Source: Oscillatoria sp. FACHB-1407 (GTDB lineage: Bacteria > Cyanobacteriota > Cyanobacteriia > Elainellales > Elainellaceae). From it: a DNA stretch of 64,000 nt. The DNA lies in the NCBI RefSeq assembly GCF_014697545.1, contig NZ_JACJSA010000003.1:248001-312000 (forward strand), written 5' to 3'. A model generated the notes under the pieces. It had not been told where the DNA came from. It ran no database searches and saw only the letters and a list, made by a program, of their open reading frames with translations. Shown piece by piece: positions 1 to 64,000 of the stretch. The first letter of the stretch is position 1. Each line of letters starts with the position of its first letter. The translations under genes were made by a program, and so were the position numbers.

Positions 1-49
1 CAGGGTTTGAGATATTGGCTTTGCCTTAAGCTTTTTGACCAAAGCTATA
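1..49 (+). repeat. Partial 105-bp TATAGC-family repeat, cut by window start
   Basis: This is the right-hand half of a short interspersed repeat whose fuller copies lie at 32442-32546, 44884-44987, 41901-42128 and (reversed) 56726-56826. It shares the CAGGGTTTGA core and the GACCAAAGCTATA end. The left half lies outside the window. Confidence 0.75.
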
Positions 50-201
50 TTTTCGGGTAGTGCTAGAGAGGCAGGATGATGGGATGGTGGGAGGGCGTGA
101 AAGGCTTACTCTCACACTCTCACCTGATTATTCCCCAGCCTTGCCTAAACTAGGACTACCTATTTTCGTTTCTCTTCCTTCTTTTTTCGCGTTTCTTTTT
201 T

Positions 202-1737
202 CTACAGCACCAGGCTCAAGCCCCGGTCAGCCGTTGCTGCCAGGATGTCTTCAATTTGAGTGGGGGTGAGATCGGGGTTTGCGCTGAGCATCAGTGCTAC
301 GACTCCGGCAACGTGGGGAGTTGCCATGGAGGTGCCGCTGTCGTAGAAGTAGCTGTTGCCGGGGATAGTCGATCGAATATCAAAACCCGGAGCCACAAAG
401 AAGGCAGATGGGCTGTTGCCAGCGGGGTTTGAGAAGCTATTGACCTGTCGCCGACTGGTGACGGAGCCAACGGAGATGCCCAGACGGTTTGCACCAATGA
501 AGGTTGTGTATTTTTGCGATCGCGTTGCCCCCAGAGCTTGACGCTCATTCCCGGCAGCCACCACGACCACTACGCCCTTCTGCCGTGCCAGTCTCAGAGC
601 CGCCTGCACGTTAGGGCTGAGGGGTCCACCTGTAAAGCGTCCCAGGCTCATGTTGATCACGTCTGCTCCATTTTCAACCGCATAACGGATGCCCTGAGCT
701 ACGCCATCATCCGTACCGCCTTCGCTGCTCAAGACACGAACAGGCATGATGCGGGCGTTATAGGCAACACCTGTCACCCCTAAACCTTCCTTGGAAGCGG
801 CGATCGTTCCGGCTACGTGGGTGCCGTGTCCGCCCAGATCATCAGGATCGTTATTGTTATCGATGAAGTTCCAACCCCGCACATCGTCTACAAACCCGTT
901 GCGATCGTCGTCCACACCGTTATCCGGAATTTCGTCAGCATTGTTCCAAATGTTGTTGCTCAAGGCAGGATGACTATAGTCCACACCCTCATCTAAAACA
1001 GCAACGGTAACACCCTGTCCGGTAAAGCCCTGTGCCCATACTTCCGGTGCTTTGATTAAATCGAGTCCCCAGCGAGTCCCATCCAGGTTGGTCACGTCTG
1101 GAAATTCACTTTTGCCTGCGGCACGTGCAACGGCAGCCGTGGCATTGATCAACCCGTGCCCCCAAAAGAAGTTGAACTGTTGTGTAGACCGAGGGGTAAA
1201 CCGTTCTGTGCTGAGTCGATAGTCGCCAATCTCGCGGGTGAAGGCACTGGTGACTCGCACTAGATAGCGTACTCCGGGACGAACCGTGAATGTTAAAGCA
1301 ACCCCACTTGAGCGAATGAGTCGCCCTGTCCGGGCGTTGATCAGTTGTAAGGTTGGGGTAAAGTCGGGCGTACTCAAGCGAACGTGAACTTGCTGCCCTG
1401 CTTTTACACGGGTCAACCGATAGTCATCTGAGAAGAGGTCGATGCCCTCACCCAGTGGATTAAGGCGATCGGATGTGCTCAAGCTGCCCCGCAACTGCTG
1501 ATTGCCCCGCAAAACGCGTGTGGGTCTGAGGGGCGTTGTGGGACGAATATCCGACTGTGTCTTTAAAGCAGCATGTCTCAGGGATTGGGCTGTAGCGGAG
1601 CGAGGGGCAGCAAAGGCGGAATGCAACTGACCAGAACGAGACGGTGCCATTGCGTAAACTGCATTTCTCAGGTCAGTTTGAGCTAGTTGGCGGTGCGAAG
1701 CTGTTGCCCCTCCAGGGTAATCGCCACTAAATAACAC
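202..1737 (-). CDS. Secreted subtilisin-like serine protease (S8 family)
   Basis: Peptidase S8 (subtilase), 511 residues. The catalytic triad is visible: Asp in VLDEGVDYSHP (about residue 249), His in GGHGTHVAGT (about 303) and Ser in GTSMATPHVAG (about 467). Residues ~95-180 (DYRLTRVKAGQQVHVRL onward) look like a PPC-type beta-sandwich, here on the N-terminal side of the protease; such domains usually accompany secreted proteases. A GTG start is chosen because AAGGAG lies about 9 bases upstream. No classical signal peptide is obvious, so export is inferred from family and domain. The gene is monocistronic and divergent from ileS. The exact substrate is unknown. Confidence 0.93.
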   Translation of the reverse strand: MLFSGDYPGGATASHRQLAQTDLRNAVYAMAPSRSGQLHSAFAAPRSATAQSLRHAALKTQSDIRPTTPLRPTRVLRGNQQLRGSLSTSDRLNPLGEGIDLFSDDYRLTRVKAGQQVHVRLSTPDFTPTLQLINARTGRLIRSSGVALTFTVRPGVRYLVRVTSAFTREIGDYRLSTERFTPRSTQQFNFFWGHGLINATAAVARAAGKSEFPDVTNLDGTRWGLDLIKAPEVWAQGFTGQGVTVAVLDEGVDYSHPALSNNIWNNADEIPDNGVDDDRNGFVDDVRGWNFIDNNNDPDDLGGHGTHVAGTIAASKEGLGVTGVAYNARIMPVRVLSSEGGTDDGVAQGIRYAVENGADVINMSLGRFTGGPLSPNVQAALRLARQKGVVVVVAAGNERQALGATRSQKYTTFIGANRLGISVGSVTSRRQVNSFSNPAGNSPSAFFVAPGFDIRSTIPGNSYFYDSGTSMATPHVAGVVALMLSANPDLTPTQIEDILAATADRGLSLVL

Positions 1738-2121
1738 CTTGGATTACTCCTTAAATTAAATGAGTTGATAGAACTGAGTACGGTTGGAATTGACAGTGGT
1801 GATCAATCAAAGTTTGAGCTTGAACAGGGGTCAAATGGAATTCGCAAAGCGATCGCCTCGAAATTGTTAGACTGAAGCAATCGGATGACGAACAACGCCG
1901 GATCGTAACCTTCCGTTTTATAACAGCTTTGGCAGGGTGAGCGGCAACAGTAGTGTTACAACCGTAACCATTTCTTCGCATTGGGTAGAGAAATTAGGAC
2001 AAATTTCATCTCCAACTGCAAGAGTGCTAGCAAATCGAGGTATGACCTTGAAGCAAAGGGAAGTTGTGACTGATAATGGTTCGATACAATCCTTGATATC
2101 CTTCACCCTTAATTGGCGATC
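1738..2121. other. Intergenic region between subtilase and ileS
   Basis: This divergent spacer must hold promoters for both flanking genes. I see the subtilase ribosome-binding site (AAGGAG on the minus strand near 1750) but no repeat, RNA gene or convincing ORF. Confidence 0.5.
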
Positions 2122-5010
2122 GTGACAGAACCAGGAAGCTATAAAGATACGGTTAATTTGCCCAAAACTGCCTTTGATATGCGGGCAAATGCAGTAAAGC
2201 GGGAGCCAGAACTGCAAACGTTTTGGCGTGACAATCAGATTTACGAAAAATTGTCACAAACTAACCCTAAAGAACCGTTTATTCTCCATGACGGACCTCC
2301 CTACGCCAACGGTCCCTTACATATTGGTCACGCTCTCAACAAAACCCTGAAGGACATTATTAACAAATACCAGCTCTTGCAGGGGCGTAGAGTACGCTAC
2401 GTCCCCGGTTGGGACTGCCATGGGCTACCCATTGAGTTGAAGGTGTTGCAAGCCATGAAGCCTGCCGAGCGGGAAAAGTTAACCCCGATCGAGTTGCGAC
2501 GACGGGCTAAAACCTGGGCACTGGAGCAGCAACAGCAACAGGCAGAGAGCTTCAAGCGGTATGGCATCTGGGGCGATTGGGAACACCCCTATCTCACCCT
2601 GACATCTGACTATGAAGCGGCTCAAATTGGTGTGTTTGGGCAAATGGTGCTGAAGGGCTACATCTATCGGGGGCTAAAACCTGTTCACTGGAGTCCCAGT
2701 TCTAAGACGGCTCTAGCAGAGGCAGAACTGGAATATCCAGAAGGTCACACCTCTCGCAGCATCTATGCGGCGTTTTCGATGGTGAGTCTGTCGGATGCTG
2801 CCAAGCCTGCGCTAGAAGCCTACTTGCCTGAACTGGGTGTTGCCATCTGGACGACGACTCCCTGGACGATTCCGGCAAACATGGCGGTAGCTGTGAACCC
2901 AGACCTGACCTATGCCGTTGTTGAAGTAGCAGGTTTTGGAGAACTAGCGCATCCCTTCCGTTACTTGATTGTGGCGCAAGATTTAGTAGAGCGGTTGTCC
3001 CAAGTCTTCGCAACCGGATTGACGGTTAAAGCAACTTTGTCTGGGAAAGACCTGGAATATTCCACGTACCGCCATCCACTGTTCGATCGCGAAAGCCCGA
3101 TTGTTATTGGTGGCGATTACGTTACAACCGAGTCGGGTACAGGTCTGGTTCACACGGCTCCCGGACATGGCGAAGACGACTTTAGGGTGGGTATGCAGTA
3201 CGACTTGCCCGTTTTGTCTCCGGTTGATGATAATGGCGTTTTCACCGAAGAAGCCGGACCTTTTCAGGGACTTAATGTTTTGAAAGATGCTAATCCAGCC
3301 ATCATTCAAGCGTTAACGGAGGCAAAATCGCTGCTCAAAGAAGAGGATTATGTTCACCGCTACCCGTATGATTGGCGGACGAAACAACCCACGATTTTTC
3401 GTGCAACAGAGCAGTGGTTTGCATCGGTTGAAGGCTTCCGGGAAGAGGCGTTGGAGGCAATTAAGCAAGTCCGCTGGATTCCAGAACAGGGTGAAAACCG
3501 GATTACCGCGATGGTGGCTGAGCGATCGGACTGGTGTATCTCGCGTCAGCGCAGTTGGGGGGTGCCGATCCCCGTGTTTTATGATGAGGCAACCGGAGAG
3601 CCCTTGCTGAATGAGGAAACTATTTCCCATGTGCAGCGCATCTTCGCTGAAAAGGGCTCGGATGCCTGGTGGGAGTTGCCTGTAGAGGAACTGTTGCCGG
3701 AAGCCTATCGCAACAATGGGCACAGCTACCGCAAGGGAATGGATACGATGGATGTCTGGTTTGACTCTGGCTCATCGTGGGCAGCCGTCGCCAAGCAGCG
3801 CGAAGGGATGGAATATCCAGTGGATTTGTATTTGGAGGGATCAGACCAGCACCGGGGATGGTTCCAATCCAGCCTGTTGACTAGCGTGGCAACCAATGGC
3901 TGTGCACCTTACAAAACGGTGTTGACTCATGGCTTTGCGCTAGATGAGCAGGGTCGCAAGATGAGCAAATCACTGGGGAACGTGGTTGATCCGGCAGTGG
4001 TGATCGAAGGAGGGAAGAACCAGAAAGAAGACCCACCGTATGGTGCAGATGTGCTGCGGTTGTGGGTGTCTTCGGTGGACTATTCCTCCGATGTGCCGTT
4101 GGGCAAGAGCATCCTCAAACAGTTGTCGGATGTCTACCGCAAGATTCGCAATACTGCTCGATTCCTGTTGGGTAACTTGCATGACTTTGACCCAGCCCAA
4201 CATGCGGTTCCCTACGATCAATTGCCGGAACTCGATCGCTACATGCTATACCGCATGACGGAGGTGTTTGCTGAAGTGACGGAGGCATTTGAGACGTTTG
4301 AGTTCTTCCGATTCTTCCAGACCATCCAAAACTTTTGCGTGGTGGATCTGTCAAACTTCTATCTGGATATTGCGAAGGATCGGTTGTACATCAGCGCAGA
4401 GGATACAGCCCGACGACGCAGTTGCCAAACGGTGTTATCAGTGGCGATCGAAAACCTGGCACGGGCGATCGCCCCAGTTCTGTCTCACTTAGCGGAAGAC
4501 ATCTGGCAATATCTGCCCTACCAAACTCCCTACAAATCCGTGTTTGAGTCGGGTTGGGTAAAGCTGGAGGACGGTTGGAAACAACCAGAATTGGGAGCAA
4601 CCTGGCAAAAGCTGCGTATGGTTCGGACAGAAGTCAACAAGGTGTTTGAGCAAGCTAGAGCCGAGAAGGCGATCGGGTCTTCTCTGGAGGCAAAGGTACG
4701 GCTCTATGTCGCGGATGCTGGATTGCAGAATAAGCTGCGATCGCTCAATCCTGCGGATAGTCTCAGTGGTAATCGGGTGGATGAGTTGCGCTATCTCTTA
4801 CTTGCCTCTCAGGTGGAATTGCTCGATTCCCCTGCTGCTTTGGATGGCGTGAAATATAGCTCCAAAACGGAGGGATTGGCGATCGGGGTCGTTGAAGCAG
4901 AGGGCAAAAAGTGCGATCGCTGCTGGAACTACTCCACTCATGTCGGTGAGTCGGCAGATCATCCGTTGCTCTGTGAGCGGTGTGTCGAGGCACTCATCGG
5001 ACGGTTCTAA
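2122..5010 (+). CDS. ileS: Isoleucyl-tRNA synthetase
   Basis: Class I aminoacyl-tRNA synthetase that charges tRNA-Ile, about 962 residues and full length for the family. Visible signatures are GPLHIGH (HIGH motif, residue ~70), KMSKS (~614), the editing-domain stretch TTTPWTIPAN, and a C-terminal zinc ribbon CDRCWNY...CERC (~930-958) typical of eubacterial IleRS. The frame is open to a TTG at 2113, but GTG at 2122 gives the N-terminus MTEPGSYKDTVNLP expected for cyanobacterial IleRS, so that start is preferred. It is apparently transcribed alone. Cytoplasmic and essential. Confidence 0.97.
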   Translation: MTEPGSYKDTVNLPKTAFDMRANAVKREPELQTFWRDNQIYEKLSQTNPKEPFILHDGPPYANGPLHIGHALNKTLKDIINKYQLLQGRRVRYVPGWDCHGLPIELKVLQAMKPAEREKLTPIELRRRAKTWALEQQQQQAESFKRYGIWGDWEHPYLTLTSDYEAAQIGVFGQMVLKGYIYRGLKPVHWSPSSKTALAEAELEYPEGHTSRSIYAAFSMVSLSDAAKPALEAYLPELGVAIWTTTPWTIPANMAVAVNPDLTYAVVEVAGFGELAHPFRYLIVAQDLVERLSQVFATGLTVKATLSGKDLEYSTYRHPLFDRESPIVIGGDYVTTESGTGLVHTAPGHGEDDFRVGMQYDLPVLSPVDDNGVFTEEAGPFQGLNVLKDANPAIIQALTEAKSLLKEEDYVHRYPYDWRTKQPTIFRATEQWFASVEGFREEALEAIKQVRWIPEQGENRITAMVAERSDWCISRQRSWGVPIPVFYDEATGEPLLNEETISHVQRIFAEKGSDAWWELPVEELLPEAYRNNGHSYRKGMDTMDVWFDSGSSWAAVAKQREGMEYPVDLYLEGSDQHRGWFQSSLLTSVATNGCAPYKTVLTHGFALDEQGRKMSKSLGNVVDPAVVIEGGKNQKEDPPYGADVLRLWVSSVDYSSDVPLGKSILKQLSDVYRKIRNTARFLLGNLHDFDPAQHAVPYDQLPELDRYMLYRMTEVFAEVTEAFETFEFFRFFQTIQNFCVVDLSNFYLDIAKDRLYISAEDTARRRSCQTVLSVAIENLARAIAPVLSHLAEDIWQYLPYQTPYKSVFESGWVKLEDGWKQPELGATWQKLRMVRTEVNKVFEQARAEKAIGSSLEAKVRLYVADAGLQNKLRSLNPADSLSGNRVDELRYLLLASQVELLDSPAALDGVKYSSKTEGLAIGVVEAEGKKCDRCWNYSTHVGESADHPLLCERCVEALIGRF

Positions 5011-5480
5011 GGGCTAGAAGATTGTTCCAGTTCATTTCTGAGCCAATTTGCCCCTGTCCGTGCTAAAGCTACCGTGTATACACATCTCTGTTTTTCAATG
5101 AGGCACTTGGTTACTTCAATGAGTTTGAAAACCAGGCTCTCCCCCAAACCCCCGATTGGAGGACGCCACTGCCTCCCCCAAACCCCCTAGCAGAAGGTGT
5201 TTCGGTTAACCTAAAAGTGCGCTTCGCATCGGTTCTAAGTACGGGTATTTCTAGTCGTGGCAAGATGCCGCGAGGACTCAAAGTCCCCCAATTTTGGGGG
5301 ATTTAGGGGTTTGAGAGGACTTGTATAAACATGGTAGCCGCATTGGAAAGGGGCTTTGATTAGGAATTAGGTTCAGAAAAACCCGGTTTACGAGGTGTCA
5401 CATTGGAGGAACTCATCCATCACCCAGTTGGTCAAAATAGATACAGGGTCGAATGAATCTTGTATCGAATTCCCCTATAT
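5011..5480. other. Intergenic region with C/G-rich repeats
   Basis: The spacer contains two C-rich blocks (about 5142-5200) and a perfect 16-bp palindrome CCCCCAATTTTGGGGG at 5285-5300 followed by ATTTAGGGG. Palindromes of this sort are common dispersed repeats in cyanobacteria. No RNA gene or ORF is supported. Confidence 0.5.
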
Positions 5481-5993
5481 ATGGCTATGAATACGACATT
5501 ACGGTTAACTTTTAACAAAATTGCTCAACACGCTCGTGCGATCGCTGCGGCTACGGTGTTGCTTGGAGTCGGTGCATTGCCTGCGCTGGCACAGTCGGCT
5601 AACTTTGACTCAATCGCGATCGCCCCTGGATTTTCGGCAGCAGCAGGAGCGGCTCAAGGGTATACAGGTGGGTCGTTTTCGCTGTCCTCCTTGGCAAATC
5701 GTGACAGTAGTGGGAATCTGTGCCTAGGCTTTAGTGCCTCCTCCACCCCTGATCACCTGTTGGTGTTAGAGCAAAACTTTGGTAGCCTCACCCTCCAAGT
5801 TGACAGTGGAGGCAATGACACGACGTTGGCGATTCAAGGACCAGACGGTAGAATCTTGTGTGGTGATGACACTGGGCGCAATAAAGATGCCAGCATTCAA
5901 GCGGGTGGCTTGTCCGCAGGAACCTATCGGGTCTGGGTTGGCTCCTTTGACTCAGGAGCCCGCTACAACTACACACTACGAGCACAGCAGTAG
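5481..5993 (+). CDS. Small secreted protein with PPC-like beta domain
   Basis: About 170 residues. The N-terminus has a clear Sec signal peptide (hydrophobic ATVLLGVGALPALAQS with an AxA cleavage site). The mature part, with LEQNFGSLTLQVDSGGNDTTLAIQGPDG and GTYRVWVGSFDSGARYNYTL, resembles the bacterial pre-peptidase C-terminal (PPC) beta-sandwich, here without an attached enzyme. An ATG at 5481 or 5487 is favoured over an upstream in-frame TTG at 5460 because the signal peptide then starts correctly. The following flavoprotein gene begins 4 bases after the stop, so the two are probably co-transcribed. Role unknown; periplasmic or extracellular by inference. Confidence 0.8.
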   Translation: MAMNTTLRLTFNKIAQHARAIAAATVLLGVGALPALAQSANFDSIAIAPGFSAAAGAAQGYTGGSFSLSSLANRDSSGNLCLGFSASSTPDHLLVLEQNFGSLTLQVDSGGNDTTLAIQGPDGRILCGDDTGRNKDASIQAGGLSAGTYRVWVGSFDSGARYNYTLRAQQ

Positions 5994-5996
5994 TCA

Positions 5997-6581
5997 ATGG
6001 CGGTGACGTTAGCTCCCTGGCGGTCGGCGATCGCTCGTGCGCTTCATCGCAACCGTTCGTTGGTGTATGCTCGGTATCTGCAATTGGCAACGGTGCGATC
6101 GGACGGACGACCCGCCAATCGTACCGTGGTCTTTCGAGGTTTCTTAGACAACACCAATCAACTCAAATTCATCACCGACGATCGCAGCGAAAAAGCTTTA
6201 CAGATTCCGCAAAACGCTTGGGGTGAGGTGTGCTGGTACTTTCCCAATACCCGCGAACAGTTTCGTTTGCTGGGGCAACTGAGCCTGATTGATGAGAAGA
6301 ACTCGGATGCAACCCTGCGTCAGGCACGACAGAGACAATGGCAAGAATTGTCAGATGCTGCACGAACACAATTTGCCTGGGCTGATCCCGGTAAACTCCG
6401 TTCACCCGATGATCCCTTCACGCCACCATCCCCAGACGCTTCCAGTCCACTGTCCAATTTTTTGCTTGTACTGCTTGACCCAATTCAGGTGGATCATCTG
6501 GAGTTGAGAGGCGAGCCGCAAAACCGCTCTATTTATCGGCAGATTAACAATGAGTGGATGGTAGATGCTGTGAATCCTTGA
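5997..6581 (+). CDS. PPOX-type FMN-dependent flavoprotein (pyridoxamine 5'-phosphate oxidase family)
   Basis: 194 residues. The pattern RSLVYARYLQLATVRSDGRPANRTVVFRG followed by FITDDRSEKALQI and AEVCWYFP-like GEVCWYFPNTREQFRL is that of the split-barrel, FMN-binding pyridoxamine phosphate oxidase superfamily, in the cyanobacterial subgroup of Alr4036-like proteins. The C-terminal PLDxxxLxG part of true PdxH is replaced by LLDPIQVDHLELRG...RSIYRQINNEW, so the reaction may or may not be PNP/PMP oxidation. It starts 4 bases after the preceding secreted-protein gene. Cytoplasmic. Confidence 0.85.
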   Translation: MAVTLAPWRSAIARALHRNRSLVYARYLQLATVRSDGRPANRTVVFRGFLDNTNQLKFITDDRSEKALQIPQNAWGEVCWYFPNTREQFRLLGQLSLIDEKNSDATLRQARQRQWQELSDAARTQFAWADPGKLRSPDDPFTPPSPDASSPLSNFLLVLLDPIQVDHLELRGEPQNRSIYRQINNEWMVDAVNP

Positions 6582-6589
6582 TGGGAGCA

Positions 6590-6838
6590 GGGAGTGGGGA
6601 GATAGCTTTGAGCTTCGCTTTTGGGATTTGCGAGCGTATGAGTTGATTTTGCGACGTGCCGTTGATAATGGTGAACGGTTTCATATTGGGGTTGGGTGAA
6701 TTGTGCCTATGAGGCAGCGATCGCGAAAATTGCCCAAGTCGCACGACAGGAAACCTACAGGCACAAACTCCCTACCGTACCTAATCAGGAGGGCGAGATA
6801 GGTGAAGCTGTTACCTACAAACCGTTTGTGGGTTAGCT
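6590..6838 (+). pseudogene. Possible decayed coding remnant
   Basis: Two short stretches read like protein but lie in different frames and have no start: roughly 6611-6703 gives ELRFWDLRAYELILRRAV, ending at TGA, and roughly 6708-6838 gives EAAIAKIAQVARQE...VTYKPFVG, ending at TAG. I do not recognise the family. A frameshifted gene end is the simplest reading; chance ORFs cannot be excluded. Confidence 0.25.
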
Positions 6839-7624
6839 CTAGATGCCAGAGCCGTTCAAAAATTCCTCAATGACCTTGTCACGGAGACGACAGGCAGTAG
6901 CGTGATCGAATTCTGGTTCATTGGCGATCGCTTCGGCTTCATCTGAACCGGAAACCGATACCAGAATGGGTTCAGGCAATGGCTGAGGCTTCGCAGGTTG
7001 CAATACCTTTAACTGCTGTTCCAGTGCTTCGATGCGATCGACCAAGGCGCGAATCACCTGCGCCTCTGAGTCAGGCAGTCTGCCGTGTTCCAGGGGACCG
7101 ACTCGCTCCCCAGAACGGTAAACAATCCGTCCGGGTACGCCGACCACGGTGCAATCAGAAGGTACATCGCGCAAGACAACCGAGCCTGCCCCAATGCGAA
7201 CATTATCACCAATTTGCAGATTGCCTAAAACCTTGGCTCCAGCCCCGACAACTACATTTTCGCCCAGGGTAGGGTGACGTTTGCCACTCTGTTTACCCGT
7301 TCCACCGAGCGTAACCCCTTGATAAATCAGAGCATAGTTGCCAACGATCGCCGTTTCTCCGATGACAACGCCCATACCATGGTCAATGAAAACACCACAC
7401 CCGATCGCTGCGCCAGGGTGAATCTCAATCCCTGTGAGAAAGCGGGCGATGTGAGAGATCAAACGGGGAATAAATGGCATTCGCCAGCGATAAAGCTGGT
7501 GAGCGAAACGATGAAACAGCAACGCCTGAAGACCAGGGTAGCAAAATAACACCTCTAACCAATTGCGGGCAGCAGGGTCGCGATCAAAGATGATGCGAAA
7601 GTCAGCAATCAGGGTACTCAGCAC
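6839..7624 (-). CDS. cysE: Serine O-acetyltransferase
   Basis: Acetylates L-serine with acetyl-CoA to O-acetylserine, the first step of cysteine synthesis. 261 residues. The N-terminal helical part (DPAARNWLEVLFCYPGLQALLFHRFAHQLY) is followed by a left-handed beta-helix of hexapeptide repeats (GVFIDHGMGVVIGETAIVGN and onward, ~70-165) with the catalytic DHG and the CoA-binding GKR segment. The C-terminal tail beyond ~185 (EALEQQLKVLQPAKPQPLP) is an extension seen in cyanobacterial CysE. Transcribed alone, convergent with the flavoprotein gene. Confidence 0.95.
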   Translation of the reverse strand: MLSTLIADFRIIFDRDPAARNWLEVLFCYPGLQALLFHRFAHQLYRWRMPFIPRLISHIARFLTGIEIHPGAAIGCGVFIDHGMGVVIGETAIVGNYALIYQGVTLGGTGKQSGKRHPTLGENVVVGAGAKVLGNLQIGDNVRIGAGSVVLRDVPSDCTVVGVPGRIVYRSGERVGPLEHGRLPDSEAQVIRALVDRIEALEQQLKVLQPAKPQPLPEPILVSVSGSDEAEAIANEPEFDHATACRLRDKVIEEFLNGSGI

Positions 7625-7735
7625 AGGCAGTTCCCGTTGGTAACGTCAACCAAACACGATCTTTATCAAACCAAACACTATCTTAACGTTAGATTTACCC
7701 GGTTGATTCACCCATTGGAGTCACCCATCAAATTT

Positions 7736-10700
7736 CTATTCCCAGGCAGATAATTCAGCTGTCCAGGTTTGCATCAAGGTATTGACCTGAGTGCGACGGG
7801 CTTCAAAGGTTGCCGCAATCCAAATGAAAATTAACCCCAATACAATGCCCACTGCCCACAGCAACGCAGAGTAATTGCTGACAAACAGCCACAACAGCCG
7901 CAACACTCGAATGACAAATGTGGCAGTGCCGACGTAGAGAAATGCCCGCACTCGCAGCACGATCCCCAATAAAATCAGCCCGACACTCAGCCCTAATGTG
8001 AGCAGTGCAAACACGATCGCGGTAGGTTGTGGTTCGATCTCAGCTTGATATAGAGCGGTCAGGCAGATCAGACCCGTTGCTAATAGCCGCAGCAAGTGTC
8101 GATTTTCGCGATCGTCCTGCGCTTGCAACTCCGGGTCAATCTGCACCACATAGAGCACTGAACAACCGACCACGGTACTGATCCATATCGGTTCCGACCA
8201 CCCCTGCTCGTTGAGATATCGCAGCACTGCCCAATCGAGGAGGAGAACACTGACATAGCTGAGCCGCAACTGCCCGTTTGCTTTGGCTAACCAGGCATAA
8301 AACGCGCCCACAATCAGGAGTGTTTGCAGGGCAATTCCCCAAAATGTGAGAACAGTGGTTATGGCTGGAATCGCTCCTGTGGACTGCTTCCAGGGATCAG
8401 GCGACCAGCCCCACCGCTCCCACGGTAAGGGATGTAGGAGGAGACAGAGAGCGGCAGCGATCGCCCCTCCCCAGGTCAATAGAATCTGGGGATCAGGCAA
8501 CAGGCGATGAAGAGCATAGGCGATGACAAGAGTCGCTTCGATGATGCCTGCATATGTCCAAGCTTCGGGAGAAGGGGAGTGGGAAGGGGCGCGATTAATC
8601 GTAGAGGGAGAAGGGACGCGATTAATCGTAGAGGGAGAAGGGACGCGATTAATCGCGTCTGTACTAGCGTGTAGAGATTGGGAAGAGACGCGATCAATTG
8701 TGTCTGTCCTAAAGTAGCGGTTGCCGTTTGCCAGAGCGTAGGCAGATAGGGTGATTGAGACACTTAGCCAGAGGAAGAATCCGGTTTCACTCAAAGAGGA
8801 GAATACCGCGAGGAGGGCTAACCCACTGCCGAGCAGCCAATGCACGTCAGCAATGGTACTCAATCCTTTGCGGTCAAGATGTAGATAGGGCAGCAGCCAT
8901 CGACTCAAGAGGCGATCGCCCACCGCAATCAGCAGGGCTAAACCTGCGAGTAGAGTAATGCCATCCCCTGCGTTGCCTCCTTCGGCTTGCAGGAGTTGAT
9001 AAACCAGCAACTCATACAAGGCGATCGACACGCCCGCCAGTGCAACATAGGTGATCGGCTGTAGAAATGGTTGTCGTCGTCCTACCCCAACCCAGATGAG
9101 AGCAGCCGCCAGGGTATAGAGCCCGGTGAATTCGCTGTAGGTGGAGTGGGATAGAATCAGCCCCAAAACGCCGTAGGTGAGGGGAATGGCGTGCCAACTG
9201 GTTTGATAGGAATCTCGACGAAATATCACCCACCCGTCTCCGGCTAATTGGGTGACGAATCCCAATGCCAGCGTGGCGATCGCCAGAGACGTAACTGTTG
9301 CAGAGGGATTGACAAGCAGCAGCACCCCCGCAACCCACAACTCCACTGCCCATGCCAACCCCCACAACACGAATTGGGTGGATTGTTGCCAGAGCCGATA
9401 GCCCAACGCCAATGTTGTCAGCCCTGCTGCCCAGACAAACAGCCCTGTGACCGTTTCAAACTCCGTGTAGAAACTAGCTGCGTAGGACGTCAGGATCAGC
9501 AGCAGCACACTACATAACCCGATCGCCCATGTATCTGTGGCGATCGCATATAGCGTATGCATGGGGGTGGAACGGCGTTTGAGCCAACCTCGCAGGAGCC
9601 ACAAGCCTGTCAGCAAGCCTGCCATAATCACCATCACCCACTGTGCTGTGAGTTGGGTAGAGAATTCCTGGTAGATCCAGGTGCTGATAAAGCCCAGCCC
9701 AAAACCCACCGTGAGAATCGCCAACACGAGCGATCGCAAGTGCCGTGAGTTGACCCAGAGTAATAGCGTGCCAACGCCAAACGTAATGATTTGTGGTGGC
9801 AGAGAATTGAGGAGAAACAACTGCAAGACCAGCGCGGGAACCGTCAGCCATGCCGCGATTTGGGGCTGTACGGCTAATGGACGAACCGCCACAACCGTCA
9901 GCATGATAGGAACCGCTAACCCGATCAGATTCCAAGACGTTGAGGGATCACCTGCCCAAAGTAATGGATACGCCAGTGCGGCTAAAATCAGTCCCGCATA
10001 CCAGGCACTTTGTCGCCACAGCAACGCAATCGGCAAGACGCTGACAATCCATTCCCCTACCATTAGCGTTAACAGGATGGCTGCTCCACCGATTTCGTTC
10101 AAAGCTGGGAACAACGTATCGATCCAGGAGAGCACCGCTGCCAGCCCGATTGCATGGGTAAAGTAGACGCCAAATCGACCCGCAGGGCGATCGCGAATCA
10201 CCGCTACTAAACTCAGGGTTGCGATCAACAAATTGAGCGATCGCACCAGGGGCACTGCCCAACTCAGCAGCACCATCAGGCTCCCTAAAATCAACGCCAT
10301 GATCTCGGTATGCGTTGCTAACGGCGGGTGTTGCTGTCGTCGCAACCAGATAGCAAAGCCAATCATGCCAACGACGTAGACAAAACCACCCAAACTGGCT
10401 AATTCTGCGGCGGTTACATTGTCGGCGATCGCACTAGCCGCGATGAGGATGCCCTGTCGCCAGTTAAACGGCAGCACGAACCACAGCAACCAAAACGCCT
10501 GAAAGCCCACGAATATCAGAGCAGTTAACTCACTGCGTCGCCAAAATCGTTGCAGGTTGCGCCAGAGTAGCCCTAGACCCAAACCGCTGACTGCGATCGC
10601 CTGCCAGGGAGGTTCTTCGCTGACGGAGACTAGCCAACCCAACACCAGCAATGCGGCTCCCACCCGTCCCAAAATGAGTTGATTGGGCATGGGACGGGAG

Positions 10701-11659
10701 AGCCGATTGAGCAACCAACCACAAATGCCAAATGCCAATCCTAATTGGCTGGGAGGCACCTGCCCAGCAAAGATAGCTCGACCAATCAGCAGCAAAACAG
10801 CAAAGGCGATGGCAATTCTGGCTAAGGGAAATGGAGGAGGGGTTTCTGGGGTAGCAGAAGATGCTTCTGAGGATTGCGATCGCAGCAAACAAAAAGCTGT
10901 TCCAACGGTGCCCAAATAGGTTGCCATCAGTGGCACGACCGACCAACCCCAGCCCCAATGCAAGACACTCAGGGCGATCGCATTGCCAATGAGCAACATC
11001 GAAGTTGGACGCAAAAGCTGAATTGTGATGACGGTCAGGACTACAGAGGCGATCGCCGCGATTAACACTCCAAGAAAGCTTTGCCCAACTCGCAAGCCAT
11101 CCATCATCCAAAAGTTGACCGGAATGATTAGCAACGTGGCGATCGACAACATGCGAGCGGTCAGACGCAGTTGCTCTCGTCGTCCGAGCAACACACTGAC
11201 ACCCCAGAAAGCAAGCGTATAGGCGAACAAAATGCCATATTGCCCAACTGGGGGAAAGTTGCGCCACTGCGTCGCCGCCAGAACACCCGACGACACGACA
11301 ACCAGAAAGACTCCCAGAAACAGCAACCAGATGACGCTGATCTCTGCCACAAAGGATTGCAACAGTTGGGGGATGGGCGAACGACTCGCTGAACGAACTC
11401 TGGGAGGATGGGCTGAGGCTGGCTTAGGACTGACCGATTCCGGGGTCGCCACCACAAAATCGGTCGTTGTCCCTGGAGCAATTTGGGTTGCGTCAGTGTC
11501 GGTAGAAATAGATGGAAGAGGGACTGATAAATAGGTTTGACACAGATGCCGAATCTGCTTGTCAGATAACAATCCCAATCGCTGCCAAGTGTCTAGCCCC
11601 TGGAATAATTTTTCCTGGTCTACGTCAGAGTCTAGATTTAGATCAATTGTGATTCGCAT
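7736..11659 (-). CDS. Giant polytopic membrane protein (1307 aa), function unknown
   Basis: An N-terminal soluble segment of ~110 residues (LDTWQRLGLLSDKQIRHLCQTYL) is followed by well over 25 hydrophobic segments from about residue 115 to the end. I recognise no catalytic motif; the N-terminal LLSDKQ element and the membrane array recall DUF2157-like cyanobacterial membrane proteins, but that is weak. Residues ~985-1033 contain a low-complexity INRVPSPST-type repeat produced by tandem copies of an intergenic palindrome (8560-8700) that keep the frame. Start ATG at 11659, with the upstream Uma2-family gene ending 26 bases away on the same strand, so co-transcription is likely. Confidence 0.85.
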   Translation of the reverse strand: MRITIDLNLDSDVDQEKLFQGLDTWQRLGLLSDKQIRHLCQTYLSVPLPSISTDTDATQIAPGTTTDFVVATPESVSPKPASAHPPRVRSASRSPIPQLLQSFVAEISVIWLLFLGVFLVVVSSGVLAATQWRNFPPVGQYGILFAYTLAFWGVSVLLGRREQLRLTARMLSIATLLIIPVNFWMMDGLRVGQSFLGVLIAAIASVVLTVITIQLLRPTSMLLIGNAIALSVLHWGWGWSVVPLMATYLGTVGTAFCLLRSQSSEASSATPETPPPFPLARIAIAFAVLLLIGRAIFAGQVPPSQLGLAFGICGWLLNRLSRPMPNQLILGRVGAALLVLGWLVSVSEEPPWQAIAVSGLGLGLLWRNLQRFWRRSELTALIFVGFQAFWLLWFVLPFNWRQGILIAASAIADNVTAAELASLGGFVYVVGMIGFAIWLRRQQHPPLATHTEIMALILGSLMVLLSWAVPLVRSLNLLIATLSLVAVIRDRPAGRFGVYFTHAIGLAAVLSWIDTLFPALNEIGGAAILLTLMVGEWIVSVLPIALLWRQSAWYAGLILAALAYPLLWAGDPSTSWNLIGLAVPIMLTVVAVRPLAVQPQIAAWLTVPALVLQLFLLNSLPPQIITFGVGTLLLWVNSRHLRSLVLAILTVGFGLGFISTWIYQEFSTQLTAQWVMVIMAGLLTGLWLLRGWLKRRSTPMHTLYAIATDTWAIGLCSVLLLILTSYAASFYTEFETVTGLFVWAAGLTTLALGYRLWQQSTQFVLWGLAWAVELWVAGVLLLVNPSATVTSLAIATLALGFVTQLAGDGWVIFRRDSYQTSWHAIPLTYGVLGLILSHSTYSEFTGLYTLAAALIWVGVGRRQPFLQPITYVALAGVSIALYELLVYQLLQAEGGNAGDGITLLAGLALLIAVGDRLLSRWLLPYLHLDRKGLSTIADVHWLLGSGLALLAVFSSLSETGFFLWLSVSITLSAYALANGNRYFRTDTIDRVSSQSLHASTDAINRVPSPSTINRVPSPSTINRAPSHSPSPEAWTYAGIIEATLVIAYALHRLLPDPQILLTWGGAIAAALCLLLHPLPWERWGWSPDPWKQSTGAIPAITTVLTFWGIALQTLLIVGAFYAWLAKANGQLRLSYVSVLLLDWAVLRYLNEQGWSEPIWISTVVGCSVLYVVQIDPELQAQDDRENRHLLRLLATGLICLTALYQAEIEPQPTAIVFALLTLGLSVGLILLGIVLRVRAFLYVGTATFVIRVLRLLWLFVSNYSALLWAVGIVLGLIFIWIAATFEARRTQVNTLMQTWTAELSAWE
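8560..8715. repeat. In-frame tandem copies of the ACGCGATTAATCG palindrome repeat
   Basis: At least three direct copies of a ~27-base unit built on GGGACGCGATTAATCG, plus a diverged copy (ACGCGATCAATTGTGTC), lie inside the giant membrane protein gene. The same palindrome occurs in spacers at 13323, 26015, 42238, 46726, 52085 and 63441. Here it encodes repeated INRVPSPS residues. Confidence 0.85.
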
Positions 11660-11685
11660 GGCGATCGCAGTTAGGGCTGTTCCTC

Positions 11686-12417
11686 CTACACCTCATCAGG
11701 ATCAACGTCCATCGCTCGTAGCCGCTCTGCTAGTTTCTCAGCGCGTCGTTGTTCTTGATCAGCGCGTTCCTTGCCTGTAGGAATTAATCGTCCATCCTGC
11801 TGACACCAGCGCAGCCATAACCCTTCAACTCCCTCAAATTCTCCTTCCCAGAGGGTTAAGCCAAGACCGACCGTTTCGAGCCAGACCGATTGCGCCACGT
11901 TAAGAATTCGTTCTGTCGTTAATTCGACATACTGCCCTCCCGTCAACGTCCACACTCGTAACAGTGAACCATTCATCTGGTGTAGTTCTTGCAACTGCCG
12001 CAGAGGATCAAACACGACATAATAAGCTACCCCGATTTGGGCATAAAGCTGCTTTTTGCGGTTCAGTTCATCACCTTCGCGATTGAAAATGACTTCGATA
12101 CAAACTTCCGGCATCTTGCCAAACTCCCAGCCAAAGTAGGAGCGGTTTTGCTTTTGGCTCCAATCAGAGGGTACTTGCACCCGCAAACTCAAAAACGCAT
12201 CTGGCACGATCGGTGGCTGTTTCAGTGGATAGAACAAGCCCACGTTTGTTGCGGCGATGAATGGGGCAGGCACAATTTGGGAACTGTAGAGCGGTTCTAC
12301 GAGCAGCCGTTGTTGCTTCTCAGACTGAAAGTTATCCACAGGGGTATCGTCTTCGGTGACAATGTGGCTGATATCAGGAATCACCAGATCTGCTGAGGTC
12401 AGAGTTTCTTGAGACAT
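11686..12417 (-). CDS. Uma2 family (DUF820) putative endonuclease-fold protein
   Basis: 243 residues with the Uma2/DUF820 layout: PDAFLSLRVQVP, then PEVCIEVIFNREGDELNRKKQLYAQIGVAYYVVFDP, which carries the PD-(D/E)xK-like Glu/Lys positions, and a charged C-terminal helix (KERADQEQRRAEKLAERLRAM). The family is massively expanded in cyanobacteria; its role (nuclease, mobile-element linked or otherwise) is not established. Start ATG at 12417. Located directly upstream of the giant membrane protein gene on the same strand. Confidence 0.9.
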   Translation of the reverse strand: MSQETLTSADLVIPDISHIVTEDDTPVDNFQSEKQQRLLVEPLYSSQIVPAPFIAATNVGLFYPLKQPPIVPDAFLSLRVQVPSDWSQKQNRSYFGWEFGKMPEVCIEVIFNREGDELNRKKQLYAQIGVAYYVVFDPLRQLQELHQMNGSLLRVWTLTGGQYVELTTERILNVAQSVWLETVGLGLTLWEGEFEGVEGLWLRWCQQDGRLIPTGKERADQEQRRAEKLAERLRAMDVDPDEV

Positions 12418-12828
12418 AGAACTAGCCAGACATGCAGTAACACCATGCTACTCCGATTTCTCAGTTGACCCCTCGCATCAAACAATTTTGTTATGTTACT
12501 CAGTTCTCGGTTAAGGTACAGCGAGAATCCCATCGATTGGCGTTGGATGCTAGGTGATATGAGGTTCTAGGCTAGCAATGCTTCAGGTTTTCTACGTAGC
12601 AGAGTGATATTCTAAGTCAATTTTTTCCAACGTTTTTAGCCATTACTTTGCAGGTAAGTAGGAAGTAGCGTAGCGTTATACCGATTTAATGTTTGATTGT
12701 GGCAGATCAGTGGGTAGGGGCGTTTCGCGAAACGCCCTTACGGAATCATGTGCAGCGAAGCCAATTCAAATTGGTATTATCAACAGTTCCACCCCTGATG
12801 AACACAGATTTTAGAGAGGACATGGAAG
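12418..12828. other. Intergenic region carrying a 100-bp MITE-like repeat
   Basis: The divergent spacer between the Uma2 gene and the cupin gene. Apart from the 100-bp repeat at 12678-12777 I see no RNA gene. GAGAGGA just upstream of 12829 probably serves the cupin gene. Confidence 0.5.
12678..12777 (+). mobile_element. 100-bp MITE-like element, copy 1
   Basis: Matches 19617-19716 base for base as far as I can read. The ends are imperfect inverted repeats (ATACCGATTTAAT against ATTCAAATTGGTAT), and the sequence between the terminal TA dinucleotides is CCGATTT...AAATTGG, as expected of IS630/Tc1-type MITEs. The centre is a perfect 20-bp palindrome, GGGCGTTTCGCGAAACGCCC. Confidence 0.85.
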
Positions 12829-13269
12829 ATGACAGTATTACGGAGTCAAGAAGGTCAAACCCTACAAGTATTAAGCGATCGCGTCTGCATCAAGCTAAAA
12901 TCAGCATCCTCGGCTAATCGTATGGCTGTGATGTCTGTCGAGGTTCCTCCCGGTGGCTTTGTACCTCCTCATACCCATGACAAAGAGGAGGAAAGCTATT
13001 TTATGCTGGAAGGGACAATGACGATGCAATTAGATAACCAGGAATGGATGCTTGAGCCAGGGGATTTTGTCCATGTCCCTGCAAATACGATCCATGGCTA
13101 CAGTAACCATTCCGATCAAAGCATTCGATTTCTTGCCTGGAGCGTGGGTGGTGCGGTTGATGAATTTTTCACGGAAATGTCAGAAAACATTCAAACCATG
13201 CCTGACGATCTACCCAAAATGCCAGCCATTCTTGAGAAATATGGCATTCAAATGATTGATCCAGCCTGA
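12829..13269 (+). CDS. Cupin-domain protein
   Basis: 146 residues forming one double-stranded beta-helix. Cupin motif 1 is PPHTHDKEEESYFMLEGTM (His, His, Glu metal ligands) and motif 2 is EPGDFVHVPANTIHGYSNHS (third His). Small single-domain cupins include dioxygenases, isomerases and sugar- or quercetinase-like proteins; nothing here fixes the substrate. ATG at 12829 follows a GAGAGGA ribosome-binding region. It lies 50 bases downstream of a MITE that may have brought or altered its promoter. Cytoplasmic. Confidence 0.9.
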   Translation: MTVLRSQEGQTLQVLSDRVCIKLKSASSANRMAVMSVEVPPGGFVPPHTHDKEEESYFMLEGTMTMQLDNQEWMLEPGDFVHVPANTIHGYSNHSDQSIRFLAWSVGGAVDEFFTEMSENIQTMPDDLPKMPAILEKYGIQMIDPA

Positions 13270-13328
13270 TAGATAGGTTTTAGGGGTCGGGAGAAGTAAT
13301 TAAAGCTCTTAAAGATGCAGAAACGCGA

Positions 13329-14723
13329 TTAATTGCTCTCCTGTATCCTTTCCTGATCATCGGTGGGTTTTACCCAGTAATAGCTGGCAACGATCGCAAT
13401 CATCAACCACCACAACGTGCTGACCTGCGGACGATACCACACCGTATCCACCAAACCATGTGCCAGCATTCCCGCCATCGTGGCGATCGCGGCCATTAGC
13501 CAGTAGCCTTCGCGATCGGTCGTTTGTCGCATCTGGTGTAGTCGCGACCACCCCTGATTAAACGTCACTAGCAGGAGCCAGAGAAAACAGCCGAAGCCAA
13601 TAACCCCGGTTTCCACCAGGATTTCTAGAAAAACGGAATAGGCACTCAACGCCGTAAAGCCCGTGCGCTGATAGCGAGGATAGACACTGTTAAAGGCATC
13701 ATTGCCGGGGCCAATCCCAAGAATGGGGCGATCGCGAATCATGTCTTGCACCGCTGCCCAGACGTTCAGCCGGAAGTTATTGCTGCTGTCTTCGCGCCCC
13801 TCAAAGATGCTAAAGAAGCGATCGCGCAGGGGATCGACCGTTGCCACCGCCAGAACAATAAAAGCGGCTGATACACCCAACACAATCGGCAATGCCCAGC
13901 GTCGCCAAAACCGAGGCAAATACACGCTCCACCAGCGCACCAGCAAAATCATAGCGGCAAAGGTGGCAACCACCAGACCAATCCACCCACCCCGGCTAAA
14001 GGTCAACACCAAACAAGCCGCATTCACCAGACACATCACCACCGCCAACGCTTTCGCTGTCCAGGCTCTCCAGGCAAACACTGCGGCTCCACTAAACACC
14101 ACCGCCGGAACCAGGTAAGCGGCTAACAAATTAGGGTTGCCTAAGTAGCTATAAACTCGTGTGGTGCCTGCCAGGGTTGACTCCGGATCGACCCAGGTCG
14201 CCAGCGCATCTGCCCCAAAAAACCACTGGCGTAACCCTGCCACACTGATGACCAACGCCACGTGCAGGTAGACCGTGATCAAGGTCGAACGCAATCGGGG
14301 CGATCGCAACAGTCGCGCTATCAGGGCAAACAAAAGCAAATAGAGCGTTAGCTTAATCAAGCCCTCAACGGCGGCACCTTTGACGGGAGAAAGGGCTGTC
14401 GCCATGACTGAGACACCCCAATACAGCAACACCAGCAAATGAATTGGCGTTAACCCCAAACCCGCGTTATCTGAAACCGTCAGCAACACCCAAAAGGCAG
14501 CACACGCCAGCAACAGCAAGCCAATCAACGTGGTTGAGGTAAAGGGAGCCAGGACAAAGACGACCAGCACCAGCACTAAAGCCAGCGTATCTGCCCATTG
14601 CATCAACCAACTCCCCTGTCGCCAGGACTGCAACAGCCCCACCAACCGATGGACATAGCTGGATTTAACCCACTGTTGAGGGGAGAAGTTAGTTAAGGTG
14701 AGTTGTTGCCAGACCGAGTTCAT
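13329..14723 (-). CDS. ictB: IctB-family putative inorganic carbon / O-antigen-ligase-like membrane protein
   Basis: 464 residues with about ten to twelve membrane helices. The segment TYSYLGNPNLLAAYLVP-like YSYLGNPNLLAAYLVPA, then LTFSRGGWIGL and GIGPGNDAFNSVYPRYQ, is characteristic of the IctB subgroup of the Wzy/O-antigen ligase superfamily. IctB was named for a role in bicarbonate accumulation in cyanobacteria; whether it transports bicarbonate itself is disputed, and a polymerase or ligase role is possible. ATG start at 14723. Followed upstream on the same strand, after 40 bases, by a thioredoxin-fold gene. Confidence 0.9.
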   Translation of the reverse strand: MNSVWQQLTLTNFSPQQWVKSSYVHRLVGLLQSWRQGSWLMQWADTLALVLVLVVFVLAPFTSTTLIGLLLLACAAFWVLLTVSDNAGLGLTPIHLLVLLYWGVSVMATALSPVKGAAVEGLIKLTLYLLLFALIARLLRSPRLRSTLITVYLHVALVISVAGLRQWFFGADALATWVDPESTLAGTTRVYSYLGNPNLLAAYLVPAVVFSGAAVFAWRAWTAKALAVVMCLVNAACLVLTFSRGGWIGLVVATFAAMILLVRWWSVYLPRFWRRWALPIVLGVSAAFIVLAVATVDPLRDRFFSIFEGREDSSNNFRLNVWAAVQDMIRDRPILGIGPGNDAFNSVYPRYQRTGFTALSAYSVFLEILVETGVIGFGCFLWLLLVTFNQGWSRLHQMRQTTDREGYWLMAAIATMAGMLAHGLVDTVWYRPQVSTLWWLMIAIVASYYWVKPTDDQERIQESN

Positions 14724-14763
14724 AGGGGTATGGGAGAGAAGGGAGAACTGTTGCCATTAAACC

Positions 14764-15378
14764 TTATTCAGGCACTAACTCCGTGTTGATTTCATTGACA
14801 ATCCGTCGCTTCAACTCCACCGACTCCGAGCGAGGCAGCAGATCGAAGACTTGCCGCAACACATCATCAATCTTTTCAAAGGCGATCGCCCCTGTTTCGT
14901 TCAACATCACCTTGCCTGATTGGTCAAACACCAGGGTTTGCGGCACAAGCCCCTGATAGTAGTAACCGGGTTCTGTTGGCTCATAGCTCGATTTGACGGG
15001 AATGCTATCGACACTCAACGGAATGATATTGGCAGCCCGACCATAGAACGCATCTACCTGAGAGACAACGGGAGCAAACTGCTTACAATCGCGGCTGTCA
15101 TCAATGTAGAACACAAGAATGGTTGGAACTTGACTTTTGAGGGACTGTGCCAGGGTGACGTGAGGCGGCACGAGATAACCATTTCCGGCATAGAGCGGAT
15201 AGATGTTGCCATCGTAGTGGTCATCCGTTAAGACCGCCAGCGCATGAGGAGTCCCCAGCGATAGGAAACAGACGATCCCCAGTACAAAGACAACCATCAA
15301 CCGGGAGACAACTTTAGAAATGAAAGAACGACAGAAAGCCATGACAACTCGCGATTCATGAAGAGCTACCTCTGCCAT
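14764..15378 (-). CDS. Thioredoxin-fold thylakoid protein, PSI-accumulation-factor type
   Basis: 204 residues. A signal or anchor sequence (VVSRLMVVFVLGIVCFLSLGTPHALA) precedes a thioredoxin-like domain: PTILVFYIDDSRDCKQFAPVVSQVDAFYGRAANIIPLSVDSIPVK...YYQGLVPQTLVFDQSGKV. The usual WCxxC is replaced by SRDCKQF with one cysteine, so classical dithiol exchange is unlikely. I identify it with the conserved cyanobacterial family called thylakoid membrane photosystem I accumulation factor; this is from memory of sequence pattern. A start at the Met at 15342 would place the signal peptide more conventionally than the ATG at 15378. Confidence 0.75.
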   Translation of the reverse strand: MAEVALHESRVVMAFCRSFISKVVSRLMVVFVLGIVCFLSLGTPHALAVLTDDHYDGNIYPLYAGNGYLVPPHVTLAQSLKSQVPTILVFYIDDSRDCKQFAPVVSQVDAFYGRAANIIPLSVDSIPVKSSYEPTEPGYYYQGLVPQTLVFDQSGKVMLNETGAIAFEKIDDVLRQVFDLLPRSESVELKRRIVNEINTELVPE

Positions 15379-15411
15379 TGTCTAGCATTCGTTGCCAAAA
15401 TGTCCTTTTTT

Positions 15412-17241
15412 CTATCGTCTCCTCGTTCGATCGCCCTCCTGCCAATAGCCAATTCCCTTCAGCACGCCGCGCCCGATTAGCCCAATGCCACGTCCCACCA
15501 CTTCTGTCAGCACATACACCAACCCGCTACCCACAACCGAAATCGCCGATCGCAGCCGAGGGGCGATCGCGTCACGAGTTTCGAGGGCCACGGTGACTAA
15601 CAGCCGCAATCCAGACAATTCCTCAAGCTCCTGAGTGCGAGGCGCATAGATCTGGATCTGCTTGATGCCCGACCCCTGAAACACAAATAGGTGATATTGG
15701 CTTTCAAAAATATCGGTGGGTTCCACCACGATTCGGGCCAGGCGATATCGCCAGGAGAGATTGTTTCTAAACCGCTCAATGTCTCGGCTCGACATCAACT
15801 GCCGATCATAAAAATCCTGTTTAATCTTTTCAACATTAGGAAACTGATTGAGCAACGGTTGCATCACGCCGTTCGCCACTTGAATCAGTAAATGGTCGAG
15901 TAAGGCTTCTGCTCTTGCCAGCGATTCTGGATTGCCTGCGGAATAGGGCGTTCCATTGATCAGTAGAGGCGTATGAAACAGGAGATGCTCTAACAAACTG
16001 CTGACTAGAGGAATTTTTTCGAGAATCTCTGTTTGCACTGAATCTGCCGCTTGCAACAGATTAGGAACCACTTCGATCGCCTGCTCTCTCTGGGTAATGG
16101 TGTAATATTTGCCGATGAAATCAGTGGTTACGTCCTGCCACAGATTCAATAAAATGGGCGATCGCTTCTCAATCAGTTGCTCCGGTTGTACTTGCGAGTA
16201 CCGCAACTCGTTCAATAACTCTTCAAATTTTCGTAGGACTAAATAAAATAGTTCTCGCTTTTTGTCTTCTCGTAAAATATCAATTTCTAAAGGAATTCCC
16301 GTTTGATTATTAAGGTTCGTTTGAATGTTGGATAAGGCGCGATCAAATAGCAGAGCTTGTAGCCGATGCTGATCGATCACGGTATTGAGTAATGGCGTGC
16401 CTGGAGTCGTTTGAGTTAACGCTGATTCCGGATGAGAAGGAATAACTTGTGACGCTGGTTGCTCTGGTGTGGGTGGAGTGGTGAGATCGGGGGTGGCTAA
16501 CAGGCGTTGCACCAACCAGCGCGAGGCTCGCAACTCCCGATAACGTCCTGCGAGAACGGCGCGATTTAGCAGGGACAAATCCAGATTGCGGAGTTGTTCT
16601 GTCAGGTCGGCGATCGCTGCATCAATTTGTTGTAACCCCTGCACCCGCAAGTTATGCCGCAAGAGGGTCAATGCACTGGGAGCGGCAGTTAGCTGAGCGG
16701 GAGGAATGGGGCTAACGTCACGGACGAGTGGCGTAACCTCGCTATCTACGGTTGTGATGACGGCACGGGTGGGAGTGAGCTTCTGCCAATCAAATTGCCC
16801 AGTCGTGACCTGTCGAATCGTTTGGTTCAGTGTGGTTGTGTTGACGGATTTGAGGCAAAACCCAGAGGCTCCAGCTTGTTGAGCCGCAGCAGCGATCAAC
16901 GGTTCATCGAGTGAACTGAGCAACAAGACAGGTAGTTGTGAATACCGTTGACGAATTGCTTCACACAGACTCAATCCCTGCATCTGACGGGGATCGTGCT
17001 GTCCTAAGCTGAGGCTGAGAATCACGAGTTTTAATTGTTCATGCAGGGCGATCGCTGGTGTGGTGGCAGGGTCGGATGCCGATATCGCAACCTGGCTCTG
17101 CAATTGCTCTAAAGCATCGACCCCATTATCACTCTCCGCAATGACGGTCAGGTCAGCAAACTGATTTAACCAAAAACGCAACCCTAAACGAAACACGGGG
17201 TCGTCATCAATCAGCATGAGTTGGAGAGGGCGATCGCTCAT
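15412..17241 (-). CDS. Response regulator with DUF3685 output domain
   Basis: 609 residues. Residues 1-~150 are a receiver domain (LMLIDDDPVFRLGLRFWL; acidic pocket DDD; QLPVLLLSSLDEP; SGFCLKSV with the conserved Lys). The phosphoacceptor region reads KLVILSLSLGQHDPRQ, where the usual Asp after the third beta-strand is Ser, so phosphorylation is doubtful. The remaining ~450 residues match the cyanobacterial/plastid DUF3685 (Ycf55-related) family of unknown function. The next gene on the same strand (17295-19319) ends 53 bases upstream. Confidence 0.85.
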   Translation of the reverse strand: MSDRPLQLMLIDDDPVFRLGLRFWLNQFADLTVIAESDNGVDALEQLQSQVAISASDPATTPAIALHEQLKLVILSLSLGQHDPRQMQGLSLCEAIRQRYSQLPVLLLSSLDEPLIAAAAQQAGASGFCLKSVNTTTLNQTIRQVTTGQFDWQKLTPTRAVITTVDSEVTPLVRDVSPIPPAQLTAAPSALTLLRHNLRVQGLQQIDAAIADLTEQLRNLDLSLLNRAVLAGRYRELRASRWLVQRLLATPDLTTPPTPEQPASQVIPSHPESALTQTTPGTPLLNTVIDQHRLQALLFDRALSNIQTNLNNQTGIPLEIDILREDKKRELFYLVLRKFEELLNELRYSQVQPEQLIEKRSPILLNLWQDVTTDFIGKYYTITQREQAIEVVPNLLQAADSVQTEILEKIPLVSSLLEHLLFHTPLLINGTPYSAGNPESLARAEALLDHLLIQVANGVMQPLLNQFPNVEKIKQDFYDRQLMSSRDIERFRNNLSWRYRLARIVVEPTDIFESQYHLFVFQGSGIKQIQIYAPRTQELEELSGLRLLVTVALETRDAIAPRLRSAISVVGSGLVYVLTEVVGRGIGLIGRGVLKGIGYWQEGDRTRRR

Positions 17242-17294
17242 CGGTGCCTTTAGAAACTTAGGAGTGAATCAGACTGGCATTCAGGAATTATGAC

Positions 17295-19319
17295 TTATTC
17301 AGCATAGCCATCATCCTCGGCAGAATAACTCTCTGAAGAATAGGAGGTATCTGCTTCGGGAGTGTTTTCCCACGCTTCCCAAATGGCATTGCGCTCGGCT
17401 TCCCACTGGGCGATCGCTGCTTGAGCTTCGCCATACAGAGGTCGTCCAGCACCGATCTGGGCGGCTTTTTCGATCGCCAGCGTGAGTCGAGTTGAGGCAG
17501 CCAGCGATGCCGCTTCGTCCAAAATCCGTCGGTCTTGAGCAATCTGTGCCTCCCGAATCTCGGCTTTCCAGGTTGCGATCGCCGTTTGAGCCTGTTCGTA
17601 AAGCGCACGCCCCTCTTGAATCTCGGTAGCTGCTGCGATCGCTTCACTTAATTTGCCTTGTTGTGCCAGGGTTTGTGCCTTATCCAACAGCGGCTTGTCT
17701 TCGATCACCTGAATCTGCCGACTCCACTGAGCGATCGCCAGATCTGCTTCCTGCCGCAAGGCTCGCCCCAGGGGCACTTGTTGGGCTGCTGCGATCGCTT
17801 GTTGTAACGCCGACACGGTGCCTCGCTCTGCCTGAGCACGAGCTACCAGTAAATACGGTTGGTCTTCAATCCGTTGAATCTGTTGACCCCAATGGGCGAC
17901 CAGAGTTTGTGCTCGAATGCGTTGGGGGCGATCGCTGGTAATCCGTTGAGCCTGTCCAATCGCGACTTCGTAGGTGATCCGTTGCCCCAGACTCGCCGTC
18001 CAGTGAGCATATTGCAGTTGGGCTAAATCATTGACCTGACTCTGCCAATCGTCAATCTTGGCTTGAGCCTGGGGGTAGAGCGCACTGGTGGGTTCAATTT
18101 GCCGCAATGCTGCTACTGCCTCCATCAAGCTCAAAATCTCTTTGACTGATGGCTCATAGGGGTTGAGATGTTGAGTCGCGAGTTTGTGAGCACGGCTAAA
18201 CCGCACCAAATTTCGCGCCTCCGGTTCCATCTCCAGATTAAGCGGGACGTGATGCACCAGCGCGATCGCCGCCGTTAAGTCGCCCTGCTGCCACCGTTGC
18301 ATTCCTGCTGTCAATAGCAGTTGGCTCCACTCCTTGAGAACGGCTTCTGCTTCAGGCCAGGCATAGGTTTTGGGGTTAACCGTTTGTACCAGCGCGATCG
18401 CCTGTCCCAATTGATCAGGTTCGTCCGTTGTGGCTAACACCAACGCCTGTTTAAGCCGCTCGCGAGCCGCCTTTTCCGTCAACACCTGTTGGGTCAACTC
18501 ACTGGCTTTGTCGCGTCGCCAATAATTGTTCTCTAATCGACCCAATGCTGGAACTTGTGCAGCCGCTTCATTCCAACGTTGCTGCTTCAAAGCTTCCTGG
18601 GCTTTAGCAAAGATTGCCTCGCCCTGTTTCCAGTCTGCCTGCCACTGCGCGATCGCTGCCTGAGCGTTGGCATAGCTGGTGCTGTTTTCGGGAATTTGGT
18701 TTGCGATCTCGACCGCACGATCCAACCCAGATTCCTCAGCGGTGGTTTGAGCGATCGCCAGCAGTTGCGCTGACCACTGATTTAGCAACTCTTGCGCTTC
18801 AGGATAAAGGGGATGGGTGGACGACCACCCTTGCACCAACTTGACTCCGGCAATGAGTTGATTAGCCTCGCCGGACTGCGCCGCCTCGCGTGCGCAATAG
18901 AGCCGTTCCATATCAGCCGAGAGGGGAGAAATGCGACGGCAATCTGGCAACGGTGGAAGGTTGGTGAGCCACAGGAAGGCAGTGATGCCCAAACCGCCCA
19001 CTAAACCCAAGGCACTCAAGCAAAATACAGACCATGCCCAGGGTTTGACTGAACGACGCGATCGCTTTTTCTTAACAGGCTTAACTTGAGTGAGTTTGTT
19101 CGGAGTAGTCGTCTGTTCAACGGGGATCGGGGGCTCGGCGGGTGGAACGGGGTTTGGCAGGATGGGCTTTGGCAACACAGGCTGATTGTTCCGACCCATG
19201 CCTGTCGGTGGTGCAGGGGGTACAGCAGGCTTCACATCAGTTGAAGATGCTGCTGCTCGCCAATTCAATTCAGATATGATTTTTGTGCCAAATCGCTTCT
19301 TCACCGAAACCCCCGCCAC
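17295..19319 (-). CDS. Membrane-anchored alpha-helical repeat protein, function unknown
   Basis: 674 residues: a Pro-rich N-terminal cytoplasmic region with a basic KKKRSRR patch, one transmembrane helix at ~93-118 (SVFCLSALGLVGGLGITAFLW), then ~500 residues of repeated helical units of 60-70 residues, each with a LYxEAQxxIAxW-like motif (for example SALYPQAQAKIDDW, GRALYEQAQTAIATW, GRPLYGEAQAAIAQW). The repeats resemble TPR/solenoid scaffolds. The C-terminus is acidic and Ser/Tyr rich. GTG start assumed; an ATG at ~19199 is also possible. Adjacent to the DUF3685 response regulator, so they may share an operon. Confidence 0.8.
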   Translation of the reverse strand: MAGVSVKKRFGTKIISELNWRAAASSTDVKPAVPPAPPTGMGRNNQPVLPKPILPNPVPPAEPPIPVEQTTTPNKLTQVKPVKKKRSRRSVKPWAWSVFCLSALGLVGGLGITAFLWLTNLPPLPDCRRISPLSADMERLYCAREAAQSGEANQLIAGVKLVQGWSSTHPLYPEAQELLNQWSAQLLAIAQTTAEESGLDRAVEIANQIPENSTSYANAQAAIAQWQADWKQGEAIFAKAQEALKQQRWNEAAAQVPALGRLENNYWRRDKASELTQQVLTEKAARERLKQALVLATTDEPDQLGQAIALVQTVNPKTYAWPEAEAVLKEWSQLLLTAGMQRWQQGDLTAAIALVHHVPLNLEMEPEARNLVRFSRAHKLATQHLNPYEPSVKEILSLMEAVAALRQIEPTSALYPQAQAKIDDWQSQVNDLAQLQYAHWTASLGQRITYEVAIGQAQRITSDRPQRIRAQTLVAHWGQQIQRIEDQPYLLVARAQAERGTVSALQQAIAAAQQVPLGRALRQEADLAIAQWSRQIQVIEDKPLLDKAQTLAQQGKLSEAIAAATEIQEGRALYEQAQTAIATWKAEIREAQIAQDRRILDEAASLAASTRLTLAIEKAAQIGAGRPLYGEAQAAIAQWEAERNAIWEAWENTPEADTSYSSESYSAEDDGYAE

Positions 19320-19469
19320 ACCTCAAGAGTTGCACGTGTGTTTTGATGCAAACACTACATCTATGCAAACACGATGTCCATGCAAACACTATAGATGAGG
19401 TTGCAGGATATAGCGCATCAATTCAGTACTGTGTAATGCTTTTTTGAGGATGGCAAGCGATTGTTGGTT

Positions 19470-19612
19470 AATGTCAATTCAGGTTAAGTACTTGGCACAT
19501 CAATTCGCGGCTATCAAGGCGCAGTTTGCCGTCGCGGGCTGACGAAAATCAAAGGTTTAACGAACCGACGCAGGTTGATTTCGAGCGTTGCTGATCTGGT
19601 GCTGATCTTAAA
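19470..19612 (-). repeat. 167-bp family repeat, diverged copy
   Basis: Keeps the landmarks AATTCGCGGCTA, TTTAACGAACCGACGCAGGTTG in the order seen in the better copies at 19716, 30057, 36477 and 51606, but is shorter and diverged. Confidence 0.6.
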
Positions 19613-19616
19613 TGTA

Positions 19617-19716
19617 ATACCGATTTAATGTTTGATTGTGGCAGATCAGTGGGTAGGGGCGTTTCGCGAAACGCCCTTACGGAATCATGTGCAGCGAAGC
19701 CAATTCAAATTGGTAT
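19617..19716 (+). mobile_element. 100-bp MITE-like element, copy 2
   Basis: No mismatch to 12678-12777 that I can see, with the same orientation of the central palindrome and TA at both ends. It abuts the 167-bp repeat at 19716. Confidence 0.85.
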
Positions 19717-19882
19717 AACGTCAGTTCAGTTGAAGAGCCTGGCGAATGAATTCGCGGCTACTAGAGCGAAGTCCGCCGACGCGAACTCCGGAAAAGGCAG
19801 GATTTGACGAACCGACGCAGGTCGGTTTTTCTTCTACAGTAGCGGTTTTAACCGCCGAAATCCTGATCCCGAATTCACGTTA
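19716..19882 (-). repeat. 167-bp interspersed repeat, full copy
   Basis: Reads (minus strand) TTAACGTGAATTCGGGATC through CGGCGGTTAAAACCGC-type, CCGACCTGCGTCGGTTCGTC and TTCGCCAGGCTC motifs to AACTGACGTTA. Several short internal inverted repeats suggest a foldable RNA or single-stranded DNA. Confidence 0.8.
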
Positions 19883-20083
19883 AATGGATGAATTTTGTAG
19901 GGTGTTTCGTGAAACGCCCCGACAGCAGCGGTCAGTTTTTGAGAATTATATCTGCATTCAGAAACTCAACAAACCGCTTGTCAAGCGGTTTGAGCCCGTG
20001 CTGTTCCAGCCTTGATTAACAACAGACACTCTACCGTTAGCAGTTAACAACTGACGATGAGCGATGGTGATTTAAAGATAGCT

Positions 20084-20527
20084 CTAGTCGATCGCCGCTT
20101 CTAATGCCTCAGCCGTGCGATAACCATAGAAGTCAATGGAGTAATTGACAATGCGAACGCCAGTTTGTTGCTCAATCTGATCGAGTAACTCTTTCGGCAA
20201 CTGCACATGCACATCCATGATCTGTTTGGTGTCGAGGCAGTTAACGTGGCTGTGGGGATCGCTAATATTGCCGTAAAGGCGACCATCGGCGCGATCGATA
20301 CATTCAATAATGCCTTGTTCAGACAAGGCCTCCAGGTTTTGATAAACCGAGGTATGGCCAATCTCTTTGCCTTGCTGATTCAGGCGATCGTAGATTTCTC
20401 TAGCCGAAAGGTGCTCCTTTGCTTGCCACAGCAATTCCAAGATGAAACGACGCTGTTTACTCAGACGCATTCCCAGCATCTGGCACCGATCCACAGCATC
20501 TTCTAATGACCGAATTGGTTTTTTCAT
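20084..20527 (-). CDS. Fur-family regulator, PerR-like
   Basis: About 147 residues from the ATG at 20527 (an upstream in-frame Met at 20545 is less likely). Winged-helix DNA-binding part: RLSKQRRFILELLWQAKEHLSAREIYDRLNQQGKEIGHTSVYQNLEALSEQGII. Dimerisation/metal part: GRLYGNISDPHSHVNCLDTKQIMDVHVQLP. The typical CxxC of the structural zinc site is reduced to one Cys (NCLDT), and no second CxxC occurs at the C-terminus, as in the cyanobacterial PerR/FurC group. It probably senses peroxide or metal and represses oxidative-stress genes; the target genes are not shown here. Confidence 0.88.
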   Translation of the reverse strand: MKKPIRSLEDAVDRCQMLGMRLSKQRRFILELLWQAKEHLSAREIYDRLNQQGKEIGHTSVYQNLEALSEQGIIECIDRADGRLYGNISDPHSHVNCLDTKQIMDVHVQLPKELLDQIEQQTGVRIVNYSIDFYGYRTAEALEAAID

Positions 20528-21053
20528 TGCCCCTTCGCTATACATAACCCAGTACTCTCAACCTGAACAGCACGTTATTGTTATACAGTTACTCAATATT
20601 TATTCATTTTATCGGTGACACCCTGGCTTTGAGTGTTGCAATTTCTACAAGTTGATACAGCAAGAATCAACGTTTCAAGGTTGATATAAAGAGCGATAAC
20701 TCGTTGTATCGGAAGAATCAGGAGAGACTACAACAAAAATTGCCTCGTACGGGTGCCAATGCGAACATGGAACTAGGTCAAAGTACTAACCCGGTCAGTG
20801 AGATGGCAATGACTTGACTTAGAAGTTGCCTGGAACCTGTAAGACAAACTCACTACCACTTTAACTTACAACTTCTGCAAATGTCTATTGCGCATCAATC
20901 CCTGGTGAAATGAAGTGTTTTAGACTGACTAGGGGACTTAGAGCAGGTTGCCTTGAAACTACGAAAAGCACCTGTATGGGTTTGGCATTGCCAAATGTCT
21001 TCTCAGCGTTGACATACCATAATGTTTAGATCGGGCTTACTTCTACAAAGGCT
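20528..21053. other. Intergenic region upstream of the PerR-like gene and crr6
   Basis: Contains an AT-rich tract (~20575-20612) directly upstream of the regulator gene that could hold its own operator, and an inverted repeat GTTGATAC...ATCAAC near 20650-20671 followed by a second GTTGATA. I see no gene or clear terminator. Operator assignment is a guess. Confidence 0.35.
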
Positions 21054-21536
21054 ATGACTGTTACTATTGCGCTCAACTCGGATTGTTTAAATCGGCTAGA
21101 TCTGACTCCAGCCCAGAGTGTGATTGAGAAATGGCTGCAAACTGGAGTCATCACCGATCAAGAACAACAACTCCGCTTTGAATTTGCTGATCCGCGTGAT
21201 CCGGATGATCCACGCGAGTTGTCAGAGATTCCCGAAGTGCGGCTGTGGTTTGTGCGGTTGGATGCCCGTTATCCCTGGCTGCCCTATCTACTGGACTGGG
21301 AGGCGGGCGAGCTAGCGCGCTACACTGCCATGCTCGTGCCTCATCAATTCAGTAAGACAGACGGGATTCAGTACAACCCCGAAGCGTTGGAGTTGTTTGT
21401 GATGAATAAAGTGTTTGTTGTGATGGATTGGTTGCGCCAACAGGGAGTCAATAGGCGCACCAAAATTAAGTTTATGACTCAAATCCTGGGCTACGAGTTG
21501 GAAGATGCTTTTTTTGAGTTGGTCGAGTCAACTTAA
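21054..21536 (+). CDS. crr6: CRR6-family NdhI maturation factor
   Basis: 160 residues, DUF1817/CRR6. The conserved block EIPEVRLWFVRLDARYPWLPYLLDWEAGELARYTAMLVPHQFS is diagnostic, followed by EALELFVMNKVFVVMDWL. In plants CRR6 assists maturation and insertion of the NdhI subunit into the chloroplast NDH-1 complex, and the cyanobacterial homologue acts on NDH-1 in the cytoplasm. Start ATG at 21054 with a TTAGATC/TACAAAGG leader; transcribed alone. Confidence 0.92.
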   Translation: MTVTIALNSDCLNRLDLTPAQSVIEKWLQTGVITDQEQQLRFEFADPRDPDDPRELSEIPEVRLWFVRLDARYPWLPYLLDWEAGELARYTAMLVPHQFSKTDGIQYNPEALELFVMNKVFVVMDWLRQQGVNRRTKIKFMTQILGYELEDAFFELVEST

Positions 21537-21862
21537 AGTGGGAACTGCTATCCGGAAAGACACTCTTTAAACTATGAAGAATGAAAGGTACAAGTTGTAG
21601 CAACGAGCGAGCAGGGATTCACCAATGATTTTGGTCATTCTTGAAGGACGGGTATGTTGCTCGCAGCGGAATGCTTGTGCCCCTTATCCTGCCGACTCAT
21701 TGTTATAGTACCCGAGGGATTGGTTAGGACGGAGTGCAGAGGTGGAACCCTGGCTGGGGGCGCAGCCCCCACACCCCTTCGTATTAACTGTCTCGACAGT
21801 TGCTATCGCATTCATTAGCCTTCGATCGCCTATTTTCTGCGAGCCCCTGAGCCTATTGTGTT
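21537..21862. other. Intergenic region with a GC-rich dispersed repeat
   Basis: Holds one copy (about 21729-21781) of a repeat with GGAGTGCAGAGGTGGAACCC and GGGGGCGCAGCCCCC hairpins, also seen near 36417, 42034 and 45265. A TATAGT hexamer near 21704 may be a promoter -10. No gene supported. Confidence 0.5.
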
Positions 21863-23467
21863 ATGAGCCATGTTCCGTCACGCCAGTCGTTTCAATTTGC
21901 GCTGTTTCAAGCGATCGCCCTGCCACTGATCTTGACGATAGTGGTTTGGTTAACGCCTGCCCTGGCAAAAGGGACATCAACATCGGCGGTAGTTGTGGAT
22001 GGTGCCGTGTTGTTTCGAGTGGAAGCAACCCCTGAGCTCACGGCTAGCGATCGCGCCGCTGTGATCAATGCCACTTTGCAAGACCTAGTGCGATCGCCTG
22101 CATCAGTCGAAGTAGAGGTCGTTGAACGCAACCAGGCTCCCACGATTGTGGTGAATGATCGCTATTTGCTGACAGTGACGCAACAGGACGTTGCCCCAGG
22201 CAGTACTCCAACCCAGCAAGCGGGAGGTTGGGCAAGACAGATTCAAGAGGCAGTGCAGCAAGCGCAGTACTATCGCTCCTCTCGCTACCTTCAAACGGCG
22301 TTGTTAATTGCGGCAGCAATCGTAGCGATCGCGCTGGGGTTGCATTGGGGGTTAGGGTGGCTCTGGCGACATTCCTTGATCCCAGCGGTGCAGCGGTTGT
22401 TACCCCCTCCACCTGATGAGGGGGCTGAACTCCCAAACCCAGTCAATCTTTTGCTCAAAGGGCTATTGGCGATCGCTCGATTTGCCCTGTGGATTGCGGT
22501 GCTGTTTTACGTGTCTCGCCTCTTTCCCGTGACCCGCTACTGGAGCTACGAAATTGGTGAGATTTTAATTTCGAGCTTTACGTCACCGATCCTCACTCTG
22601 GGCAACAGCCAATACTCCATCACGAATTTGATCATCCTGGCAACGATGTTGCTGGGGCTAATTATTTTCTCCAGAACGTTCACCGATTTCCTCAAGTCGA
22701 GGATTTTACAGCGGACGGGAGTGAATCGGGGTGCCCAGGAAGCCGTGGCGATCGTGCTGCGCTATGGCTTGATTTTTATCGGTAGCCTGGTTTTGCTGCA
22801 AGTGTGGGGGTTGGACATCAGTTCTCTGGCGATTCTGGCAAGTGCCCTCAGCGTGGGGATTGGTTTTGGCTTACAAGACATCGCGAAGAACTTTGGCAGT
22901 GGTTTAGTTCTGGTGTTTGAACGCCCAATTCAAGTAGGGGATTTTGTTGAAGTGGGTGATTTTCAGGGCACGGTCGAGCGCATCGGCGCACGCAGCACGC
23001 TCATTCGTACGCTTGATCAGGTGTCGATTATCGTGCCAAATTCTCGCTTTTTGGAGCAAGAAGTGATCAACTGGAGTCACGACAATCCCATTTCTCGCAT
23101 TCATATTCCCGTGGGGGTTGCCTATAACTCGGATGTAGAGATGGTGCGATCGCTCCTGTTAGAAGCAGCCAGCAGCCATCAACGGGTACTCTCAACTCCG
23201 CAGCCTCAGGTCTTTTTTATTGGCTTTGGCGATAGCAGCTTGGATTTTGAATTGCTGGTGTGGACAGCAGAACCCAGTAAACAACTGCCCCTCAAAAGCG
23301 ATCTCTACTTTCAGATCGAAGCACTTTTGCGACAGCACCAGATTGAAGTGCCTTTTCCACAACGCGATCTCTATATTCGAGCCGAACGCCTGCCCATTGA
23401 GTTTTCACCCCAGGTTGAGCAGGCGTTACAGCAACTTATGAATGGAAGGCTAAAGGATGAGGGCTAA
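21863..23467 (+). CDS. Mechanosensitive ion channel family protein (MscS)
   Basis: 534 residues. N-terminal signal-like helix (PLILTIVVWLTPALA), a periplasmic domain (~35-135), four further hydrophobic segments, then the MscS core: the glycine-rich pore helix SLAILASALSVGIGFGLQDIAKNFGSGLVLVFERPIQVGDFVEVGDFQGTVERIGARST and the beta domain IIVPNSRFLEQEVINWS. Opens under membrane tension to release solutes in hypo-osmotic shock, in the plasma membrane. ATG at 21863. Converges with glyA. Confidence 0.93.
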   Translation: MSHVPSRQSFQFALFQAIALPLILTIVVWLTPALAKGTSTSAVVVDGAVLFRVEATPELTASDRAAVINATLQDLVRSPASVEVEVVERNQAPTIVVNDRYLLTVTQQDVAPGSTPTQQAGGWARQIQEAVQQAQYYRSSRYLQTALLIAAAIVAIALGLHWGLGWLWRHSLIPAVQRLLPPPPDEGAELPNPVNLLLKGLLAIARFALWIAVLFYVSRLFPVTRYWSYEIGEILISSFTSPILTLGNSQYSITNLIILATMLLGLIIFSRTFTDFLKSRILQRTGVNRGAQEAVAIVLRYGLIFIGSLVLLQVWGLDISSLAILASALSVGIGFGLQDIAKNFGSGLVLVFERPIQVGDFVEVGDFQGTVERIGARSTLIRTLDQVSIIVPNSRFLEQEVINWSHDNPISRIHIPVGVAYNSDVEMVRSLLLEAASSHQRVLSTPQPQVFFIGFGDSSLDFELLVWTAEPSKQLPLKSDLYFQIEALLRQHQIEVPFPQRDLYIRAERLPIEFSPQVEQALQQLMNGRLKDEG

Positions 23468-23503
23468 AGGATGAAGTGGCTCTTTATTTATCCTTCATCC
23501 TTC
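23464..23503. terminator. Hairpin between mscS-type gene and glyA
   Basis: AAGGATGAAG (from 23467) pairs with CTTCATCCTT (to 23502) around a T-rich loop, between two convergent genes. The motif also belongs to a dispersed AAGGATGAA short repeat. Confidence 0.5.
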
Positions 23504-23523
23504 AGCGTTCATCTTTTCACTGA

Positions 23524-24813
23524 TTATGCCAACACAGGCACGGGTGCAACTAAGTGTGGATAGAGGGGGAAGCGATCGCACAGGTTAGCAACACGAGTAC
23601 GACAATCGGCAGCAACACCAGCATCATCTGGGTTGAGGAGGCGATCGGCAATGATGTTAGCGATCTCGGTAAACTCCACAACGCCCATGCCACGAGTTGT
23701 CATTGCAGGTGAGCCAAGGCGCAAGCCACTGGTGACAAAGGGTGACTCTGGATCAAAGGGCACCGTGTTTTTGTTGGCGGTGATATTGACTTCACTCACC
23801 AGTTGGTCGGCACGTTTGCCAGTCATGCTGACCGAACGTAAATCAATCAGCATCAGGTGGTTGTCAGTACCACCAGAGACAATCTTGAGTCCCCGCTGTT
23901 GCAGTTGCGCCGCCATCGCCTGGGCATTTTTGATGACCTGACCCGAATAGGTTTTGAATTCTGGTTGCAGAGCTTCTCCAAAAGCAACCGCTTTGCCCGC
24001 AATCACATGCTCCAGAGGGCCACCTTGAGTACCGGGGAAAACTGATTTGTCAAGCTTCTTACCCAACTCTGCGTCACGGGTCAAAATCAAGCCACCACGT
24101 GGTCCCCGTAAGGTTTTGTGGGTCGTGGTCGTAACCACATCACAATAGGGAATAGGACTGGGGTGATGCCCGGTCGCCACTAAACCCGCGATGTGAGCAA
24201 TGTCAGCCAGCAAGTATGCACCGACTTCGTCAGCGATCGCCCGGAATTTGTCAAATTCAATAATGCGGGAGTAAGCAGAGTAACCGCAAATCAGCAGTTT
24301 GGGGCGATGCTTGAGGGCTAGATCGCGCACCTGATCGTAGTCGATCGCCTCTGTTTCCTGGCTCACTTCATAGTGATACTTCTGGAACCACATCCCGGAG
24401 ATGTTGACCGGGGAACCGTGAGTCAAATGTCCACCATGGGATAAGTCCATGCCCATAATGGTGTCGCCCGGTTTCAGTAATGCTAGAAATACGGCGGTGT
24501 TGGCATTAGCTCCAGAGTGCGGTTGCACATTAGCATGAGCCGCTCCAAACAGTTGCTTTGCCCGTTCGATCGCCAACTGCTCAATCTGGTCAATAAACTC
24601 GCAACCGCCATAGTAGCGTTTGCCGGGTAAACCCTCTGCATATTTATTGGTCAACACGGAACCCTGTGCTGCCAGCACTGCCGCAGACGTAAAGTTTTCA
24701 CTGGCAATAAGTTCTAAGTGATCTCGCTGACGTTGTAGCTCTTGCTGAATTAGCCCAGCTACAGCGGGGTCGGTTTTGGCTAAAAAGTCTAAATTAGTCT
24801 GAGTCACAAGCAA
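23524..24813 (-). CDS. glyA: Serine hydroxymethyltransferase
   Basis: PLP enzyme interconverting serine and glycine with tetrahydrofolate, also needed in photorespiration. 429 residues, full length. Visible: [37 protein letters not shown], substrate-binding HGGHLTHG, and the PLP-lysine motif [31 protein letters not shown] at 24813. Cytoplasmic, transcribed alone, converging on the mechanosensitive channel gene. Confidence 0.97.
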
Positions 24814-25208
24814 ACTCCCAGGAAATCAAGTAAAAATCGTGACAGGCAAGTTGACAGGCAACAACTCGGGAACAAAGGCAACCGATAAGCAACCGTTCAA
24901 TCCTTAGTGGCCTCGGTCCTTAAATCCTCGTTTATCTCCAGCTTTTCATCATATAGCAATCCCCTAAGGGTGATCAGCATTACCCTGGGGGGATGACCCT
25001 GTGACATTAAGATCTAACTTCTATTATGGACTGCCCTCAGACAGGTTATCCACACTAAAAGTGACGCAAAAGACACTCTATGGACGGTGACAACCCTTAA
25101 AGTTATATACGAATTAGCAACAGGTTAAGGTTCGCTGACTTAGAATGAGCTTACTAGGTGCAGGTGCTAGATTTCGGTGAAGTAACTGGCTCCATTTGAG
25201 GTGCTCTC
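24814..25208. other. Intergenic region upstream of glyA
   Basis: No gene. It has an inverted repeat AGGGTGATCAGCATTACCCT (24966-24985) and one perfect DnaA-box nonamer TTATCCACA at 25046-25054, isolated and therefore not an origin. I could not recognise a glycine riboswitch. A TAGAAT near 25141 may be the -10 of the next gene. Confidence 0.4.
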
Positions 25209-25403
25209 ATGCTGGTCATCTTGATGGAAAATCAAATCCTCCCTCCACAACATGTGTGTCAGACTTGTCTCATGGCTGACCAGAGTGGTCAACCTCGCTG
25301 GCAACAGGGTCAACTCCGCTGCGGTCGAGCTTTGGCGGTAAATGATAATCAACCAGAGCAATATGAATGTCAGATGGGCTTTCGAGTTGCCAATATTGAA
25401 TAA
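25209..25403 (+). CDS. Small four-cysteine protein, possibly metal binding
   Basis: 59-64 residues. The frame contains CQTC (about residues 17-20), then LRCGRALAV and YECQMGFRVANIE, giving four cysteines spaced like a small zinc ribbon. Codon use looks genuine, and the ATG at 25224 (MENQILPPQHVC) may be the real start. It lies about 107 bases upstream of tic20 on the same strand, so the two could be co-transcribed. I believe this pattern recurs as a conserved cyanobacterial small protein but cannot confirm it here. Function unknown. Confidence 0.65.
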   Translation: MLVILMENQILPPQHVCQTCLMADQSGQPRWQQGQLRCGRALAVNDNQPEQYECQMGFRVANIE

Positions 25404-25510
25404 GCCACCAGAGAATAATTGCAGGAATGCACAACCTAAAAGCCTGTTGCGTTATTCTAGGCGTAGCCCCTAGTGGTTTTTCTGACTCAGCTTTCAATCA
25501 CGAGGATGAC

Positions 25511-26005
25511 ATGACCTGGCGCGGTTCTACTTCCCCTCTCGATCGCTTCTTTGCTTGCCTTCCCTATTTGCTACCTCTGTTAGAAGTGATTCTGACCTTT
25601 GGTCGCCCTTTCTTTCAAGCATTTCCAGCATTTCGGATTCTGCTGCTGCCATTGCAACCGTTCATTGCGGTCTACGGTTTCATTCTGGTGGCAATTCCCT
25701 TTGGGGGGTTTCTCGTTTTTCTGGCACTTTATTTCCTGGTCGTCCGGAATGAGAGCATCCAGCACTTCATCCGCTTCAATGCGATGCAAGCCATTATTAT
25801 CGGGATTGCTGTTAGTCTAGTCAGCTTAATTTGGTTTGAATTGCTGGCTGATATTGTGAGGGTTGCTTTAATTAACCAGACGATCGCGTATCTTGTGTTT
25901 CTGGGGACGGTAGCCGCTGTTATCTACTCCGTTGTGCAATCTGCATTAGGGCGGTATGCCGAAATTCCTTCGCTATCGGATGCGGCTTACGTGCAAACGC
26001 GATAG
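25511..26005 (+). CDS. Tic20 family protein
   Basis: 164 residues from the ATG at 25511, preceded by GAGGATGAC; an in-frame upstream ATG at 25427 would add a non-conserved leader. Four membrane helices are clear (FILVAIPFGGFLVFLALYFLVV, AIIIGIAVSLVSLIWFELLA, IAYLVFLGTVAAVIYSVV and an N-terminal one after DRFFACLPYLLPLLE), plus the conserved NESIQHFIRFNAMQA. Plant Tic20 is part of the chloroplast inner-envelope import channel; the cyanobacterial protein's own role is unresolved. Plasma or thylakoid membrane. Confidence 0.9.
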   Translation: MTWRGSTSPLDRFFACLPYLLPLLEVILTFGRPFFQAFPAFRILLLPLQPFIAVYGFILVAIPFGGFLVFLALYFLVVRNESIQHFIRFNAMQAIIIGIAVSLVSLIWFELLADIVRVALINQTIAYLVFLGTVAAVIYSVVQSALGRYAEIPSLSDAAYVQTR

Positions 26006-26039
26006 AAAAAAGAGACGCGATCAATCGCGTCTCTTTTTT
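26006..26039. terminator. Bidirectional terminator built on the GACGCGAT palindrome
   Basis: AAAAAAGAGACGCGAT-CA-ATCGCGTCTCTTTTTT is a near-perfect palindrome with A and T tracts on both sides, lying exactly between the convergent tic20 and FAH genes. It has the core of the dispersed GACGCGATTAATCGCGTC repeat. Confidence 0.9.
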
Positions 26040-26837
26040 CTAGTCAATCGCCTTCTCGGCAACTTGTTTGGCAATCACTGCATTTTCCAGAGAGCCAATC
26101 CCCTCAATTTCAACACGAATGCGATCGCCCACCTTCACTGAGCCAACCCCCTCTGGTGTCCCTGTCAAAATCACATCTCCCGGTAACAGCGTCATCACTT
26201 GACTGATGTAGGACACGAGAAACTCTGGTGAAAAGACCATCTCATTGATGGGAGCCGATTGTACGGGTTCAGGGGCATCATTCAAAAAGGTTTGTAGCCT
26301 TGCGCCAGCACTCAGTTCGCGCACAATCCAGGGACCCAGCGGACAAAAGGTATCAAAGCCTTTGGCACGAGTCCACTGATTATCTCTACGCTGCAAGTCA
26401 CGGGCGGTTACATCATTGGCGATGGTATATCCCCAGATCTTTTGGCGGGCTTCATCAGGAGTGCAATCTACGCAGCGATCGCCAATAATCAACGCCAACT
26501 CCCCCTCATAATCGACCCGTTCTGACTGGGGCGGATACTGAATCGGAGTATCTGCTGCAATCACGGCGGTTGGTGGCTTGAAAAAGAGTAACGGTTCTTT
26601 GGGCACCTCGCCTCCCATCTCAGCCGCGTGTTTCTGATAGTTCTTTCCCACGGCAATGATCTTGGATGGGGCACAGGGAGCCAGGATGTGATAACTATCG
26701 GGGGCTAACTCCTGGTCTGTCAGTTGCCCTTTTAACCAGGGGGGCGCATCTAATACCTGTATGCGGCGATCTAGATGCAGCAATCCATAATAAAGCTGCC
26801 CTGCCTTAGTCTGAACCCGGACATAGCGTTGAGCCAT
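26040..26837 (-). CDS. Fumarylacetoacetate hydrolase family protein
   Basis: 265 residues. FAH fold with IIAVGKNYQKHAAEMGG, VDYEGELALIIG (metal-binding Glu residues), GYTIANDVTARDLQRRDNQWTRAKGFDTFCPLGPWI and LLPGDVILTGTPEGVG. These match the FAHD1/YcgM type acylpyruvase or oxaloacetate decarboxylase group, which needs Mg or Mn. The exact substrate is not deducible. Cytoplasmic. ATG at 26837; divergent from rpsF. Confidence 0.92.
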   Translation of the reverse strand: MAQRYVRVQTKAGQLYYGLLHLDRRIQVLDAPPWLKGQLTDQELAPDSYHILAPCAPSKIIAVGKNYQKHAAEMGGEVPKEPLLFFKPPTAVIAADTPIQYPPQSERVDYEGELALIIGDRCVDCTPDEARQKIWGYTIANDVTARDLQRRDNQWTRAKGFDTFCPLGPWIVRELSAGARLQTFLNDAPEPVQSAPINEMVFSPEFLVSYISQVMTLLPGDVILTGTPEGVGSVKVGDRIRVEIEGIGSLENAVIAKQVAEKAID

Positions 26838-26861
26838 AGTGAATTAACGTTTAACCTGAGA

Positions 26862-26867
26862 TATGAT
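26862..26867 (+). promoter_or_regulatory. Putative rpsF -10 element
   Basis: TATGAT in the FAH-rpsF spacer, about 125 bases before the rpsF start. A -35 is not convincing. Inference only. Confidence 0.35.
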
Positions 26868-26904
26868 GGTAATTCCTTGCTTTTAATCTGAATGCCTAAT
26901 CGTG

Positions 26905-26943
26905 AGAGTGGTCAACCCTGCCTCAATTCTCCCACTCTTTTTA
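26905..26943 (+). terminator. Terminator-like hairpin in the rpsF leader
   Basis: AGAGTGG (26905-26911) pairs with CCACTCT (26932-26938), directly followed by TTTTT. It sits between a putative promoter and the rpsF ribosome-binding site (AAGGAG ~26978), so it could act as an attenuator, or simply end an upstream transcript. Confidence 0.45.
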
Positions 26944-26991
26944 GGAAGTCATTCAGCAATAGAAGCCATTTGTCCATAAGGAGTTATTTCC

Positions 26992-27309
26992 ATGAGTTAT
27001 TACGAAACGATGTACATTTTGCGGTCTGACCTAGGCGATGAATTGACAGATCAGGCGATCGCTCGCTATCAAGCGTTGCTAACCGAACAAGGCGCGACTG
27101 AAATTGAAACTCAGCACCGGGGCAAGCGTCGTTTGGCATACGAGATCAAGAAGCAGCGGGAAGGCGTCTACATCCAAATGAACTACAAGAGCGGTGGCAA
27201 CACGGTTGCTTCTCTAGAGCGTGCAATGCGCTTGAGCGATGATGTTATCCGCTATCTCACTATCACTCAAGAACCTCCCAAAGCTGCTCGTGACGAGCAA
27301 ACCGCCTAA
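26992..27309 (+). CDS. rpsF: 30S ribosomal protein S6
   Basis: 105 residues, ferredoxin-like fold of S6. The N-terminal [36 protein letters not shown] and DDVIRYLTI are typical. Binds 16S rRNA together with S18 in the small subunit platform. Strong ribosome-binding site AAGGAG 9-10 bases upstream of ATG at 26992. Here it is not in an operon with rpsR, as is usual in cyanobacteria. Confidence 0.97.
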
Positions 27310-27354
27310 ACGATTAGCTCAACGCAGAATTCCGCAAGAAAACCACAAGCTCTA

Positions 27355-27383
27355 GTAGGGGCGTTTCACACAACACCCCTACG
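27355..27383. terminator. Palindrome after rpsF
   Basis: GTAGGGG...CCCCTAC stem around TTTCACACAACA; a dispersed GTAGGGGCGTTT-type repeat that probably also serves as the rpsF transcript end. No T tract follows. Confidence 0.4.
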
Positions 27384-27519
27384 AAGCCTGAACCGTATCT
27401 AGTTCCTTCTTCTGTTTGCGATAGAGCCTAAGAGTTTCTTCAATCTTAGACGCCATCCGATTGGGCACGATACGCTAAAGGGAAAGCACTTTGCTCCTCT
27501 CTGACGTTAGTGATTTCCT

Positions 27520-28539
27520 ATGAAACTCTCGAAGAAAAACCTGGATCAACGCCTCGACCATCTCTACGACGTCATTATCGTTGGAGGTGGTGCTGGTGGT
27601 TTGTCTGCGGCGGTCTACCTCCAGCGATATCGCCTCTCCTGTCTTGTTATCGAGAAAGGACGGGGACGATCTTTTTGGATGCAAGAGTTGCGAAATTATT
27701 TGGGGTTACCGCCAGAGACACCGGGTCGAGAGTTGCTGAACCATGGCACAGAGCATGTGTTGGAGCTGGGGGGTGACTATTTGCGGGGGTTTGTCGAGGA
27801 TATCCAGGACGAAGGCGAAACCTTTGCCGTGAAAGTCAAAGTCGGCAAAACGGACAGCGTCTATCCCGTATTTCGGTCTAAATACGTCATTGCTGCCAGT
27901 GGCATCATTGACCAGTTGCCTACCTTGCCTGATATGCAGAATGTCTATGACTACGCAGGCTATAACCTGCATGTCTGCATGATCTGTGATGGCTATGAGA
28001 TGGCAGATAAAAAGTGTGGGCTATTCGTTCACACCGAAAGTGCGATTAATACGGCTTTTGTGTTGAACTGGTTTACTCCCTACATCACTGTCTTCACGCA
28101 GGGACTTTGTACGGTTGGGGATGAAATGCGCCAAAAGTTAAAAGAATTTGGCTTCCCTCTGGTGGAAACTCCCATCAAACGTTTTTTGGGTCAGCATCAT
28201 GAGATGACGGGGGTTGAGCTAGAAAATGGGGCGATCGTTGAACTGGAAACCGGGCTGGTCGCAATGGGTTCGCTCTATCACAACGGTTATCTCAAAGGGT
28301 TAGATTTGCAGTGGAAGGGTGAGAATTTGGTGACCGATTCCATGTGCCGCACCTCCCATCCTCGCATTTTTGCAGTAGGTGACTTAAAAGAAGGTATCAA
28401 TCAGGTGTCAATTGCCGTTGCAGATGGTACATTAGCTGCAACAACGATTTGGCGTGAGATTCGTCGTGCCTCTACCCCCCGTCGTTGGGAAGAAAATTTG
28501 ACGCAACCCACCATTGAGCCTATTGGAGCCGTATCGTGA
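27520..28539 (+). CDS. Thioredoxin-reductase-like FAD protein lacking NADPH motifs
   Basis: 339 residues. FAD domain: IIVGGGAGGLSAAVYLQ (residues ~20-36) and the C-terminal HPRIFAVGDLKEGINQVSIAVADG. Redox-active pair CMICDGYE at ~151 replaces CATCDG of thioredoxin reductase. The second Rossmann part reads KKCGLFVHTESAINTAFVL, with neither GxGxxA nor the HRRxxxR NADPH-phosphate motif. This is what is known of pyridine-nucleotide-independent relatives in cyanobacteria and clostridia (ferredoxin-linked FFTR or diflavin DDOR type). So it may take electrons from ferredoxin or an unknown donor. First gene of a tight operon: the next start overlaps its stop (GTGA). Confidence 0.85.
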   Translation: MKLSKKNLDQRLDHLYDVIIVGGGAGGLSAAVYLQRYRLSCLVIEKGRGRSFWMQELRNYLGLPPETPGRELLNHGTEHVLELGGDYLRGFVEDIQDEGETFAVKVKVGKTDSVYPVFRSKYVIAASGIIDQLPTLPDMQNVYDYAGYNLHVCMICDGYEMADKKCGLFVHTESAINTAFVLNWFTPYITVFTQGLCTVGDEMRQKLKEFGFPLVETPIKRFLGQHHEMTGVELENGAIVELETGLVAMGSLYHNGYLKGLDLQWKGENLVTDSMCRTSHPRIFAVGDLKEGINQVSIAVADGTLAATTIWREIRRASTPRRWEENLTQPTIEPIGAVS

Positions 28540-29099
28540 CTCAGAGCGTAACCCATTCCCCCTCCCTGAACCCCTCCGATTTGCAACTTGAGGTCGCTCG
28601 TTTGCAGGATGAACTGCAAATGCGCGATCAACTCGTGCAGCAATTGTCACAAGAGTTGTTTCGCCTGGTTAAAGGCAATGCGGGTTTTATGCCCGCCCCC
28701 GAAGTGTCTGAGCGGCACATGGCAGAAATGCGTGCCCTGCGCGAACAGTTGCAAGGGGTAGAGCAGCAGGTCATGTTCTATCAAGAACAGATCGCCTCTC
28801 GTGACACTGAAGTGTATCAACTGCGGCAATCGGTTAAGGAACTAACCGATCGCTCCCGCATGTTAGAACAGGTTGTGCAGGAGTTGCCTCACGTCTATCG
28901 TGAGAAATTTGCTGAGCGTATGGCACCGATCAAGGAAAAGATCGCGATGCTACAACGCGAAAATCGCCAACTCCATGCTGAGTTGCAGAGTGTTAGCTAT
29001 CGTCTAGCCGTCCGCAACCGCCGCACGACTCACATCGATCTCCCTTCTTTTTCTCAAGGTGGTACGGGTCCGTCCATTCCCACCTTTGGAAACGCCTAG
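28536..29099 (+). CDS. Coiled-coil protein, conserved in cyanobacteria
   Basis: 187 residues, predicted almost entirely helical coiled coil from ~10 to 160 (VARLQDELQMRDQLVQQLSQELFRLVKG, MRALREQLQGVEQQVMFYQEQIASRD, YQLRQSVKELTDRSRMLEQVV, LQRENRQLHAELQSVSYRLAVRNRR). The C-terminus is basic, then disordered. I associate it with the Npun_F5560-type family of unknown function. The GTG start overlaps the stop of the flavoprotein by four bases, implying translational coupling. Scaffold or partner role is a guess. Confidence 0.82.
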   Translation: MTQSVTHSPSLNPSDLQLEVARLQDELQMRDQLVQQLSQELFRLVKGNAGFMPAPEVSERHMAEMRALREQLQGVEQQVMFYQEQIASRDTEVYQLRQSVKELTDRSRMLEQVVQELPHVYREKFAERMAPIKEKIAMLQRENRQLHAELQSVSYRLAVRNRRTTHIDLPSFSQGGTGPSIPTFGNA

Positions 29100-29105
29100 G
29101 GCAGT

Positions 29106-29834
29106 GTGGTGACTGACGTCCTGATCCTTGCTGATGTTGACCATCAGGAAGGTTCTTGTGTGCCTTGCTCGATGGAGCAGGGGATGATGATTGATGCCTT
29201 GCAGCAGGCAATTGCTGCTGATGCAGCATTGTCTTCAGGCAGTTATACAGTTCATCTGTCATCGCCCCAGCAACGACCTACCTTGGGTCGAGATGCACTG
29301 ATTTGTCCGTTAACACTGAATGTGCCGTCAGATTTGCAATTTGCGGGACAGGCCATTTACCAGATTTGCCAGGATATTGCTGGGTTGCGCCAATGGGTTC
29401 GGCGTGAATGGGGGCTTTTGACTGGTGAAGGGGATTTGTGGTTACCCGTGGCTTTAACGGCGAAAGGACCGTTGTACGGTGAGGTGATTGGGTCTGAGGC
29501 AGCGAATTCTGCCGCTCAAGCCGACTCTACGGCGATCGCTTATTACCAGCCTCTACACCTGAGCGATCGCCTGCGACAACCGCTCTACGGGCTTGCAGGG
29601 CAACTGCTGCGATCGCACCTTGCCCCTCCTGCGGTCTATCTAATGCAATTTAAATTCGAGGGAACCGCAATTTGTTTCGATCGCCTCTTTCCCTTTCCGG
29701 CGGCTCCTGCGATCGCGAGCATTGGAGTGCAAGTGCCCAATTTGTTCGCGGCTCACTGGCGTTGTATCACTAGGCGATCGCTTCAAGATTTGGTCATTCC
29801 TGGTTTTGTGCCCCATCGGGTTGTTGGGGAATAG
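29106..29834 (+). CDS. Unknown conserved cyanobacterial protein
   Basis: 242 residues, soluble, no signal peptide. Features: acidic N-terminus (VTDVLILADVDHQEGSCVPCSMEQ with a CxxC), RDALICPLTLNVPSDLQFAGQAIYQICQDIAGLRQWVRREWGLL, and LHLSDRLRQPLYGLAGQLLRSHLAPPAVYLMQFKFEGTAICFDRLFPFPAAPAIASIGVQVPNLF. No recognised motif; the last part resembles a chaperone-like or tRNA-like binding domain only vaguely. GTG start; 6 bases after the coiled-coil gene, so third gene of the flavoprotein operon. Confidence 0.75.
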   Translation: MVTDVLILADVDHQEGSCVPCSMEQGMMIDALQQAIAADAALSSGSYTVHLSSPQQRPTLGRDALICPLTLNVPSDLQFAGQAIYQICQDIAGLRQWVRREWGLLTGEGDLWLPVALTAKGPLYGEVIGSEAANSAAQADSTAIAYYQPLHLSDRLRQPLYGLAGQLLRSHLAPPAVYLMQFKFEGTAICFDRLFPFPAAPAIASIGVQVPNLFAAHWRCITRRSLQDLVIPGFVPHRVVGE

Positions 29835-30056
29835 GGAGTGGGGAGGAGTAGGGAGTAGGGAATGGGGAGTAGGGGAGTAAAGCTTGAATGTGTCCAGAAT
29901 TTCGTGTAAAACCCCATTCTGTCTTCGCTCTAACCTCATGGGATGAAGTCTGCTAAATCAGATTAGGAGAGGTTCTCAGTCCACTTTAGTGAACTTTGAA
30001 AGGTAGCCCGCCATGGATGCGTGGGTGGATGGGAACGGTAACAGACACACTTTAAT

Positions 30057-30224
30057 TTAGAGTGAGTTCGGGATAAGGATTTCAGCGGTTAAACCCGCCG
30101 CTATCGGAGCAAAACCGACCTGCGTCGGTTCGTCAAATCCTGCCTTTTCCGCAGTCCGCGTCGGCAGACTTCGCTCTAGTAGCCGCGAATTCATTCGCCG
30201 GGCTCTTAAACCGAACTGACGTTA
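30057..30224 (+). repeat. 167-bp interspersed repeat
   Basis: Full copy in plus orientation: GAGTTCGGGATAAGGATTTC, CGGTTAAACCCGCC, CCGACCTGCGTCGGTTCGTC, GAATTCATTCGCC and AACTGACGTTAA in order. Confidence 0.85.
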
Positions 30225-30261
30225 ATTTACGTAGCCAAATCAGAGAACTTATCCTTTATCC

Positions 30262-30386
30262 GGCGTTGCTGATTGAGGATATGAAATCGCGAGCAAGATG
30301 CTCGCACTCCCTTGTGATCATCCCGATAGAGTGAGCGTCTCGCTCACGTTGGGAATTTACGTATCATTTGTCATTTCAGCAACGCC
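30262..30386 (+). mobile_element. 125-bp MITE-like element with 11-bp TIRs and 8-bp flanking repeat
   Basis: The ends are GGCGTTGCTGA and TCAGCAACGCC, a perfect 11-bp inverted repeat. CTTTATCC is present immediately before (30254-30261) and after (30387-30394), consistent with an 8-bp target duplication, although it lies in a CTTTATCC tract. No coding capacity. Confidence 0.75.
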
Positions 30387-30575
30387 CTTTATCCTTTATC
30401 CTTGCTTTTTTCTTTTTCTTCATCCTTTATCGTTCATCCTTTATCCTTGCTTTTTTCTTCTCTCTTCGTTTTTCGTTTTTCCTTCTTTCTTTTTTGCTCT
30501 TCATTTGACATGGCTCCTTAACCTGCGTCATCATCAAGGTGAGAGCTGTATTAACGTTTGTGAAGGCTACCCTGC

Positions 30576-31235
30576 ATGTCCCTTGAGCTGATCTCCCTGG
30601 AAACACTCCAGGAACTAGCCCATCACTATGGCTATGGAGCCGTTTTTGTCGGTATTTTGTTAGAAAATGCGGGTGTTCCCATCCCCGGTGAAACGATTAC
30701 GCTGGTGGGTGGGTTCTTAGCAGGTAGCGGTGAACTCAACTACTGGTTCGTCTTAGGCAGTGCTACAGCAGGAGCCGTGATTGGCGATAACTTCGGCTAT
30801 TGGCTGGGGTACTATGGCGGGTGGTCGCTTTTGAGTCGTGTGGGTCAGTTGTTCCGCATTCGTGAGGAGCAACTGATTGAAGTCAAGGAGCAGTTTAGCC
30901 AGAATGCAGCAAAAGCCGTCTTTTTAGGGCGATTTGTGGCTCTGCTGCGAATTTTTGCAGGACCGCTGGCAGGCATTGCTAAAATGCCCTATCCCAAGTT
31001 CTTTTTGTGGAACTTAGCAGGTGCAGGTGTGTGGGCATCGGCAATGGTGAGTCTGTCCTACTTCGTGGGTCAAATCGTTCCGTTAGACCTGCTGATTCAG
31101 GGGGTTGCCCAGTTTGGGATTGTCACCTTACTCATTATTGCTGGAGCGATCGCCATTCCCTGGTGGTTAGAGCGTCGGGGAAAAGGCGTAGAGACAATTG
31201 TGCTGGAGCCGATTGAACCCCAAGAGCAGGAATAA
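30576..31235 (+). CDS. DedA family integral membrane protein
   Basis: 219 residues. DedA/SNARE-associated (VTT) family with the conserved FVGILLENAGVPIPGETITLVGGFLAG, GAVIGDNFGYWLGYYGG and VFLGRFVALLRIFAGPLAGIAKMPYPKFFLWNLAGAGVWA. About five membrane or re-entrant segments. Members are linked to lipid (undecaprenyl-phosphate or phospholipid) translocation and membrane homeostasis; the exact substrate here is unknown. ATG at 30576. Converges with the AI-2E gene, 5 bases apart. Confidence 0.92.
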   Translation: MSLELISLETLQELAHHYGYGAVFVGILLENAGVPIPGETITLVGGFLAGSGELNYWFVLGSATAGAVIGDNFGYWLGYYGGWSLLSRVGQLFRIREEQLIEVKEQFSQNAAKAVFLGRFVALLRIFAGPLAGIAKMPYPKFFLWNLAGAGVWASAMVSLSYFVGQIVPLDLLIQGVAQFGIVTLLIIAGAIAIPWWLERRGKGVETIVLEPIEPQEQE

Positions 31236-31240
31236 GCCTG

Positions 31241-32404
31241 TCAAGAAACTTCTTCGACTAAGGGTTCTGGCTCTGGGTTAGAGCGATCGCCAGGAGCTAC
31301 AGCCGTGGCTGTCGTATTGGATTCTTTGGTTGGAGCTTCGGTTGCATAGTCAGCCAGAGAAGCAGCAGGTTCAAAGCCATTCAGTGCGCTCTTGATAGAA
31401 CTGGCAAAGGGCACAGCGATAACGAGTCCCAGTAAGCCACCAATCTTCGCTCCAACTAATAGAGAAATGAGTACCCAGATGGGACGCAATCCAGTGAAGC
31501 TACCCAACAGTCGGGGGGCGATAAGCTGGTCGATCACCTGATCCACTACAAAGGCGATCGCGATCGCTTTCACTCCCAACCAGAAGTTTTGAAATCCCAG
31601 AAGTAGGCTGATCAAGACAAAGGTCACGACATCACCAAACGGAATCAATGCCATCACCCCGACTCCCAAGCCAAACAGCAGAGCATAGGGAATTTGCAGA
31701 AGGGTAAAGGCAATGGTCATAAATATGCTGATAATGAAGCCCAGTGCCGCTTGCCCGATGAAATAATTTTGGAAGTTTTGCCGCAGTGCTTCTCGAACTT
31801 GGCTACTCCAGGGTTCTGGAAAGCGGCGAAAAATCTCTTGAATCAGGCGATCGCCATCTGCCAGCAAGTAAAACGTCAGCACGACCGTCAGCAATAGCTC
31901 TGACAGACCACCCACCGTTTCCAGAGCCAGTGTCAACACCTGATCAGCCAATTGCTCCAATTCACTGGGCAGGCTATTGACCAACTGATTCAGCACACGC
32001 CCCAGTCGCACCGGAAGCCCCTGACTGGCAAGCCAATCCTGAAAGACCTGTAACTGTTGCTCACCGGACTGGAGCCACTGGGGTACGAGTTGAGTTAATT
32101 CCCCCAAATCCTCTAGCAGCAAGGGAATCAGGGTCAGTGCTAGAATCGCTACCGCCAGAATGGTAATCAGGAGAATCAGCCCAACGGCTTGGCTGCGTTT
32201 CATGCCCCGTCGTTGGAGAAACTGAACAGGGTAGTTGAGCACCAAGGCCAGTAGCGACGCCAGGACAAACACCGTAATCAACGGCTGAAAGAATTGCAAT
32301 CCTTTGAGTGCCAACCATCCGTCTAGAAAAATCAGCGGAAATAGAATGGCAACGATCAGCCACGGAACAAGCTTTTTAATCGTAGGGTCAGACGGGGTCA
32401 GCAA
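31241..32404 (-). CDS. AI-2E family transporter-like membrane protein
   Basis: 387 residues, PF01594-like, with about eight helices: LVPWLIVAILFPLIFLDGWLAL, LITVFVLASLLALVLNYPVQFLQRRGMKR, GFIISIFMTIAFTLLQIPYALLFGLGVGVMALIPFGDV, VDQVIDQLIAPRLLGSFTGLRPIWVLISLLVGAKIGGLLG. Family members move diverse solutes or autoinducer-2 (TqsA), so the substrate is not fixed. C-terminal ~50 residues are acidic and disordered. Plasma membrane. Confidence 0.92.
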   Translation of the reverse strand: MLTPSDPTIKKLVPWLIVAILFPLIFLDGWLALKGLQFFQPLITVFVLASLLALVLNYPVQFLQRRGMKRSQAVGLILLITILAVAILALTLIPLLLEDLGELTQLVPQWLQSGEQQLQVFQDWLASQGLPVRLGRVLNQLVNSLPSELEQLADQVLTLALETVGGLSELLLTVVLTFYLLADGDRLIQEIFRRFPEPWSSQVREALRQNFQNYFIGQAALGFIISIFMTIAFTLLQIPYALLFGLGVGVMALIPFGDVVTFVLISLLLGFQNFWLGVKAIAIAFVVDQVIDQLIAPRLLGSFTGLRPIWVLISLLVGAKIGGLLGLVIAVPFASSIKSALNGFEPAASLADYATEAPTKESNTTATAVAPGDRSNPEPEPLVEEVS

Positions 32405-32441
32405 AGTGGCACCATTTTAGATTTTGGATTTTAGTAGTGTG

Positions 32442-32546
32442 TATAGCCGTAGCCACATTCAATGGGGTAGAGGCGAGTCAGAAAGCTCCCCTAGAAGCAG
32501 GATTTGAGCCGTAGCCTTTGCCTTAAGCTTTCTGACCAAAGCCATA
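32442..32546 (+). repeat. 105-bp TATAGC-family repeat
   Basis: Begins TATAGCCGTAGCCACATTC and ends CTGACCAAAGCCATA; the same length and landmarks as 44884-44987. Lies downstream of both convergent... flanking genes' ends/starts in the AI-2E to cryptochrome spacer. Confidence 0.8.
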
Positions 32547-32621
32547 ATCCTCTTGAAAGAACGGCAGCAAACGATTCTCAGTCCAAAATTGACAATCTCA
32601 AATCCGAACTCAGAACTGCTT

Positions 32622-34154
32622 TCACACTCTAGCCTTGCCCTTAGGTTTCAGCCTCTTTCCGTTGGTATGGCGGACGGTTGGGTGGGCAAAGGCAGCATTA
32701 TAGATTTTCTCATTCTCTTCAGCGGACTTAAATAAATCCACTACCGGATTGGGATAATCTACCCCCAACCTGACTCCAAACCGTTGCTGTTCAACGGGTA
32801 GCAGTTTCCAGGGTTCATGTACCTTGTTAGCGGGTATAGCTGCCAGTTCTGGCAACCAGTGTTTCACATAGTCCCCCTGCGGGTCGTAGTCCTTCGATTG
32901 TTTGAGAATGTTAAAAAAGCGGAAGCCACGGGCATCGTTGCCGACTCCGGCAGTATAGTTCCAGTTGCCCCAGTTGCTACACACGTCGTAGTCAATTAGA
33001 AGCGACTCAAACCACTCTGCCCCCATCTGCCAATTGATCCCCAGGTTTTTCGTGAGGAAACTTGCCACATTTTGGCGTCCCCGATTGGACATGAATCCGG
33101 TTGCTGCCAGTTCCCGCATATTGGCATCGACCAGCGGAAACCCGGTCATGCCTTCCTGCCATAACCCAAAGCGATCGCCATCCTCTTTCCAGTCGATCGC
33201 CACTCCCTGCAACCCCGATTTACGGAAGATGCGATCGCCATGTTTGGCACAGATAAACCGAAAATAATCTCGCCAGAGCAATTCAAAGATTAACCAGTAG
33301 GTCGAGTCGTTCTTGATGCGTTGAGCTTCATACTCCTGCACCTGCTCGTAAATGTAGCGTGGCGAGAGACAACCCAACGCCAACCAGGGAGAAAACTTGG
33401 AGGAATAATCTTCGCCCAACATTCCGTTGCGCGTTTCTTTATAGATCCGCAGTCGATCGCGCTCCCAAAAATAGGTCTTGAGTCGTGCTATCCCTGCTGT
33501 TTCGCCTCCCACAAAGCGAGTCACTGCCCGATCGTCACCGGGGGATGCCGCCAGTCCGAAATCCCCCAGGTCTGGCAAATCTTCAACGGCAAGCTCAGGC
33601 AACGCAGGAAGCTGTTTGGGTGAGGGAAATGGGAGGTTGACGGTGGACTCCTTCTCGACCTGCTTCCGAAAGGTGGTAAACACTTCTGGAATCTGGGCAA
33701 CCCCAAAGGGCAAATCGTCGGGGTGATAGAGCGTGTGTCCCCAAAAAGCCTGAAGCTTAACCCCTAATGGCTTCAGGGCAGCTTGAAGGGCAGTCTCGAC
33801 ATTAACCTCTTCAGACGTGACTTCTTGATGGTAGTAAATGGCTGTAACACCAAGAGTTTTGGCAATTTCGGGTAGCACTACTTCTGGCAACCCCTGCCGA
33901 ATGATCAGGTCAGAACCGAGGGATTGGAGCGATCGCCGCAGATCAGACACACTCTCCCGCAAAAACTGTGCTCGGAATGCACCCGTTTTAGGGAATCCAT
34001 AGAATGTAGTGCCAAATTGTCTGGGGTCAAAGCAATAGACCGGAATAATGGAAGTAGCACGAGATGTTGGGTGCGATGCTCGATGCAACGGTTCATGGTC
34101 ATGAATTCGCAAGTCATTGCGATACCAAATGAGAATTCGGGTGTCTGCCGCCAT
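32622..34154 (-). CDS. Cryptochrome DASH (photolyase/cryptochrome family)
   Basis: 510 residues. N-terminal antenna-binding photolyase domain (LIWYRNDLRIHDHEPL; VYCFDPRQFGTTFYGFPKTGAFRAQFL) and the FAD domain with SSKFSPWLALGCLSPRYIYEQV, FELLWRDYFRF, TGFPLVDANMRELAATGFMSNRGRQNVASFLTKNLGINWQMGAEWFE and CSNWGNWNYTAGVGNDARGFRFFN, all DASH hallmarks. Acts as a blue/UV-A photoreceptor or repairs cyclobutane dimers in single-stranded DNA. ATG at 34154; 64 bases away, divergently, starts a methyltransferase gene. Confidence 0.96.
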   Translation of the reverse strand: MAADTRILIWYRNDLRIHDHEPLHRASHPTSRATSIIPVYCFDPRQFGTTFYGFPKTGAFRAQFLRESVSDLRRSLQSLGSDLIIRQGLPEVVLPEIAKTLGVTAIYYHQEVTSEEVNVETALQAALKPLGVKLQAFWGHTLYHPDDLPFGVAQIPEVFTTFRKQVEKESTVNLPFPSPKQLPALPELAVEDLPDLGDFGLAASPGDDRAVTRFVGGETAGIARLKTYFWERDRLRIYKETRNGMLGEDYSSKFSPWLALGCLSPRYIYEQVQEYEAQRIKNDSTYWLIFELLWRDYFRFICAKHGDRIFRKSGLQGVAIDWKEDGDRFGLWQEGMTGFPLVDANMRELAATGFMSNRGRQNVASFLTKNLGINWQMGAEWFESLLIDYDVCSNWGNWNYTAGVGNDARGFRFFNILKQSKDYDPQGDYVKHWLPELAAIPANKVHEPWKLLPVEQQRFGVRLGVDYPNPVVDLFKSAEENEKIYNAAFAHPTVRHTNGKRLKPKGKARV

Positions 34155-34218
34155 CGTTTAATCCAAGTTCAGTCCCTATTGTCCTCATCTAGGATACATT
34201 TCTTAATCTTTGATTGGC

Positions 34219-35553
34219 ATGGAAAATTTAGCGTCTGATCTATTAGATAAAATTCGGCAACAATTTAATTTTGGTCCTTATCCAAGGGTGCCGCTTGAGA
34301 AATCACCCAAAGAGGATCTAAATGATCTGTTTATTCATAATCTGATTACACCGTTTTATTTACGCGATCAACGCATTTTTTCTAACCAGGATGCGGTGAT
34401 TTTAGATGCAGGCTGTGGCACGGGCTATAAAGCATTGGTATTAGCAGAAGCGAACCCAAACGCCAGAATTATTGGGATTGACGTATCGGAAGAATCGATT
34501 GAATTGGCGAAGCAGCGATTGCGCTATCACGGAATTGATCGAGCTGAATTTCATGTCATGACAATTGAAGATGTTAATCAACTCAATTTGCAATTTGATT
34601 ACATCAATTGTGACGAAGTTCTCTATCTGTTTCCCAACCCAGGTATTGGATTAGAAATACTGGGCAGCGTGCTAAAATCTAATGGCATTATCCGGGCTAA
34701 TTTACATAGTGCCTTGCAGCGAACTGACCTGTATCGAGCACAGCAAGTCTTCCGTTTAATGGGGCTATTTGATAACAACCCCCAAGAACTCGAAATGGAG
34801 ATTGCGATCGACACGATGAAAGCTCTCAAAGATCAGGTCAATCTCAAATCTCGCACCTGGACACCCATTTATGAAGAAGCGGATGGCAAGCAGGCATTGC
34901 TGATGAATTATCTGTTTCAGGGCGATACAGGATATACCATTCCTGATTTATTTCAAGCTCTGGAACACGCCAATTTAGAGTTTATGAGTATGGTCAATTG
35001 GCGACATTGGGAATTGATGGATCTCTTCAAAGACCCACAAAATTTACCTGTGTTCTGGGAGATGAGCTTTCCTGAAATTAGCATTCAAGACCGATTGCAT
35101 TTATTTGAATTGTTGCAACCCATTCATCGATTGCTTGATTTTTGGTGCGGGCATCCGGGCAATCATTCATCAATATTACCTGTTACACAATGGGATGAAA
35201 TGATGTGGAAAGGGGCGAGCGCCACTCTTCATCCCCAACTCAATTCACTGCATATCAAAGCTCGCTTAGAGGAGTGTATTGCTCAACAAATATCGTTTGA
35301 TGTGAGCCAATATCTCTCTATGCCTGCGGTGGGTTCAGTTGTGGTCAATGATAGTTTAGCTGCTTGTTTATTGCCCCTTTGGGAAGGCACACAATCGGTG
35401 AATGCCCTGGTCGAACGGTGGCTCAAAATTCGACCTGTTCATCCGATTACATTGGAACCAACGTCATGGGAAATCGCCTTTCAGGACGTCACGCGATTGC
35501 TCACTCAATTAGAGGTCTTTCTCTACGTTTTGATAGAGCCTGCGCTTGACTGA
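34219..35553 (+). CDS. Class I SAM-dependent methyltransferase with extra C-terminal domain
   Basis: About 444 residues from the ATG at 34219; a TTG at 34210 is also in frame. SAM motif I is ILDAGCGTGYKALVLAEANP (~60), acidic motif IIGIDVSEESIELAKQRL. The N-terminus FNFGPYPRVPLEKSPK is reminiscent of methyltransferases acting on large substrates. Beyond ~250, a helical C-terminal half (PLWEGTQSVNALVERWLKIRP...FQDVTRLLTQLEVFLYVLIEP) may be a winged-helix or substrate domain. The gene is noticeably more A+T-rich and lower in GCGATCGC than neighbours, a hint of recent acquisition. Substrate unknown. Confidence 0.85.
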   Translation: MENLASDLLDKIRQQFNFGPYPRVPLEKSPKEDLNDLFIHNLITPFYLRDQRIFSNQDAVILDAGCGTGYKALVLAEANPNARIIGIDVSEESIELAKQRLRYHGIDRAEFHVMTIEDVNQLNLQFDYINCDEVLYLFPNPGIGLEILGSVLKSNGIIRANLHSALQRTDLYRAQQVFRLMGLFDNNPQELEMEIAIDTMKALKDQVNLKSRTWTPIYEEADGKQALLMNYLFQGDTGYTIPDLFQALEHANLEFMSMVNWRHWELMDLFKDPQNLPVFWEMSFPEISIQDRLHLFELLQPIHRLLDFWCGHPGNHSSILPVTQWDEMMWKGASATLHPQLNSLHIKARLEECIAQQISFDVSQYLSMPAVGSVVVNDSLAACLLPLWEGTQSVNALVERWLKIRPVHPITLEPTSWEIAFQDVTRLLTQLEVFLYVLIEPALD

Positions 35554-35605
35554 TCTGCCCTCGCCCCAAAAGGATGTCTGCTGGCTGCCTGACAAATCCT
35601 TTATG

Positions 35606-35747
35606 TCTGGCGATTGAAACCGCAGTGATAGGAGCAACACCAAACTACGTCGGCTCGGCAAACCCTTAATCTTTCGGAGTGCGCGTCGGTTAATTTGGCT
35701 CCAATAGCTGTGAATTCATTCGCCAGATCCTTAAGCCAAACTGACGT
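35606..35747 (+). repeat. 167-bp family repeat, diverged and shortened
   Basis: Keeps GCGATTGAAACCGCAGTGAT, GGAGCAACACCAAACTACGTCGG and GAATTCATTCGCCAGATC, ending AACTGACGTTTG. Confidence 0.6.
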
Positions 35748-35802
35748 TTGCTTGCACACTTGAAGCCCAAGACTTGAGATTCCCCTACCTGCCTTAAAAA
35801 GA

Positions 35803-35898
35803 GGCATTGCTGATCTGATCTATGAATTTCGTATGGGCGGTTTGTGAACCGCCCCTGTCACCAGAACTGCTGTACGCATAGTCACATTCAGCAATGCC
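35803..35898 (+). mobile_element. 96-bp element with GGCATTGCTGA inverted ends
   Basis: GGCATTGCTGA at the left and TCAGCAATGCC at the right form an 11-bp perfect inverted repeat, one base different from the 30262 element. Contains a GGGCGGTTTGTGAACCGCCC palindrome. No flanking direct repeat is visible. Confidence 0.65.
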
Positions 35899-35931
35899 GG
35901 GGGAACTCTAAGCACGGGTGCTGATCAATTG

Positions 35932-36294
35932 TTAAGCAGCTTGCGTGGTCAGATTGTCTTGGGCTAAGAGGGTGTTGATCTTGGTAGTGAGCGATCGCTT
36001 AGACGCTACACCCACAACCTGATCCACCACTTGCCCATGCTTGAAAAATAGCAACGTGGGAATGGCTTGGATGTTGTACTGGGTTGCCAGGTGTGGATTT
36101 TCGTCGATATTGAGTTTAGCAACCGTCACCTGTCCAGCAAAATCCGTGGCTAACTCTTGAATGATGGGACCCACCATACGACAGGGGCCACACCAGGGTG
36201 CCCAGAAGTCAACGAGAGTCAGGTTTGGATTCTCTAAAACAGCTGTGGCAAAGTTGCCCTCTGTGAGGGTAAGGGGTGCAGTCGGATTAGACAT
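35932..36294 (-). CDS. trxA: Thioredoxin
   Basis: 120 residues, classical thioredoxin. WAPWCGPCRMVGP active site (m-type style), followed by KLNIDENPHLATQYNIQAIPTLLFFKHGQVVDQVVG with the cis-Pro. Reduces target disulfides using electrons from thioredoxin reductases. Strong ribosome-binding site AAGGAG upstream of ATG at 36294. A slightly longer N-terminus and C-terminal tail than E. coli Trx. Confidence 0.96.
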   Translation of the reverse strand: MSNPTAPLTLTEGNFATAVLENPNLTLVDFWAPWCGPCRMVGPIIQELATDFAGQVTVAKLNIDENPHLATQYNIQAIPTLLFFKHGQVVDQVVGVASKRSLTTKINTLLAQDNLTTQAA

Positions 36295-36799
36295 GGATAA
36301 ATCTCCTTATCTGCGATTGGATTGGGTCTGAGAACGAACTGCAACCGCCCAGTTTGAGGGGATGGGGCGATCGCATGTTTCGTAGTTGATATAGCTACGG
36401 TCACCAGCATTAGAACGGAGTGCAGGGGTGAAACCCCTTAGCTGAGGACACTGCCCTAAACTCCCTGTGTCCTAACTTAACGTGAATTCGGGATCAGGAT
36501 TTCGGCGGTTAAACCCGTCGCTATCGAAGCAAAACCAACCTGCGTCGGTTCGTCAAATCCCGCCTTTTCCGGAGTCTGCGTCGGCGGACTTCGTTCTGAT
36601 AGCCGCGAATTCATTCGCCGGACTCTTAAACCAAACTGACGTCAACTTAGATGGCGGTAGCTATCGCGCTCGTTAAATTAACTCAAGTAGTTAAACAACT
36701 GTTTAACTAAGACCAATATAACATTAGTTCTTGGAATTTGTGAAGTGACAGACGGGATAGGGCGTTTTGCACTACCTTTAATGTCTCGTCATCTGATGT
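36295..36799. other. Intergenic region before murB end
   Basis: Contains a GC-rich repeat copy (36417-36471) and a full 167-bp repeat (36477-36644). Otherwise nothing recognisable. Confidence 0.6.
36477..36644 (+). repeat. 167-bp interspersed repeat
   Basis: Plus orientation, close to the 30057 copy. Begins TTAACGTGAATTCGGGATC and ends AACTGACGTCAA. Confidence 0.85.
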
Positions 36800-37780
36800 C
36801 TAATCATTCACAAATTCACCTAACATCTTGACCTCTGGCTCCAGGTCAATTGCCCAGCGATCGCGTACCTGCGCCTGTACGTAGCGGATAAGCTGAAAGA
36901 TATCATTGGCAGTTGCCCCACCGACATTCACAATGAAGTTGGCGTGCATTTCGGATACTTGTGCGCCGCCGATCTGATAGCCCTTTAGCCCTGCCTGCTC
37001 AATTAGTTGCCCTGCTTTGTAGGGATTGGGGTTGCGAAAGACGCTACCACAACTAGGCAGATGATAGGGTTGGGTCGTGTGCCGTCGCTCTAGATAGGCT
37101 TTGGTGGTTGCGTTCACAACGTGAGGATCAACCCCTGGTTTGAGTTGAAAAGTTGCCTGGAGCACGATACGGCGATCGCGTTGTAGGACAGAACTGCGAT
37201 ATTGGTACTGCAAATCAGGCTGGGATAGGACTTGAATGTCTCCCATCGGGGTTAACACTTGAGCATTGAGCAGCACATCGGCAGCACAACCATCATGAGC
37301 ACCCGCATTCATCACGACTGCGCCCCCAACCGTTCCCGGAATGCCAACCGACCATTCCAAGCCGCTCCAACCGCGATCGGCTGCCTGCCATGCTAAGCGA
37401 ACAATCGGCTCTCCAGTGGTGGCTGTGATTTGGGCGGTCGCTTCATCAAAATGGCTGTGGCGTAGGTAGCGTGTGCTGATGACCAAGCCAGACAAACCGC
37501 GATCGCTAATCAATAGGTTACTGCCTGCCCCCAACACCGTAATCGGCAGATCTCGCGCCTGTGCCCATTCGACACTTTTTCGGAGGTCGTCAACCGTCCG
37601 GGGAGCCACAAACCATTCTGCACTGCCCCCCACTCGAAACGAGGTCAGGGGGGCTAAGGAGACAAAGGGTTTGATCAGGCAGGGAGTATCAGACAATTGA
37701 ATCGGTTCAGGCAAACGCTCTAAGGAAACCAGGGATGGGGCACTGATCTGAGTGCTGTTAAGACGCAGGAAGGTGCTCAT
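36800..37780 (-). CDS. murB: UDP-N-acetylenolpyruvoylglucosamine reductase
   Basis: FAD/NADPH enzyme completing UDP-MurNAc synthesis. 326 residues. FAD-binding ITVLGAGSNLLISDRGLSGLVI, the EWSVGIPGTVGGAVVMNAGAHDG segment, PSCGSVFRNP with the catalytic Ser, and LIEQAGLKGYQIGGAQVSEMHANFIVN. Type I MurB. It begins 9 bases after murC ends on the same strand, so murC-murB form an operon. Confidence 0.97.
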   Translation of the reverse strand: MSTFLRLNSTQISAPSLVSLERLPEPIQLSDTPCLIKPFVSLAPLTSFRVGGSAEWFVAPRTVDDLRKSVEWAQARDLPITVLGAGSNLLISDRGLSGLVISTRYLRHSHFDEATAQITATTGEPIVRLAWQAADRGWSGLEWSVGIPGTVGGAVVMNAGAHDGCAADVLLNAQVLTPMGDIQVLSQPDLQYQYRSSVLQRDRRIVLQATFQLKPGVDPHVVNATTKAYLERRHTTQPYHLPSCGSVFRNPNPYKAGQLIEQAGLKGYQIGGAQVSEMHANFIVNVGGATANDIFQLIRYVQAQVRDRWAIDLEPEVKMLGEFVND

Positions 37781-37789
37781 GAATGCAGA

Positions 37790-39331
37790 TTATTTGCGGT
37801 GGGTTGACGCAGAGGTTTGCTCAATTTCCTGATAATGAGCGATCAGATCAGGAATCGTGCGGTTGAGATTGCCTGCCCCTAAAAACATCACCAGGTCACC
37901 CGGTTGCAATGCTCTTTTGAGGTAGTCCGTAACACTGGTCAGCGTTGGCTGATAAACGGTTTGCGAGTGATGGGTGGCGATCGCCTCTGCCAATTGCTGC
38001 CCACTGACCAACCCTAAATCTGGCTCTCCAGCACTGTAGATGTCGGTTGTAATGACCAGATCTGCATTGCTGAATGCCTGAGCAAACTCATTTAAAAAAG
38101 TTTTTGTGCGACTAAAGCGATGGGGTTGAAACACCGCTACCACCCGTCGCGGAGTTGAGTTGGAGGCAGCATGGAGCCGAGCGGCTGCCAGTGTGGCTTG
38201 AATCTCACTGGGATGATGAGCATAGTCATCAATGAATAAGATGTGATTGGCTTCACCGCGGTGCTCAAACCGTCGCCGCGCTCCCTCAAAGGTCGTCAGG
38301 ATAGGGGCGATCGTCTCAAAATCGAGGTTCAATAACCGTCCCACCGCGATCGCCGCAAGAGCATTACTCAAATTGTGCTGACCCAATAACTTCAGATGCA
38401 ACCGTCCCAGTGGGTTACCTCGCTCCCACACACGGGCAGTGGTTCCCTCTGCTCCATAAACAATCTCATCCACCGTGTAATCGGCTTGAGATTCAGGATG
38501 GAGGCTGTAGCTAATGGCTGGCTTAAATCGTTGATGAATGGTCGGACAGTCAATACAGGCAATAAGAGTGCGACAGTTTTGAGCAAAAGTGGTAAAAGTG
38601 TCAATCACCTGATCGAGGGTAGTGTAGTGATCGGGGTGATCAAGTTCAATATTAGTAATCACACCCACTTCAGCCACAAATTTAACGAGAGAGCCATCTG
38701 ACTCATCTGCTTCGGCTACGAGATACGGTCCTTCACCAAGACGAGCATTGCCTTCCCAGGCATTGACCTCCCCGCCAACAACAATGGTTGGATCAAGCCC
38801 CGCTTTCATCAGGAGATAGCCGATCATGCTGCTGGTGGTCGTTTTACCGTGGGTGCCCGCAACCGCAATGCTGTAATAGGTCTGAATGAGAGCGGCTAAC
38901 AGGTCGGAGCGGTGAAAGATCGGACAGCCTAGATCGAGAGCCGCGCGATATTCAGGATTGGTGGCATTAATCGCTGTTGAGCAAATAACTTGAGGAAGCA
39001 TCGAAGGGCTTGCCTTATCCAGGGTATGGTCCTTCAGTTTGAGGAACTCATTGGCTGGTTTAAGAGCCACATTGCCATTCGAACCAGGTCGTACAGCATC
39101 ACCATTTGTTAAAGCAGACCGTTGAAAAAAGTCCAGATTGGTGGCATCTTGGCTCCAAAAAATGTGAGCACCTTGTTCCTGCAATCGTTGTGTAATATGA
39201 CTGAGGGAAATGTCCGATCCAGATACAGGCAGGTTACGTTTTGCCAGAACATACGCGAGAGCCGACATGCCAATGCCACCTATACCAATGAAATGGAAGG
39301 GTCTCCCGCTGAAATCTACAGAATTCAGCAT
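37790..39331 (-). CDS. murC: UDP-N-acetylmuramate--L-alanine ligase
   Basis: Adds L-Ala to UDP-MurNAc, first amino acid of the peptidoglycan stem. 513 residues with HFIGIGGIGMSALAYVLA (Rossmann), AGTHGKTTTSSMIGYLL (ATP P-loop), EADESDGSLV, NIELDHPDHY and DDYAHHPSEIQATLAAAR. Between residues ~68 and 110, a Ser/Thr-poor loop (RSALTNGDAVRPGSNGNVALKPANEFLK onward) looks longer than I expect for MurC. ATG at 39331, upstream of murB in the same operon. Confidence 0.96.
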   Translation of the reverse strand: MLNSVDFSGRPFHFIGIGGIGMSALAYVLAKRNLPVSGSDISLSHITQRLQEQGAHIFWSQDATNLDFFQRSALTNGDAVRPGSNGNVALKPANEFLKLKDHTLDKASPSMLPQVICSTAINATNPEYRAALDLGCPIFHRSDLLAALIQTYYSIAVAGTHGKTTTSSMIGYLLMKAGLDPTIVVGGEVNAWEGNARLGEGPYLVAEADESDGSLVKFVAEVGVITNIELDHPDHYTTLDQVIDTFTTFAQNCRTLIACIDCPTIHQRFKPAISYSLHPESQADYTVDEIVYGAEGTTARVWERGNPLGRLHLKLLGQHNLSNALAAIAVGRLLNLDFETIAPILTTFEGARRRFEHRGEANHILFIDDYAHHPSEIQATLAAARLHAASNSTPRRVVAVFQPHRFSRTKTFLNEFAQAFSNADLVITTDIYSAGEPDLGLVSGQQLAEAIATHHSQTVYQPTLTSVTDYLKRALQPGDLVMFLGAGNLNRTIPDLIAHYQEIEQTSASTHRK

Positions 39332-39681
39332 TTTAGCTCCTCAAACACCACACCACACCAATAACACGCGGATATCATAGCAAGAATTGTTTTGTCGCGA
39401 TACAACTCATCCATGATTTGAATGAATTGTCAGCCAAGAAGCAAGCAGCTAAAAAGAGTGTAGGCAACTTACTTTAGAACTGTGCCATACCCCTTTGCTA
39501 TTTGAACCTAGCTTGAGCAGGATTTACTTGAAGGACAAAAAATAATGTGGAACTCAGGGAAATCACGCAGCCAAATCAACCTCATGATTTGTATTATTCC
39601 CCGAATGAGTTCTTAATCTGGATAATTTTGAAGATTAACTCTCTGAGATGCTGATTAAGTGTTGAGGTAGATGGGACAATC
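39332..39681. other. Intergenic region murC-nadD
   Basis: Divergent promoters expected for murC (minus) and nadD (plus). I see no repeat family and no gene; AAGGACAAAAAATAATG near 39530 is a possible but unsupported start. Confidence 0.4.
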
Positions 39682-40329
39682 ATGCCGAAGTTAGGAATTT
39701 TGGGAGGAACATTTAACCCGATTCATCTAGGGCATCTGCTGATGGCTGAGGCAGCCCTGGATCAGTTTCAGTTGGATCAGGTGATCTGGGTGCCTGCTCA
39801 TCACCCGCCCCATCGATCGCCCACTGATTTGGCTGAAGTAGCTCACCGGGTTGCGATGGTGCAAGCGGCGATCGCCTCTCATCCTGCCTTTGTGCTCTCG
39901 ACCGTGGATCTCGGTCGCTCAACTCCTTCCTTCGCGATCGACACCTTGACCGACCTGCAACAGCACTATCCCCACAGCCAGTGGCATTGGATCGTCGGTA
40001 TAGACACGTTTCAAACCCTACCTCAGTGGTATCAACGTCACGATCTGGTGCCGCAATGTTACTGGTTAGTGGCACCCCGTTTTCAAGTGGGGTCAATCTT
40101 GCAAGCAACCGAAGTCGAAGAAGCACTACTGACAACAACCCTCTGCACCCGGGTTGCCCAAACCTTGTTAGAACAGCAGTTAGAGGTTCACTGGCAAGTA
40201 CTGCAAATGCCACTGGTTGAGATTTCGAGTAGCCTGATTCGGCAATATCGACGCGATCGCCGCTCTATCCGCTACTTAGTGACGGATAATGTCCTGGATT
40301 ACATTGAGCAGAAAAATCTTTATCTCTAA
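39682..40329 (+). CDS. nadD: Nicotinate-nucleotide adenylyltransferase
   Basis: 215 residues. Nucleotidyltransferase signature GILGGTFNPIHLGHLLMAEAA (GGTFxPxHxGH) and SSSLIRQYRRDRRSIRYLVTDNVLDYI (ISxTxxR-like). Joins NaMN with ATP to deamido-NAD in NAD biosynthesis. ATG at 39682. Alone on the plus strand. Confidence 0.94.
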   Translation: MPKLGILGGTFNPIHLGHLLMAEAALDQFQLDQVIWVPAHHPPHRSPTDLAEVAHRVAMVQAAIASHPAFVLSTVDLGRSTPSFAIDTLTDLQQHYPHSQWHWIVGIDTFQTLPQWYQRHDLVPQCYWLVAPRFQVGSILQATEVEEALLTTTLCTRVAQTLLEQQLEVHWQVLQMPLVEISSSLIRQYRRDRRSIRYLVTDNVLDYIEQKNLYL

Positions 40330-40780
40330 CATTTACATCTAAGGAAGGGGAATTAAATAAGTTCGATATTGGCTAGTGCATATTCAGGAAACCTTTTTTG
40401 CAAGCTTACTCAACCCTCATCCCCCAACCCCTTCTCCCAAGTGAGGAGAAAGGGAGTAAGCGTGGTTTGAAGTCCCAAATCCACGATCCTAAATGCAGAC
40501 GTATGGAGATGTAGAGCCTTGCGTTACGCTGACGCTCACGGTACCTTACTCTATTCCCTACTCCTTCTATTCCCTTGACTCCCTCTCCCATTACTCTTCA
40601 CACTTTCTTCATATTGATCCCAATCCGTACCACTAAGTATTGAGACGGTTACTCCCTAAAGTGTATGATCTGGTTCATTAACAAATCCTGTTACAAAGAG
40701 GCAATGAATCTTCCGATTCTGCGAATTCGATGTCTCCTGTGAGAGGTTAAATGGTGATTCATTGAAGAGGGCAAGACGCA
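40330..40780. other. Intergenic region with STRR-like tracts and gap2 promoter
   Basis: Contains CTCATCCCCCAACCCCTTC and a GAGGAGAAAGGG tract (~40413-40455), a dispersed cyanobacterial repeat type, then pyrimidine-rich short repeats (~40545-40610) and the gap2 promoter. Confidence 0.5.
40640..40669 (+). promoter_or_regulatory. Putative sigma-70-type promoter of gap2
   Basis: TTGAGA (40640-40645), 18-base spacer, TATGAT (40664-40669). It lies 112 bases upstream of the gap2 GTG start. Confidence 0.6.
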
Positions 40781-41794
40781 GTGATTAGAGTAGCGATCAA
40801 CGGATTTGGGCGCATTGGGCGCAACTTTCTGCGGTGCTGGCTTACGAGAACAAACAGTCAAATTGAGGTCGTTGCCATCAACGACACATCTGACCCCAGA
40901 ACCAATGCTCATTTGCTTACATACGATTCCATGCTGGGCAAGCTAACTGCCGACATCAGTGCTGATGACAACACCATCACTGTAAACGGCAAGACCATTA
41001 AGTGCACATCCGATCGCAACCCCCTAAACTTGCCCTGGGGTGCCTGGGATATCGACCTCATCATTGAGTCAACGGGTGTTTTCACAAGCAAAGAGGGTGC
41101 CTCCAAGCATTTAGAAGCAGGAGCTAAAAAGGTCTTAATTACGGCACCCGGTAAGGGTGACGATGGCACCTTTGTTGTAGGTGTTAATGATAAAGATTAC
41201 GACCATAGCAAGCACACGGTTATTAGTAACGCAAGCTGTACAACCAACTGTCTAGCTCCGATCGCCAAAGTTGTTCATGAAAACTTCGGCATCATCAAGG
41301 GCACGATGACGACAACCCACAGCTACACCGGAGATCAACGGTTACTTGATGCTAGCCACCGCGATGTGCGTCGCGCACGGGCAGCCGCTCTCAATATCGT
41401 TCCTACAACAACAGGTGCGGCTAAAGCCGTTGCTCTGGTTCTACCCGAATTGAGCGGCAAGCTGAACGGTATTGCGTTGCGGGTTCCAACTCCCAACGTG
41501 TCGATTGTAGATTTGGTGGTTCAAGTTGAAAAGCCAGCGATCAAAGAGCAGGTCAACGAAGCTCTGAAAAATGCCGCAGAAGGACCGCTCAAAGGAATCC
41601 TGGCATACAGCGAATTAGAGCTTGTCTCCAGCGACTATCGGGGTCACGATGCTTCCTCTATCATTGACTCCCATCTGACAATGGTCATGGGTGGAGATAT
41701 GGTGAAAGTTGTCGCCTGGTATGACAACGAATGGGGTTACAGCCAACGGGTTGTCGATCTAGCAGAGGTTGTGGCTCAGCGTTGGGTGGCTTAA
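40781..41794 (+). CDS. gap2: Glyceraldehyde-3-phosphate dehydrogenase, Calvin-cycle (Gap2) type
   Basis: 337 residues. NAD(P)-binding [15 protein letters not shown], catalytic [16 protein letters not shown] (Cys ~153) and [17 protein letters not shown]. The Thr/Ser following the first beta-alpha-beta ([12 protein letters not shown]) replaces the acidic residue of NAD-specific enzymes, as in NADP-using GapB/Gap2. Reduces 1,3-bisphosphoglycerate in photosynthetic carbon fixation. GTG start with GAAGAGGG ahead. Transcribed alone. Confidence 0.96.
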
Positions 41795-41900
41795 GACCCG
41801 ATCCGCGAAGAAGCTTAAGGAGATTGCAAAAGTAATTTGGTAATTCCTTGATGGACAGGGGGCTTTAGCCCCTTGCTCATCCCACTTATAGTTACTGAAT

Positions 41901-42128
41901 TATAGCTGTAGCCACATCTGATGGGGCGGAGGCGAGTCGGAACGTTTCCCCGGAATCAGGGTTTGATCCATTTCCTTTGTCCTAAGTACAACTCGTCGTA
42001 AATAAGGGTGGGAATTTGGGATGCAGGGGTTCTACCCTTGGCTAGGGGCGTAGTCCCCACACCCTCCTGGTTTTATTTCCAAACCCTATCTGTGAATAGC
42101 CGTATTAAGCTTTCTGATTAAAGTTACA
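41901..42128 (+). repeat. 105-bp TATAGC-family repeat, interrupted
   Basis: The left part (TATAGCTGTAGCCACATCTG to TTTGTCCTAAG) and right part (TTAAGCTTTCTGATTAAAGT) match the family, but ~118 bases are inserted between about 41986 and 42104, containing a GC-rich AGGGGCGTAGTCCCCACACCC repeat. Confidence 0.65.
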
Positions 42129-42151
42129 ATTTCTCATCTATCTTCAATCGC

Positions 42152-42186
42152 AAAGTGAGGGTACATACTGTGCCCTCACTTTTATT
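42152..42186. terminator. Bidirectional terminator between gap2 and the response regulator
   Basis: AAAGTGAGGG and CCCTCACTTTT form a 10-bp stem with loop TACATACTGTG, followed by TTATTT, and preceded on the other strand by A/T rich sequence. Located between convergent genes. Confidence 0.85.
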
Positions 42187-42301
42187 TATAGCGATCGCCA
42201 GAACCGTTAGGGCATTGGATTTGAATCCTGCCGAGAGAGACGCGATTAATCGCGTCTGTCCTGTTGAGTACCTTATCTTAACTGAGGTAACTACGGCTAT
42301 A
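42187..42301 (+). mobile_element. 115-bp TATAGC-ended element, copy 1
   Basis: Starts TATAGCGATCGCC and ends GTAACTACGGCTATA, giving TATAGC inverted ends. About 88% identical by eye to 52034-52148. Centre holds GACGCGATTAATCGCGTC. Confidence 0.8.
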
Positions 42302-42318
42302 AGTTGAATACTGATGCC

Positions 42319-43035
42319 TTAAGCCGGAGTGCTGGCAGAGTCAGGTGCTTCAAACTTGTACCCAACGCCACGAACGGTTTGAATCAGGGCAGGTTGAGTA
42401 GTGTCGATCTCAATTTTTTTGCGAATTTGCCCAATGTGGACATCGACAACCCGCTGATCCCCAACGTATTCGTAGTCCCACACTTTTTGAATCAGCTCTG
42501 CTCTGCGCCAGACGCGACCGGGGTGACTTGCCAGAAAATGCAGCAAATCAAACTCTAGGGCGGTGAGTGGTACAATCTCCTGATTAAGTGTGACTTCCCG
42601 TCGGACTGGGTCGATAGAAAGACCGTTGAACACCAGACATTGCTGTTCAGCCGTTGTGACTGGGCGTTGACGTTTCAGGATCGCACCTACCCTGACTTCC
42701 AATTCGCCTAAACTGAATGGTTTTGTCAGGTAATCATCAGCACCCTGAGCAAATCCTCGAATCTTGTCAGCCTCATCGGCACGACTGGTTAACATGAGGA
42801 CAAAAACACCCGTCCGGCTTTGCATCTCTTGACAGAGCGCATATCCTGTCGCATCTGGTAAGTTAACATCCAGAATGACGAGATCGGGGTTAAATTGCTC
42901 AAACACCGCTAGGGCAGACTTACCATCTTCAGCAGACTCCATTTGGTAGTTCTGCTTAGACAGAAAGCGGTGAATCAATGTCCGGATTGACGGATCATCA
43001 TCAACTACAAGAATTTTGGCTGAAGCCATAGCCAT
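42319..43035 (-). CDS. OmpR/PhoB-type response regulator
   Basis: 238 residues. Receiver domain: ILVVDDDPSIRTLI, phosphoacceptor in PDLVILDVNLPD (Asp ~56), MLTSRADEADKIRGFAQGADDYLTKPF with the conserved Lys. C-terminal winged helix: PLTALEFDLLHFLASHPGRVWRRAELIQKVWDYEY...VVDVHIGQIRKKIE...IQTVRGVGYKF. A DNA-binding two-component regulator; the kinase partner is not in the window. It differs from RpaA and RpaB. ATG start at 43035 or 43029. Confidence 0.94.
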   Translation of the reverse strand: MAMASAKILVVDDDPSIRTLIHRFLSKQNYQMESAEDGKSALAVFEQFNPDLVILDVNLPDATGYALCQEMQSRTGVFVLMLTSRADEADKIRGFAQGADDYLTKPFSLGELEVRVGAILKRQRPVTTAEQQCLVFNGLSIDPVRREVTLNQEIVPLTALEFDLLHFLASHPGRVWRRAELIQKVWDYEYVGDQRVVDVHIGQIRKKIEIDTTQPALIQTVRGVGYKFEAPDSASTPA

Positions 43036-43391
43036 AGGTTGTACTGAGGAGGAGAGAGATATCTATAAATGTTGGATGAAGAGATCGATCGAGCAGTCAA
43101 GTTTGATGCAAATAGATTCAAAATTAACGTAGGCACCCTACATATATTAAGCGGTTATTCAACCAATTATGTGCTTAGAAACTCGTAATGCAAATAATTA
43201 GTCGTTAGAATTTGAAGATTTTTAAGATCCATAAAGGGGCAGGGTGGATGTATGGGAAGTTTTAGTTGAAATCTCGTAGTTAATTACACAGGGGTCAGTA
43301 CAGCCAATCAGTGCTGTTTTTCTGAGAATGCCCCTAATTTTGCTATTGCCAATCATAATCGAGTATAGTGGGGGTCTTCTGGAGGTTATCA
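43036..43391. other. Intergenic region between two divergent genes
   Basis: AT-rich, no dispersed repeat or gene. The CPP1-like promoter lies at its right end. Confidence 0.45.
43340..43369 (+). promoter_or_regulatory. Putative promoter of CPP1-like gene
   Basis: TTGCTA (43340-43345), 18 bases, TATAGT (43364-43369), then only ~16 bases to the GGAGG ribosome-binding site. Confidence 0.55.
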
Positions 43392-43997
43392 ATGAGTGAT
43401 CTGAATCACTATCAACGGCTTGGAGTCGATGAAAACGCTTCATTTGAAGAAATTCAGGATGCTCGAAATCGCTTGATGGAAGAGCACGACGGCGATCGCA
43501 AGGAGCTAGAAGCCATTGAGGCAGCGTATGATGCTGTCTTGATGGATCGATTGCGGCTGCGTCAAGAAGGCAAGATCAAGGTGCCTGATCGAATTCGGTT
43601 CCCTGAACGCCTGGTTGAACCTCCTCCTGAGTTTACTCCAGTTCCTCCAAAACAAACTCCGGATTGGTTGCAGCGTTTTATCGACACTCCCAGTCGAGCC
43701 GATGTCTTGTGGCCTGCTGGGATTTTTGCTGCCCTCAGTTTGTTAAGCTTGACGGCTCCTCCAGTAGGGCTGGCTCTGGGAGTCGGTTTTAGCCTTTATT
43801 TCCTAAATCGCAAGGAGCACAAATTTGGGCGTGCTTTCCTGCTCACTCTGCTGGGATTAATTGTTGGGGTAACGGCAGGTCTGTGGCTCAGTGGGTTTGT
43901 TCAGTCGTTTTTGGCGTCTGCGGGCGTGCTTCCGGAAACCTTTGCTGCCTGTGTCACCTTTGTACTGCTCTGGTTGATTACCAGTTTCTTGCGATAA
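43392..43997 (+). CDS. CPP1-like J-domain-like membrane protein
   Basis: 201 residues from ATG 43392, which follows GGAGGTTATCA; an upstream GTG at 43368 in frame is rejected. N-terminal DnaJ-like helices (LNHYQRLGVDENASFEEIQDARNRLMEEHDGDRKELEAIEAAYDAVLMDRL, without HPD), a linker, then three C-terminal membrane helices (VLWPAGIFAALSLLSLTAPPVGLALGVG and following). Plant CPP1 is a chaperone-like protein stabilising protochlorophyllide oxidoreductase; in cyanobacteria the role is probably similar but unproved. Confidence 0.9.
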   Translation: MSDLNHYQRLGVDENASFEEIQDARNRLMEEHDGDRKELEAIEAAYDAVLMDRLRLRQEGKIKVPDRIRFPERLVEPPPEFTPVPPKQTPDWLQRFIDTPSRADVLWPAGIFAALSLLSLTAPPVGLALGVGFSLYFLNRKEHKFGRAFLLTLLGLIVGVTAGLWLSGFVQSFLASAGVLPETFAACVTFVLLWLITSFLR

Positions 43998-44080
43998 GGG
44001 TGTGATGTAGGACGCAGCATTGGAATGACAACCTCCAGAATGGTTACCAGGCTTCCTCACTACCTGCTGCGTCTCTATCC

Positions 44081-44785
44081 TTAACCCAGGACGGCTCCAT
44101 GGGATAGCTGTAAGGCTAAATCAGTTGCTTCACTCAAGTTGTTCACAATCCAGTCGGGTTGATATTGCAGGAGTTGGGTGCGATCGCGAATCCCGCACAG
44201 CACAGCAATGATCTGAATGCCGTGGGTTTTGGCAGCGATAATGTCGGCTTCTGTGTCCCCAATCATCCAGGTTTGTGAGACGGGGATCAGTTCAGCCAAT
44301 GCTTGCTGCATGAGCAGGGGTTTGTCTTGCACATCAGTGGTTTTGACGTAGTCGTTGCTGAGGCAATAGCGGCGATCGCTGGCGAAAAAACGGGCAAGAT
44401 CGTAGCGATCGAAGGCATCCTGTAGCTCACGAACGCGCCGCAGAGTCATGACCACCAGATCGATCTGACTTTGATTTTGAAGACGCTCCAGGGTGGCGAT
44501 CGCCCCTGCAACAGGCGTGTCGTATTTGAGGTAAGGCAGGGTGTGAACCGTTTGTCGCCGTAGTTGGGCAAATTGTTCTGCTTGTGACTCATCTAATCCT
44601 GACATCAGCCCGATTTGTCGTTCAGGAACTTGCGATCGCTTGAGTTGCCAAAATTGAGGCTTAGATAAGATGGTGAGCGGTTGCCCTGGATGTTGCACGG
44701 TGTCTAAGCAGAATCGGTAGACTCGGTAATATCGCTCAGAGACATCCATAATGGGACCGTCAAAATCCGTAATAATTCTTATCAT
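44081..44785 (-). CDS. HAD-superfamily hydrolase
   Basis: 234 residues. Motif I: IITDFDGPIMD (DxDGP), motif III region VVMTLRR, motif IV QTWMIGDTEADIIAAKTHGI. The helical cap lies between (YRVYRFCLDTVQ...). This is the phosphoglycolate phosphatase-like Gph/PPase subclass, but the substrate is unknown. ATG at 44785. Convergent with the CPP1-like gene; a GACGCAGCA...TGCTGCGTC inverted repeat sits in the 83-base spacer. Confidence 0.92.
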   Translation of the reverse strand: MIRIITDFDGPIMDVSERYYRVYRFCLDTVQHPGQPLTILSKPQFWQLKRSQVPERQIGLMSGLDESQAEQFAQLRRQTVHTLPYLKYDTPVAGAIATLERLQNQSQIDLVVMTLRRVRELQDAFDRYDLARFFASDRRYCLSNDYVKTTDVQDKPLLMQQALAELIPVSQTWMIGDTEADIIAAKTHGIQIIAVLCGIRDRTQLLQYQPDWIVNNLSEATDLALQLSHGAVLG

Positions 44786-44840
44786 GCAAACCGCATTCCT
44801 GGGGAAAAGTGTAAATTTTTATTGCTCTCAAATCCTATTA

Positions 44841-45106
44841 AACCTGAGTTCGGGATCAGGATCTTGGCGATTCAAACCACAGCTATAGCCGTAGCCACAC
44901 TCGATGGGGCGGAGGCGAGTCAGGAAGCTTTCTCAGCATCAGGGTTTGAGCTATTGCCGTGCCTTAAGCTGTCTGACCAAAGCTATACGAGAGCAAAACT
45001 GACCTGTGTCGGTCACCGAACCTTGATTTTTCGTAGTTCGCCTGTGCAGACTTGGCTCTAATAGCCGTGAATTGATTCGCCAGGTGTTTAACCTGAATTG
45101 ACGTTA
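44841..45106 (+). mobile_element. 167-bp repeat with a 105-bp repeat inserted in it
   Basis: The outer element starts AACCTGAGTTCGGGATCAGG and ends GAATTGACGTTA. After AAACCACAGC, where other copies continue straight on, a complete TATAGC...GCTATA element (44884-44987) intervenes before CGAGAGCAAAACTGACCTG resumes. Confidence 0.85.
44884..44987 (+). mobile_element. 105-bp TATAGC-family repeat, nested copy
   Basis: Inserted at a TA of the outer 167-bp repeat; TA flanks both sides. Confidence 0.8.
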
Positions 45107-45341
45107 TTAAAGTATGGCGATGGTATCTGTGAATAGCCTCTACGTTTTCCGATGACAAAACCTCGACTTGAACCATCAAGCCGAGGTTTAGTTTTTATCC
45201 CAACGCTAACTAATTCATATCCAGAAACTGGATTGACTAGTACAGCAAAAAATAAGTTTTGAAAGGGGTGAAGGGGTGGAACCCCTTCTTGAGGGCGAAG
45301 CCCCCAAACTCCCTACATTGCAGAACTTTGTGTTCGCAACA

Positions 45342-45839
45342 CTAGTAGAGTGCCCGCACAGGTCCTGTCGGTGCTGGAGGCAGTGCGGTGGGTGCAGGAA
45401 TCGTCTCTAAGCCGAAGTCATTGGGCGGAATATTGCTGGTGGTTTCGGTGGCGGGTAACAATAACAAAGAGGTGTCAAATGGATTAGAGACATCGGCCGT
45501 GCGAATCAGGGGATCACTTAATGCCTGTTGAGTGAAAACCTCTCGATACACTCGATTGACCGCTCGACCATCTCCGGCAATATTGTTTTCTGGAAAGGGT
45601 CCAATGATCCAGGTGATATTACCTGGAATGCCACGATTATCGTAAAAGTTTCCACTTCTTCGATAGTAAGCATCTTGAAATGCTTCCCAAATAGCAGGTC
45701 GCTCAGCTGCCTCATTTTGAGGCGTTTCATCGTCTGCATTTTGAGCAACAGCGGCATTCACAAATACCAGTGAGGAGACGATGAATGTGGCTAGACCCAC
45801 TAAGTTTTTTGACCTCACGCCCATAAATTTAACCCTCAA
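45342..45839 (-). CDS. Small secreted protein, function unknown
   Basis: 165 residues. Signal peptide (GLATFIVSSLVFVNAAVAQNA). Mature part: EAFQDAYYRRSGNFYDNRGIPGNITWIIGPFPENNIAGDGRAVNRVYREVFTQQALSDPLIRTADVSNPFDTSLLLLP, and a Pro-rich tail. I recognise no family; its length and context suggest a conserved periplasmic protein. ATG at 45839 (RVKFMG; a later Met is also possible). Confidence 0.8.
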   Translation of the reverse strand: MRVKFMGVRSKNLVGLATFIVSSLVFVNAAVAQNADDETPQNEAAERPAIWEAFQDAYYRRSGNFYDNRGIPGNITWIIGPFPENNIAGDGRAVNRVYREVFTQQALSDPLIRTADVSNPFDTSLLLLPATETTSNIPPNDFGLETIPAPTALPPAPTGPVRALY

Positions 45840-46115
45840 TTTTGCGATAATCGTAACTCATCTTGTTAGGTTTGATCCGATTTTTTTAAAATTATTGTTC
45901 CTAACGATGGAATTTTTTATCTCTACTTAGCAATCGCCAGCAGGATAGATGATCTCACAATTAGTTGGAGGGCATCATTAACAAATGCTCTATTCGATAT
46001 AAAAATAGGGAAGAGCACCTTTGAAGCCAGACTAATTTGTCTTTAGGTGTGTCCTTTGTCTCAGGGTAAATCAATCCAATTAGTAGAACATTTTGGGCTG
46101 TTTTTAGCAGGAAAT

Positions 46116-46670
46116 ATGGGAACTAGAATTCAAGCGATCGCCCTTACCAGTAGTTTTCTCGCGATTGGGTTGCTGACTTCGCCAACCCCACTGCCAGCAA
46201 ATGAGGTAATTCCCTATTACGAGTACAGCCATGGGCTAGCGACTAATCAAAACGGTACGATTGTTGATTTGGGTGACAGCCCTACTCACCTTGAAATTGA
46301 TCTGAGCGATCGCCGATTGACGCTCTATCAGGGCGAGACGCAGCTGAAGTCCTATCCCGTTGCGGTGGGACGACGGGGATGGCGCACCCCAATTGGCAAC
46401 TTTGAAGTAATGCAGAAGATTCAAGACCCAACCTGGGTCAATCCGCTCACTGGACAGGTAGTTGCGGGTGGCTCCGCTAACAATCCTCTGGGGCGTTATT
46501 GGATTGGTTTCTGGACAGACGGTTACAACTGGGTTGGAATGCATGGCACTCCGAACCCTGAATCGGTTGGTAGAGCTGTCTCCCATGGTTGTGTTCGGTT
46601 GTATAACCATGACATTCAAGAACTGTTTGCGATCGTGGAGGTGGGGACTCCGGTGAGGGTTGTGCCGTGA
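46116..46670 (+). CDS. L,D-transpeptidase (YkuD)
   Basis: 184 residues from the ATG at 46116, preceded by AGGAAAT; an upstream GTG at 46047 would add an odd leader. Sec signal (AIALTSSFLAIGLLTSPTPLPA), then YkuD: HLEIDLSDRRLTLYQGETQLKSYPVAVG, and catalytic WVGMHGTPNPESVGRAVSHGCVRLYNHDIQELF with His and Cys. Forms 3-3 peptidoglycan cross-links or attaches proteins, in the periplasm. Followed by STRR-like repeats and a GACGCGATTAATCGCGTC hairpin at ~46726 that may terminate it. Confidence 0.94.
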   Translation: MGTRIQAIALTSSFLAIGLLTSPTPLPANEVIPYYEYSHGLATNQNGTIVDLGDSPTHLEIDLSDRRLTLYQGETQLKSYPVAVGRRGWRTPIGNFEVMQKIQDPTWVNPLTGQVVAGGSANNPLGRYWIGFWTDGYNWVGMHGTPNPESVGRAVSHGCVRLYNHDIQELFAIVEVGTPVRVVP

Positions 46671-46679
46671 GGAGGAGAG

Positions 46680-46849
46680 TGAGGGAGTAGGGAGTGGGGA
46701 GTAGAGAGTAGGGAGTGGGGGAGAGACGCGATTAATCGCGTCTTTACGGTTCACCTATGACGCCATCACGCCATTATCCGTCACCCTATCACCCATTACC
46801 CCATCACTCTAAGACCCTCCCACCCCATCACCCATCCATCCATCACTTT
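46680..46849. repeat. STRR tract with palindrome downstream of the L,D-transpeptidase
   Basis: GGGAGTAGGGAGTGGGG-type purine repeats (46680-46722), the GACGCGATTAATCGCGTC palindrome plus TTTACGGTTCACC (46726-46757), then CCCATCACC-like short repeats to 46849. The 63424-63460 segment contains the same palindrome-plus-GGTTCACC unit inverted. Confidence 0.7.
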
Positions 46850-49800
46850 CTACCAGGGGCTACCTACTAAGGTGAAGGCTGACCAGAAGAAGGGATGATC
46901 TAGCGGAACGGTTTGTTGAGTGGTCAGTTGCGGGGGCAGGGAAATGGAGTCTTCGGTGCCACGGAGTTCTCCTGCTACGAACTGCACGTCTCCCCGGATT
47001 AGGGCGAGTTGGGTCTGGCGGAGGGCTTCAGCTTTAGTTGGTGCAGTTTGCAGTTGCCGATAAAACTCGGTCATAAATGCCAGACTGCCCTCGTCGCTGA
47101 CATACCACAGGCTGGCGAGAGCCGATTTGACTCCTGCTTGCAATGCCAATCCGGCAAAGCCCAGTTCGGCTTGTTCATCTCCCAGGGCAGTGCGGCAGGC
47201 ACTCAAAACCAGCAACTCTACAGGTGGATCGTAAAGGTTGAGCAGGCGTAGCTGATTGAGTTGTAGCCTTTGATCCCAGAGCTGAATGAAGGAGTTGGCG
47301 GGTTGCCCTGGGCGAAACTCTGCATGGGTTGCCAGGTGGACGATCCCAAAACCACGGCGATCGCGCTGGAGTCGCAGGTTGCCCAGGGTAAATGAGTCGT
47401 TGAGGAAAGAAACCCCTGGGCGCGTTGCCGTAATTGCTTCTAATTCGATGGGCACAGCAGGAAGCGCGGCGAAGTTCTCAAATTCTGACGCTCCCATTGC
47501 TAGCAGTTGCACGTTGTTGAGATTGACATAGCTGGTATCAATCAGACTAATGCTGGGCATCAGATTGATGCTGTATTGCTCAATCAGAAACCGCTCTCCA
47601 TCGTGGAGAGCTGCTATGGGGAGCGATCGCAGTCCGAAATCCATAATGAAGGACAGGGTTTGGATCTCGTTGGCAGCAAGGTCAGGTTGAATGGGTGCAA
47701 TTAACCATTCATAGAGTTGTTGGGCAGTGGTGAGATAGTCGCTTGTTCGTGTGCCGAAGCGATCGGTGATTTGACTGCGAAAGCGATCGGCAACACGCCG
47801 AACTTGAGCACGGGTAACATCGGGAATGCGCTTACGAATCGGTTCGCCCGTTGCCGTAATGATGAGTAACTCAAGCTGATCATTGTCACGTGCCTGCAAC
47901 AAGACAGTTGCTTCTGATCCAAGGGGATCGCCCTGGAGATATCGCTTGTATTGTTGAATGGCGTTTGTTTCCAGGGTTTCGTAGCTTAGCTCATTCGGCA
48001 GATCCGCTGGTACGAAGCTGATGTAGATGAGGGCTGTTTTGACCTGAGTGGCGGTTTGCAAATTGAACAGCGTGTTGCGAACTAGATTGAAGTCCTTTAC
48101 CTGAAACAGTTCAGCAGGTAAGGATGGCGAGAAGTAGGGGTTGTCGTTGCCACGGATGGGCGAACTGTCAGGATTCAGGGGTGGAACGGGTGCGATGTCG
48201 GGTGGGCAATTGGGAGGACATTGCAGGGATGGCGGTGGTGGCGGTGGCGGCGGTGGCGGTGGCGGTAGTGGTGGTCGCGGATCGTCATTGGTCAGAATTT
48301 GAATATTGCCCTGAGTGAAATCACCCTGTAGCGTTCGGGGAGGAACGGCAGGGAGAGTGGTGCTGCCACTGGTGATGCTTCCCTGGGTGCCGTTAGTGGT
48401 CGCGTTGCCAACGATAAAGGGGGTGCGATCGCCCCCTCCATGTTGAATTGTGATTGCCCCACCCGTGTTGCCTGCGGTCGAGATGCTTGCCAGAATGCCA
48501 TTGCGATCGCGAAAGCTGCCCAGTGCTCTAAAAAATTGTCGCGTCACGATGTTGACGGTGCCACCATTACCCGACCCACTCTGAGCGTTGATTGTGTTGA
48601 CCTGCACATCTCCATTGGGGTCAAGGCTGACATCTCCGGCGTCGCCACTAGCGGATTGAGTGTCGATATCCCTCGTGGTGATGCGGTCTTGTGCGATTAC
48701 AGTAACGTTTCCCGCATTGCTGGAGGCACGGGTGCGAATACTACCTGCCTGAACCAAGCCCTGTCGAGCCGTCAAAACTACATCACCACCTGTGCCACTA
48801 CTTGCCGTTGCTAGAGTGTCACCATTGAGGGTGATCGAACCATCGCGACTGGTAGCGGTAATGGCACCTGCTGCCCCTGTTTCAGTTGAGGTGTTGAGTT
48901 GATTGGTGAAGATATCTCCGGTGGCCGTAATGGCGATCGCCCCTCCATCATTGACGCCTTCGTTAGCGGTGGTAATTGACCCTGCGCGAGTATCAACGAT
49001 ACCGTTTTGGCTGGTGAGGGTGATGGCTCGCGAGGGATTGTTAATGTCTCCGGTGAGGAGAGAGGTTCCTGCCAGCAGGGTAATCGTGGCATTATCTAAA
49101 CCCAGAATGCTGCTTCCGGTGGTGTCAATTGAGCCGAGGGGCGATCGCACGGTTAAGGGATCGCTGACCTGTATAGTTTCCCTCAGGGTGATTGCTCCGC
49201 TGCCATTGGCACGTCCGATGGTGATGCTGTTGAAACCATTCAAGTCGTTTAACAAGGTGCCGAGGTCAAGTACGCCAGTGATAGGACTGGTATTGCCCAG
49301 AGCGATCGCCCGACTGGGAGCAAACGGCTGGATGGTCAGATTTCCGCTGCCTAACAAAGTAGCATCGGCACTTCGGGTCAGGTCATCGGTGGTGATGGTG
49401 ATACTCCCCGTACCAGCGTTGATGGGATCAGCCAACGCAATGCTGTTGTTGGTTGCACTCGTCACCGTGAGGGTAATGTCTCCTCCATCGGAGTTAATTG
49501 GCTCAAGTGCCACAATCCCCTCCTGCTCAACGTTGTTGGCTGTGAGGGTAATATCTCCACCTCCAGAGTTTAAGGGTGCGTCCGATCCCAGGCTAATGCC
49601 GCGATCGCCCTGAAAGTCTGGCACTCCAATTGCGGAGGTTGATTCCCCTGTGATTTGAATGTCACCCCCACCTGAGTTAATCGGGCTGAGAATCGAGGCT
49701 CCAATGCCAGAGGCAAAAGTATTGCTAGAATTGCGTCCCCGAATCGTGACATCTCCCCCATTCGTGGTGATGAACTGCCCCGTATCCACCCTGACGGCTC

Positions 49801-51454
49801 CAGAACCGGAATTGTCGTTGTCGCCAATTAGCGTCAGGTTGCCGCCTTGCGTTGTGATGGTCGTATTTACTGCAATGTTGTTATTGGCTAAGGCCGTCAA
49901 GCCGACGCCAGCCGTCTGAATATTGATGGGAGAGCGAAAGGTAATGTTGTTGGTTGCTTGCAGCGTCACATTGGTGAGGGCATTGTTGATCAGTGCCACA
50001 TCTAACGTATTGGGAGCAATATCCGGATCAGTCAACTCATCCACCTGGCTCAGGGCTGTAAAGGCAGTCGGTCCGATGCTGGGAGTTACAACGTCAATAT
50101 CGGTCGGGTCGAGCAACAGTGTTCCGGTAATTCCATCGGGGGCGAGGGTGTTGACGGTTCCCTGAAATGCCAGGTTTTGTAGCCCGGAAACTTCGACAAA
50201 GCCACCATTGCCACCCCACTCGCCACCACGAGCCGTGATGCTGCCGTCAAACCGAGTGGTCTGGTCTGCCCAGACGATCGCCCTCCCCGCATCGGCTCGA
50301 TCGCCCGGAAAGAGAGAAATGCCATCCACGTTGAGGCGTGTTGCCGAATCGAGGTAAGTGATCTGGGCGTTGGGAAGATTGCCGTTGCCCTGGTAGTCAC
50401 CGCCAATACGAATCGTCCCGCCTTGAACTGGGCTAGAGGCATCGAGGGTAGCCGCAAGCAGGGCAATGCGATCGCCCACGACATTAATTTCAGGTTGAGA
50501 AGCTGGAGTCATCCCATTAGCCGCATCCAGGGTTCCTGAAACAATGGCGGTTCCGGGAATTGGGGTAATCGCGGTGTCTGATCCGGTGAGTTGTAGCGTG
50601 CCGTCCGCATTGACAATGAGTTGCGTAGCCGTTTCAATCGTTCCCCCGGTGAGCAATTCCGGCAGTGACAAGGGTGTAAAGGGCAGGGCAGGCTCCGCTA
50701 AATCACTACTCTCCTGAGTCTCTAGCTCCAGGCTCAACAGCATTCCCGATTGACTCAACCGGACTCGGCTTTCTCCAGGCACAGCGGCGATCGTGATATC
50801 TCCTCCGGGGGCTGATAGCGTTCCTGCATTGAGAACGGTGCCACCGATCAGGGTCAACTGCTCACCCGGATTAACCGTCAGCGTCCCGAAATTGACAACT
50901 GCTCCTGGTTCAGGGGTGTTGAAAACAAAGCTGGTCGGCTCTCCTACCAGGTTGGCGTAATCATTGGAGCCAAACGCACTCCAGGAGCGGGGTGAAGCAG
51001 TTTCCTCTTCGAGGTAACCGCCAAACCCAATGCCTGTAGCTGTCGTTGCGGTAAAGGACGCGGGAATGTCGAGCCGAGCATTGGCTCCAAACAAAATTCC
51101 GGCGGGGTTGATGAGATACAAATCAGAAGTGCCACCAGTGACCCGCAACAATCCATCAATCACCGATGGATCACCCCCCGTCACCCGTCCGAGAATGGCT
51201 TGAATCTGCGGGTTCGTCAGAAAATTAGCGACCTCATCAGCCCGCAACCCAAACCGCTCAAAGCTATGGAACAAATTTTGCCCATCGCCCGACAAGCGAC
51301 CACCGCGAATGGTATGCACACCGCCCGATCGCTCAACGACACTGTCAGTGCCATCTGGTGCAGCCGTAATGGACTGAGCAAGAGAGTTATGGGGAGCGAT
51401 CGCCACGCTGGAGGCAACAATTAGTGAAATCCAAAGCAGATCTGTCCTTGTCAT
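46850..51454 (-). CDS. Secreted CHAT-domain protein with TPS (filamentous haemagglutinin) N-terminus
   Basis: 1534 residues. Signal peptide (WISLIVASSVAIAPHNSLAQS), then the two-partner-secretion (TPS) domain with GLRADEVANFLTNPQIQAILGRVTGG, LYLINPAGILFGANARLDIPASFTATTA. A long beta-helix repeat region follows (many IT-x-GG-x-IT-like strands), then a Pro run (~1065), and a CHAT caspase-like domain at ~1230-1534 with VHLATHAEF (His ~1375) and LSACRTALGD (Cys ~1417). CHAT proteases cut after defined residues; in such cyanobacterial fusions the target is unknown. No TpsB-type transporter gene is next to it. Start at 51454. Confidence 0.94.
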   Translation of the reverse strand: MTRTDLLWISLIVASSVAIAPHNSLAQSITAAPDGTDSVVERSGGVHTIRGGRLSGDGQNLFHSFERFGLRADEVANFLTNPQIQAILGRVTGGDPSVIDGLLRVTGGTSDLYLINPAGILFGANARLDIPASFTATTATGIGFGGYLEEETASPRSWSAFGSNDYANLVGEPTSFVFNTPEPGAVVNFGTLTVNPGEQLTLIGGTVLNAGTLSAPGGDITIAAVPGESRVRLSQSGMLLSLELETQESSDLAEPALPFTPLSLPELLTGGTIETATQLIVNADGTLQLTGSDTAITPIPGTAIVSGTLDAANGMTPASQPEINVVGDRIALLAATLDASSPVQGGTIRIGGDYQGNGNLPNAQITYLDSATRLNVDGISLFPGDRADAGRAIVWADQTTRFDGSITARGGEWGGNGGFVEVSGLQNLAFQGTVNTLAPDGITGTLLLDPTDIDVVTPSIGPTAFTALSQVDELTDPDIAPNTLDVALINNALTNVTLQATNNITFRSPINIQTAGVGLTALANNNIAVNTTITTQGGNLTLIGDNDNSGSGAVRVDTGQFITTNGGDVTIRGRNSSNTFASGIGASILSPINSGGGDIQITGESTSAIGVPDFQGDRGISLGSDAPLNSGGGDITLTANNVEQEGIVALEPINSDGGDITLTVTSATNNSIALADPINAGTGSITITTDDLTRSADATLLGSGNLTIQPFAPSRAIALGNTSPITGVLDLGTLLNDLNGFNSITIGRANGSGAITLRETIQVSDPLTVRSPLGSIDTTGSSILGLDNATITLLAGTSLLTGDINNPSRAITLTSQNGIVDTRAGSITTANEGVNDGGAIAITATGDIFTNQLNTSTETGAAGAITATSRDGSITLNGDTLATASSGTGGDVVLTARQGLVQAGSIRTRASSNAGNVTVIAQDRITTRDIDTQSASGDAGDVSLDPNGDVQVNTINAQSGSGNGGTVNIVTRQFFRALGSFRDRNGILASISTAGNTGGAITIQHGGGDRTPFIVGNATTNGTQGSITSGSTTLPAVPPRTLQGDFTQGNIQILTNDDPRPPLPPPPPPPPPPPPSLQCPPNCPPDIAPVPPLNPDSSPIRGNDNPYFSPSLPAELFQVKDFNLVRNTLFNLQTATQVKTALIYISFVPADLPNELSYETLETNAIQQYKRYLQGDPLGSEATVLLQARDNDQLELLIITATGEPIRKRIPDVTRAQVRRVADRFRSQITDRFGTRTSDYLTTAQQLYEWLIAPIQPDLAANEIQTLSFIMDFGLRSLPIAALHDGERFLIEQYSINLMPSISLIDTSYVNLNNVQLLAMGASEFENFAALPAVPIELEAITATRPGVSFLNDSFTLGNLRLQRDRRGFGIVHLATHAEFRPGQPANSFIQLWDQRLQLNQLRLLNLYDPPVELLVLSACRTALGDEQAELGFAGLALQAGVKSALASLWYVSDEGSLAFMTEFYRQLQTAPTKAEALRQTQLALIRGDVQFVAGELRGTEDSISLPPQLTTQQTVPLDHPFFWSAFTLVGSPW

Positions 51455-51605
51455 AGTTGCCCCTAATCCTCACACGAGAGAATTTTACTGGTGGATGCAG
51501 TTTGTAAGAAGTACCCACTTGGGGTATTTACAGGGGTAGTACCAAGGCATGTTCTGAAGCTCCTTTCGGGGAGCATTGTCCCCAAGATTCAGGATTTTCA
51601 ATAGA

Positions 51606-51773
51606 TTAACGTCAGTTCGGGTTAAGAGCCTGGCGAATAAATTCGCGTCTACTAGAGCAAAGTCCGCCGTCGCGGACTCCGGAAATGGCAGGATTTGACG
51701 AACCGACGCAGGTTGGTTTTGCTCTAATAGCGGCGGTTTTAACCGCCGAAATCCTGACCCGAATTCACATTAG
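51606..51773 (-). repeat. 167-bp interspersed repeat
   Basis: Reverse orientation; CCGGAAATGGCAGG and GGCGGTTTTAACCGCC match the copy at 19716. Confidence 0.85.
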
Positions 51774-51822
51774 ATTAGGGCTAACAGATAGCAACCCATG
51801 GGCAGGGGGGCAACGCTTTTGA

Positions 51823-51999
51823 AATTTGCGGTCTGGGCAACTGGTTGCCAATCCGGGTAGTGTGGGTGTTCCCACTGACGATGACGATGCTCCCAATTAT
51901 CACGCCATGCAGAACTATTCACCTCTGGCATCCTACGCGGTGCTGGAACAGCAGGGCAACCGATGGCAAGTGAACTTAAGGTCGAGAAGATTGGGCTGA
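51823..51999 (+). pseudogene. 3' remnant of a calcineurin-like metallophosphoesterase gene
   Basis: A 58-codon open stretch after a TGA reads SGQLVANPGSVGVPTDDDDAP, then SYAVLEQQGNRWQVNLRSRR, and stops. NPGSVGxPxDDDAPxYxxYAVLE followed by WQVNLR resembles the C-terminal end of YfcE/MJ0936-type phosphodiesterases. The 5' part is missing; the 167-bp repeat abuts it and the 115-bp element follows. Confidence 0.6.
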
Positions 52000-52033
52000 T
52001 TGGATTACAACAGGACGAGTCGCAGCCGCCTAG

Positions 52034-52148
52034 TATAGCGATCGCCAAAACCATTAGGACATTGAATTTGAGTCTTGCCGAGAGAGCCGCGATTAATCGC
52101 ATCTGTCCTGTTGAGTGTCGCGTCTTAACTGAGGTGACTACGGCTATA
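52034..52148 (+). mobile_element. 115-bp TATAGC-ended element, copy 2
   Basis: Same length and ends as 42187-42301, with scattered mostly transition differences. Confidence 0.8.
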
Positions 52149-52567
52149 CCTTACGAAACTATTGAGAACTGTAACAGCAGATTGCGATCGCTTAGTGACG
52201 TGAATTTTCCTAACTACGATCTTAGATCAGGTTAAGAAAGCGGTAATCTGAAATTAAGCCAGTCAAGTTGCTAATACCAAACTCTATCGATACACGGTTT
52301 GACATTAGCTCATCAACTCTCAACAAGAATTACATCCCGTTTGGCTGGTTTAGCAGTTAGAAATGCTTCGTCTCATCCTTCAGCTATCGGCACTGTGTCC
52401 ACCTGGCTCTTTACCCTGGTTCTCTACAGTTTTGCAACCAAGTTGTAGCCAAACCCTCTATCTTTAACTCATCTGTTGATGGCTGAACCTCCGGTTTAGA
52501 GTGAGCTATTGCTTTGCAAATAGCTTGAACTTAATCACAATTTCTCATCAGTGAAAGTGAGGTTTTT

Positions 52568-54598
52568 ATGAGTGCAAACGTGCTTTCCGGCTCACGAAAT
52601 GTGGCGATCGTGGGACCGTATCTCAGTGGCAAAACAACCTTGTTAGAAAGTATTTTGTCTGTCACAGGAGCCATTTCTCGTAAAGGAAAAGTCGCTGACC
52701 GTAATACCGTGGGTGATAGCTCGACCGAAGCCCGCGATCGCCAAATGAGTGTTGAGTTGAATGCCGCCAGTACCGATTATGGCGGCATTCGTTTTACATT
52801 CCTCGATTGTCCCGGTTCCGTTGAGTTTGTTCAGGAAACTTACAACGCACTGATTGGGGTAGATGCGGCGATCGTGGTGTGTGAACCCGACGCCAATCGC
52901 GTGTTGACCCTGGCTCCATTGCTTCAGTTTCTCGACAATTGGGAAATTCCCCATTTAGTCTTTATTAATAAGATGGATCGCGCTCAGGGCAATTTTGCGG
53001 AGATTCTCCAGGCGTTAAAAGGAGTCTCTAGCCGTCCCCTGGTGCTGCACCAATATCCCATCGGGCAAGGCGAGTACCTCACAGGTTTCATCGATCTCGT
53101 CACCGAGCAAGCCTATCAATACCATCCCGGAGCACCCGCCGATCCGATTCCTTTGCCTGCTGACCTGGAAGACCAGGAGCAAGCGGCTCGACTGGAAATG
53201 CTCGAAACCCTGGCAGATTTTGACGATCACCTGCTAGAAGAACTGTTGGAAGAGATTAACCCTACAGAAGACGAAATTTTACAAGACCTGAAGATGGAGT
53301 TGGGTGCAGACCTGATTGTGCCCGTGTTTGTGGGTGTCGCAGAGCAAGACTTTGGCGTGCGTCCGTTGCTCAATGCCCTGCTACGAGAAGCACCCGATGC
53401 TCAATCTACGATTGAACGACGCGGTATTACCCTGGAAGACGCTCAAGCTCCACTGGCGCAAGTGCTCAAGACCTATTTCACTCCTCAAGGCGGCAAGCTG
53501 TCCCTCGTGCGGGTTTGGCAGGGCACGTTGACCGATGGTATGACGCTCAACGGCATTCGGGTTGGCGGTATTTATCAACTCGCTGGGCAACAACAGCAGA
53601 GCATTCCCCAGGCTCCCGCTGGTAGCATCGTCGCCTTGGGTCGATTGGAAGGCATCAAAACCGGAGATACCCTCAACACCGATGCTCAACTGGTGGATAT
53701 GTTGCCCAAGGCAGAACGGTTGAATCCAGTCTATGCGCTGGCGATCGCCGCTGAAAAGCGCAGTGATGAAGTGAAGCTGAGTACTGCCATCAACAAACTG
53801 CTGGAAGAAGACCCATCTCTCTTCTGGGAGCAACACGGGGATACTCATGAGGTGATCTTGTGGGGACAGGGCGACATTCACCTGCAAGTCGCGCTCGATC
53901 GCTTGCGCCGCAAATATAACCTGCCGATGAACACCCACCTACCCCAGGTGCCTTACAAGGAGACCATCCGCAAAGCAAGCTCTGCGATACACGGACGCTA
54001 TAAGCATCAAACCGGAGGACACGGACAGTTTGGTGATGTCTATCTGGACATCAAACCACTGGCACGGGGCGAAGGCTTCACCTTTAAAGAAACGATTGTC
54101 GGTGGAGTGGTGCCTAAGCAATACATTCCTGGCGTTGAGATGGGCGTGCGGGAATATCTGGGGCATGGTCCCCTCGGCTACCCGGTGGTGGATGTATTGG
54201 TGACACTAACCAACGGTTCCTATCATGGCGTGGACAGTTCAGAGCAAGCCTTTAAGCAAGCGGCTCGATTGGCAATGCAAGAAGGCATGCCCAAGTGTGA
54301 ACCCACCTTGCTAGAACCGATTGTGGCAATCACGATCAATGTGCCGTCTGACTTCACCTCAAAAGTGTTGCGGCTGTTGAGTGGTCGGCGTGGGCAAATT
54401 CTGGGTTATGACAGCAAACCCAACTGGCGCGGTTGGGATCAGGTCTTAGCTCACCTGCCTCAAGCCGAAATGCACACACTGATTGTCGAGTTGCGATCGC
54501 TCACCATGGGCGTTGGCTTCTTTGACTGGCAGTTCGACCACCTGCAAGAAGTGCCTGACAAAGTGATGGAGCGGGTACTCGCAAAGAACGGCAAGTAA
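52568..54598 (+). CDS. EF-G-like translational GTPase paralogue
   Basis: 676 residues with the EF-G domain order. G1 is AIVGPYLSGKTTLLESIL (not the usual AHIDAGKTT), G3 DCPGSVEFVQ, G4 FINKMDRAQG. Domains II-V follow (LVRVWQGTL, PYKETIRKASSAIHGRYKHQTGGHGQFGDVYLDIKP, EGMPKCEPTLLEPIVAITINVPSDFTSKVLRLLSGRRGQILGYD). The canonical effector loop RTIGxTxT-like is not evident (DSSTEARDRQMSVELNAAS). Probably an EF-G-like factor of unknown ribosomal role, beside a standard EF-G elsewhere. ATG 52568, GAGGT upstream. Confidence 0.88.
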   Translation: MSANVLSGSRNVAIVGPYLSGKTTLLESILSVTGAISRKGKVADRNTVGDSSTEARDRQMSVELNAASTDYGGIRFTFLDCPGSVEFVQETYNALIGVDAAIVVCEPDANRVLTLAPLLQFLDNWEIPHLVFINKMDRAQGNFAEILQALKGVSSRPLVLHQYPIGQGEYLTGFIDLVTEQAYQYHPGAPADPIPLPADLEDQEQAARLEMLETLADFDDHLLEELLEEINPTEDEILQDLKMELGADLIVPVFVGVAEQDFGVRPLLNALLREAPDAQSTIERRGITLEDAQAPLAQVLKTYFTPQGGKLSLVRVWQGTLTDGMTLNGIRVGGIYQLAGQQQQSIPQAPAGSIVALGRLEGIKTGDTLNTDAQLVDMLPKAERLNPVYALAIAAEKRSDEVKLSTAINKLLEEDPSLFWEQHGDTHEVILWGQGDIHLQVALDRLRRKYNLPMNTHLPQVPYKETIRKASSAIHGRYKHQTGGHGQFGDVYLDIKPLARGEGFTFKETIVGGVVPKQYIPGVEMGVREYLGHGPLGYPVVDVLVTLTNGSYHGVDSSEQAFKQAARLAMQEGMPKCEPTLLEPIVAITINVPSDFTSKVLRLLSGRRGQILGYDSKPNWRGWDQVLAHLPQAEMHTLIVELRSLTMGVGFFDWQFDHLQEVPDKVMERVLAKNGK

Positions 54599-54781
54599 GG
54601 AGGAAAAGATAAAGGATAAGGGATAAAGGGATGAAGGATAAAAACTAGTGGTCAATTGTCAATCGTCAATTGCCATTCGTTTTTTCCTTCATCCCCCGTC
54701 CTTTATTATTCTTTCCTTTTCATCCTTTAACCTTCTATCTTTTATCCTTCAATCCCCTACTCTCTACTCCCTTACTCCCCT
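54599..54781. repeat. STRR tract between two convergent genes
   Basis: AAGGATAAAGGATAAG-type purine repeats, GTCAATTGTCAATCGTCAATTG, then CATCCTTTAACC-type pyrimidine repeats. Confidence 0.6.
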
Positions 54782-55663
54782 CTATCCTGGTCGATCACCT
54801 GCCTGAAAACGAAACCAGGAGTCGCGCAAAAATCGGGGGGCGGGATGTCGTGCGTCATATGCCACGATCACGTTAGTCAGTTCTCGTCCGGGTTGCATGA
54901 GAATTCTGCCTTGATACGCCAGGGCAGAGGACGAGCCACCGTCTAAGTTCATCGCTTCGCTACAACCGATCGCCCGCATGACACGAGCTTCTTGAGAGAG
55001 AGATAGCTCTCGCAGGAATGTCACCAAAATCAGCTTTTTGCCACTGGCCGGAAAGCCGATCGCCGAACGGGCTGCCACTCCAAAAATTCGCGGATCGCGA
55101 AACCCCTCGGTGCGAGGAGCCAACCAGACGCGCCCATTGCGCAATAAGCGTGGACCTCCGGTAATGGAAAACCAATGCTGATGCCAACTGGGTCTGCCAT
55201 CTACCCGGGCTGTGATCAGTTCGGGGCGATTGCCAGCGCGAATTCCCAGCGTTGTTCCATAGTTTTCGTTGGGGCTGTACCGCAAAAACTCGCCCCCTGA
55301 CACCAAATTGCCCATGATGCGCCGTTCGGCATCTAGACTAAAAAACGTGCCACTGGTGACAAAGGCAGCATGATAACGTGCCACCATTTGCCCAAAGGAT
55401 TCGTCGCCATTTGTTCCGTAGGGGTTGCCCAGGTTGGGATTGTTGGCAAGTCCGATCGCCAAAAAGGTGTGAGGGTCAGATAAATCAATCACAGTTTGAT
55501 ATAGCGGCACTCCTGCAACGACGCTGCGCCGGAGATAGACTGACTGGGCGAGCGCGGGTGGTGTAAAGGAGGATAGCCCTGTAACCAACGCCGCCCCACT
55601 TAAAAACAGGAAAGACCGCCGCCCCAACTTGTTGGGCGTAGAAGAGGATTTAGAGACAGGCAT
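54782..55663 (-). CDS. Phosphodiester glycosidase (NAGPA) family protein, exported
   Basis: 293 residues. Twin-arginine-like signal (GRRSFLFLSGAALVTGLSSFTPPALA). Catalytic NAGPA/DUF2233 region: VTSGTFFSLDAERRIMGNLVSGGE, AARSAIGF, and GCSEAMNLDGGSSSALAYQG near the end. Family members hydrolyse phosphodiester-linked sugars (GlcNAc-1-phosphodiester) and occur on bacterial surfaces or in the periplasm. Substrate not determinable. ATG 55663. Confidence 0.9.
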   Translation of the reverse strand: MPVSKSSSTPNKLGRRSFLFLSGAALVTGLSSFTPPALAQSVYLRRSVVAGVPLYQTVIDLSDPHTFLAIGLANNPNLGNPYGTNGDESFGQMVARYHAAFVTSGTFFSLDAERRIMGNLVSGGEFLRYSPNENYGTTLGIRAGNRPELITARVDGRPSWHQHWFSITGGPRLLRNGRVWLAPRTEGFRDPRIFGVAARSAIGFPASGKKLILVTFLRELSLSQEARVMRAIGCSEAMNLDGGSSSALAYQGRILMQPGRELTNVIVAYDARHPAPRFLRDSWFRFQAGDRPG

Positions 55664-56229
55664 AACCTAATGAGAAGAGAAAAGAAATGCAGATGAGGGA
55701 TGAATGAGGGGAAAGGTTAATCGTTGAATTGTGAATGGTCGATTATGAGCGGCTCAGCTTCTTCCATTGCCCGCTGACCATTGACAGTTAACGATTGACT
55801 ATTAACCAATTAACCAATGACCAATGACTATTAACGATTGACCATTGACTACTGACTACTGACCATTAACTACTAACCATTGACTGTTGACAATTGACCA
55901 CAGGTCTCTCAGACCAACATAGTCCCCGCTATCATGCCCGAACAATCTTCGGTTCTTGCAGAATTGTCACAGAGGTTTGCAAAACAAAGTGGGGAATAAA
56001 GGGGCGATCGCACGTCGCGAACGGGCTGAAGTGATGCCGGAGCAAATTGCATCAAGGGCTACAGTCTCCGTATGAGTACTTAGCCAAAACTTTATATCCC
56101 AAATTCCTAGTTGAAGATTCAGTCAATCTACCTAAAATTAGTAGTCCTTCCGGAAAATTGCGGATATCGTCGTAGACATCAGGCATTGGTTTTCTGTTTT
56201 TAATTCTTGAAGTCAAACGGAACGAAGTT
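55664..56229. other. Intergenic region with heptamer-type STRR
   Basis: Bases ~55720-55900 are degenerate tandem heptamer-like units of ACCATTGACTATTAACG type (short tandemly repeated repetitive sequence). No gene; STAS promoter presumably at the right end. Confidence 0.7.
55720..55900. repeat. Short tandem repeat (STRR) of ACCATTGACTATTA units
   Basis: Repeated GACCATTGAC / GACTATTAAC / AACCATTGAC blocks, period about 7 and 14. Confidence 0.75.
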
Positions 56230-56565
56230 ATGCAAACCCTCCTTGCCCGTCCTCAAATCGCTGCAATTCAACCCTCTGGTCACATTAATGCAGCGAACGC
56301 CGATGAGTTTCGTCAGCAATTGTTAGCAGGCATCACCGCTCAACCTGCTAAAAATATTGTGGTAGACATGGAGACTGTGGAGTCAATGGACAGTGCAGGT
56401 TTGGTGGCATTAGTTGCTGCTCTGACTCATGCTCAACAGTTGAATAAGCGGTTGATGATTTGTAGCGTTTCTTCCCGCATCCGCATCATCTTTGAATTGA
56501 CTCAGTTAGATCGCGTTTTTGAAATGTTTGAAAACCGCACCGCAGCGGAAGTGGCGATCGCTTAA
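56230..56565 (+). CDS. STAS-domain anti-sigma-factor antagonist-like protein
   Basis: 111 residues, single STAS domain. The VVDMETVESMDSAGLVALVAALTHAQQLNKRLMICSVSSRIRIIFELTQLDRVFEMF pattern includes the SMDSAGL phosphoserine site of SpoIIAA-type antagonists. Acts in partner switching with an anti-sigma kinase not seen here. ATG at 56230. Followed by a strong hairpin at 56641-56681. Confidence 0.92.
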   Translation: MQTLLARPQIAAIQPSGHINAANADEFRQQLLAGITAQPAKNIVVDMETVESMDSAGLVALVAALTHAQQLNKRLMICSVSSRIRIIFELTQLDRVFEMFENRTAAEVAIA

Positions 56566-56640
56566 TTAATGGTTTCAAGACCACGTTCCAAAGGTACCGT
56601 TTACTAGCAAGCTTCATTAATTCTTGAGATTGGGTTTGAA

Positions 56641-56681
56641 AAAGGGGATGAGGAGGGTAGTGATGCCTCCTTATCCCCTTT
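56641..56681 (+). terminator. Hairpin after STAS gene
   Basis: AAGGGGATGAGGAGG (56642-56656) pairs with CCTCCTTATCCCCTT (56666-56680), one mismatch, loop GTAGTGATG. Confidence 0.75.
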
Positions 56682-56725
56682 AGTCTTGATCAAGAATGAG
56701 TAAGGTACTGACAATCTTGCTGAAA

Positions 56726-56826
56726 TATAGCTTTAGTCAGAAAGCTTAAGACAAAAGCAATGGTTGAAACACTGATTTTAGGGGGTTTCCTGACTCGCCT
56801 CCACTTTATCGGTGGCTACGACCATA
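56726..56826 (-). repeat. 105-bp TATAGC-family repeat, reversed
   Basis: TATAGCTTTAGTCAGAAAGC at left and GGTGGCTACGACCATA at right; minus-strand copy of the family. Confidence 0.7.
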
Positions 56827-57031
56827 TAGCCCAAAGCATCAGCCTCATATGGATTGAATTCAGTTTAATTCAGTCGAGCGGTGAACTTTGTTCTGATAAC
56901 CGCGAATTGATTCGGCTTACCTCGAATTGATGTGGTACGAGAGAGAAGTACGGAGGCTTTGCTTCCAGATAGCTTCTACCCCCGTCCCACATCTCGTTTT
57001 ACCAGACCCTTTGGGCGCGATACATCAAAAT

Positions 57032-57286
57032 TTAAGCTCGGCTCTGTCGCTTTGCGCGATTGAGTCGTCTGAGTCGGTGGATTGCCAATCCACACAACCC
57101 AATAAACATAATGTCTACAGCGATCACCGCTCCGACTTGTTGCCAGAGCTGTGAGGGGTTGGGGCAAGCAATTGGTGGTTCATGGGAGCACAGATAATCC
57201 CAGATGACAATCCAGGGAAGCGTTCCAAAAATCCACAGAATCCCAATGACAAGCAAAGAAACCCACAACTTCACCATCTGCGTCAC
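57032..57286 (-). CDS. Small two-helix membrane protein, unknown
   Basis: 84 residues with two clear membrane helices (VKLWVSLLVIGILWIFGTLPWIVIW and VGAVIAVDIMFIGLCGLAIH) around a polar loop with two Cys (LCSHEPPIACPNP), and a basic C-terminus. A ribosome-binding site GAGGTGA lies ~7 bases upstream of the ATG at 57286. Family unknown. Divergent from the next large gene. Confidence 0.72.
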   Translation of the reverse strand: MTQMVKLWVSLLVIGILWIFGTLPWIVIWDYLCSHEPPIACPNPSQLWQQVGAVIAVDIMFIGLCGLAIHRLRRLNRAKRQSRA

Positions 57287-57747
57287 CTCATGCAGTTATT
57301 GAACGTCAGGCACTCAATGAGCGGCTTTATTAGTTTCTGCTACGACAAGCGGTTAGCCTGCTCTCTCAAGAGATAGAAATTCTTGATTTTTGAAGTCATA
57401 TTGCTCTGAAAGTTCCCTGATGTGTCCAGAGTGTTGGCAACGATCTCACCTCATAAGTGGAGCGATCGCCACTCCGCGACAGAGCTACATTGCAGCGGAA
57501 TCAAAGTTAGCTCCCATCGGTGGACGCAATTTTGATAGCAATGGTAACTCAACAATATTTCTGGGCAGATTAAAAACAGCCAGTAAGTGACCATCTTGCA
57601 TTGATGCCCCATCGCCCCAAGGTCTGTACTGCTCATCCTTAGCAAGCCAAAAGCTTAGCAAGCCAAAAGCTTAGCAAGCCAAAAGCTTAGCAAGCCAAAA
57701 GCTTAGCAAGCCAAAAGTATTTGTCACCATAAACTCAGGGAATAGCT
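57287..57747. other. Intergenic region before the 1132-aa protein
   Basis: Contains five tandem 16-bp units at 57638-57717. The rest carries no gene that I can support (a short ORF at 57390-57590 has no coding character). Confidence 0.5.
57638..57717 (+). repeat. Five tandem copies of a 16-bp unit
   Basis: CTTAGCAAGCCAAAAG repeated five times perfectly. Ends 30 bases before the start codon of the 1132-residue gene, so it is in the promoter or leader. Confidence 0.95.
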
Positions 57748-60700
57748 ATGCCTACCTCAGTAGACCTCAAAGGCGTCCGAATCTCTGGACTGGAGGTTAC
57801 TTCAGCCTTCGTAAACGGTCAAATTTATCAATTTTCTAATATCTCCATTGGCGTTCTACCTCCTCTAACGGGCAGTAATCCCAGCAACACTGATCTCGTC
57901 CAGGTCAGTAACGGTAGTCTTTCCTACGATGGCAACACCTTAACCATCACTGGAGCATTTTCCGCGATTAAACCAAACGCTGGTTCTCAAGAGGACAGAT
58001 TTCTCTACCAGGGCACGTTGACCTTCGACAGTTTGGATATTGCTAACGGCAGTGGCAGCCCTGATGATGCCTACGCTATTACAGCAACGGCTTCTGTGTC
58101 TGGTGCTTTGTTGCCCTACACCTTCATGCCTCAGAGCTTGACCTTTCAATCCGGGGGCAAAGACAATCCCCACACGCTAGTTGCCTCAGGACAAGTTACT
58201 CCAGGCGATAGCTACACCGATGTGTTTAATGCCTTTAACTTAGACGCCGTAACCCTGACCTACGGTGACGACCAGATCACCAATAATCTCAACCTTAGCC
58301 TTCAAGGTGGAAATTTTGATGTAGAGCTACCCTTCCTGGAACACTACAGCTTAGAAGCTGAGGGAGCAAACCTTGAACTGAGTATCAATCCCTTTAGCCT
58401 GATATTGACAGGCAGTTACAACCTCAAAGAGAAAGATGAAGAAGCACAAGACAAGACCGTTGGGAGTTTGCTTTTGAGTGGAGCAACCAATTCAATTGCC
58501 AACGCGATCGTTTTTCAACCATCCGCAACGGATGCATTCAGCTTCAACGGTTCCATTGCCCTCAGCAATATCAAACTCTTTGATGAGGATGCGATGAATC
58601 AGTGGATTGGATTCAACTCGCTAACCTACACCAGAAGTGGTGCCAATTGGACAGGTTCTGTGTTTGTCACGATCACACCTAATAAGGGTTGGGACAATGG
58701 CAGCCCTATTTTTGATTCTGAAAACGCTGAACAATTCGGTGGCACCATTGGATTTGTCAATGGTCGTCTCAATACCCTGGGATTTGATATTAACCTGCCA
58801 AACAGCCCTGGAATTCCCTTTGGTCCCATGGCTATCAAAGGGGGTGGTTTCTTTGTAACGGGACTTGCGCCAGGGCAACTCCGGGCACTAGCAGGCAACG
58901 TAGTGATGGCGTCCGAACTAACGCTGGAGGATACCCCTGTAGTCTCCTTGACTGCCGGAGTCGCAATCAACGAAGAAAGCATTGCTCTGCTGGTTGCCAG
59001 TCAGCAGGATATGTCTAACTTTTTGAATGAGATACAAGACGCTGAAAGTGGAACCAATGCCAGTGAAAGTGTCAGCAGCTACGCTGAAAACTTGCCGAAA
59101 GCGTGGGATGACGAAACTCCCGGTCTGAGCATTCTAGATGGCAGAACAAAAGCGAATGGTTCAGCCATTTTGGATTGGGAAAGTGGCATCTATGAGCTGG
59201 ATGTGTCCGTTTCTTTATCGATTCCAGATGTCGCAGAAGACTTTATCCAGGGACAGGCAACATTCTCCATTGATAGTAATCTTGACTTCAAGTTATTTGC
59301 TAATGTCGATGTCGTGATTCCCGACAGTATTCCGTTGATTGGTGGCAAGCAACTGGCGGACGTTGGAGGAATCATTAACTACACCAACAACAATAATCGT
59401 TCTGATGACTTTGCCGCAGGTTGGTTTGAAATTGACCTGGGGTTCTGGAGCAAGGAGGTTGGCGGTCAGGTGAACTTTGATGGAACGACGCGCCTCTTGG
59501 GGGCAGATCAGATTGCACAACTGGAGGCAGCAGGGGCAGAGTCGGTTACGCCAGCCCAGTCTCAGGGTCTTACCTTTAATCGTTCTGGTGAGACGTACAT
59601 GGCGATCGAAGTAAATTATGGCAGTCCGAACAACCGCCCCAGCAATGGTTTCTTTAGCCACGTCACGGCTACCTTTGAGGAAATCAATCCATCCTTCCTG
59701 GATGAATTCGTCCTACAGGACACGTTGAAAGCGGTTAATTTGCAAAGAGAGGCTCAGCTTGTCTACTCCACACCCACGTCTGATCTGTTCGTTTTGGGTG
59801 AACCCAACTCGCCAATTGATCTGACTCGATATCGGCTCACAGGCATTAACAATGGTTTGTTCACCAATTTTGATTATTCGTTTTACGACTTCAGCAATGC
59901 GGCTCCTCAAATTACGATTCAGCAGCTTGAGTTACAACAAGGAGCATCACGACTACAAACCACTTCACAGGCGCGATCGCAAGCCAGCAGGGGAACGGAT
60001 AGCGTCACCATTCACTATGGAGCATTTGATGCGGATTCCAGAGCGAAAGTTAGCCTCTACTATGACACCGATGGCGAAGGCTACGATGGAGTGTTAATCG
60101 CTAAAAATCTCAGAGAAAGGGATCGTCGGAGCCGTTACATCTGGGATACGCGCAACCTGGATGCGGGCAAATACTACGTTTATGCGGTGGTGGAAGATGG
60201 CGGGAATGTGCCCCAGATGCATTATTTCCATCGCCCCATTGTCATCTCAGAGGCGGGAGCGTCGGCTCGTGTGACCGGAGTTGAGGCAGCCTGGACGGGC
60301 AACGACAGCGTTACCTTAAGTTGGTCACCCGCCCGTGCTAGGGATATTGCCTACTATGCGATTGACTATACCGATCAAGCATCGGGCATTTCAGAAAACC
60401 GTACGGTGACTGTCGGCGGTAACCAAACGAGCCTCACCATTCCAGATTTGCAGATTGGTGATATCTATCGCTTCACGGTTCGGGCGATCGACCAGGACGG
60501 CAATGACAGCCTGGAGAGCGAGTCAGTTGCTGTGCTGGTAGGCAACCGAGCCACTGCCAAACTGGAGGCAGGAGAGTGGCATTCCATGGCTCGACCGGGA
60601 AGACGTTACACGGCGACTCTTGACCTGGAGGATAATGAAGCCGCAACGCTACTCAAAGCCCCGAAAGGTGCAAAACTTAATCAGGATGGTCGGTTCTCGT

Positions 60701-61146
60701 GGCGAGTTGCACCGACGGCTTCGGGATGGCAGGAAGTTCGTATCCAAGTCACTGACCCCTACGGTCGCCGAGAGGTGATTGAGCGACAGATTTTTGTCCA
60801 ACCTCGCCCAGGGCAGCGTTCCATCAGAGGTCAATCCTTTTCCCCTGCTGATCATCTTGTGGGTGAGGTGAGAGTGGGTAGTCCTGATCGGTTAACGGAT
60901 AATTCCCAAGCGCTTGTGGGTACGTTGAGAGACGATCGCTTTATGTTGCAGCCCAATCGTTTTATCCAGATTAAGCACTTTGACGATGGAGAAGATTATC
61001 TGCAAGTCAAAAACACGACGTTTGACGAGTTTGATATTGTGCAGCAGGGCAAGAACACCCTGATTCAACTCGATGGCAAGACCATTGCTGAACTCTATGG
61101 ACTTCGATCTTCCTTAATCACAGCTGCTGATTTCGTTCTATCGTGA
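57748..61146 (+). CDS. Large beta-rich putative type I-exported protein, unknown
   Basis: 1132 residues, acidic, no N-terminal signal peptide. Residues ~1-760 are a long beta-strand-rich region with no recognised family. ~775-835 resembles bacterial surface repeat domains (LYYDTDGEGYDGVLI...GKYYVYAVVEDG), ~840-930 is fibronectin type III (SVTLSWSPARARDIAYYAIDY...YRFTVRAIDQDGN), ~935-1025 an Ig-like domain. The last ~70 residues (DDRFMLQPN...NTLIQLDGKTIAEL) resemble RTX/type I C-terminal secretion ends. An ABC exporter gene starts 62 bases after the stop, so they may form an export pair. Confidence 0.85.
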   Translation: MPTSVDLKGVRISGLEVTSAFVNGQIYQFSNISIGVLPPLTGSNPSNTDLVQVSNGSLSYDGNTLTITGAFSAIKPNAGSQEDRFLYQGTLTFDSLDIANGSGSPDDAYAITATASVSGALLPYTFMPQSLTFQSGGKDNPHTLVASGQVTPGDSYTDVFNAFNLDAVTLTYGDDQITNNLNLSLQGGNFDVELPFLEHYSLEAEGANLELSINPFSLILTGSYNLKEKDEEAQDKTVGSLLLSGATNSIANAIVFQPSATDAFSFNGSIALSNIKLFDEDAMNQWIGFNSLTYTRSGANWTGSVFVTITPNKGWDNGSPIFDSENAEQFGGTIGFVNGRLNTLGFDINLPNSPGIPFGPMAIKGGGFFVTGLAPGQLRALAGNVVMASELTLEDTPVVSLTAGVAINEESIALLVASQQDMSNFLNEIQDAESGTNASESVSSYAENLPKAWDDETPGLSILDGRTKANGSAILDWESGIYELDVSVSLSIPDVAEDFIQGQATFSIDSNLDFKLFANVDVVIPDSIPLIGGKQLADVGGIINYTNNNNRSDDFAAGWFEIDLGFWSKEVGGQVNFDGTTRLLGADQIAQLEAAGAESVTPAQSQGLTFNRSGETYMAIEVNYGSPNNRPSNGFFSHVTATFEEINPSFLDEFVLQDTLKAVNLQREAQLVYSTPTSDLFVLGEPNSPIDLTRYRLTGINNGLFTNFDYSFYDFSNAAPQITIQQLELQQGASRLQTTSQARSQASRGTDSVTIHYGAFDADSRAKVSLYYDTDGEGYDGVLIAKNLRERDRRSRYIWDTRNLDAGKYYVYAVVEDGGNVPQMHYFHRPIVISEAGASARVTGVEAAWTGNDSVTLSWSPARARDIAYYAIDYTDQASGISENRTVTVGGNQTSLTIPDLQIGDIYRFTVRAIDQDGNDSLESESVAVLVGNRATAKLEAGEWHSMARPGRRYTATLDLEDNEAATLLKAPKGAKLNQDGRFSWRVAPTASGWQEVRIQVTDPYGRREVIERQIFVQPRPGQRSIRGQSFSPADHLVGEVRVGSPDRLTDNSQALVGTLRDDRFMLQPNRFIQIKHFDDGEDYLQVKNTTFDEFDIVQQGKNTLIQLDGKTIAELYGLRSSLITAADFVLS

Positions 61147-61207
61147 ATGAGCAACTTTGCTGTGAACAGACGTTAAGCTAGTGTCTGTAGCTTAGCAGAA
61201 CGGTACT

Positions 61208-62983
61208 ATGCGATCGCTCAATCGAGTCTTAGTCAGCCTCAAAGCCTATTGGCTCATTGTCATTGGGGCGATCGCTAGTTTGTTGTTGTTAACCGCAGCC
61301 AATGCGATTACCCCCCAACTGTTTCGTTGGGGTATTGATCAGGGTATTGCTCAGGGCAATCTACAAGTTGTGTTTTACAGTGCGATCGCAATGCTGTTGG
61401 TGGCGATCGCACGAGGTATTTTCAACTTTGGGCAAAGCTTTTGGGCAGAGCAGATTTCCCAGAATGTTGCCTACGATCTGCGAAATAGGATCTTTAAAAA
61501 GATTCAAAATCTAAGCTTTAGCTATCACGATCAAGCACAGACCTCGCAACTGTTGACGCGCATCACCAGCGACGTGGAGCAGATTCGCACTTTGATTGGC
61601 ACGAGCCTGATCCAGGTGGTTAGCTCGGTGGTGACGCTGGCTACGACTGCCATCATTTTGCTACTGATGAACTGGCGATTAGCGTTAGTCACGTTATCGG
61701 TGGTTCCGCTGGCAGGCTTACTGCTGGCTCGCTTCCTGGCAAAAAATCAGGCAACCTTTGCTCTGGCTCAAGAACGGTTGGGCGACCTCAACGCCGTACT
61801 GCAAGAAAACCTGATGGGCGTGCGGGTCGTGAAGGCATTCGTGCGAGAGTCGGCTGAGATGTCTCGCTACACCGACCTCAACGATGAGTTAATTCAGGTC
61901 AATATGCGAACGATTCAAGCGATTCGCAATACCTTTCCCTACATTTTCTTGTTAAGCAACTTGATTGGGGTTGCAGTGATTGCCTATGGTGGCTTTCAGG
62001 TGATCGAAGGCAGCTTTACCATTGGTGAATTAGTGGCATTTAATTCCTATCTATTGCTGCTGTTGCAACCGATTTTGTTAGTTGGCTTTGCGGCTCCTGT
62101 GATTGCTCAAGCTGCTGCCTCTGCCGATCGCGTCTACGAAGTCGTAGATGCCCAGATCGAAATTCGCAATCGTCTCAATGCTATTCCCTTAAAAGATTGC
62201 ATTGGGCGCATCACGTTTGAGAACGTCCATTTCCGCTATCCCGGTGCGACCACGGAAGCCCTCAAGGGCATCTCTTTTGAGACACGTCCGCGAGAACTGA
62301 TTGCCGTTTTAGGCATCACCGGATCGGGCAAAAGCACGATCATGAACCTGATACCTCGTTTCTACGATGTCACCAAAGGCTCCATTCGCATTGATGGGGT
62401 GGATGTGCGAGATCTGCAACTCGAAAGTTTGCGATCGCAAATTGGCATCGTCTTTCAGGAGACGACTCTCTTTTCCGGCACCCTGCGGGATAACATTGCC
62501 TACGCTAAACCCAACGCCTCACTGGATGAAATTATCGCGGTTGCCAAAACGGCTCAAATTCACGACTTTATCGACAGCTTGCCAGAGGGCTACAACACCG
62601 TCGTCGGAGAACGGGGCATTGGCTTGTCTGGTGGGCAAAAACAACGAGTGGCGATCGCCCGAACTCTTCTCACCGACTACCGCATTCTGATTCTGGACGA
62701 CAGCACCTCCGCCGTTGATGCCAAAACGGCGAGTCAGATCCACGAAGCACTGGATGATCTAATGCGCCACAAAAACTGCACCAGTTTCGTGATCGCCCAA
62801 CGCATCAGCACCATCAAAAACGCCGATCGCATCTTTTTAATGGATCAGGGCAAACTCGTCGCCTGCGGCACCCACGAGCAACTGATGCACACCAGCCCGC
62901 TCTATGCCTTCATTCTGGAATCGCAAATGCAAAAAACAGGGACTACACCGCGATCGAGCCTGCTCAAGCATCCTCCATTTTGA
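61208..62983 (+). CDS. ABC exporter half-transporter (membrane + ATPase)
   Basis: 591 residues. Six membrane helices in the first ~300 residues (type IV ABC exporter), then the nucleotide-binding domain: Walker A GITGSGKST (~370), Q-loop FQETTLFSGTL, signature LSGGQKQR (~473), Walker B ILILDDSTSAVD (~495) and H-loop QRISTI. MsbA/Sav1866-like, no N-terminal peptidase domain, so it could export lipids, drugs or the preceding large protein. ATG 61208, 62 bases downstream of the 1132-residue gene. Plasma membrane. Confidence 0.93.
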   Translation: MRSLNRVLVSLKAYWLIVIGAIASLLLLTAANAITPQLFRWGIDQGIAQGNLQVVFYSAIAMLLVAIARGIFNFGQSFWAEQISQNVAYDLRNRIFKKIQNLSFSYHDQAQTSQLLTRITSDVEQIRTLIGTSLIQVVSSVVTLATTAIILLLMNWRLALVTLSVVPLAGLLLARFLAKNQATFALAQERLGDLNAVLQENLMGVRVVKAFVRESAEMSRYTDLNDELIQVNMRTIQAIRNTFPYIFLLSNLIGVAVIAYGGFQVIEGSFTIGELVAFNSYLLLLLQPILLVGFAAPVIAQAAASADRVYEVVDAQIEIRNRLNAIPLKDCIGRITFENVHFRYPGATTEALKGISFETRPRELIAVLGITGSGKSTIMNLIPRFYDVTKGSIRIDGVDVRDLQLESLRSQIGIVFQETTLFSGTLRDNIAYAKPNASLDEIIAVAKTAQIHDFIDSLPEGYNTVVGERGIGLSGGQKQRVAIARTLLTDYRILILDDSTSAVDAKTASQIHEALDDLMRHKNCTSFVIAQRISTIKNADRIFLMDQGKLVACGTHEQLMHTSPLYAFILESQMQKTGTTPRSSLLKHPPF

Positions 62984-63088
62984 GGAGGGAAATGGGGAAT
63001 AGGGAGTAGGGAATTCAGAAGCAAGGGATCTAGATCACCTGTAAGAGTGATTTTGTTGCCTTACTCTTGTCGCTCCTTCCCCATTGGC

Positions 63089-63094
63089 TACAAT
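63089..63094 (+). promoter_or_regulatory. -10 element of the 6S RNA candidate
   Basis: TACAAT seven bases upstream of the proposed RNA 5' end. Confidence 0.6.
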
Positions 63095-63100
63095 AGGGAA

Positions 63101-63286
63101 AGGTTCTACTGCGGCGTTGGTGACTGCCAATAACGTTTTATGATCTACAACTCTACTCATAAGGGGAGCAAGATGTTTCAGTGGCAGTAGACTGGGCAAG
63201 TACCCAGAAACTTAAAACTGGAGCCAAGAACCCCACCTGGATTTATCCAGGTCAAAAACTGAGGTAAGACGGCGTTGTGGGGAACT
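63101..63286 (+). ncRNA. ssaA: 6S RNA candidate (RNA polymerase regulator)
   Basis: About 185 nt, the usual cyanobacterial 6S length. Its two ends form a closing stem: 5' GUUCUACUGCGGCG (63103-63116) pairs, with one bulged A and G-U pairs, to 3' CGUUGUGGGGAAC (63273-63285). A central CTTAAAACTG and a terminal CACCTGG-ATTTAT-CCAGGT hairpin (63233-63250) correspond to features of E. coli 6S RNA. A promoter -10 TACAAT precedes it and T-rich ATTTTTTA follows. Such RNA mimics an open promoter and binds sigma-70 holoenzyme. Identification is by structure and pattern, not by a search. Confidence 0.7.
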
Positions 63287-63440
63287 CATTAATTTTTTAT
63301 CCCTTGTCATTGCGACGAGGGAATTTTTGTTTAAGGACTGAGTGCTGAGTGATGGGGTTAGGGTGAAGGTTGCGTCACGCTTTGCAGGGCTGATGGAGTG
63401 TGGGGTGATAGCGTGACGGGGTGATCGGTGAACCGTAAAG

Positions 63441-63460
63441 ACGCGATTAATTGCGTCTCT
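63441..63460. repeat. GACGCGATTAATTGCGTC palindrome copy
   Basis: Same palindrome-plus-flank (GGTGAACCGTAAA on the left) as at 46726-46757, reversed. Confidence 0.75.
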
Positions 63461-63570
63461 TTCCTCCACTCCCTCACTCTCCCACTCCTTTACTCCCTCC
63501 CTCTCCCACTCCCTCTTCCTTCCCTCCTCATACTTCAATTCAATTCTTTACTTTTCTCCACGGTACACGT

Positions 63571-63576
63571 TATAGT
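63571..63576 (+). promoter_or_regulatory. Putative trxB -10 element
   Basis: TATAGT about 42 bases before the trxB start codon; the -35 is unclear. Confidence 0.4.
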
Positions 63577-63617
63577 GGTTAAAGCGTAGTCGTTATGAGT
63601 TCATTCAAGTACATCTA

Positions 63618-64000
63618 TGACAAACCCACCCGTTGAAAACGTTGTCATTATTGGTTCGGGTCCGGCGGGTTACACTGCCGCCATTTATGCCGCACGGGCA
63701 AACTTAAAACCATTTGTGTTTGAGGGATTTCAAGCAGGAGGGCTACCGGGTGGACAGCTAATGACCACGACCGAAGTCGAAAACTTTCCCGGTTTCCCAG
63801 CGGGTATCACCGGACCTAACTTGATGGATAACATGAAGGCTCAGGCAATTCGCTGGGGTGCAGAGTTGGTAACAGAAGATGTTACCCATGTAGATTTCAG
63901 TCAGCGTCCGTTTGTGATTCGCTCTGAAGAACGAGAAGTCAGAGCGCATAGTGTCATCATTGCTACAGGTGCAACAGCAAAACGATTGGGCTTGCCCTGC
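63618..64000 (+). CDS. trxB: Thioredoxin reductase (TrxB or NTRC), 5' part
   Basis: 127 codons to the window end, no stop. [22 protein letters not shown] (FAD Rossmann), [21 protein letters not shown] and [19 protein letters not shown] are typical of NADPH-thioredoxin reductase. The CxxC and NADPH domain lie outside the window, so a fusion with a C-terminal thioredoxin (NTRC) cannot be decided. ATG at 63618. Provides NADPH-derived electrons to thioredoxin. Confidence 0.95.

Follow-up and report, generated by a model that had tools for sequence, protein, structure and literature searches.

The window, a 64,000-nt stretch that corresponds to C3:248001-312000 of an 8.13-Mb cyanobacterial genome in 66 contigs, contains a nested pair of short repeats at 44842-45104, between two minus-strand open reading frames. 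Read directly from the sequence, an outer repeat of about 161 nt is split there by a 104-nt segment. The site is laid out as follows.

44081-44785, minus strand: open reading frame, with its start codon at 44785
44836-44841: left target duplication of the outer MITE, TATTAA, read directly (duplications of 7-8 bp are a property of the family)
44842-45104, plus strand: outer MITE copy, interrupted, with ends ACCTGAGTTCGG...CTGAATTGACGT compared with the family ends ACGTSARTTCGG; 161 nt without the insert and the second TA
44884-44987, plus strand: inner MITE, TATAGC...GCTATA (TATAGCCGTAGCC...CCAAAGCTATA), the coordinates including the duplicated TA at each end
44884-44885: left TA, target duplication of the inner MITE
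44986-44987: right TA, target duplication of the inner MITE
45105-45110: right target duplication of the outer MITE, TATTAA, read directly (again with 7-8 bp as the family property)
45342-45839, minus strand: open reading frame

The left part of the outer copy stops with ...AACCACAGC at 44883, and the right part restarts with CGAGAGCAAAACTGACC... and has ...TTGACGT as its last bases at 45104. The direct repeat TATTAA around the copy is 6 bp long. If the outermost TA pair is a target duplication, the inner element proper is 44886-44985 (TAGC...GCTA). The first-pass annotation had reported a 167-bp repeat interrupted by a complete TATAGC...GCTATA element with TA at both junctions, and this is what is read at 44884-44987. 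The insertion of an element also stands, but the 105 bp given for it is the length of the family consensus, and the window insert has 104 nt.

The window inner MITE is 95.2% identical to its family consensus, and the window outer copy is 77.8% identical to the outer consensus. When the insert and one TA are removed, the flanks fit the outer consensus with a gap-free junction, and the two gaps in the alignment fall elsewhere. Because this copy is diverged, one TA and two cannot be told apart by its alignment score alone (131 vs 133). In a whole-genome search, a query spanning the window junction had its only full-length match in the window itself, and the next-best matches covered either the outer or the inner part. 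Near the nest, a 103-bp GTACAGC...GCAACAC element lies in CTAG at 45240-45342 (plus strand), at the stop-codon end of the minus-strand frame 45342-45839.

We searched for further copies of both families, as the first-pass annotation had proposed. Whole-genome searches gave at least 40 matches for the inner element (at E<=1e-3) and at least 40 for the outer query. In the 2.46 Mb that we read directly, 30% of the genome, the inner family has 71 full-length copies and the outer family 44, all of the latter uninterrupted; an even extrapolation to the whole genome gives about 235 and about 145 full-length copies, respectively. The exact two-ended inner pattern occurs in 40 places, compared with 0 for a reversed-pattern control. 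When the inner copies are aligned, TATAGC and GCTATA are kept and the flanks beyond them are near-random, with a mild T/A preference just outside the right end. The terminal inverted repeats, TATAGCCGTAGCCACA and TATAGCTTTGGTCAGA, are imperfect (TATAGCNNTNGNCANA). With a length of 104-105 nt, no coding capacity, many dispersed copies, conserved ends, unrelated flanks and terminal inverted repeats, the inner element has the features of a MITE. Most of its copies stand alone, surrounded by unrelated flanks. Other copies in the window are the following.

32442-32546, plus strand: inner MITE copy, un-nested
56726-56826, minus strand: inner MITE copy, un-nested
41901-42128, plus strand: inner MITE copy split by another short element (41985-42104, AGTACAACTC..., in CTNAG)

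The fold of the inner consensus is unremarkable (z of -1.55 and -0.46), an Rfam scan of it returned zero families at threshold, and the family had no match in the plasmid collection. The 2.46-Mb sample contains about 90 TATAGC...GCTATA pairs within 200 bp, 26 of which are inner copies; the others form several further groups. One such group consists of 115-bp elements at 42187-42301 and 52034-52148, with the ends TATAGCGATCGCCA and TATAGCCGTAGTYACCTCAGTT, which are 88% alike.

The outer repeat is a MITE of a different type from the inner one, a point absent from the earlier account. It is about 164 nt long and dispersed, with inverted ends and AT-rich duplications of 7-8 bp. All seven positions of the duplication match in 10 of 22 copies, and the mean match is 5.05, compared with 3.61 for shuffled pairs and a highest shuffle mean of 4.32 in 2,000 shuffles. 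The duplication of TA that is typical of IS630-type elements is not found around the outer element, whose copies carry the longer duplications instead. Uninterrupted copies in the window include the following.

51602-51777, minus strand: uninterrupted outer copy that carries GCGAATTTATTCGCC, the empty form of a nest on contig C1 (C1:543110-543460, below)
30053-30229, plus strand: uninterrupted outer copy, used as query, with the 8-bp duplication TTAATTTA
36473-36649, plus strand: uninterrupted outer copy
19716-19885, minus strand: uninterrupted outer copy

Other cyanobacteria also have the outer end and some internal hairpin-like stretches, with mostly partial matches in 35 of 386 genomes, this one included. 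We looked for a parent IS through the widely shared end AACGTCAGTTCGGTTTAA, and none was identified. In another cyanobacterium (G336), several contig ends, including the starts of its C11, C13 and C14, have AACGTCAGTTCGGTTTAA at a distance of no more than about 80 bp. This would be expected if AACGTCAGTTCGGTTTAA terminated a longer IS whose repeated copies interrupted the assembly, and it is a lead to the outer parent. A 103-bp repeat occurs at 12675-12777 and 19614-19716 in two copies that are 99% identical, one of which abuts the outer MITE at 19716. This repeat is probably recent.

The inner element had been called an IS630/Tc1-mariner-like MITE, with no transposase of this kind in the window. 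The window indeed lacks an IS630-type transposase, and the genome as a whole holds few IS630 loci. On contig C44 there is a 1,120-bp IS630 element (931-2050 of the stretch read) with the ends TATAGCAATCCTAAATCATTTGTG and TATAGCGATCCTAAATGATTCATG, that is, with TATAGC ends and TA flanks. Two overlapping frames of this element match HTH_33 and DDE_3 and jointly span positions 1-288 of NF033545, each frame singly falling below the model cut-off. Its transposase is encoded in these two frames and is possibly made by frameshifting. A 93-bp MITE family, of which the 2.46-Mb sample contains about 10 full copies, has about 27 bp of the C44 element end at 89-93%, which ties TATAGC ends with TA flanks directly to IS630 in this genome.

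The end that the inner family has in common with the C44 element is TATAGCNNT only (TATAGC and the T at position 9). The IS630 transposase with matching ends that the first-pass annotation suggested seeking was thus found as far as the TATAGC ends go, but the longer end of the inner family is unmatched. No IS sharing that full longer end was found in the genome. The other IS630 loci (on C37, C4 and C36) are partial or broken and showed no matching ends, and TATAGC end pairs 700-2600 bp apart in the 2.46-Mb sample included no credible IS with inner-type ends. Judged by its ends and target, the inner element is best classified as an IS630/Tc1-mariner-type MITE, as first proposed. Movement of the IS630 type is likely rather than proven, since the end sequence and target fit but the inner family shares only the short end and no IS with its longer end was found. 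Both the assignment of the enzyme to the IS630 family and its identity within that family are our inference.

The inner element could instead have been moved by another transposase family that uses TA or TATA, such as part of the IS5 family. This would suit both the missing autonomous partner and the small similarity of the inner-type end (TATAGCYKTRGYCANA) to the resident IS630, a hexamer and one base. We consider it unlikely, because within this genome an IS630 element and the 93-bp MITE tied directly to it show the same combination of TATAGC ends and TA duplication.

TATAGC elements occupy other outer copies at different TA dinucleotides, and the same signature is found at three outer positions. 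In a second nest at C1:543110-543460 (inner element at C1:543267), the arrangement is GCGAATT-TA[inner]TA-TTCGCC, in another part of the outer copy. The alignment with one TA is the best there (122 vs 116 and 115), and the window copy at 51602 supplies the empty paralog of the site. The third and cleanest nest, at C1:443324-443429, has a related 106-nt TATAGC element in GGT-TA[..]TA-AAACC; with one TA kept, its host aligns gap-free over 166 of 166 columns at 92.8% identity. The earlier claim that TA is the target and is duplicated is borne out by the window nest and by both C1 nests (with a related element at C1:443324), each compared with empty paralogs.

These empty sites are paralogous only, because no close relative with an orthologous empty site was found. 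Empty TA sites in relatives, suggested as a check, were not seen among the 60 relatives searched, which included no genome of the same genus and gave two weak matches. An even draw of 386 genomes from the phylum gave a match in the organism's own genome only. An exact scan with a 23-base end located seven stretches in cyanobacteria other than this one, among them Stenomitos frigidus ULC18 and Leptolyngbyaceae MAGs. The copies there are diverged or partial, and no transposase was seen paired with the ends in these stretches.

An inner end is joined to the outer element at one junction in six places. Four loci have a hybrid that begins with the left end of the outer element and contains the same truncated inner element (positions 65-1), all with the same left breakpoint.

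C4:77330-77600: hybrid of outer and truncated inner element
C9:254761: the same hybrid, with its right end cut short
C7:76956: the same hybrid
C8:163543: the same hybrid

Three of the four are flanked by distinct 7-8-bp duplications (TAAGGCTA, TACCCCTA and TTAGTTA). The presence of the hybrid at four loci, three with their own duplications, indicates that an outer element carrying an inner one moved as a unit and that the outer element was active after the insertion. The inner part of the hybrids lies opposite to the window orientation, apparently in the same TA, so the window event was a separate one.

Without any transposition, two repeats could also be brought together by recombination, or by a switch of template in the course of repair. 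Repeats this dense do recombine, and some neighboring pairs are one-sided or truncated (C2:115011, C5:56832). In the window, however, the insert lacks nothing at either end, the duplication is of exactly one TA and the outer sequences on the two sides are collinear, and the recurrence of this signature at three outer positions likewise makes such an origin very improbable. More doubtful still is the idea that the TATAGC segment is an ancestral internal module of the 167-bp family that was deleted from most copies: the hybrids do hold an inner remnant inside an outer element, but they carry it truncated and in the opposite orientation, so the window copy does not descend from them. The window junction occurs once in the genome, and TATAGC elements sit at several different outer positions while most inner copies are found alone. 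The first-pass annotation had favored insertion over a module, naming a segment carried by most outer copies as the sign of the latter. What we found is the 44 uninterrupted outer copies, together with the unique junction, and for the window copy the module is rejected.

The first-pass annotation also took the nest as evidence that the 167-bp family is the older one, a claim that the data do not support. The median identity to consensus is 93.0% for the outer family and 90.1% for the inner, so the outer family shows no greater divergence overall, and the hybrids were copied to at least four loci. Within the nest, the much greater divergence of the host copy from its consensus than of the insert from its own does indicate that the host copy is older. 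The window nest orders those two copies only, not the families, whose periods of activity overlapped. We think it quite likely that a MITE that had received another MITE was mobilized as a unit, and nesting would in this way be a source of new hybrid MITE families here.

Other short elements are also nested in the two families. Elsewhere in the genome, outer copies are split three times, at one site, by the CTAG-targeted element of the family found at 45240-45342. The copies of this element inside the three split outer copies are not visibly more alike than others, and the splits could reflect a preferred CTAG that was entered more than once, or the copying of one hybrid. An element with GGAGATTTC ends splits outer copies once and inner copies twice, and inner copies are also split twice by the CTNAG element, at 41985-42104 in the window and at C2:134146-134244. 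The GGAGATTTC...GAAATCTCC element is about 90-95 bp long, has an apparent TAA/TTA duplication and lies in outer and inner MITEs at C5:299880-300180, C5:306800-307060 and C4:191410-191690. No outer element was seen inside an inner one in the 2.46-Mb sample, which is weak evidence because the events are so few.

Short mobile elements of several kinds resemble the inner family in part. Nezha, which Zhou et al. reportedly described in 2008 (cited in PMC10969869 and PMC3049150), is a cyanobacterial MITE attributed to a resident ISNpu3-like IS type; the resemblance is by kind only, both being cyanobacterial MITEs. The Type II MITEs of Anabaena sp. 90 are 77-541 bp long and present in many copies, with ends unmatched by a resident IS (PMC3542288). 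They are like the inner family, by description, in being cyanobacterial, short, multicopy and without a matching IS (PMC3542288). ISY100 of Synechocystis PCC 6803, a member of the IS630 family, has TA as its almost exclusive target and duplicates it (PMC2170065). It shares with the inner MITE the TA target, the TA duplication and imperfect inverted repeats, but it is an autonomous element of 947 bp with 24-bp ends (PMC2170065), whereas the inner MITE encodes nothing. RUP of Streptococcus pneumoniae is an IS630-related MITE of 107 bp with ends like those of IS630-Spn1 (PMC3049150). It differs from the inner family in sequence and host, and it has a matching IS in its own genome, whereas the inner family matches the resident IS630 by the terminal hexamer and one base only.

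Both families with their ends, both target duplications, the uninterrupted paralogs and the recurrence at other TA dinucleotides are directly observed. The window feature is very probably a nest of two non-autonomous MITEs of different types, the outer arriving first and the inner later entering a TA, likely through an IS630/Tc1-mariner-type transposase. The outer MITE would have been inserted first, between 44836 and 45110, by a transposase making 7-8-bp AT-rich duplications (here TATTAA). Later, the TATAGC...GCTATA element would have entered a TA within this outer MITE. For this step, an IS630/Tc1-mariner-type transposase supplied in trans would have excised the inner MITE and joined its 3' ends to the TA with a 2-bp stagger, the repair of which would have duplicated the TA. 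A host function is neither needed nor indicated for the nest. One among several in this MITE-crowded genome, it is an ordinary event and not a new system.

The paralogous empty sites document TA-duplicating insertion of cyanobacterial MITEs, and the consensus sequences and ends of the families can now be tested. Genome annotation gains as well, since several hundred of the repeat copies here can now be given a name and masked. A single nest calls for caution in inferring the ages of families. The hybrids are a worked example of nesting that produces new non-autonomous elements.
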